This document shows, one piece after another, positions 1 to 26,426 of a stretch of 26,426 bases of DNA (the stretch's first letter is position 1; the number at the start of each line of letters is the position of its first letter). The position numbers and the translations under genes were made by a program. The notes beneath the pieces were generated by a model. The model was not told the DNA's origin. It saw only the letters and a program-made list of their open reading frames with translations, and ran no database searches. The DNA lies in IMG/VR virus record IMGVR_UViG_3300027851_000116, positions 1 to 26,426 of that record; one strand, 5' to 3'. The stretch comes from a virus.

Positions 1-299
1 ATATGAGCGTTAGGTTCGCCAAGATCGCGACCAGTGGCCTGATGGCGCACCACCGCGCCAGCAAGATGCGTCGTAGCACTAGACCCATCCACGCCTCGCG
101 TGATCGTCAACGTGGTCCCAGCAGCAGCCGTCACCTCAACAATCTCCTCATCAACCGTGTCAGGCCCAATCACGAGAGTATACGGGCGCGATGAGGGAAA
201 CCCCGTCGTCGCCACAACAACCATCGTCGTCGCAGCGGCATTGATACCAGAATATAAAGTCGTCGGCTGTGCGACGCTAGAGAAGTAACGCAAACCCAT
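1..299 (-). CDS. Partial virion structural protein with a small beta domain (C terminus off the left edge)
   Basis: The reading frame opens with ATG at 299, preceded by AGGGAG, and runs off the left edge without a stop, giving at least 99 residues. It begins MGLRYFSSVAQPTTLYSGIN. The visible part has the pattern GINAAATTMVVVATTG, then EEIVEV, LTITRGVDGSSATTH and VVRH. This short all-beta pattern is frequent in phage connector, tail and baseplate proteins. The same pattern occurs near the N terminus of the neighbouring adaptor gene (315-1205), so the two proteins share a domain. It is the most distal gene of the leftward virion operon in this window and lies 15 bases after the adaptor stop. 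The exact role (neck, tail or baseplate) cannot be decided from the fragment. Confidence 0.75.
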   Translation of the reverse strand, partial: MGLRYFSSVAQPTTLYSGINAAATTMVVVATTGFPSSRPYTLVIGPDTVDEEIVEVTAAAGTTLTITRGVDGSSATTHLAGAVVRHQATGRDLGEPNAH

Positions 300-314
300 C
301 AGGGGCTCCCTAAA

Positions 315-1205
315 TCAGTAAGTGAAGTGTGCTCTAGTGGGGTACAGTTCAGACAGTTTCCGTGCCTCATCCAACAGGCGCACCTGAAACATTTGCATCA
401 ACCACTTCGCAGCAGTGATACCAGCATTCTGTGGGCGAGCGTTCGCACCAAACGCAGCCTCAGCAGACATGCCTGAAAAGTTCGAGATGTCAATGAACGT
501 CGCCAGGCGTGACGCCGCACCGAACCGGATCAAGTCCTCACATGACGACAGCAGGCCAGTCGTAGAGAAATCATCAGAACCAGTAGCCAGCACCGTGGGG
601 CGGGTCGCATACGTGATGTTCACGGTGCAACCAGGAATCAAAGCCTCATAGATCGATACGGTCTTCCCTGTCGGGAAAGACGTAGTATTAGCCGTGGAGT
701 CCATCCTATACCTGCGCACCGGCATCCACTCACCTGACCCAGACGTGTCCTTCGCGTCAATTGAGAGGATCATCGTAGCAACGGCAGGCAACGCATACGC
801 TGTAGTGGAAGGAGAATACGTGACAGTAGTAGACGCCGTGCCGAACAGGGTAGGGTACACTGAGTTGATCGTGTCATTAATCGCAGTCTTAACAGACGCG
901 CGAGGGAAAGACGGATTGAACGTGACCCGCACATTATCTGAATGTGTAGCAGCAGTCGTAGACTGATAGCCGCGACCATACGGGGGCAACGTCAACGTGA
1001 GTGCAGTATGATCCACACTATCCACGAGGAGGAGTTCCTCTTCCACTTCCACCACGCCACGAGCAGCACCCGTAGTATCGGCAACAACCAAGGTTGTGAC
1101 CGAGGCGTTAATGCCAGTCGTCAGGTACGTGCCAAGGTCACGTGAGCCAGAGAAGGACGACATTTGCTGCAACGTCGCATCAATCAAACCAGTCAAAGTA
1201 GACAT
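315..1205 (-). CDS. Head-tail adaptor/connector-like protein, 296 aa
   Basis: The frame starts at ATG 1205 and stops with TGA at 315. The N terminus (MSTLTGLIDATLQQMSSFSG) is a short helix. Residues about 28-95 form a beta domain (GINASVTTLVVADTTG, EEELLLVD, GRGYQSTTAATHSDNVRV). The middle is threonine/serine-rich beta sequence. The C terminus is helical (CEDLIRFGAASRLATF, then RLLDEARKLSELYPTRAHF). This order, an early helix plus a C-terminal helical segment ending in a positively charged LDEARK stretch, is what I associate with podovirus-type adaptor proteins below the portal, but that is family memory and not an alignment. The position after the capsid genes fits a connector. It could instead be another neck protein. 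Confidence 0.6.
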   Translation of the reverse strand: MSTLTGLIDATLQQMSSFSGSRDLGTYLTTGINASVTTLVVADTTGAARGVVEVEEELLLVDSVDHTALTLTLPPYGRGYQSTTAATHSDNVRVTFNPSFPRASVKTAINDTINSVYPTLFGTASTTVTYSPSTTAYALPAVATMILSIDAKDTSGSGEWMPVRRYRMDSTANTTSFPTGKTVSIYEALIPGCTVNITYATRPTVLATGSDDFSTTGLLSSCEDLIRFGAASRLATFIDISNFSGMSAEAAFGANARPQNAGITAAKWLMQMFQVRLLDEARKLSELYPTRAHFTY

Positions 1206-1211
1206 ACAGAT

Positions 1212-1541
1212 TCAGTCCTTCATGTTAGCGAACTTCGCCGTGTTCTCATTCACAATCAACTTCGACGGAGCATCAACACCCGAATCGTACGGGCGACCAA
1301 GAAGCCGCGAAGCACGCTCCGCGTCCTTAATCTTCGCCATCGTCGTACCAGAAGGCCAAATACCGTTCGCGCGAGCATTCGCGTACGCCGACAGTTCCTT
1401 CTTCGTCTGATCGAAGACAGGGGCAAGCGGCGAGTTGAAACTCGCCGCCGCCACCTGCACACCAATATCACTCAAGCACTCAGCGTAAGAACTATGATCC
1501 TTAGACTTGCAGCCAGAGCGACAGTCCTCACCAAGCACCAT
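1212..1541 (-). CDS. Conserved phage protein with paired N-terminal cysteines, 109 aa
   Basis: I chose ATG at 1541, one base after the stop of the upstream gene (the two codons read TGA-T-ATG). The longer upstream extension of this frame is leucine-rich and lies antiparallel in composition to the real gene beside it. The protein begins MVLGEDCRSGCKSKDHSSY with AEC shortly after, so it has three to four cysteines in the first 25 residues. Further on it carries ELSAYANARANGIWPSGTTM followed by a helix. The combination of a CxSGC-type start and an ARANGI.P.GT segment recurs in small proteins near actinophage capsid genes as I remember them. No function is known to me. It may bind a metal or be a minor virion component. 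Confidence 0.7.
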   Translation of the reverse strand: MVLGEDCRSGCKSKDHSSYAECLSDIGVQVAAASFNSPLAPVFDQTKKELSAYANARANGIWPSGTTMAKIKDAERASRLLGRPYDSGVDAPSKLIVNENTAKFANMKD

Positions 1542-1542
1542 A

Positions 1543-2247
1543 TCAGGCAGCCTCGTATGAGCCAGACACGTAAATGATGTCACCAGTAGCCCAAGTGAAC
1601 GGCACAGTCGTAGAAAGAGTAGTCCACACACCGGCAGTACCAGGAGAAGAAACCGTGGCAACGGTAGTAGACGAATAGCGACCAACAGCACCGTAATAGG
1701 TAGTGGCGGATACGTCATAGAACTCGGCAATGACCGGCTGATTCGACGTAGCGGCAGCGGTCACTGGGAGAGTGAATGTCACGTTAGCTGACGCACCAGC
1801 AGTAGTAGAACCGAACGTGAGTGAAGCCTCCCAAAAGACACGCTTACCCACCTGATTGTACTTACCCGCAATGACACCATCACCGATAGTGAAACCACCA
1901 AGCGTCGGCGTATATGCCACGCCAGTACCCAATTCAGTGAACGAGACAGTATTAGCCTCGGGGAACGTAGGCCCAAACGACAGAACCTTATCCTCCGAGA
2001 TGCGCTGCGCCAATGTCGAACCGACACCACCAGCAATCTCAATACCGCCACGCTTCACCGAGATGACATAGTCATCATCGGACGCCAAGTAGTAGCGTTT
2101 CGTTGCCGTGATCGCGTCAGGGAAACTGACACTGGACTGCAAAGCCGCGTCACTATAGACAGTGAGCGCAGCACCCGACGAGCGGGTGATGGTAACGTTC
2201 AGCGTGCCTGGAATGTCGTACCGTACAATAATTGACCCACCGGCCAT
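1543..2247 (-). CDS. Fibre or capsid-decoration-like protein, 234 aa
   Basis: Translation most likely begins at ATG 2247, because GGGAGG sits 7 bases upstream; an earlier in-frame GTG-type start at 2262 has no better site. The N-terminal part (MAGGSIIVRYDIPGTLNVTI, then SGAALTVYSDAALQSSVSFP and YYLASDDDYVISVKRGG) looks like a small anchoring beta domain. The C-terminal 115 residues (YTPTLGGFTIGDGVIAGKYN, then VGKRVFWEASLTFGSTT and PFTWATGDIIYVSGSYEA) follow a pattern found in phage fibre tips: a constant-then-variable jelly-roll-like beta fold after a YTPTL linker. Its place between the connector candidate and adaptor, close to the capsid gene, suggests a head fibre or decoration protein. A tail fibre is the alternative. 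Confidence 0.6.
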   Translation of the reverse strand: MAGGSIIVRYDIPGTLNVTITRSSGAALTVYSDAALQSSVSFPDAITATKRYYLASDDDYVISVKRGGIEIAGGVGSTLAQRISEDKVLSFGPTFPEANTVSFTELGTGVAYTPTLGGFTIGDGVIAGKYNQVGKRVFWEASLTFGSTTAGASANVTFTLPVTAAATSNQPVIAEFYDVSATTYYGAVGRYSSTTVATVSSPGTAGVWTTLSTTVPFTWATGDIIYVSGSYEAA

Positions 2248-2310
2248 AACAAAGCCTCCCAAGGCTAGAATTGTTTGAGCGAGCCGGTTAAGGCCCGGTA
2301 GAAAAAGTTT

Positions 2311-2592
2311 TTAAGAAACGTACGAGCCGTAACCAGCAGATACCAGTTCCGTGTAAATGTCATCCGCTATGGCCTGTATGTAGCCACCACGCAACACCAG
2401 CGTGGAGTTCGCAACGTCTGTGTCGGTGAGGATCATGCGCTCCGCGTACACGCCACCACCAGACCTGCAAAGACTAATGCCTTTATCAACCCACAGGGGT
2501 GGGTTGTGGCCCGTGTAGACGCGCTGCGCGTATGTACCAAGCCAAGTATGCGCCACTGTCAACCACCACCGTGTATTGTGCGAATGAACCAA
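2311..2592 (-). CDS. Small head-tail connector candidate, 93 aa, start uncertain
   Basis: The frame stops with TAA-type signal at 2311 and is open back to 2655, but the first 60 bases of that stretch form a strong hairpin, so the true start is probably after it. There is no in-frame ATG near the beginning; TTG at 2592 or GTG at 2556 are the best options and neither has a good ribosome binding site. The protein reads AHTWLGTYAQRVYTGHNPPL, then GGGVYAERMILTDTDVANST and GGYIQAIADDIYTELVSAGY. It does not look like a frame shadow. The small size and position directly after the capsid gene suggest a connector or stopper, which is inference only. Confidence 0.5.
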   Translation of the reverse strand: MVHSHNTRWWLTVAHTWLGTYAQRVYTGHNPPLWVDKGISLCRSGGGVYAERMILTDTDVANSTLVLRGGYIQAIADDIYTELVSAGYGSYVS

Positions 2593-2610
2593 GAAAAGGT
2601 GCAGAATGCC

Positions 2611-2649
2611 CGCAGGCCCGCTAACCCCTCGTGAGGGCGCGGGCCTGCG
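2611..2649 (-). terminator. Strong hairpin after the capsid gene, probable (partial) terminator
   Basis: On the minus strand CGCAGGCCCGC (2649-2639) pairs perfectly with GCGGGCCTGCG (2621-2611). Inside the loop CCCTC pairs with GAGGG around a two-base turn. The hairpin begins 13 bases after the capsid stop codon. A T-rich stretch (TTTTCTT) follows about 12 bases downstream at 2598-2592, further away than in a textbook terminator. It may reduce transcription into the following genes or protect the 3' end of the capsid message. Confidence 0.6.
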
Positions 2650-2661
2650 AAGCAAACTCGA

Positions 2662-3579
2662 TCAGATGCTTGAAGTCGATTCGATACGGTACAAGCAAGC
2701 CTCACGGAAACGAGACCAACCCAGAATGCCGTACCAAGAAATCGGACGGAAACGCATCAAATTATCCGTCACGGGACCAATCACCACACCCGGCTCAACA
2801 GCAACCGCTTCCGCGAGTGCCTCCTTACCGGCAATAATGGTGCGGTACACGCGAGCTGACGAAGTACCGTCAGTAGCTGAGTACGCGCGAGGTGTCTCAA
2901 TCCAGTACGAGCCACCGAACGTGCCAGTGACCAGTGCCTTCAAGTCATCACTCATCGTGTACTTGTTGGTGTCTTCCCACGCGAGCGCGCCAGTCTCACC
3001 ACGAATATCGTAGGTCACAGACGGATGCGCGTAAGTGGCGAACAAACCACCATTACGAGGAATAGCCTTACCGCCACGCAGGTACGCGACAGACTTGCGC
3101 ACGAGTGCGCCAGTGATGTTATCGCCAGCGGCAACGTCAGCGGTGGCAGCGTTACCTGTACCACCGTAGAGGACGTTCGTGCCAGCGATCAACGGAACCT
3201 GAACGAGCGAATCAATCGAATCGAGCATGTTGTACGCCACAAGATCAGCGACAGCAGGATCAACATCGGAGAAAGCCAGTTCACGCAGGCGACGAGTCGA
3301 AGTGACAGTGTTACCCTTTTCGAGTAGCGTCACAGTCACAGTAGACACGTCAGAGACGGCCACAGGGGTCGTGTCAGTGCCTTCCGTGAGAGTGGACGTA
3401 GCAGCCGCAAGATCGGAGTACAGGCTGAACACAACCGATGAACCAGGCATTGCCTGTTGCACGGGGCGAGTGTCAGCGAGCATCCGATACTGCGGTTCGC
3501 TACGCAACGCCATGCGAACATAGCGGTCATACGCGGTCTTAACTAGACCGGCGAGAGCAGTGGCATCAGTGAGAGCCAT
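2662..3579 (-). CDS. Major capsid protein, N4-gp56-like family, 305 aa
   Basis: This is the main shell protein of the head. It starts MALTDATALAGLVKTAYDRY, and residues 15-60 hold the helical arm followed by PVQQAMPGSSVVFSLYSDL. The stretch TVTLLEKGNTVTSTRRLREL followed by FSDVDPAVADLVAYNMLDSI is characteristic of the N4-gp56-like group of HK97-fold capsid proteins. Later parts include GGLFATYAHPSVTYDIRGE and AVAVEPGVVIGPVTDNLMRF. The length of about 300 residues fits that family. Translation signals are the strongest in the window: AAGGAGGTGA lies 10 bases before ATG 3579, as expected for the most abundant virion protein. The scaffold gene lies just upstream and a hairpin just downstream. 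Confidence 0.9.
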   Translation of the reverse strand: MALTDATALAGLVKTAYDRYVRMALRSEPQYRMLADTRPVQQAMPGSSVVFSLYSDLAAATSTLTEGTDTTPVAVSDVSTVTVTLLEKGNTVTSTRRLRELAFSDVDPAVADLVAYNMLDSIDSLVQVPLIAGTNVLYGGTGNAATADVAAGDNITGALVRKSVAYLRGGKAIPRNGGLFATYAHPSVTYDIRGETGALAWEDTNKYTMSDDLKALVTGTFGGSYWIETPRAYSATDGTSSARVYRTIIAGKEALAEAVAVEPGVVIGPVTDNLMRFRPISWYGILGWSRFREACLYRIESTSSI

Positions 3580-3589
3580 ATGCTTGCTT

Positions 3590-3599
3590 CACCTCCTTC
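3590..3599 (-). promoter_or_regulatory. Near-perfect ribosome binding site of the capsid gene
   Basis: The minus strand reads AAGGAGGTGA here, fully complementary to the 3' end of bacterial 16S rRNA and placed 10 bases before the capsid ATG. Other genes of the operon have weaker sites or rely on overlapping stop and start codons. Confidence 0.85.
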
Positions 3600-3625
3600 A
3601 AGGTGATAGTTGGGATTTGGTTTTC

Positions 3626-4138
3626 CTACCCAGTGAACGCGAGAACCGGACCGTTAGGATTGCCATGGAGGATCGTGTTCAACTCTTCAACCGTCTGTGC
3701 CGCTTCAATGCGGGCTGCCAGTTGCGCGGGGTCTCCGCTATACTGGGAGCCGCCCGCTTGCGCGTCAGCGATCTGTTGGAGCCGAGCAAGTTCCGCAGCG
3801 GTCTCATCAGGGTCAGTGCTGGTTTGCTGGGTAGTGGATTGAGTAGCGGCTGCACCGAACAGTGCACCATTCTCCTCAACCCATGCCGTCACTTCATCTT
3901 CCGAGGTGACGGTTTCGGGAATAAACTTGGCGATAGCCTCATTCAAACCCTTGGACGTGAGAACGTCCTTAACGGAACGTGAACGCACACTGCCCTTCAA
4001 CACAGAAGCCTCAGACGCGAGCGCCTTATTGTCTGCCTTGAGTTTGTTGTACGCCTTACGCAAGTCTGCGAAGCTCTTACCCTGATCGCCGTCGCCATCA
4101 AAGTCCGGATCTTCCCAGTCGTCGTTCTGTTGTCCCAT
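3626..4138 (-). CDS. Capsid scaffolding protein, 170 aa
   Basis: The start is ATG 4138 (MGQQNDDWEDPDFDGDGDQG), with AGGGAG 6 bases upstream; the longer open frame before it lies in the structured non-coding gap. The first 20 residues are strongly acidic. Residues about 22-60 are a charged coiled coil (FADLRKAYNKLKADNKALAS). The middle has SVKDVLTSKGLNEAIAKFIP, then EVTAWVEENGALFG. The C terminus is alanine/glutamine-rich with a predicted helix (AARIEAAQTVEELNTILHG) and a short tail. The acidic start, coiled coil, small size and position directly before the capsid gene are typical of scaffolds that direct shell assembly and leave before DNA packaging. No protease domain is visible. Confidence 0.8.
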   Translation of the reverse strand: MGQQNDDWEDPDFDGDGDQGKSFADLRKAYNKLKADNKALASEASVLKGSVRSRSVKDVLTSKGLNEAIAKFIPETVTSEDEVTAWVEENGALFGAAATQSTTQQTSTDPDETAAELARLQQIADAQAGGSQYSGDPAQLAARIEAAQTVEELNTILHGNPNGPVLAFTG

Positions 4139-4466
4139 TTCATACTCCCTATTTCTCATCTTGTTGAGGTGATTTGCGCAGACCACGGGAACCCTCGGGG
4201 AAGGGCTCTCGGCTTCTGCTACTCGACTTGTACAATGACCAGGGCGAGTGTGTCTGGTCATGTCTATGGGGCAGTTCCGTACCATTTCCGGTACGCTTCT
4301 GCCGGTGCCTATCTGAATATACTGATAGTCCGCGACTACCGGAATATGCCGATAAGTATGCAGATTCTTGGCTAATAGGCTACAAAGCGGGTACTAATCG
4401 GGTAAAAGTCCCGTATCGTGGCGTTAAGTTGATATGATCAATTACATTGCTTACGTACATATCAAC
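4139..4466 (-). promoter_or_regulatory. 328-base gene-free leader before scaffold/capsid genes, rich in inverted repeats
   Basis: No convincing gene lies here on either strand. Five inverted repeats are visible: ATGACCAG/CTGGTCAT (4235-4242 with 4254-4261), CGTACC/GGTACG (4278-4283 with 4290-4295), TTCCGGTA/TACCGGAA (4286-4293 with 4337-4344), CTATC/GATAG nested inside it (4309-4313 with 4324-4328), and TAGTC/GACTA. The second and third share bases 4286-4295 and cannot form together. At the upstream end AAGTTGATATG/CATATCAACTT (4426-4436 with 4458-4468) overlaps the stop of the preceding gene, and CTTACGTAC occurs twice (4450-4458, 4466-4474). A late promoter plus a structured 5' leader is the simplest reading; I could not identify a canonical promoter. 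Confidence 0.55.
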
Positions 4467-5468
4467 TTACGTACGAATGCGCGAGAGCGTGCCAGTCCTA
4501 GCAGCACCAGACCCGGTGAAGCGGGCCTGCTCACGCTGCCTACGAGCCTGCGAAGCCAACTGGCCAGCGGTATCACCAAGCAGTTCACTAGACAAAGTAG
4601 ACTCACGCACAAACTCGGTCTGATCAATCGACGCAAGACGGGTCTGCTCATCAGCGAGCTGGCCCAACTTCTGGAACTGCTCCTGCTGCGCCTGCACCTG
4701 ATCAGCGCCGATACGGTTATACTGGTCACCGAGCGTCCCACCGAGTTGCTCAGCGAGAGACCTGTCTACGGTGAAGCCGTACTGTGCGGCACTACCAGCA
4801 GCGAGCGCTGCCTTCGACTGCTTCTCAAGCAAAGCCTGTCCACGGTCAGCGTCAAGCACATACGCGATAAGGTTACCCTTATCCACACCGTAAAAGTCCT
4901 GCATGGCCTTAGAAATCTCGGGCCTGCCGTTCACGAACGTCTCAGCAGTTTGCACCCTATCGTCAAGTTCCTTCACCGACACGCCACCGGAAATCAGTTT
5001 CCCGAAATCCTCAGGGCCGTCAAAGAACTCAGTCGGGACACCATACGACTGAAGCACGCCCCTATAGGCGCGCTCCTGCGAAATATATTCAGCCTCACTA
5101 ATGGCCTGCCCGCGCGCAATCAAAGCCGTCATACCAGGGAAGCGAGTCTTATATGCCTGCGTGTTACGCAGTTCAATCTGAATCCAAGCAGGTGACTTGT
5201 CCTCCTGTGCCCAGCCACGTATCTGAGCCGACAGGCCAGTGCCATCCACGTCAATGCCGTAGCCGCGTAGGGCGGAAGTCATCTCATCGAAAGCACTATT
5301 TCTTGACCTCTGTAAAGCCTCAGCATAGCCGTTACTACCCGAACTACCCTGCGTGGTCGTTTGGCCCGGAGGAGGGCTTACAGGGGCCGTCTGGCCCATT
5401 CTCTGCCAAGTCTCCCAATCATAACCAGAAGCCAATGCTAGACCAAGTTCGCTATAGTCCACGCTCAC
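4467..5468 (-). CDS. Probable internal virion protein, 333 aa
   Basis: The frame begins with GTG at 5468 (MSVDYSELGLALASGYDWET), overlapping the previous stop by four bases in a GTGA arrangement. Residues about 25-45 are a proline/glutamine/serine/glycine linker. The rest is helical, with segments such as YAEALQRSRNSAFDEMTSAL, YISQERAYRGVLQSYGVPTE and QAQQEQFQKLGQLADEQTRL. The end is basic (QARRQREQARFTGSGAARTG). I do not recognise a family. It belongs to a run of three medium-sized genes that follow the 1602-residue gene and precede scaffold and capsid. That place is often used for proteins packed in the head and ejected with DNA, which is an inference from position and composition. Confidence 0.75.
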   Translation of the reverse strand: MSVDYSELGLALASGYDWETWQRMGQTAPVSPPPGQTTTQGSSGSNGYAEALQRSRNSAFDEMTSALRGYGIDVDGTGLSAQIRGWAQEDKSPAWIQIELRNTQAYKTRFPGMTALIARGQAISEAEYISQERAYRGVLQSYGVPTEFFDGPEDFGKLISGGVSVKELDDRVQTAETFVNGRPEISKAMQDFYGVDKGNLIAYVLDADRGQALLEKQSKAALAAGSAAQYGFTVDRSLAEQLGGTLGDQYNRIGADQVQAQQEQFQKLGQLADEQTRLASIDQTEFVRESTLSSELLGDTAGQLASQARRQREQARFTGSGAARTGTLSRIRT

Positions 5469-6400
5469 TGCGAACCCCCATAACCGAACATCGCCAACAC
5501 CGACTGAGTGAGCTGCCCCACCTGGTCAGAGGCTTGCTTCGTGTACTGCCAGCGCGGGTCCTTCTTCAAAGCCTTCTGGAAATCCCACAAACCCATCGCG
5601 GCAGGCTTACCCTTATCGTCCACGCCACCCAGCGCCTGCTGAATGTACGGGTCCGACAGACTGATCTGCTCCGCAGGAATCTCAAGGACATCCTGCATCT
5701 TCTGCAAATATGGTGAAGCGATATCGGAAGCGTCCTCACCTGACAGGATGCGCTCACCGAAAATGGGGAACGCTGACGCCGCGTGGCGGCGAATCTCCGT
5801 CAAATAGTCACCAATCACAGCCTCACCAGTGGCAACCCTGCGCACGGCACTATTGTAGTATTCGTCCGAGTAGGTGACACCATTCTTCGCGGCAGTGGCC
5901 CGCAACTGCTCCACGAACTTACCCGCAGCGCCCTTAGAATAATCCAAGTAGCCAGCAAGTTTCTCCGTGAGGAACTGTTGACGGTTCGGCTCGAACCAGC
6001 CACCCATCAAATACTGCTCAGTCAGGGAACTTAGGGTACCCTCATCAAGCATAGCACCAGCCGCGACAGCGGCCTGCTTCACCTGCGAGCGGGCAGTGTT
6101 CACCTGTTCCGTGAACGCGGCACCACCAGCGGCCTGCGACTCAAGGAAGTTACGGGCAAACGTGCTATTCTCACGATACCAAGTAGTGTTCTTCAACGCA
6201 TTATCGAACAGGGCCTTACCAGTGGCCCCGTTCTCAAACCAGCCCTCAGTGGAAGCCTTAGTGAACAAGTCCTCAATTTCACCATTAGACTGCACGAAAG
6301 CCCAGTTCACACCAGCAAGAGCAGCCGCCTCCTCGGGAGAGAGCGTGTCAGCTACGGGAACCGTTGGGGTCTTAGGTTTCGGCTTGCGTGTTTCGGCCAT
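5465..6400 (-). CDS. Probable internal virion protein, 311 aa
   Basis: ATG 6400 overlaps the upstream stop by one base (TGATG). The first 20 residues are lysine/proline/threonine-rich (MAETRKPKPKTPTVPVADTL). The remainder is predicted mostly helical, for example NWAFVQSNGEIEDLFTKAST, TFARNFLESQAAGGAAFTEQ and YYNSAVRRVATGEAVIGDYL, and ends in a glycine-containing hydrophobic tail (SVLAMFGYGGSQ). No enzyme motif is visible. Like its neighbours it has a charged, flexible N terminus and long helices, so the three may form one assembly. Position between the 1602-residue protein and the scaffold suggests a virion component. Confidence 0.75.
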   Translation of the reverse strand: MAETRKPKPKTPTVPVADTLSPEEAAALAGVNWAFVQSNGEIEDLFTKASTEGWFENGATGKALFDNALKNTTWYRENSTFARNFLESQAAGGAAFTEQVNTARSQVKQAAVAAGAMLDEGTLSSLTEQYLMGGWFEPNRQQFLTEKLAGYLDYSKGAAGKFVEQLRATAAKNGVTYSDEYYNSAVRRVATGEAVIGDYLTEIRRHAASAFPIFGERILSGEDASDIASPYLQKMQDVLEIPAEQISLSDPYIQQALGGVDDKGKPAAMGLWDFQKALKKDPRWQYTKQASDQVGQLTQSVLAMFGYGGSQ

Positions 6401-7131
6401 CAGATAAGCCTCTCCTGGTCGCCCTGCTTAATAGCATCAGCAAGCCAACTCAAACCAGTCGTAGCAGCCTGCGTCTCCGCGAAGCCCTCCTGGCCCTTCA
6501 CAAAATCCTCAGCCAAACCAGCAGCAGCCTGCGCACCGAAACCACCAGACACAGTCGTGGAATGCTTACCATTAGGTGTGGACACAGTCGGATTCTTCCG
6601 CTCCATACTGTTCAACAATTTACGGAACTCTTTACGCTGCACCTCATCAGGGGTGGACCCGAAATACTTACCGTAAAAGTCGTCCACGATAGCGTCCGCG
6701 TCAGCGGCAGTAGAAATGTTCGTTTGCGACGTTGGCCCCATGTACGCACCAGGACCACCAGCGCCCTTACGGACGCCAGCCTCAGTGAGCAGGAAATCGT
6801 TAATGTCCATCGTGTCACGGAAGTTCGACGCATCCTCAATGGCCTTACCCCACGCCGAATACACGGTGTTGAACGTGCCATCGTTCGCGTAACCGGCAGC
6901 CTTCAACACACGGGCCTGCGCGGCAAACCGCGCTGGCTCATTCTTGTACCAACTGACCAGCGCACCCTTCACCTGGGCGACAGTGGCGACAGCAAGTTTA
7001 CCCGTCTGTTCCGAATACCAACCGACTAGCCCAGCAGACGAACTAGAACCACTAGAGCCACCCTGTTGGAGTAGGACGGAACCGGAGCCCTCAACAGCAT
7101 CATCGACACCGTTCTTATTCAAATCAGCCAT
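6400..7131 (-). CDS. Probable internal virion protein, 243 aa
   Basis: ATG 7131 overlaps the stop of the 1602-residue gene in a TGATG junction, so the two are translationally coupled. It starts MADLNKNGVDDAVEGSGSVL; DLNKNGVDDAVE resembles an EF-hand-like or dockerin-type calcium loop (D-x-N-x-N-G-x-x-D) but only one copy is present. A serine/glycine linker follows at about residues 24-33. Helical segments then include FAAQARVLKAAGYANDGTFN and KEFRKLLNSMERKNPTVSTP. The end is rich in alanine, glutamine and glycine. I do not recognise a family. It is the first of three similar-sized genes before the scaffold and is probably a virion protein. Confidence 0.75.
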   Translation of the reverse strand: MADLNKNGVDDAVEGSGSVLLQQGGSSGSSSSAGLVGWYSEQTGKLAVATVAQVKGALVSWYKNEPARFAAQARVLKAAGYANDGTFNTVYSAWGKAIEDASNFRDTMDINDFLLTEAGVRKGAGGPGAYMGPTSQTNISTAADADAIVDDFYGKYFGSTPDEVQRKEFRKLLNSMERKNPTVSTPNGKHSTTVSGGFGAQAAAGLAEDFVKGQEGFAETQAATTGLSWLADAIKQGDQERLI

Positions 7132-10100
7132 CAGTTCACCGTCCCCACGTCCACCTGTAAGTCATCACCGTCGAGGTACTGGTCAAAGAAATCAGCAAAC
7201 TTCACATCAGTATCCCGATAGTCGTAGCGCCACTGATCCCACTGATCACGCACATACGCACCATCCTCGCCACGGGCAATAGCATCAGTAGCCTGATCAC
7301 GCACGTAGATGTACGTGCCGATAGCCAGCCAAGTCTTCGACCTGCCAAGTTCCGACTCGCGGAACTTCTTATCCGACAACGCGAAACGAACAGCAGCCAA
7401 CGCAGTACCCACATACGGGGCGAAAGAATCGGGACCATATGCGGTCCAAGCGTCACCGTAGCGGGTCAACATGCGGGCCTTGAAATCATCCCACTGTGCA
7501 GTAACACCATTCTCAATTGAGGCCTTCGACCTGATCGACTTCACACCAAGCTGTGCCAGTTTATTGTCACGCAAAGCCTTCGCGGCAGAATAGTCAGCCC
7601 ACATGGAAGACACTTCACCCTGCATAGCAATCTGCTCAGGGTTCATCTTCGACTTCCAGTTACCATCAGTACCAGGCATCGACTGTGAAAGCCAGTAATT
7701 GTAGGAGCCACGATTAAACTCACCATCAGGCGCGGTAGCGCCAATGATACCGGCAGCCTCCGGTCCGAAATTTGAAATCAGCGACTTCACGATAGGTTCA
7801 TTGCCAATGATCGCATTCCATGATTCAAGCGTTGGGGCAATGTTCGGTGCCTGCGACATGGTAGTGGAGCGCGTCAACGGCATGTAAGCGTCGCCCACTT
7901 TCGACCGGAACAGGTCAAGTTTCTGCGTGAACGTCAACGAATCATCGGCAGTGATGTTATGCCAAATGTCCAGTTCAGTCTGATACTTCGAGGTGCGCAT
8001 CAGCGCAGCCGGAAGCGTCAACGAACCAAGCGTTGAGAACAAGAAAAACTGGTTCGCCCTATCGAGGACTTTCTTCGCATCAAACTTCTCAACACCAAGA
8101 TTCTGATCCACTAGCGCGGACTGCGTCATCGACCCAAGCACCTGCATGTACGCCAAGTTATCCTCGCCACGCACCATGCTATAGAACTTGCGAGCAGCAG
8201 CAGGAACAGCTACGTCAACGAAACCACCAACACCACCCTTAGCCTCACCGAATGAGATGAACTGATTGTAGACCGTCTCACCAACATGGTCCTTCAACCA
8301 CTGCTGCCAGTCGGGCTTCTGTGCAAGAATGTTCCCCAAGGGAACAGCCGCGAGTGGTGCGTTGAAACCGGGCAGGAACGGCGACTCGCCAGGTGTCACC
8401 ACATTCAGTGACGACAGCGGCACGACACTCTCAATACCACCAGCGGCTGCCGCGATGAGGCGACCAAGTTCACCCGGCAGCACCATGGCGGCGTTAGGGT
8501 TCACGTTCAGGAAAGAGAACGGTGACGCCTCAATCTTCTCACCAGTTTGCGTGTCATACACGAGCCCCATAGATGCGGGCACATTCCACAGCATAGAAGC
8601 GCGAGCGAGCACAGACGGATCGTTCTTCACGATACGCCCCCAAGTGCGCATCGAATTCTCCCACGCCGCGAAAAACGGTGACAGGAACCTGAGCGCAGCA
8701 GCAGGATTCGAGTAGCGCACAATAGTGAACAGTGTCTCATTCGTTGCCGACAGTGCACGCCTATGTGCTGCGTCAAGAATCTTCGCAGACACGGCATCAT
8801 CCAACAGGTTCAACCCCTGCGATTCAGCCAAACGCGACAGTGCGGCAGTCTCACGCTTCCACACCTCATTGTAGAACGGTTGACGAACCAAAGCCGACTC
8901 GGGCATTGAACCGAGATGCTCAAAAAACCATGCCAAGCCTTGACGGAACTTCCCACGACCACCGGCCTCAAGGGCCGACATCACTTCACGACCATGCACA
9001 GGTGACAGCACAGACGGGTCAGGGAGGAGATTCTTCAACTGTCCACCCGTGGGAGTGGGCGTGGACTTGATCAAATCCCTAGCGGCCTGTGACGGGAAGT
9101 AGCGGTTGAACATTTCATACATGAAATCAACCTGAGCCGAACGCAGCTCAGGAGTGTACAAGTCCAGTTCACGAGCCCAAGCGTTGCCTTCACGTGAGCG
9201 AGCCCAAGCGTGCACGTCATCGAGGCTGTCACCGCGCACGAACTTAGCGGTCATCGGGTCTGACGTGAACTGCTTGACTGTGTTCGCTAGTTCCTGAAAA
9301 TAGTGCTCATCGCTGGGGTCAATCTTCTCCCAGCTTCGCTCGCTCATGCGGGTCAGTAGGTCACGGTCAGCGCGTGACTCGAAAAAGTTTTGCACCGAAC
9401 GAGAGTTGGATGCGCCAGCGCGTCGCACCTCGCCAAGTTCACCAGCGAACGCAGCATCATCACCAATGTAACGCTTACCGAGAGTGGCACGGTACCCGTC
9501 CCACTTCTGCGACATTGCCTGAAAATCTGTGACAGACTGCTCCGCAGTGGCGCGGGCGGACTTCAACCCGGCAACCCACTCAGGTGCACGGTCCGCAGCA
9601 ATGGCAAGGTCGTCATCAATCTGTTTGATCACGAGACGCTGCTCAGTGATCCACTGACCGATGTTCTTCTGCACATCATCGACAGTGTGCAGTTTCGCGC
9701 CACGGCCAGCGTTCCAGTACACGTTCCTAGCGCCACGAGCGGCCACGACAGGCCGCAAGGCTGGGACTGTTCCCAAGGTGGCCCATGAGCGCAGCCAACC
9801 CTCAGCCACGTTGCGCTGGGGGTAGCCCAGGCGCATGAGGACAGACGCTTTCCAGATGGAGTTCATTTCATCCATCCAACGGACAGCGGTCTCAGCGCCA
9901 GACTCGCCAATGTGCTGAACTTCACTTACAGCAGCCTTGCCATTATCTGCCAGTAGAGCCTTGCGGATCGCATCGTGGGCCTTGGAGTACACCGGGTGCG
10001 ACCCGAGACGGCGAGCCGTCTCCTCCATCAAACGCATATCCAACAGCGGAACACGTGACTCAAGTTGCGACACCAGATTAGGATGCGCAGACAACAGCGC

Positions 10101-11939
10101 CCCATCCTCATCCACGCCGAACGCAGACTTGTTCCTGTCACCAATCTTCGCCTTCACCGCATTACGGCGGCGAGCAATCCAAGCATACTGATCGAGCAGC
10201 AAATCCTCATCCACGCCATGCGCAGCCGCGATACGGCGCACAGTGGCACGCTCAATCTCCTCCGTAGCGGCCCAACGCTCAGAGGACGTACGCGCACCAG
10301 TCCAAGTGTCTGTCACCCACTGCTTAAACACGCCATCCTTGCGGACAGTGCGCGAGTCACCCACCATCGACAGTAGTTCATCAACGGCACTGTTACCGTC
10401 ATCGAGGCCACGGATACTAGCCCACCCGGATGAGCGTTGACCGGAAGCCCAAGCCCACAAGCGCACCTTACGGAAACCGGAAGACAACTGGAACGTGTGC
10501 TCCACGATAGCGGGACCCTCGTCAATGACACGACCAGTACCGGGAAGCCCGGCCTTAATCGCCCCCACGAGACCCTCGCCAGTGGTAGAAGTTGGCGTGT
10601 CAAACAGGCCACGTGCGGCAGCCTCATCCAATGCAGGCGCGAGGGAAGCCTTCGACGCGCGAGCATCAGAAGCGACACCCTGACGCACGCTCTTAGGCAG
10701 GTCACGGTTGGCGCGACCAGCCGACCACACTGCACGAACACGCTCAAAACCAGGCGACCTACTACTCACGCGAGTGATCGGTGCGATAGTCGTGTCATAG
10801 AATGCGATAGCATCCTTCAACGCGGCATTGCGTGCCACAAGATCATCCATGATCGCAGAGGCAGAGAAACCTTCCTCAAGCACATCATCAACGAAACCAG
10901 TATCAGTGCGGCCAAACACGCCAGCAACAAAAGCCTTCTCATAATTCAACGAACGCGTGGCGTTCTGGATAGCGTCAGCGACACCCTGAGACTCGGCACG
11001 CAGCAAACCCATGTAACGCTGATTACCTGTAGCAGCAGCATAGGCGATCACGCCAAGGCGGTCATCGTGAATGTTACCAAGAATCCCAGCAAGAGTGTCC
11101 TTGTAGGGACTGGAGTTGACTGGTGCCCACTCGCGCAACTGGCTCGTGGTAGACTTCGCAACATGACGGCCAGCTACGAGCACGGCATTATCTACACCCT
11201 CGGCACCGTTCGATGCAATAAACTTGAGCGCATCATCAGCACCCCTACCAATGTCGTCAACGACACTAGGCAGGTTCGTGGATGCAGAAGCCAAACCACG
11301 CACGGCAAGGAAATCGGAACCGAGGCGGGCAACTTTCACACCCTTACCCGCGATAACGAGCGGGTCCATGTACCAGGAGAAAGCGGCATCGTTCAGCCCG
11401 GAAGCGACACGCCCGAACGTGTCCTCCTCGAAAGCGGCCCTACGCTGCTCCACACTATTAATGTTGAAATCCGGTTGAGCCCATGCGGGCGCATCCGGTA
11501 AAGCGGAAGCGTCATAGCCGAAAGCGTTAAGAACAGTCCAGCCGTAGCGGCTCGCATTCGCGACAGCCACCTGACCGAAGCTGACCTGTGACGCCTCATG
11601 CCAAGACAGGGCACCAATACCACCAGGCAGTGCGGCGTTCGTGAAAGACGCCGTCTGTGAAATCAGGTCAGTGGCCTGCTGATACGTTTTCGCGGTAGCT
11701 GACGCGCCAGCACCAAGCACAGGCACCCGTGAAAAGTCATCCATCCACGCATCATCCAAGATGTCCGTGAACCAGTTGTGTGACTCGTAGTCTTCCACGG
11801 GTGTGGCAATAGTTGCCGTGCCAGTGGTTTTCGCTCCAGCGAAACGACTACCGACAGGAGTAGGGCCGGTAGGTGCCACGCTAGGGGCAGGCTTACGGGA
11901 GCCCTTGCGGATCAGGGCAAGATCATCCTCAAGACTCAA
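7131..11939 (-). CDS. Very large virion-type protein, 1602 aa
   Basis: This is the longest gene in the window. It starts with TTG at 11939 (MSLEDDLALIRKGSRKPAPS); the TTG overlaps the upstream TGA, with no ATG alternative near by. Residues 15-50 are proline/glycine/threonine-rich. The body is mainly helical with several amphipathic or hydrophobic stretches, for example LRFLSPFFAAWENSMRTWGR (about residue 1083), GGVGGFVDVAVPAAARKF and FLFSTLGSLTLPAALMRTSK (about 1300). I searched by eye for polymerase, transglycosylase and peptidase motifs and found none convincing. Its size and place between portal and scaffold genes match large internal or ejection proteins of tailed phages. A tape measure is unlikely because it precedes the capsid gene. 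Assignment rests on context. Confidence 0.85.
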   Translation of the reverse strand: MSLEDDLALIRKGSRKPAPSVAPTGPTPVGSRFAGAKTTGTATIATPVEDYESHNWFTDILDDAWMDDFSRVPVLGAGASATAKTYQQATDLISQTASFTNAALPGGIGALSWHEASQVSFGQVAVANASRYGWTVLNAFGYDASALPDAPAWAQPDFNINSVEQRRAAFEEDTFGRVASGLNDAAFSWYMDPLVIAGKGVKVARLGSDFLAVRGLASASTNLPSVVDDIGRGADDALKFIASNGAEGVDNAVLVAGRHVAKSTTSQLREWAPVNSSPYKDTLAGILGNIHDDRLGVIAYAAATGNQRYMGLLRAESQGVADAIQNATRSLNYEKAFVAGVFGRTDTGFVDDVLEEGFSASAIMDDLVARNAALKDAIAFYDTTIAPITRVSSRSPGFERVRAVWSAGRANRDLPKSVRQGVASDARASKASLAPALDEAAARGLFDTPTSTTGEGLVGAIKAGLPGTGRVIDEGPAIVEHTFQLSSGFRKVRLWAWASGQRSSGWASIRGLDDGNSAVDELLSMVGDSRTVRKDGVFKQWVTDTWTGARTSSERWAATEEIERATVRRIAAAHGVDEDLLLDQYAWIARRRNAVKAKIGDRNKSAFGVDEDGALLSAHPNLVSQLESRVPLLDMRLMEETARRLGSHPVYSKAHDAIRKALLADNGKAAVSEVQHIGESGAETAVRWMDEMNSIWKASVLMRLGYPQRNVAEGWLRSWATLGTVPALRPVVAARGARNVYWNAGRGAKLHTVDDVQKNIGQWITEQRLVIKQIDDDLAIAADRAPEWVAGLKSARATAEQSVTDFQAMSQKWDGYRATLGKRYIGDDAAFAGELGEVRRAGASNSRSVQNFFESRADRDLLTRMSERSWEKIDPSDEHYFQELANTVKQFTSDPMTAKFVRGDSLDDVHAWARSREGNAWARELDLYTPELRSAQVDFMYEMFNRYFPSQAARDLIKSTPTPTGGQLKNLLPDPSVLSPVHGREVMSALEAGGRGKFRQGLAWFFEHLGSMPESALVRQPFYNEVWKRETAALSRLAESQGLNLLDDAVSAKILDAAHRRALSATNETLFTIVRYSNPAAALRFLSPFFAAWENSMRTWGRIVKNDPSVLARASMLWNVPASMGLVYDTQTGEKIEASPFSFLNVNPNAAMVLPGELGRLIAAAAGGIESVVPLSSLNVVTPGESPFLPGFNAPLAAVPLGNILAQKPDWQQWLKDHVGETVYNQFISFGEAKGGVGGFVDVAVPAAARKFYSMVRGEDNLAYMQVLGSMTQSALVDQNLGVEKFDAKKVLDRANQFFLFSTLGSLTLPAALMRTSKYQTELDIWHNITADDSLTFTQKLDLFRSKVGDAYMPLTRSTTMSQAPNIAPTLESWNAIIGNEPIVKSLISNFGPEAAGIIGATAPDGEFNRGSYNYWLSQSMPGTDGNWKSKMNPEQIAMQGEVSSMWADYSAAKALRDNKLAQLGVKSIRSKASIENGVTAQWDDFKARMLTRYGDAWTAYGPDSFAPYVGTALAAVRFALSDKKFRESELGRSKTWLAIGTYIYVRDQATDAIARGEDGAYVRDQWDQWRYDYRDTDVKFADFFDQYLDGDDLQVDVGTVN

Positions 11940-12100
11940 CCCGAAACACCCCGCTCACGTTTACTTGTAATGAAAGCCAAAAACTCGTCACGCTGCTCAA
12001 CTGAATCCCATTCAGTTAAACCAATACCGATCACCACGCCGGGAGCCTCAACGCCGATAGCGTCCACGGCAGCAGTAATGTCTTCCACGAAAGACGGCAT
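11936..12100 (-). CDS. Small acidic protein, 54 aa
   Basis: This short frame fills the gap between two larger genes and is easily missed. ATG 12100 overlaps the preceding stop (TGATG), and its own TGA at 11938-11936 overlaps the TTG start of the 1602-residue gene. The product reads MPSFVEDITAAVDAIGVEAP, then GVVIGIGLTEWDSVEQRDEF and a basic end (ITSKRERG). One amphipathic helix at the start and one near the end are likely. Overlap on both sides strongly supports a real gene coupled in translation. I do not recognise the family; a chaperone or minor head component is possible. Confidence 0.75.
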   Translation of the reverse strand: MPSFVEDITAAVDAIGVEAPGVVIGIGLTEWDSVEQRDEFLAFITSKRERGVSG

Positions 12101-12564
12101 CAGTTCATGTCCCGCACGGCACGCACGAAACGCACAAACGAAGGTGGAATGTTGTCACCCTGTGCGGTACGCATCAGGGAGGGGAGCCAGCGTTCCTTGA
12201 TCGCGGCAAGATCCTGCGATGATTCTTTCCGAAACGAGCCTTTAGAGAGGACAGAATCATCGGACCCTGCACCCATAGGGTTGCCCTCCGTTAGGGGCTC
12301 TGAGGGCCGTTCTGTGCCCGCTAGGAGGGGTGTGGGCGCGGGCACGTCAGACGCGGCAGAGGCCGGCATCGAGTTGTTTGCGCTTGCGGCAGCCATCGGT
12401 GCCGCGCCCTGGATCTCATTCAACGCCTGATTCTCCCCATACGGTAGGCCCGTGACGGGACGAACAGGTTGACCAGCGCCGCCATCTGTGCGACGCGATA
12501 GTGCCCCTGGGCCGGACACTGGGGCCGGTTGGCTGGGTTTGCGGTAACCGCCCTGCTCAACCAT
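12100..12564 (-). CDS. Conserved disordered-type phage protein, 154 aa
   Basis: ATG 12564 lies 4 bases after a GGTGAG site and overlaps the previous gene by 8 bases. The N terminus reads MVEQGGYRKPSQPAPVSGPG, then ALSRRTDGGAGQPVRPVTGL and PYGENQAL. I remember this RTDGG..QPVR...G..YGE start from small proteins next to actinophage portal genes, but no function has been shown to my knowledge. The middle is alanine/serine/proline-rich with little predicted structure. The last 40 residues form a basic helix-turn region (IKERWLPSLMRTAQGDNIPP, then SFVRFVRAVRDMN). It may be a scaffold-like or head-assembly factor. Confidence 0.75.
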   Translation of the reverse strand: MVEQGGYRKPSQPAPVSGPGALSRRTDGGAGQPVRPVTGLPYGENQALNEIQGAAPMAAASANNSMPASAASDVPAPTPLLAGTERPSEPLTEGNPMGAGSDDSVLSKGSFRKESSQDLAAIKERWLPSLMRTAQGDNIPPSFVRFVRAVRDMN

Positions 12565-12799
12565 TCAACTCACCATTATCCAACACAATAGCCTCAACCT
12601 CATCGGCATCCGGCGTGGCCTCGATCATGCCATACTCGGCAGCGATCAACACGGCCTCACCCAGCATCTTCATCACCCTATTGTGCAAGTCATCAGCAAC
12701 ATCAGGTTGCCAAGAACAGTCCTCCGCACAGGCATACACATGAATGGAGCCGATAGCTACCTGCATCGTGATGTCACGTGAACGAACAGCCATCAGCAT
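12557..12799 (-). CDS. Small conserved phage protein, 80 aa
   Basis: The gene ends 8 bases inside the next one. Three starts are possible: TTG 12805, ATG 12799 and ATG 12793; none has a clear AGGAG site, and I list 12799. The product reads MLMAVRSRDITMQVAIGSIH, then VYACAEDCSWQPDVADDLHN and RVMKMLGEAVLIAAEYGM, and ends in an acidic tail (DADEVEAIVLDNGE). It has a short beta part followed by one long helix and two cysteines. The function is unknown to me. It lies between the portal and the 1602-residue gene, within the virion operon. Confidence 0.65.
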   Translation of the reverse strand: MLMAVRSRDITMQVAIGSIHVYACAEDCSWQPDVADDLHNRVMKMLGEAVLIAAEYGMIEATPDADEVEAIVLDNGELNG

Positions 12800-12868
12800 T
12801 TCCAATCAACATTGTAGGAAAGGGAGTGAAATGTATCAGGGAATAGTCAAACAGGTACTTATGCTCCC

Positions 12869-12903
12869 GATTGTTTACTTTACGCGGTGCTGATTGTTTA
12901 CTT
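12869..12903. repeat. Direct repeat of 12 bases, two copies 23 bases apart
   Basis: GATTGTTTACTT occurs at 12869-12880 and 12892-12903. The second copy covers the stop codon of the 51-aa gene. The stretch 12806-12897 has no gene. The repeat may be a small duplication of a gene end or a protein binding pair. Confidence 0.5.
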
Positions 12904-13053
12904 CGCGCCCTTACCAGAGCCACCCTTACCAGCACCAGCGTAACCATCAACAACCTTACCACCAACAACCGAACCAGAACCCTTGGTGACCGGGGCAACA
13001 ACCGGAGCCGGAGCCTTACCACCCTGCATACTTGCGTACTTACCTGAACCCAT
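12898..13053 (-). CDS. Glycine/alanine/lysine-rich small protein, 51 aa
   Basis: I chose ATG 13053 because GGAG stands 6 bases upstream; ATG 13059 directly before it lies too close. The product reads MGSGKYASMQGGKAPAPVVA, then PVTKGSGSVVGGKVVDGYAG and AGKGGSGKGAK. It is basic and low in complexity, without predicted folded core. It begins 22 bases after the portal stop. Such short basic Gly-Lys peptides could bind DNA or act as a minor virion component, but this is a guess. Confidence 0.65.
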   Translation of the reverse strand: MGSGKYASMQGGKAPAPVVAPVTKGSGSVVGGKVVDGYAGAGKGGSGKGAK

Positions 13054-13075
13054 AACCATCTCCAATAGTGTATTT

Positions 13076-14932
13076 TTAACGCGAAGCGGAACGCTGCGTA
13101 ACATTGCCAGACAAATTAGCCTTACCAGACGCACTCAACCCAGCCACAAGCGACTGCATACTAGGACGCCCACCGGGTGTTTGACCAGCCTGACCAGGAG
13201 CCACGCCATCCAGTAACCCAGTAGGTTGCATACCATCAGGAACACCACCAGGAGGGCCTGAACCGGGGGCACCAGCCTCACCCGGCAGCTCACCTCCTGG
13301 TGAAACAGTGGGCTCAGGTGGGGCCATACCCTCCTGAACAGCATCCTCAATCGACTTACCAGCCTGCCGCGCCTTAATCGTCTTCATCGCAGCAAGCAAC
13401 GGAACAGAAGGATCACCCCCATTCTGGGCCAGCAACGGAATAGACTGCACATAACCAGCCATACCCTCAATCAACGTGGCACGCAACTGCTCCACATCAA
13501 TCTTGATACGCTCCTCTATCGGATTGATAGAGAAAGGCATCTGCGTCATCAGGAACTCTTCACTAATGATATTCGCCTGTAACGCCTGCAAACCGAACAC
13601 GAGAGCCTGATTCGGGTTCAACCCAGCCATCAAACCATACTGCACATCAACCGTGTAATCACCGTTAATGTCCTTCGATGGTGTGTACGTTATCTCATAC
13701 GGCGCACCGAGCTGGTTGCCTTTAATGTTCTTCGTCACGTCACCGAACAGTTTTTCTTCAACCATGAGAGACTTCTGCATGAGACGCTTGAACATGCCAG
13801 CGAGCATCGCCTGACCCGTACGAATCTGCGTATCGAACGCACCATCCAAGGCATCAACACCGGCACCAGTAACAATGGAACCAGATACCTCGCCACGACG
13901 CGAAGGGGCGTAACGCGCCCCGTGCATCAACTCCTGATCCAACGACTGCTGCTGCGCGAACGCGGAAGCAGGAACCTCCTGGCGCAGTTTCTGCACACCA
14001 TTAGGGTTATCGGTACGGATCAACGCATCAGGACCATACGGAACCTCAACCACGTCCGTAGGCACAATCAGTTGCGACTGCACACTTTTCGTTGCTGCCT
14101 CAAGCCCAAGGAGGGCGAAGCGGGACTTCGCAACCTGCACCGCCACCACGTCAGCGAACTGGCCACGCGGCTTATCGCGCAGGCCGGGACGTGAACCGTA
14201 CTCAATCAGGCACTCGCCCACCATATTCTTAGCGGACACCAGCACCATAGACTTACCAGTGCCAGCATTCGGCATGAACAACAGGTCAGTGTACTTGTCG
14301 TGATACCTCACGACCTCGAACTCTGCATTACCAGACGCATAGCCAAGACTAGACGCTACATGCGGATACTCCGCACACAACTCATCACGAGTCTTGAAAA
14401 AGGAGAAAAACCCACCAGTGACCTCACGCCAACGGTTGAAAATAGGGTAGAAACCCTGCGCCGAGTGGAACATGATACGGGGCATCGACTCATCAACGTC
14501 CACCTCAACCATGCCCACCACATACCCAGCAGTGAAATAGTCATCACACGCATCATACGACTGCGTTTGCAGTCGCGAGAAGTCAATGTGATGCTGAATG
14601 ATCTTCGACTTCTTCTCAGCACGGCGCTGAGCAGAGTCATTCGACTTCTTCTCAGGCGAACAATCAAACGAAGGCAACGGTGCAAGCACCTCAGCCAAGT
14701 CACGGGCAGCAACATCAATCATGTTCGCCACAATAGACGAATCCCAAGGCCCACTAGAGGGGAACAACTCAGGATACACTTGCGCTATACGGCCCTCACG
14801 GACCGCCATAACCTTCTCAATCTCCAACTGGCGGTCAGCATACTTCGCCTTCGTCCTATCAAACAGGCCACGAAGGAAAGTCAGAGACTTCTGCCCCGGC
14901 TCATCATAGTCAACACCAGATTCAACCGACAC
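13076..14932 (-). CDS. Portal protein, 618 aa
   Basis: The portal forms the ring through which DNA enters and leaves the head. I place the start at GTG 14932 because GAGGGG lies 5 bases before it; GTG 14938 is the alternative and would overlap that site. The N-terminal part has RTKAKYADRQLEIEKVMAVR and PWDSSIVANMIDVAARDLAE, typical of the clip and wing helices of portals. The middle reads VGMVEVDVDESMPRIMFHSA and FYPIFNRWREVTGGFFSFFK. A helical stretch (QIRTGQAMLAGMFKRLMQKS) follows. The last 90 residues are proline/glycine-rich and probably flexible. The length exceeds the usual 450-550 residues mainly through this tail. It directly follows the terminase gene, the normal order. Confidence 0.85.
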   Translation of the reverse strand: MSVESGVDYDEPGQKSLTFLRGLFDRTKAKYADRQLEIEKVMAVREGRIAQVYPELFPSSGPWDSSIVANMIDVAARDLAEVLAPLPSFDCSPEKKSNDSAQRRAEKKSKIIQHHIDFSRLQTQSYDACDDYFTAGYVVGMVEVDVDESMPRIMFHSAQGFYPIFNRWREVTGGFFSFFKTRDELCAEYPHVASSLGYASGNAEFEVVRYHDKYTDLLFMPNAGTGKSMVLVSAKNMVGECLIEYGSRPGLRDKPRGQFADVVAVQVAKSRFALLGLEAATKSVQSQLIVPTDVVEVPYGPDALIRTDNPNGVQKLRQEVPASAFAQQQSLDQELMHGARYAPSRRGEVSGSIVTGAGVDALDGAFDTQIRTGQAMLAGMFKRLMQKSLMVEEKLFGDVTKNIKGNQLGAPYEITYTPSKDINGDYTVDVQYGLMAGLNPNQALVFGLQALQANIISEEFLMTQMPFSINPIEERIKIDVEQLRATLIEGMAGYVQSIPLLAQNGGDPSVPLLAAMKTIKARQAGKSIEDAVQEGMAPPEPTVSPGGELPGEAGAPGSGPPGGVPDGMQPTGLLDGVAPGQAGQTPGGRPSMQSLVAGLSASGKANLSGNVTQRSASR

Positions 14933-14948
14933 AAGCACCCCTCACGGG

Positions 14949-16841
14949 TTAGACAGAAGACAAGAAACGCTCAGCCTGACCACTCAGGAAACTGAAAGAA
15001 CCACGCTGCGACAAATCATGGCGTGTAGCAAACGGATTCGTGACATGAGTGTTCTTACTGTGACCCATGCCCTTCAAACGGTCCCTGACGGCCAGCTCAC
15101 AAATCCACCAAGCCATCACCGTGTCCGTCTTCTGCGACTTCGGGGCATCAGGATGCCACGTCACCAACTGCTCAACAAGCGCCTTCAACGACTCCGTAGC
15201 GATCTGCGGAAACTCAACCAGCGCCTTCTTATCCTCGTGTCCACTAAACAAGGTAGACAGGGAAGCGACACCAAAATCAGCATTCCACTTATTGTAACCA
15301 CCAGTATGATGCTCCCTGAACAGCACACCACGCGCCGACAGGAACTCACGAATCTCACGATCCTGAGTCAACATGCCCTGAAAAGCATTCTTCTCAACAC
15401 GCCACTCAACAATACCATACTTCAACGTCCACGTTTTGATATGCTCACGGATAGCATCAGGCGTCATCTTCGCCTTATTCCACACATCAAGCAAATACCG
15501 CTTCTGCGTATTCGGATCAATACCCACACACACGCTCGACGTGAACCCCACCATAGCCGGGTCCATACCAGCCACCACAATCAGGCCCTCCATACCGCCA
15601 CGGCGATTCCCCACCATACCATTAGGAATCAAACCAGGACGACGCTGACCATTCGTCACACCAACAATCATGTCACCAGTGAACACCTGATCATCAGAAG
15701 TCTGCTGCTGCTGATACACCCGAGCCCAACCATCAACACTCGTGCGCCTACGGCGCTTCGCAAGATTAGGGCCATCCCAACGCGGAAACAAGCCATCCGC
15801 GTCCGGTTCCCGCTGATCACCCTTCGCATTACTATCATGCGAATCAGAACGAGGCCACAGAGTCACCCAATCCTTCGGATCATCAGCGAACTCCAACACC
15901 GCAGGCATACTCAAATAGGTCCACGGATTCTCATCATCCGGGTAACGCTTAGGATTACGCAGCTCAATATACATATCCTTCGACGCCAGACGCGTCCCCA
16001 CCACGATACAACAACCACCCACAGCGATACGGTTCAAAACCTCATCCTGAATCCACGTGATATGCTTCTCATAATCATGCGCATTCTCAAGATCCACCGC
16101 GTCATCAATGATAATGATATCGGCACGGGCACCATAAATATGACCACCAATACCCAACGCCTCAACCGTAGGGTCCTTCTCCCCGGAGTCGCGAATATCA
16201 GCAGAGACGTAGATCATCTTCTGCGTCCACGCAGAAGAGTTCTCACTATAGCCCTGAGGGGGACCGAACGTGGCATGGAACTTCGCGAACTTCGGATGAG
16301 TCAAACGATCCTTGACCGCCATCAAAAACTTCTGCGCCATCGCAGCAGTCTTCGACACAATCAGAATCCTGATATTCGGGTCCTCAGCAATCCGAGCAAC
16401 CGTATAATTCACCGTCAAAGACGTAGACTTACCGTGAGCTGGCGGCATATTCACAATCACCAAATCCTGCTCATTACGTTCAAAAGCCATCGCAGGATGC
16501 AACCAGGCCGGATCACGGCCCTCAATCAAATCAATCGCATTCTGAATATGCGGAAACACACGAGTATTCAGGTACGACTCACTGAACACATGAAACGGAG
16601 GGAAACCACCCTCACGGTCGAGCATCATCGCAGACGCAGCATCCAAGCGGGCACGGTCAACACGAGCCCTAAACTCCGCATCATTCTTCCGATACGACTC
16701 ATACGACGCCATGCTCCGGCCAGCCACAATCAGCGCATTCTCAACCGTCTGACCCGCGGCAATCTGATCCAAAATGATCTGCTTCGTCTCAGCCTGAGGA
16801 CGCTCCCTACTCTTCACCCCAGTCGCACGAGAACCAGCCAA
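14949..16841 (-). CDS. terL: Terminase large subunit with fused HTH-like N terminus, 630 aa
   Basis: This is the DNA-packaging motor. Residues 133-140 (PPAHGKST) are the Walker A motif and 242-250 (IIIIDDAVD) the Walker B motif. The nuclease domain shows likely metal ligands D427 (GMDPA), E483 (VEKNAF) and D573 (KTDTVMAWW). WDGPNLAKRRR and ARVYQQQ at about 356-380 are common in this family. Residues about 29-65 (QTVENALIVAGRSMASYESY, then KNDAEFRARVDRAR) look like the homeodomain-type DNA-binding helix pair of small terminases, and no separate small-subunit gene is visible. The start is TTG 16841, with GGAG 11 bases upstream; no ATG occurs before residue 44. It is the first gene of the leftward operon, 16 bases before the portal. 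Confidence 0.92.
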   Translation of the reverse strand: MAGSRATGVKSRERPQAETKQIILDQIAAGQTVENALIVAGRSMASYESYRKNDAEFRARVDRARLDAASAMMLDREGGFPPFHVFSESYLNTRVFPHIQNAIDLIEGRDPAWLHPAMAFERNEQDLVIVNMPPAHGKSTSLTVNYTVARIAEDPNIRILIVSKTAAMAQKFLMAVKDRLTHPKFAKFHATFGPPQGYSENSSAWTQKMIYVSADIRDSGEKDPTVEALGIGGHIYGARADIIIIDDAVDLENAHDYEKHITWIQDEVLNRIAVGGCCIVVGTRLASKDMYIELRNPKRYPDDENPWTYLSMPAVLEFADDPKDWVTLWPRSDSHDSNAKGDQREPDADGLFPRWDGPNLAKRRRRTSVDGWARVYQQQQTSDDQVFTGDMIVGVTNGQRRPGLIPNGMVGNRRGGMEGLIVVAGMDPAMVGFTSSVCVGIDPNTQKRYLLDVWNKAKMTPDAIREHIKTWTLKYGIVEWRVEKNAFQGMLTQDREIREFLSARGVLFREHHTGGYNKWNADFGVASLSTLFSGHEDKKALVEFPQIATESLKALVEQLVTWHPDAPKSQKTDTVMAWWICELAVRDRLKGMGHSKNTHVTNPFATRHDLSQRGSFSFLSGQAERFLSSV

Positions 16842-16862
16842 CAGAAAACACGCTCCAAAAGT

Positions 16863-16875
16863 AAGGGTAACCTAA
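16863..16875 (-). promoter_or_regulatory. Operator-like motif before the terminase gene
   Basis: On the minus strand this reads TTAGGTTACCCTT. It is identical to the copy at 17628-17640 and nearly identical to two others in the same control region. It lies just before the ribosome binding site of the terminase gene, between a candidate promoter and the start codon. A repressor or activator bound here could link the two divergent gene arms. Confidence 0.6.
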
Positions 16876-16907
16876 CAACGGCGGAAAAACATTTCAGTGG
16901 CAGAAAG

Positions 16908-16936
16908 ATTATCAGAGGCAGAATCTGAATAATCAG
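16908..16936 (-). promoter_or_regulatory. Candidate leftward promoter for the virion operon
   Basis: Minus-strand CTGATT (16936-16931) and GATAAT (16913-16908) are separated by 17 bases, similar to sigma-70-type -35 and -10 boxes. The -10 box matches five of six consensus positions, the -35 box three. Transcription would start about 60 bases before the terminase gene, upstream of the operator-like motif. Confidence 0.35.
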
Positions 16937-16962
16937 AACTGTCCTTAAAACCGCTAACTGCA

Positions 16963-17178
16963 CTAGCTAGCCCCCGATCCCCTGTAGGGGGCTCTAGGGG
17001 GCTTTCACTAGGGGGCCACTTCGGTGGACCCTCAGCGGCCCTACAGATTTTAGCAGGCATGGCAGCCATGCCATGCCATTCGCTAGACGCTCATGGCATG
17101 TACTTACAGGCGCACCCTCCGGGTGCAGCGCCCGCCAGCGACTCCGCCAAGGCTCCGCCGCAGGCGGGCTAGCTAGCC
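16963..17178. repeat. Hairpin-rich segment bounded by CTAGCTAGCC direct repeats
   Basis: CTAGCTAGCC occurs at 16963-16972 and 17169-17178. Between the copies are TAGGGGGC three times (16985-16992, 16995-17002, 17009-17016), AGCCCCC/GGGGGCT (16969-16975 with 16987-16993), CCAC-TTCG-GTGG (17016-17027), a perfect palindrome GGCATGGC-A-GCCATGCC (17056-17072), ATGCCAT/ATGGCAT (17073-17079 with 17093-17099), GCACCC/GGGTGC (17112-17117 with 17121-17126) and GCCCGCC/GGCGGGC (17130-17136 with 17163-17169). No gene is convincing here. Its place next to the terminase gene is where packaging or cohesive-end sites often lie; a replication or recombination site is also possible. Confidence 0.6.
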
Positions 17179-17506
17179 AGTAAAAAGATTCCCCACTTAT
17201 ATATACGCAAATTACAACCGCTTACCCGTCACATTTTGAGAAGATGTTACACAACTGTTACATTAGAGACCGATAATCGGAATATCAGCCCAGTTATCCC
17301 CAACATATCCACAAACAGTATCCGGAAAATAATTAGGACCCTATACACCATCTCAGGCGCGCGCGAGGTTAAAACCCCCGGGTCAAGCCTATTGTCTACT
17401 AGCTCAGTAGGGAAAAAATGCTTGCCAGCCCTGCACGTTCGGGGGATATGCACACTAGTCCCCCCACGTCTTTGACGAGGGAGGGGGCAGGCTGAGACTG
17501 TATTAC
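17179..17506. other. AT-rich part of the divergent control region, possible replication origin
   Basis: No gene is convincing here. The stretch has AT-rich DNA (TTATATATA near 17197), TGTTACA twice 11 bases apart (17245-17251, 17256-17262), a palindrome CCGAT-A-ATCGG (17270-17280), and two neighbouring DnaA-box-like 9-mers, TTATCCCCA (17294-17302) and ATATCCACA (17305-17313), each one base off TTATCCACA. A hairpin GGGGGA/TCCCCC lies near 17433-17455. The strand bias of G and T in the flanking genes switches across this region. These facts fit an origin, but nothing here proves it. Confidence 0.4.
17294..17313 (+). promoter_or_regulatory. Two adjacent DnaA-box-like sites
   Basis: TTATCCCCA and ATATCCACA are two bases apart and each matches eight of nine positions of the bacterial DnaA box TTATCCACA. 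They lie in an AT-rich part of the divergent region. They may recruit the host initiator for early replication. Confidence 0.4.
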
Positions 17507-17520
17507 TTAGGATACCCTAA
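17507..17520 (+). promoter_or_regulatory. Operator-like motif, copy 1 of the early-gene cluster
   Basis: TTAGGATACCCTAA is an inverted repeat (TTAGG-ATAC-CCTAA). A near-copy follows 40 bases later and a third about 120 bases later. With TTTC following it also resembles part of the DtxR/IdeR iron box (TTAGGTTAGCCTAACCTAA), matching about 14 of 19 positions by eye. Confidence 0.6.
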
Positions 17521-17546
17521 CTTTCTTATTCAATCAGTTGGTTAAG

Positions 17547-17560
17547 TAAGGATACCCTAA
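17547..17560 (+). promoter_or_regulatory. Operator-like motif, copy 2
   Basis: TAAGGATACCCTAA differs from copy 1 at one base. It ends three bases before a TTGACT box, so a protein bound here would contact RNA polymerase at the candidate early promoter. Confidence 0.6.
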
Positions 17561-17563
17561 GTC

Positions 17564-17593
17564 TTGACTTGGATGTGTGCGTCAGTGTAATTG
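17564..17593 (+). promoter_or_regulatory. Candidate rightward early promoter
   Basis: TTGACT (17564-17569) is followed after 18 bases by TAATTG (17588-17593). The -35 box is good and the -10 box moderate. A second TTGACT at 17698-17703 with TAGTGT 16 bases further is weaker. Both lie before the first rightward gene and next to operator-like motifs. Confidence 0.35.
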
Positions 17594-17627
17594 TATAACT
17601 GATTGTATTGATGTAGCTATTGCCTTG

Positions 17628-17640
17628 TTAGGTTACCCTT
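17628..17640 (+). promoter_or_regulatory. Operator-like motif, copy 3
   Basis: TTAGGTTACCCTT is the exact reverse-strand twin of the motif before the terminase gene (16863-16875). It would lie about 35-40 bases downstream of the first candidate early promoter, where a bound repressor could block elongation. Confidence 0.55.
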
Positions 17641-17760
17641 GCTTGTCCTGCTTGGTGAGTGTGGTGCGGATCACATTGTTTTTGTTTGCAAATGGTGTTG
17701 ACTTGTGCCCGCTTGGGTGTAGTGTTGGCTTATTGGATTCGACGAGATGGGGAGATGGTA

Positions 17761-17925
17761 ATGGGAATGAAAGTTGCTGCAAGGTGCCGCGTGTGCGGAA
17801 CGGGCAGTGAAGACAATCTCATGCGGGGACTAGAGGGCGTCATGTGCCTGGACTGTATTGCGGATACGTGGCACGTTTGCTTCATTGATGACAGTACTTG
17901 TGCCGACTGTGGCGGCGCGTCGTGA
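17761..17925 (+). CDS. Small zinc-ribbon-like protein, 54 aa
   Basis: ATG 17761 has GGGGAG 6 bases upstream; ATG 17767 is possible as well. The product has three CxxC pairs: CRVC and CLDC in the first half and CADC at the end, plus single cysteines, in 54 residues (MGMKVAARCRVCGTGSEDNL at the start). The first two pairs are spaced as in a small zinc ribbon or knuckle. It is the first gene of the rightward arm and should be expressed early. Such phage proteins can bind host RNA polymerase or nucleic acid, but no target can be named here. Confidence 0.75.
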   Translation: MGMKVAARCRVCGTGSEDNLMRGLEGVMCLDCIADTWHVCFIDDSTCADCGGAS

Positions 17926-18206
17926 ACGGGGTAGTGAGAGTTTTCGACGCTGACTGCATTGGCTGGACACCTATAGACCGGCTGTATTCACTTATTGAAT
18001 CTTGCGGGTCGCACTACGTCGCGGGGCATGATGAGTGCGAGATTAATGGACGAACTTTAGGAATGATCCGCCTACAGTTCGACACGCGCAAGGTTGCCCC
18101 CGAGATTGTGCGCGGTTGGGCTATGACGCTGGGGTATTTGGCTGACGTTGAATCCGGTGGAACTATCAATCTGCCTAAGGTTGCTGCTACGCGTAGGGGT
18201 GCATGA
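17922..18206 (+). CDS. Unknown early protein, 94 aa
   Basis: GTG 17922 overlaps the previous stop in a GTGA junction, which is how I fixed the start. The product begins MNGVVRVFDADCIGWTPIDR and continues LYSLIESCGSHYVAGHDECE, with LQFDTRKVAPEIVRGWAMTL later. It looks like a small alpha/beta protein and no membrane segment is visible. It has no motif I can assign. The next gene overlaps it by four bases, so it belongs to the same early message. Confidence 0.7.
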   Translation: MNGVVRVFDADCIGWTPIDRLYSLIESCGSHYVAGHDECEINGRTLGMIRLQFDTRKVAPEIVRGWAMTLGYLADVESGGTINLPKVAATRRGA

Positions 18207-18472
18207 TGAGGGCATTACGGACTGAGGGAGATGGGCAGATGGCAGCAGTAGAGGTCACGGACTGGGACGGCAAGGGCTGGGATTCGCTCGCCGGTGTGGC
18301 GGCAAGGATTGAGGAACGGACGGGCGAACGTCCCGTGATTGGGTGGGAGCATCGGGAGGTAGGTGATCGCCTGGTGCACGTCGCGACTATCAACTTCAAC
18401 AGTGACCGCTGCCGCGACTCATGGGTCCACTCATGGGTATGCAATGCGGGTTACGTCGCCTGCATCGTCTAG
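18203..18472 (+). CDS. Unknown early protein, 89 aa
   Basis: ATG 18203 overlaps the previous TGA (ATGA). The product reads MMRALRTEGDGQMAAVEVTD, then GWDSLAGVAARIEERTGERP and VIGWEHREVGDRLVHVATIN. It ends with a tryptophan/cysteine-rich stretch (CRDSWVHSWVCNAGYVACIV). Alternating charged and hydrophobic residues suggest a small mixed alpha/beta domain. A second start (ATG 18239) would remove the first 12 residues. I do not recognise a family. Confidence 0.65.
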   Translation: MMRALRTEGDGQMAAVEVTDWDGKGWDSLAGVAARIEERTGERPVIGWEHREVGDRLVHVATINFNSDRCRDSWVHSWVCNAGYVACIV

Positions 18473-18562
18473 CACGTTCGCCGCTAGGTGCGCTCACTGC
18501 CGCGACCTAGGGGCACTAGGGCACTCATTCTGAGCGTCCTGCATGATGGAAGGGTATCTGTT

Positions 18563-18826
18563 ATGAGTAAGGATGAGACGTATAATGGTTGGAAGAACTA
18601 TGAGACGTGGAATGTATCTCTTTGGCTTGGTAATGATGAGGGCCTGTATCTGGCCATGGGTGAGTACGTGGAGGAGTCTAAGGGTAAGTCTACGTATCGC
18701 GGTTTAATGCGCTTCCTTGGCTTTTCTGGTTCGATGACTACGCCGGATAGGGTGCGTTGGCTGTCGTCTAAACTGGATTATGCGCGTTTGGATGAGATGG
18801 TGCGCGAGAATGTGGAGGGTTTCTAA
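18563..18826 (+). CDS. DUF7249-type phage protein, 87 aa
   Basis: ATG 18563 is preceded by GGAAGGG at 8 bases; the longer open frame upstream crosses the intergenic gap and is unlikely. The product starts MSKDETYNGWKNYETWNVSL followed by WLGNDEGLYLAM. The motif YNGWKNYETWNV.LW..NDEGLY is distinctive and is shared by many small phage proteins of diverse hosts; I recall it as the DUF7249 family but cannot verify the number here. The C-terminal half is helical (TPDRVRWLSSKLDYARLDEM). The function is not known. The wide distribution suggests a general takeover or replication-related role. Confidence 0.8.
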   Translation: MSKDETYNGWKNYETWNVSLWLGNDEGLYLAMGEYVEESKGKSTYRGLMRFLGFSGSMTTPDRVRWLSSKLDYARLDEMVRENVEGF

Positions 18827-18999
18827 TGAGTATTGGTCGTAATGTGTTTGACGTGGCGGCGTCTTTGGATGCGGATATTCGTCGCTTGACAGGTATGGGC
18901 GCTAATGAGTGCCAAGAATGCGGGAGGGTGTTTGACTTGTCTAACCCTGTTGCCGCTGGCGAATGGATCTATGGGCATGATTGCGAGGTTTCGCGATGA
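18826..18999 (+). CDS. Small zinc-ribbon-like protein, 57 aa
   Basis: The start overlaps the previous stop (TAATG). The product reads MSIGRNVFDVAASLDADIRR, LTGMGANECQECGRVFDLSN and PVAAGEWIYGHDCEVSR. An N-terminal helix is followed by a CxxC pair (CQEC) and later HDC, consistent with a small treble-clef or zinc-ribbon site of the C-x2-C...H-x-C kind. The next gene overlaps by four bases. Confidence 0.7.
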   Translation: MSIGRNVFDVAASLDADIRRLTGMGANECQECGRVFDLSNPVAAGEWIYGHDCEVSR

Positions 19000-19190
19000 A
19001 TCACTTACCTAAGTCTCGTTTCATCGTAAGCGCCTACCGTGCTAGTGGCGAAGTTGCTGCTGAGAAATTGGCGTCAACGATGCGCGAGGTTCGCGCGGCT
19101 AGGGCATGGTATTTACAGATTGGGTACCCTGCCGTTGGGCATCGTCCTTTCACTAGCGCCGATAAGGCTGATTGGATTCGGGAGGGTTGA
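18996..19190 (+). CDS. Unknown small basic protein, 64 aa
   Basis: ATG 18996 overlaps the previous TGA (ATGA), which settles the start over the upstream in-frame codon. The product is MNHLPKSRFIVSAYRASGEV, AAEKLASTMREVRAARAWYL and QIGYPAVGHRPFTSADKADW plus four residues. A beta strand, a long helix and a second short helix are likely. No cysteines or known motifs are present. Confidence 0.65.
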   Translation: MNHLPKSRFIVSAYRASGEVAAEKLASTMREVRAARAWYLQIGYPAVGHRPFTSADKADWIREG

Positions 19191-19206
19191 TATTCAATAG
19201 TCCGAA

Positions 19207-19222
19207 ACACCCTTTGGGGTGT
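19207..19222 (+). other. Small hairpin in an intergenic gap
   Basis: ACACCC-TTTG-GGGTGT is a perfect 6-bp stem with a four-base loop in the 82-base gap before the next gene. No T tract follows, so it is a poor terminator; it may be an RNA processing or stabilising element. Confidence 0.4.
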
Positions 19223-19272
19223 ATGTGCCTAGATTGGCGCACTGATGAGGGCAAAAGGAAAGGGCTAACGAA

Positions 19273-19506
19273 ATGTCTAAGAAACACTTTCAAGCATTGG
19301 CTACTAGGTTAGGTAACGCGGCAGCCGATAATGGTTTCACCGAGAACTATGCCGATGCGGGTTTTAAGTCGGCGCTGAATGCCGTCTTGGCAGCGTGTCA
19401 GTCGTCCAATCCAATGTTTGATAGGGGAGTGTTCCTAAATTGTGTTTGGGACGTGGCTGAGGGCCGCAGGGATGCAATGGGCCGCAAGGTTAAGGTGTCA
19501 GCATGA
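19273..19506 (+). CDS. Unknown small protein, 77 aa
   Basis: ATG 19273 follows a GGAAAGG site at 9 bases. The product starts MSKKHFQALATRLGNAAADN and continues with a helical core (FKSALNAVLAACQSSNPMFD, then RGVFLNCVWDVAEGRRDAMG). Its pattern, a helix beginning KHFQALA, a conserved-looking acidic loop and a second helix ending FL..VW, recurs in short phage proteins of diverse hosts as far as I remember, with no known role. It overlaps the next gene by four bases. Confidence 0.7.
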   Translation: MSKKHFQALATRLGNAAADNGFTENYADAGFKSALNAVLAACQSSNPMFDRGVFLNCVWDVAEGRRDAMGRKVKVSA

Positions 19507-19622
19507 GCGCGCTTGTGACGGTTGAGCCGTTGCGCCGCTGTGCGTGTGGTTCGCCGTTCATGCTCAGGCTCACGCCACAGGGTGTGTGCTGCCAGCGTTG
19601 CGCTATCGCTGAGGAGGACTAA
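19503..19622 (+). CDS. Cysteine-rich micropeptide, 39 aa
   Basis: The frame opens at ATG 19503 inside the preceding stop (ATGA) and closes with TAA that overlaps the next ATG (TAATG). The product reads MSALVTVEPLRRCACGSPFM and LRLTPQGVCCQRCAIAEED. Five cysteines form CxC and CCxxC groups about 16 residues apart, as in a minimal zinc ribbon. The tight overlap on both sides supports it in spite of the size. Confidence 0.65.
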   Translation: MSALVTVEPLRRCACGSPFMLRLTPQGVCCQRCAIAEED

Positions 19623-19789
19623 TGGCCTCCGATACTCACATCTGCTGGGTTGATGACTCGATGTGTCCTGCGTGCGGTTCAGAGCTTCGCCCCACGGAGC
19701 GCGGCAGGATGGTCGCTGCGATTTTGTTTGTGACTGGCTTTCTGCTATTGTTGGGTTTTGCTGGGTGGATTGAAGGGGGTATGAACTAA
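19622..19789 (+). CDS. Zinc-ribbon micropeptide with one membrane segment, 55 aa
   Basis: The start overlaps the previous TAA. The product reads MASDTHICWVDDSMCPACGS, then ELRPTERGRM and a hydrophobic run (VAAILFVTGFLLLLGFAGWI). The first 20 residues hold three cysteines including CPAC. One membrane helix follows a basic patch, which predicts the cysteine part in the cytoplasm. This could be a membrane-tethered regulator or exclusion peptide; a holin is possible but a single short helix with a metal-site head is unusual for one. Confidence 0.65.
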   Translation: MASDTHICWVDDSMCPACGSELRPTERGRMVAAILFVTGFLLLLGFAGWIEGGMN

Positions 19790-19800
19790 GTTTCTGCGGG

Positions 19801-19972
19801 TGACTGGCAGGCTCTCACGTTCAAGCCGTGAGCACTCACTGTGAACACCTAGGAAGGCTTTAGGTGTTCTACCGGACAGTTCATGTGTCAAGGCTGAACT
19901 GTCCTCTGCAAGCCAGTGTTGGTTGAGTGGGGCGGTAAACCCTTCCCGCTTTACTCCTGGCACTGGCTTGCC
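19801..19972 (+). ncRNA. Candidate structured phage RNA, four consecutive hairpins
   Basis: The 243 bases between two gene blocks contain no gene but four strong stems. They are CTCACG/CGTGAG (19814-19819 with 19827-19832), GAACACCTA/TAGGTGTTC (19843-19851 with 19861-19869), GGACAGTTCA/TGAACTGTCC (19874-19883 with 19895-19904) and GCAAGCCAGTG/CACTGGCTTGC (19908-19918 with 19961-19971). Inside the last stem, after an asymmetric internal loop, GAGTGGGGCGG pairs with CCGCTTTACTC-type bases (19925-19935 with 19946-19956) using three consecutive G-U pairs. G-U pairs work only in the rightward transcript, so that strand is the likely RNA. No T tract follows, so these are not terminators. It is not a tRNA: no T-arm or acceptor stem is seen. 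Confidence 0.6.
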
Positions 19973-20032
19973 AATACTTTCGCGCACTGCATGGTGTAGT
20001 GTGTGGTTGATTGAAGGGTGGAGGGTTGTGTG

Positions 20033-20776
20033 ATGAAAACATTTTTTAAGGCAATTAGGCCGGATGGTGGAAGTTTTAACAGTCCCGAGTTTAAGTGGGC
20101 TGTTGAGCCTGGCGGGGTGACGGTGCATCCCGCGTTCGATAAGCGGGCTGGTAGTGCTGCTGGTTATTTGTCTGTGGCTACTGTGGCGACGGATTGTACG
20201 GGCATGTCGTGGCCTTGCCGTTTGTTAGAGGTTGCGCCTGTCGGGTGTCGCGTGTTCACGCCCGATAGCGTGGCGCTGCCGAATAAGCGTGCTGGTCGTG
20301 CGTTCCGCACAGTGCGTGAGCTGGATGCTAGTGCAGTATTTGGCCCACAGGGTGCGGAGGTGGTGGCATTTCTGGCATCGTTCCCGACATTAACTGGCGA
20401 GCAGTGGCAGGCTTTGGTTGCTTCTAGGGCTGCTTCTAGGGATGCTTCTTGGGCTGCTTCTAGGGCTGCTTCTAGGGCTGCTTCTAGGGCTGTTTCTAGG
20501 GCTGCTTCTAGGGATGCTTCTTGGGCTGCTTCTTGGGATGCTTCTTGGGCTGCTTCTTGGGATGCTTCTTGGGCTGCTTCTTGGGATGCTTCTAGGGATG
20601 CTTCTTGGGCTGCTTCTTGGGCTGCTTCTAGGGCTGCTCTGGGTCTCCTGGTTCGTGACCTGATTGGCACATCGGGCTTTACGCAAGCGTATTATGATGC
20701 GCTCACGTCTGATTGGCGTCGTATTGTTGGCCCGATTCATGCCGATGATGTGGACATTTTCGAGGGAGTGAAATGA
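20033..20776 (+). CDS. Phage protein with an 18-unit Ala-Ser-[Arg/Trp]-[Ala/Asp] repeat, 247 aa
   Basis: ATG 20033 has GGAGGG about 8 bases upstream. Residues 1-130 form a beta-rich domain (MKTFFKAIRPDGGSFNSPEF, later GYLSVATVATDCTGMSWPCR and LLEVAPVGCRVFTPDSVALP) that I associate, from memory, with DUF7666-type phage proteins. Residues about 130-201 are 18 tandem four-residue units, ASRA, ASRD, ASWA or ASWD, with one VSRA. About 45 residues follow (LLVRDLIGTSGFTQAYYDAL). A period of four with small Ala/Ser faces and Trp/Arg on one side suggests a long helix or stacked coil, maybe for self-assembly. The gene overlaps the WhiB gene by four bases. Confidence 0.8.
   Translation: MKTFFKAIRPDGGSFNSPEFKWAVEPGGVTVHPAFDKRAGSAAGYLSVATVATDCTGMSWPCRLLEVAPVGCRVFTPDSVALPNKRAGRAFRTVRELDASAVFGPQGAEVVAFLASFPTLTGEQWQALVASRAASRDASWAASRAASRAASRAVSRAASRDASWAASWDASWAASWDASWAASWDASRDASWAASWAASRAALGLLVRDLIGTSGFTQAYYDALTSDWRRIVGPIHADDVDIFEGVK
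20420..20635 (+). repeat. Tandem array of 18 units of 12 bases
   Basis: The units follow GCTTCT[A/T]GGG[C/A]T and run without spacers for 216 bases inside the preceding gene. Only two positions vary regularly, changing Arg to Trp and Ala to Asp. Because the unit is a multiple of three, several other frames are open too; those are by-products. Such arrays change length easily by slippage. Confidence 0.9.
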
Positions 20777-21228
20777 CTGTAGATAGCGTGGTTGGCTTTC
20801 AGGGTTTCGATGTGGAACCACTAGAGCATGTACTCGTGCCCCGTGGGGGGCGCGTGTGGTCTGCGGTGTTGATGCCGTGGCCTTTTGACGGCACGCAATC
20901 CTGTCAGGGTGATGCGGTGTTTGAGCGTACGCGTGACACTGCGTCTGATTTGATGATTGGTCTTGCCCCTGACGTGCGCGAGTACCATTCGCGTGTGTGT
21001 GCTGCTTGCCCGGTGCTGGTTGGTTGTCGCGAGTGGGCACTAGCTCATGAGGAGTATCTGTGGTTCGCTGGCATGGACCCGGTGGAGCGTGGTGAGCTGC
21101 GCAGTGAGCGCGGGCAGGTGGTTGTTGGTCCTGGTACTGGCGTGTATGGTATTGGGTACGATGCCGCGTCTGCTGCCCGGCAGGCTGTTAAGGTGCGCGA
21201 CATTCAAGAGCAGGAGGACTGGCGATGA
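20773..21228 (+). CDS. WhiB-like Fe-S transcription regulator, 151 aa
   Basis: WhiB-like proteins are actinobacterial regulators that bind a 4Fe-4S cluster and act on the main sigma factor. The four cluster ligands are C44 (SCQGD), C76, C79 and C85 (CAACPVLVGC), spaced C-x31-C-x2-C-x5-C as in the family. The turn normally written G[VI]WGG appears as LWFAGM at about 96-101, so the turn is altered. Residues 105-120 are moderately basic (ERGELRSERG), weaker than the usual AT-hook-like tail. The N terminus is about 35 residues longer than in minimal members. ATG 20773 overlaps the previous stop. In phages such proteins can redirect host transcription or block superinfection. Confidence 0.88.
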   Translation: MTVDSVVGFQGFDVEPLEHVLVPRGGRVWSAVLMPWPFDGTQSCQGDAVFERTRDTASDLMIGLAPDVREYHSRVCAACPVLVGCREWALAHEEYLWFAGMDPVERGELRSERGQVVVGPGTGVYGIGYDAASAARQAVKVRDIQEQEDWR

Positions 21229-21326
21229 GTAGTTTTCGTTTCGGCTACTGCCCACGCTGCAAGCGTATCCTGGTGTTCACTAACAAGGGCACTGTACCTG
21301 AGCATGAGTGCAAGGCAGACAAGTGA
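21225..21326 (+). CDS. Cysteine-pair micropeptide, 33 aa
   Basis: The frame opens at ATG 21225 within the preceding stop (ATGA) and ends in a GTGA junction with the next gene. The product starts MSSFRFGYCPRCKRILVFTN and ends in GTVPEHECKADK. CPRC and the later H-E-C give a C-x2-C...H-x-C set, as in small zinc knuckles. The double overlap argues for a real gene. Confidence 0.65.
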   Translation: MSSFRFGYCPRCKRILVFTNKGTVPEHECKADK

Positions 21327-21523
21327 CTACGCATGTGTGGCGTGAAATGGTCACAGACGCGTACCGTGGAGCCGATGAGGCATGGCGGATAGAGCGTGAC
21401 CTGGTGTGTATCGGCTACGCGGAGGAGGAACGCGAGTTCCGGCTGGCGCGTCCGCGTCCTACGTTGAAGTTGATGATGTGTGCCCTAGCGGGGCAGCATA
21501 GCGAAGTGGAGGTTTCTGGGTGA
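21323..21523 (+). CDS. Unknown small protein, 66 aa
   Basis: I place the start at GTG 21323 overlapping the previous TGA; an in-frame upstream ATG at 21308 would add MQGRQ but run inside the preceding gene. The product reads MTTHVWREMVTDAYRGADEA, then WRIERDLVCIGYAEEEREFR and LARPRPTLKLMMCALAGQHS. It is helical and charged, with no known motif. Overlap with the next gene is a GTGA junction. Confidence 0.6.
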   Translation: MTTHVWREMVTDAYRGADEAWRIERDLVCIGYAEEEREFRLARPRPTLKLMMCALAGQHSEVEVSG

Positions 21524-21729
21524 CGAGCGCGGATGTAAGTGATAGTGACTATGCTCGTGTCGTGATCGAGACGACACAGCAAACACATGAGCGTGTCGCG
21601 CGTAGTAGTGCGTTGCATGATGCTCGCGTGGCTGTGCAAAGGTATGTGATGCGTAACGAGTCCGCGCTGTCTTTGGATACTCATTACCATTTGGACGAGC
21701 TGGTGGCGATGCTAGGGAGGCTACGGTGA
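21520..21729 (+). CDS. Unknown small helical protein, 69 aa
   Basis: GTG 21520 overlaps the previous stop, and the stop overlaps the GTG of the exported enzyme gene. The product reads MTSADVSDSDYARVVIETTQ, QTHERVARSSALHDARVAVQ and RYVMRNESALSLDTHYHLDE plus nine residues. Nearly all of it is predicted amphipathic helix, so a coiled-coil partner or small regulator is possible. The family is not recognised. Confidence 0.65.
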   Translation: MTSADVSDSDYARVVIETTQQTHERVARSSALHDARVAVQRYVMRNESALSLDTHYHLDELVAMLGRLR

Positions 21730-22217
21730 GACCTCGCCTTGCACGTTATGCTGCTGCTGGTGTCCTGCTGTTGACTGTAGCTGGTGTGGCTCACGCCACC
21801 CCGATAGCGTCAGAAACAGGCCCGCCTAATGGCCTATCTGTGCAGGGTGATAGGATCACACCACCCCACACCCCAAAATGGCTCAGGGGTGCTTTAAAAG
21901 CGCGTGAGTGCATACTCTATAGGGAGTCTCGCGGTAACTATCGCTCTAGGAATCATGTCGCGTTCGGTGCCTATCAACTGATCCGCTCATCGTGGGATAT
22001 TACCGCTGAGCGTGAAGGCTTGACACGTCTGATCGGGGTGCGCCCCGATAGGGCCAGTAGGGCGGACCAGGATCGTATCTATTTCGCCGCATGGAAACAT
22101 GGTAATGGGCGTTTCTATTGGTCGGCTCGTTGGGGTGCCCCCTATGCTTGTTACCCGAATGATACGAAGCCGATGCGTGCCAGTGGTTGTACCGATTACG
22201 AGAAGAAGGGAAACTAG
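21726..22217 (+). CDS. Exported lysozyme/transglycosylase-like enzyme, 163 aa
   Basis: GTG 21726 overlaps the previous stop. Residues 1-24 are a Sec-type signal peptide: basic start (MRPRLARYAA), hydrophobic core (GVLLLTVAGVA) and an AHA cleavage site. The mature part has ECILYRESRGNYRSRN and AFGAYQLIRSSWD, the pattern of the lysozyme/soluble transglycosylase and Rpf group, with E67 in RESRG as likely catalytic acid. RPDRASRADQDRIYFAAWKH and WSARWGAPYACY follow. C62, C142 and C155 could form a disulphide outside the cell. It would cut peptidoglycan outside the membrane after export without a holin. It may serve lysis, or wall loosening. No holin or amidase gene is recognisable near by. Confidence 0.75.
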   Translation: MRPRLARYAAAGVLLLTVAGVAHATPIASETGPPNGLSVQGDRITPPHTPKWLRGALKARECILYRESRGNYRSRNHVAFGAYQLIRSSWDITAEREGLTRLIGVRPDRASRADQDRIYFAAWKHGNGRFYWSARWGAPYACYPNDTKPMRASGCTDYEKKGN

Positions 22218-23117
22218 ATGACTGAGGTAGTGATTTTCAGGGGACCCCCAGGGTCCGGCAAGAGCACGCACATTCGCAACACGATGACTGAGCGTGACGC
22301 GCGTATCAACAATGATGACCTTGTGGGGTCTATGTTCACCGGTTCGCGTCGCAAGGGGCAGGGTGCTATCTTGCACGAGCTACGCCTAGCGATGCTCAGC
22401 AGTCTGTTGAAGCAGGATCTTGATCGGGTGTTTGTAGATAACACGAATCTGCGCTTGTCTACGGTGAACGCTCTCGCCATGTGCGCATACAAGGGCGGGC
22501 ACACTGTAGTGGTGGATGATCGTTTCCTGCATACGCCCCTTGAGGTGTGCTTGTATCAGAATGAGCAGCGTGACAAGTCTGCTCGTGTGCCTGATGATGT
22601 GGTGAGGAAGATGCACGCGGAGGCTGGTAAGTTGAAGCCCTATGTGTCGCGTGACTATCCTCCTGAGCGCATGTATGTGCCTGACGCGAGTCTGCCGCCT
22701 GCGGTGATGTTTGACCTTGACGGTACACTGGCTGAGAAGCATGAGGGTCGCGGTATTTACGACATCTCTAGCGTGCACTTGGATTTGCCGCGCGCGAACG
22801 TGGTGAACCACTATTGGGGGGTTGTGAGGGACCAGTTTACTAACATACAACCGATCTTTCTGTCAGGTAGGGACGAGTCCTGCCGTGAGCAAACAGAGGA
22901 TTGGTTAACGGAGCACTTAAGTGTGAGGCATCCGATCTTGTTTATGCGCCCCGCTGGGGACGTGCGCCCAGACTTCGTAGTGAAGCACGAGATTTTCCAT
23001 GAGCATGTCGCCCCGAGCTGGAATGTGCTGTACTGCCTGGATGACCGCAATCAGGTGGTCGATATGTGGAGGCGTATCGGTGTGGAATGTTGGCAAGTTC
23101 AAGCGGGGAACTTCTAA
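22218..23117 (+). CDS. pnkp: T4 Pnkp-like polynucleotide 5'-kinase / 3'-phosphatase, 299 aa
   Basis: The enzyme makes broken RNA ends ligatable: the N-terminal kinase phosphorylates 5'-OH ends and the C-terminal phosphatase removes 2',3'-cyclic or 3' phosphates. The P loop is GPPGSGKST (residues 9-17). R118 aligns with T4 R126. The HAD phosphatase motif is DLDGTLA (166-172; D166 and D168), with LSGRDES at 215-221 and LDDRNQVVDMWRRIGVECWQ at 274-293, nearly identical to the end of T4 Pnkp from memory. Length (299) matches T4 (301). By eye the T4 R38 position is V36 here, the segment reading NNDDLVGSM; this should be checked. ATG 22218 directly follows the previous stop. The RNA ligase gene starts on its last base. 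Confidence 0.92.
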   Translation: MTEVVIFRGPPGSGKSTHIRNTMTERDARINNDDLVGSMFTGSRRKGQGAILHELRLAMLSSLLKQDLDRVFVDNTNLRLSTVNALAMCAYKGGHTVVVDDRFLHTPLEVCLYQNEQRDKSARVPDDVVRKMHAEAGKLKPYVSRDYPPERMYVPDASLPPAVMFDLDGTLAEKHEGRGIYDISSVHLDLPRANVVNHYWGVVRDQFTNIQPIFLSGRDESCREQTEDWLTEHLSVRHPILFMRPAGDVRPDFVVKHEIFHEHVAPSWNVLYCLDDRNQVVDMWRRIGVECWQVQAGNF

Positions 23118-24184
23118 TGACCAAACTGAGTGCACTGTTCCCACCCGCTGACCTAGCGCGGGCAGTCTTGGACGGCTACGTGCGCGTACAAACGCACCCT
23201 ACGCTCCCCTGGTCCATCTTCAACTACACCGACAAGGCGAGTTGGGAGAACTATTGGACCCCCGTCACATTGCAGTGTCGCGGGCTTGTCATAGACGATA
23301 AGGGTAACATTATTGCCCGCCCGTTTCCCAAGTTCTTCAACTACGGCCAGCCTGGCGCTGCCGATATTGGTTTGGAGGATGAGATTGTGGCGTTCGACAA
23401 AGCTGACGGTAGTCTTGGTATTTTGTTGCCGAATGGGGAGGTGTGCACGCGGGGTAGTTTCACGTCCGAGCAGGCCGTGTGGGCTACTACTTGGTGGAAG
23501 GAGACTCGCGGTAGTCGCATGATCCACCCTGATATCACACAGCTCTTTGAGATTGTGTATCCGGGGAACCGTATCGTGATCGACTACGGGGACATTGAGG
23601 GGCTAATTGCGCTGGGTTCTATTCACATCGAGACGGGCGACTTCTCGCCACCGTTGCAGCGCAGTGTTTCCGAGTACAGGGTGGTTGCACAGTTCCCTCA
23701 CAGGACACTACAGCACGCCCTCTCAGCCCCACCTAGGGCTAACGCCGAGGGACTTGTCATCTGGAAGCCAAGCACGAATGAGCGTGTAAAAATCAAGTAC
23801 GACGAATATGTACGTTTGCACAAGTTCCTTACGGGTGTGAATGAGCGCCACATTTGGGAAGTACTCGCAGCTAACGGTGACACTGCTGTAGCCTTTAGCG
23901 GCGCTCCTGACGAGTTCCACGCTTGGATTAAGCAAGTCTCTGATCGTTTGTTGGCTGAGTTTGATGCGATGCACGATAAGGTAACAGTGGAATACTTGAC
24001 GATTGTGCGTGAGCTGCCATTCGTGCACGAAAGGAAGGTGTTTGTGGAGCAGGTGATTGACCGGCAAGACAAGGCTTTCCTGTTCGCCCTCTATGATGGG
24101 AAGCAGGTTGATGCTATGATTTGGCGTATGCTCAAGCCTAAAGGTGGGGCCACATTTAGAAAGGTAGACTCGGATGCAGACTAA
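23117..24184 (+). CDS. rnlA: T4 Rnl1-like RNA ligase, 355 aa
   Basis: It seals RNA 5'-phosphate to 3'-OH using ATP, completing repair after Pnkp. Motif I is KADGS (K95 the likely adenylated lysine). RGLVIDDKGNIIARPFPKFF (55-74) is the typical Rnl1 segment before it. FEIVYPGNRIV (144-154) fits motif III or IIIa, EGLVIW (211-216) motif IV, and VKIKYDEY (224-231) motif V. The helical C terminus of about 120 residues corresponds in size to the tRNA-specific domain of T4 Rnl1 (374 aa), but I cannot align it by eye. ATG 23117 overlaps the Pnkp stop by one base (TAATG), so both are made from one message. All expected catalytic motifs are present. Confidence 0.92.
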   Translation: MTKLSALFPPADLARAVLDGYVRVQTHPTLPWSIFNYTDKASWENYWTPVTLQCRGLVIDDKGNIIARPFPKFFNYGQPGAADIGLEDEIVAFDKADGSLGILLPNGEVCTRGSFTSEQAVWATTWWKETRGSRMIHPDITQLFEIVYPGNRIVIDYGDIEGLIALGSIHIETGDFSPPLQRSVSEYRVVAQFPHRTLQHALSAPPRANAEGLVIWKPSTNERVKIKYDEYVRLHKFLTGVNERHIWEVLAANGDTAVAFSGAPDEFHAWIKQVSDRLLAEFDAMHDKVTVEYLTIVRELPFVHERKVFVEQVIDRQDKAFLFALYDGKQVDAMIWRMLKPKGGATFRKVDSDAD

Positions 24185-24590
24185 GACGAAGATGCGCACG
24201 ATAGACAAGCAGGAAGCAATCACGCTCTTGGAGCGTGCCGTTGCTGAGCGTGGTGCGGACTGGGTGTACCCCAGGTACGCGAAATGCTGCTATACTGTGT
24301 CTGGTGATTCGCGTATCGGGCGGGAACTTGGCTACGCGGTTGGTGAAACCGGCCCGGCGTGCATGGTCGGCTTGGCCCTATCGTACGCGATACCGAGCGA
24401 GCTGGATGCCGCTGTGGACGAAGATGCGTTTGTCTCCGTGAACGGAAACGGGGTCCAGGTGTTGGCGAAAGCATTACGAAAGCAGGGCGTGCGCGTCACG
24501 AAAGATGCGCTAGAACTTATGAATGCCGTACAGGATAGGCAGGATGGGCGCAAGCCTTGGGGTCAAGCATTGCAGCAGGCAATGCTATGA
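24174..24590 (+). CDS. Conserved phage protein of unknown role, 138 aa
   Basis: ATG 24174 overlaps the ligase end by 11 bases and has AAAGG about 8 bases upstream; ATG 24192 is a possible shorter start. The product has an N-terminal helix (KQEAITLLERAVAERGADWV), then YPRYAKCCYTV, then GPACMVGLALSYA and PSELDAAVDEDAF, with a C-terminal helix (GVQVLAKALRKQGVRVTKDA). The arrangement RG..YVY...C.Y....P.C.VG.AL is one I remember from many actinophage and actinobacterial small proteins without function. Its place directly after the repair pair makes it worth testing as a partner. Confidence 0.75.
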   Translation: MQTKTKMRTIDKQEAITLLERAVAERGADWVYPRYAKCCYTVSGDSRIGRELGYAVGETGPACMVGLALSYAIPSELDAAVDEDAFVSVNGNGVQVLAKALRKQGVRVTKDALELMNAVQDRQDGRKPWGQALQQAML

Positions 24591-24772
24591 GCGAGCTAAC
24601 TGGTGGCTACTGGCGTGACGACCCCAACAGGCCAGACCCAAACGTGCGCAAATGCAAAACCTGTCTAGAATCATGGGCACCGTATTCTATGCAACCGTCA
24701 GGGCAGCCTGTGGTGGGTCCTCCAGTGGACTACACGTGTATCACTTGCCGGACTGTGAAGGCTGGTGTGTGA
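24587..24772 (+). CDS. Zinc-ribbon-like protein, 61 aa
   Basis: ATG 24587 overlaps the previous TGA (ATGA). The product reads MSELTGGYWRDDPNRPDPNV, RKCKTCLESWAPYSMQPSGQ and PVVGPPVDYTCITCRTVKAG plus one residue. CKTC and CITC are 29 residues apart, the classical two-knuckle zinc ribbon spacing. It ends on the A of the next ATG. The role is unknown; nucleic acid or RNA polymerase binding is common for this fold. Confidence 0.7.
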   Translation: MSELTGGYWRDDPNRPDPNVRKCKTCLESWAPYSMQPSGQPVVGPPVDYTCITCRTVKAGV

Positions 24773-24984
24773 TGGAGCTGATAGACCTACAGCCAAGCGT
24801 GTTGCAGGATCTGCGGGGTGAGCCTACGACTGAGTGCGTGTGCGGGAGTGAACTGTTCTATGCACTGGTCGGTTTCGATAGGGACACTCGCCTGGTGGGT
24901 TGGTATGCGCTTGACTTGCATTGTGCGGAGTGTGGTACGCTGTGCACTGCGCCCACGCCCGTGGACAATGGAAGGGAAGTGTAG
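24772..24984 (+). CDS. Zinc-ribbon-like protein, 70 aa
   Basis: ATG 24772 overlaps the previous TGA. The product reads MELIDLQPSVLQDLRGEPTT, then ECVCGSELFYALVGFDRDTR and LVGWYALDLHCAECGTLCTA. CxC and CxxC pairs 29 residues apart enclose a beta hairpin, so a zinc ribbon is likely. It is followed by GTG of the next gene overlapping its TAG. Confidence 0.65.
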   Translation: MELIDLQPSVLQDLRGEPTTECVCGSELFYALVGFDRDTRLVGWYALDLHCAECGTLCTAPTPVDNGREV

Positions 24985-25250
24985 TGGACCACAACCCAAG
25001 TGAGCAGCTTTGCCCAGCGAACAATAAGACGGCGTCACTGTTCATCACTATCGCGCGTGAACGCGGTGAGGGAGACATCACTGACGAATTCTGCGAGTGC
25101 TCCCTCATCCGCGCCGCCCGTCAGCCACTACTCGATGCGGTAGACGCCGCTATCGACGGATGGGAATACCCCGCCGATGGTCCACGTAACTACAGCGAAT
25201 CAATCAGCTCAGCCCTCGCCCCGTACCGCAACCAAGGAGACCCGAAATGA
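24984..25250 (+). CDS. Unknown protein, paralogue of the last gene, 88 aa
   Basis: GTG 24984 overlaps the previous TAG. The product starts MDHNPSEQLCPANNKTASLF, then EFCECSLIRAARQPLLDAVD and AAIDGWEYPADGPRNYSESI. It shares DHNP.E..CPAN, FC.C.LI, AID.W and P....Y...I..I/L..PYR/PFRE with the incomplete gene at 26104, so the two are duplicates. Base use turns C-richer here than in the genes before. An ATG at 25247 overlaps its end. Function unknown; paired cysteines could hold metal. Confidence 0.7.
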   Translation: MDHNPSEQLCPANNKTASLFITIARERGEGDITDEFCECSLIRAARQPLLDAVDAAIDGWEYPADGPRNYSESISSALAPYRNQGDPK

Positions 25251-25588
25251 GCACGGATCTGATTCAAGTGGGTGTGTGGGTGACGGACGACGAGATTCAA
25301 GGCTTGGTCGTGTCATCCAGTAAGTCCGGACTAGTCGCGGTGCGGGCGCCCGGTCGCGGTCCGGCCTGTGACTTCGTTGCTGAGGAATTTCTACGACCAG
25401 CTCCGATGCCTGAGCCGCCGTTGAGTTCAATCTTGGAACTGCCGATGAACCTGCCGGTGATCCGTGAGGTGTTCTCCCGCTTCGGTGAGGGCTGGTACTC
25501 GACATATGGCGATAGATGCCGAGAGTGGACAGACCTGAACCTAGGCACCCCCGAGCGTCCGGTGACTGTCGTGAGGTGGGGCCGATGA
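25247..25588 (+). CDS. Unknown protein, 113 aa
   Basis: ATG 25247 overlaps the previous TGA. The product starts MSTDLIQVGVWVTDDEIQGL and continues VVSSSKSGLVAVRAPGRGPA, with a proline-rich centre (RPAPMPEPPLSSILELP) and an aromatic, charged end (RFGEGWYSTYGDRCREWTDL). It appears to be a small beta-rich protein with one linker. No family recognised. The next gene overlaps by four bases (ATGA). Confidence 0.7.
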   Translation: MSTDLIQVGVWVTDDEIQGLVVSSSKSGLVAVRAPGRGPACDFVAEEFLRPAPMPEPPLSSILELPMNLPVIREVFSRFGEGWYSTYGDRCREWTDLNLGTPERPVTVVRWGR

Positions 25589-26022
25589 CTGACACGGCAT
25601 CACGGCGGGCACGGCACGACGAGTACCTGGACGAGTGGCTGAGTTCACAAATGCTCGGCTACGTCCTGCCCGCATGGGAGATGGGTCAGGGCCGGTGCAG
25701 TTTCAAACACGCCGAGATCCTCGCGCTGATCAAACTTGTAGCTGACCGTGAGTACGAGCGGGGCGAGAAGGCAGCCACCGAACGGGCTGCGGGGCCGCAC
25801 TCAACACCCGAAGGTCATGCCGCTGCAATCGCCGACACGCACACATCGCACGTTCTCAAAGGATTCGGCTACCTCATTCAGTGCGAGTGGTGTCCTGAGA
25901 CGTTTTTTGCGCCGACGAAGCGTGAAGCGATGGAGCGATTCAGGGCGCATGAGCAGCGAATGTTCGACCTCGCTGACGCCATCCGTGCGGCTGGACCAGA
26001 CAAGGGGAGGGAAAGCGAATGA
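25585..26022 (+). CDS. Unknown helical protein with a C-terminal C-x2-C...H motif, 145 aa
   Basis: ATG 25585 overlaps the previous TGA and is preferred over upstream in-frame codons inside the neighbouring gene. Helical segments include RARHDEYLDEWLSSQMLGYV and CSFKHAEILALIKLVADREY. Near residues 100-125 IQCEWCPETFFAPTKREAME is followed by RFRAHEQR, giving C-x2-C-x17-H, perhaps with another ligand. The design resembles small DNA- or RNA-binding fingers. The next gene overlaps by four bases. Confidence 0.7.
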   Translation: MTDTASRRARHDEYLDEWLSSQMLGYVLPAWEMGQGRCSFKHAEILALIKLVADREYERGEKAATERAAGPHSTPEGHAAAIADTHTSHVLKGFGYLIQCEWCPETFFAPTKREAMERFRAHEQRMFDLADAIRAAGPDKGRESE

Positions 26023-26111
26023 AGTGTCGTTCATGTAATGCCGACATATCCGAGCACGTGGGCTCCACGCTTTGCGTGATGTGTGATCCGGAGGTGGATT
26101 CCAATGACTGA
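26019..26111 (+). CDS. Zinc-knuckle micropeptide, 30 aa
   Basis: ATG 26019 overlaps the previous TGA, and the gene overlaps the next ATG by eight bases. The product is MKCRSCNADISEHVGSTLCV followed by MCDPEVDSND. CRSC and CVMC are 13 residues apart, a compact zinc ribbon. The size makes it easy to miss, but the double overlap and cysteine pairs support it. Confidence 0.65.
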   Translation: MKCRSCNADISEHVGSTLCVMCDPEVDSND

Positions 26112-26426
26112 TCACAATCCCGCTGAGCCGGACTGCCCAGCCAACTCCCTCGATCCGCTGCTGCAACATCACGCCGAGTCGTTCTGTCAATGCGCTCTTA
26201 TCGTCAAGGTTCTCCGCCGTGGTGTGGAGTCACGCCCGAACTCGCTGAGCAAACTCATCACTGCTATCGACGCATGGATTGAGAACCCACGCACTCCCAT
26301 CTCGGAATCCAATTACGCCGCGATTCATCAAATCGTTGGCCCATTTCGGGAGCAAGTAGAAGCCGTGGGTTCACGACAGGGAGCGGGGGACGAGCCGTTC
26401 AGCGACGAGCACGAGGGTCACGAGGG
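26104..26426 (+). CDS. Partial unknown protein, paralogue of the gene at 24984 (runs off the right edge)
   Basis: ATG 26104 opens a frame with no stop before the window ends, giving at least 107 residues. It starts MTDHNPAEPDCPANSLDPLL, then ESFCQCALIVKVLRRGVESR and KLITAIDAWIENPRTPISES. The same order of DHNP.E..CPAN, FC.C.LI, AID.W and a proline-tyrosine end occurs in the gene at 24984. It has an additional acidic, glycine-rich C-terminal part (GAGDEPFSDEHEGHEG at the edge). Function unknown. Confidence 0.7.
   Translation, partial: MTDHNPAEPDCPANSLDPLLQHHAESFCQCALIVKVLRRGVESRPNSLSKLITAIDAWIENPRTPISESNYAAIHQIVGPFREQVEAVGSRQGAGDEPFSDEHEGHE

Follow-up and report, generated by a model that had tools for sequence, protein, structure and literature searches.

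A 42-base stretch of phage DNA (19798..19839, + strand) carries one copy of what is almost certainly a real conserved RNA element. It corresponds to that half of a tRNA which holds the T-arm and the acceptor stem, with a short bulge resembling a D-loop, and we read it, with a probability of roughly 0.6 and on the strength of sequence comparison, as an intergenic punctuation mark at which host RNase P, and perhaps RNase Z, would process polycistronic phage mRNA. The window, by which we mean the whole stretch of DNA analysed, is an entire IMG/VR record of 26,426 bases, listed without completeness, and its source is a tailed phage. Structural genes for the terminase, portal and major head protein run leftward in it, and a block of small genes runs rightward. 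Because the terminase is 44-45% identical to Streptomyces phage terminases and a repeat protein resembles Propionibacterium and Clavibacter phage proteins, these sequences indicate that the host is probably an actinobacterium. The element lies in the sense orientation, 8 nt past the TAA (19787-19789) of a small ORF for 55 amino acids with a weak Zn-ribbon-like N-terminus (19622..19789, + strand), and upstream of the repeat-protein gene (phrog_8332; 20033..20776, + strand), which likely starts at ATG 20033 behind GGAGG at 20020-20024. Within that gene, 15-base repeats at 20418-20640 encode a WAASRDAS-like repeat, and the phrog_8332 protein also occurs in Propionibacterium and Clavibacter phages.

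In the window copy, the acceptor-like stem is formed by a 5′ strand GGGUG (19798..19802, + strand) and a 3′ strand CACUC (19833..19837, + strand), with one G-U pair. Between them lie an 11-nt D-loop-like bulge, ACUGGCAGGCU (19803..19813, + strand), and a T-arm mimic placed by model and alignment (19814..19832, + strand), which has a 6-bp stem CUCACG/CGUGAG and the loop UUCAAGC; the discriminator-like A19838 and C19839 complete the element. G19806-G19807 is the invariant GG of the family, and C19804-G19810 and G19811-C19826 are the covarying pairs 7-13 and 14-29 described below, so that all family features, namely stems of 5 and 6 bp, the 11-nt GG bulge, the T-loop, both additional pairs and the R-C flank, are present. 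R1, a model built without the window copy, scores this copy at 53.6 bits (E 7.4e-14) and has no other match above 10.1 bits in the window.

The first-pass annotation had described this region as an RNA of about 170 bases with four consecutive hairpins, and the perfect stems of 6, 9, 10 and 11 pairs are indeed present on the + strand. Hairpin 1 (6 bp, 19814-19819/19827-19832) is the T-arm mimic. Hairpin 2 (9 bp, or 11 bp when inner pairs are counted, 19843-19851/19861-19869) follows directly 3′ of the element, and then come hairpin 3 (10 bp, 19874-19883/19895-19904, span 19874..19904) and hairpin 4 (11 bp, 19908-19918/19961-19971, span 19908..19971), which runs on inward through an internal loop to a second stem with G-U pairs, as had been noted. 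Equally in line with the first reading, the 170-base region has no tRNA gene by ARAGORN and no U-tract, and the T-run of an intrinsic terminator follows none of the four hairpins; it also matches no Rfam family. None of 200 dinucleotide shuffles is as stable as the region (z −4.8), and the region's z of −5.85 is the lowest among 119 tiles over 16.8-26.4 kb. This signal is due to hairpins 2, 3 and 4, whose individual z values are −4.5, −4.6 and −6.9, and not to hairpin 1, which alone has an unexceptional energy (z −0.1) and owes its support to comparison; by energy alone, the window copy shows no preference for the elbow-mimic fold. Hairpins 3 and 4 (19874-19971) are very stable elements with no relatives found and no U-tract.

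That the whole stretch acts as one 170-base phage small RNA or riboswitch, as first proposed, is very improbable despite its strong folding. Only the first 42 bases (19798-19839) are conserved, starting 3 nt upstream of the border first drawn at 19801, and nucleotide searches found relatives neither of hairpins 2-4 nor of the whole 170 bases. Moreover, one relative (L195) has the element with just one companion hairpin. The idea of a riboswitch-like leader of the repeat-protein gene is not supported either, since homologues of this gene in L005, Propionibacterium phages and the Clavibacter phage CN1A lack an element upstream, and elsewhere the element precedes many unrelated genes. What stands is an apparently undescribed structured RNA that functions at the RNA level and is read from the rightward strand: Rfam has no entry for the covarying family to which hairpin 1 belongs, and the compensatory changes that the earlier reader had looked to a covariance model to reveal were found in the stems of this family.

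The first lead to the family came from a permissive nucleotide search in which the hairpin region was the sole query; it gave weak matches at hairpin 1. There, 40-51 bases match unannotated intergenic DNA in eleven records of R4-like Streptomyces phages, and 29 bases match Mycobacterium Send513-like phages. A consensus query then matched 162 phage records, including 113 of Streptomyces, 29 of Mycobacterium and some of Gordonia and Riemerella, a tally in which a few of the weakest matches are ordinary tRNA genes. About 330 copies were collected from phages, prophages and mobile elements of Actinomycetota and Bacteroidota and from one Gemmatimonadota MAG. They share a 40-nt core in which columns 1-5 pair with 36-40 as the acceptor-like stem and columns 17-22 with 30-35 as the T-stem. 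Columns 6-16 form an 11-nt bulge with the consensus A-N-Y-G-G-C-A-N-R-C-A, which mimics a D-loop, and columns 23-29 the loop TTCRAGY; the core is followed by R and C. The GG at columns 9-10, C11 and A12 are nearly invariant.

Four observations speak for an RNA under selection. Viral contigs and 84,980 prokaryote genomes were scanned with a pattern of the bulge and T-arm, leaving out the acceptor stem; among the matches listed, the five acceptor pairs are complete in 163 of 178 distinct ones, and sliding the partner strand by 1-3 bases leaves a complete stem in only 0-3 of these same matches. Two further pairs, never used as search criteria, point the same way. Pair 7-13 is C-G in 143 copies, A-U in 59, G-C in 52, U-A in 5 and a wobble in 2, and is broken in none of 261. 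Pair 14-29 (A-U 165, G-C 71, C-G 9, U-A 6 and 7 wobbles) is formed in 258 of the 261 and broken in 3. The stem pairs themselves covary strongly in pair counts from 82 diverse sequences, which remained after 6 atypical copies had been taken out by hand from 88; since complete stems 1-5/36-40 and 17-22/30-35 were a condition for choosing these sequences, the counts are informative on which kinds of pairs occur and not on whether pairing is present. Strict copies number 20 in the phages Amela and Zenon together, against 0 in ten dinucleotide shuffles. Nearly all family copies score 46-68 bits with R1, two atypical Zenon copies reaching 28 and 15, and Estes with its tRNA genes gives at most 19.6 bits, from a partial T-arm only.

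The element occurs in many unrelated phages and is rare in bacterial chromosomes, where 34 stretches were found in the 84,980 genomes and the copies of a genome are gathered at a single site or a few sites; 4 of 297 Actinomycetes genomes are positive, in a sample that includes genomes already known to be so. Near chromosomal copies, Riemerella and a Flavobacteriales MAG have Mu-like transposition genes, Riemerella and Capnocytophaga have a phage ATPase family in common, and Actinocatenispora has an FtsK-like gene, so the element appears to be carried by mobile elements. In Bacteroidota phage-like loci (L243, L219 and L233), the first pair of the elements is U-A instead of G-C, and two of these loci (L243 and L233) contain Mu-like transposition genes. 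At another locus (L248, 6500-8000), a run of elements lies between small genes near an FtsK/SpoIIIE-like gene, and this locus may belong to an actinomycete conjugative element and not to a phage. The element is absent from many phages. With R1, no copy was found in phiC31, TM4, CN1A, Propionibacterium phages, Estes or L005, the last being the closest relative of the window phage found by terminase search and having the repeat-protein gene with no element upstream. The 1-kb region around the window copy has no direct DNA relatives among phages, and a search through three neighbouring proteins led only to L082 and to nothing useful.

The position of the copies relative to genes is highly regular. 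Within 80 nt after the stop of an open frame of at least 50 codons lie 298 of 333 copies, and the distance from stop to element peaks at 6 nt (33 copies), 7 nt (58) and 8 nt (42), with almost none shorter; the antisense control has no such peak. Amela has 8-9 copies, of which seven are intergenic, one is inside what is annotated as the start of gene 73 and a ninth is found by model at 48673-48715, and Zenon has at least 12, with 14 intergenic structures when four with a divergent bulge or loop are included; all copies in both are on the sense strand. Seven Amela copies fall within 5 kb (L089), nearly all of them directly upstream of another early gene. A stem of at least 7 bp occurs in the 35 nt after the element in 42% of copies as compared with 10% in shuffles, so hairpin 2 of the window is a typical companion. 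The order is also plain in L195, whose contig is that of L068, a relative of the window phage by its terminase: stop codon, 7 nt, element, hairpin, ribosome site, ATG.

Such an arrangement could also be expected of a cis-acting element for mRNA stability or message boundaries, whose compact fold would block exonucleases with no cleavage by tRNA enzymes and protect either the upstream message at its 3′ end or the downstream message at its 5′ end. The sense orientation, the intergenic position shortly past stop codons and the frequent second hairpin all agree with this possibility, which we nevertheless consider rather unlikely: a plain hairpin would be enough for it, and it leaves unexplained the invariant GG, the T-loop, pairs 7-13 and 14-29 and the R-C flank. 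The distance to the stop codon has a sharp lower limit near 6 nt, and the element is used repeatedly along early operons, which could instead suggest that it acts on the terminating ribosome, in release or re-initiation, with the spacing reflecting such ribosomes, or that it modifies RNA polymerase like put or EAR. This is unlikely, since the next start is typically 40-50 nt off, and 193 nt off in the window, where hairpins 2-4 lie between, and since the conservation at the flanks is that of tRNA ends, not of ribosome or polymerase signals.

Processing by tRNA enzymes, the reading preferred here, draws on these same flanks. Position 1 is G in 91% of copies, position +1, equivalent to 73, is A or G in 98% and position +2 (74) is C in 98%, while position +3 (75) avoids C, which is found there in 14 of 320 copies. 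Starting at the tRNA elbow, RNase P measures along the stack of T-arm and acceptor stem; the elbow is also clamped by RNase Z, for which CCA is an antideterminant (PMC4919913). As far as sequence and covariation tell, the element offers RNase P this stack with an elbow, G at position 1, purine 73 and C74, and from these features together with the avoidance of C at 75 we infer cutting by RNase P. The acceptor-like stem would stack on the T-arm and the GG of the bulge would dock into the T-loop like G18G19 in tRNA, as judged from tRNA structure, so that an elbow could form with neither anticodon nor D stem. Recognizing this elbow and the acceptor stem in phage mRNA, host RNase P would cut 5′ of G19798 and free the upstream message a few bases past its stop codon, and RNase Z would perhaps make a further cut behind A19838. 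A hairpin would then stand at the head of the downstream message and shield its 5′ end, each early gene would thereby get its own message, and the minimum spacing of about 6 nt would leave room for a 5′ leader. This reading has its weak points in the stacked helix, which is 11 bp as against 12 bp (7+5) in tRNA, a length that RNase P might or might not tolerate, in the base at −1, which is mostly A (70%), and in the 3′ end, which is RC and not RCC or RCCA. For the broader proposition that phages and mobile elements of several phyla employ a stand-alone elbow of about 42 nt, without an anticodon, as a signal between genes that can be reused to recruit host tRNA-processing enzymes for the cutting of polycistronic mRNA, we put the odds at about even.

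No Rfam model matches the window element or the family, and no earlier description was found in open-access papers, including genome papers on phages. tRNA-like RNA is known as a kind; its stand-alone minimal form as repeated intergenic phage punctuation appears to be new. The closest analogy is mitochondrial tRNA punctuation, where tRNA-shaped units likewise lie between genes of polycistronic transcripts on the sense strand. Those units are full tRNAs cut by RNase P and RNase Z, whereas here the unit is a predicted 42-nt mimic with neither D stem nor anticodon arm, and is found in phages and prophages. The RNase P-processed mascRNA and menRNA also place tRNA mimicry within a longer transcript, but they are eukaryotic and single copy and have tRNA folds larger and more complete than the element. 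Bacterial Y RNA (YrlA) contains a tRNA-like domain, so that T-arm mimicry is shared with a bacterial or phage RNA, whereas the present element is multicopy, intergenic and 42 nt long. An assignment to Y RNA was rejected in view of the absence of an Rfam match and of the TROVE domain of Ro60 (PF05731) from the 26.4-kb record, possibly a fragment.

With tRNA genes (RF00005) the element shares the T-arm, the D-loop GG, an acceptor-like stem and a purine discriminator, but it has no anticodon arm, D stem or CCA and no Rfam tRNA match; the window copy was rejected as a tRNA for want of an anticodon arm and a cloverleaf. A permuted tRNA or tmRNA was rejected too, since doubled sequence gave only poor ARAGORN calls with lowered thresholds or introns allowed. 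A few elements are called tRNAs by ARAGORN, with improvised anticodon arms; as it calls tRNA-Arg or tRNA-Ala at elements in L089 (3824-3906) and L237 (6880-6973), mimics of this kind may account for some of the tRNAs annotated in phages. The SAS/ESAS repeats of cluster K and the CR3/CR4 repeats of cluster M mycobacteriophages are likewise short, intergenic and from actinophages, and they were rejected as relatives since TM4 (K) and Estes (M) have no significant full-length R1 match.

Elbow mimicry would also suit a decoy or sponge for tRNA-binding proteins, such as modification enzymes, EF-Tu or defence tRNA nucleases. The first-pass annotation had listed a decoy, and it stays as a minor alternative only. 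Polynucleotide kinase-phosphatase and RNA ligase make up a gene pair of tRNA repair, and in the window a polynucleotide kinase-phosphatase gene adjoins a gene for T4-type RNA ligase (22218-24184). Even with such enzymes encoded by the window phage, a decoy is improbable: the element has no anticodon arm to serve as a target for anticodon nucleases, Amela has no annotated RNA repair gene, and a decoy gives no reason for many single copies each placed after a stop codon.

Apart from its function, this is a strongly covarying RNA family in well over 100 sequenced phage records, those of widely used laboratory phages of Streptomyces and Mycobacterium smegmatis among them. Its copies lie where the annotation shows nothing or, now and then, wrongly calls a tRNA. 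Should the punctuation mechanism hold, phages would hijack RNase P, on which almost all bacteria depend, and have it cut their own mRNAs, and the element would rank among the smallest natural tRNA mimics known; the gaps of about 90 nt kept between early genes of element-bearing phages would be explained, and this would be tRNA punctuation in bacteria, without tRNAs. The element could then also serve as a ready-made processing tag and as a clean way of testing the requirements of RNase P and RNase Z.

Some copies bear on annotation and on the limits of the family. As one element sits inside the annotated start of Amela AVT29_gp73 (L251, 47180-47992), this start is probably miscalled, the true one lying downstream and the annotation being too long. 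Divergent elements in Zenon (L252, 39511-39550, 39897-39936, 42640-42682 and 40334-40372) occupy the same kind of position and have the loop TTCGATT or bulges of AACGGTTTTCG, GTAAGGCGTA or 14 nt; they are perhaps a second subfamily. In L229 (4080-4440) and L237 (6850-7480), elements occur in tandem units of about 115 nt, within short AGCGAAGCGGAGC-like and GGCATGGC-like repeats, before a gene. Finally, nested inverted repeats of 19 and 12 nt lie between the leftward and rightward gene blocks of the window (17505-17608) and are possibly operators of divergent promoters.
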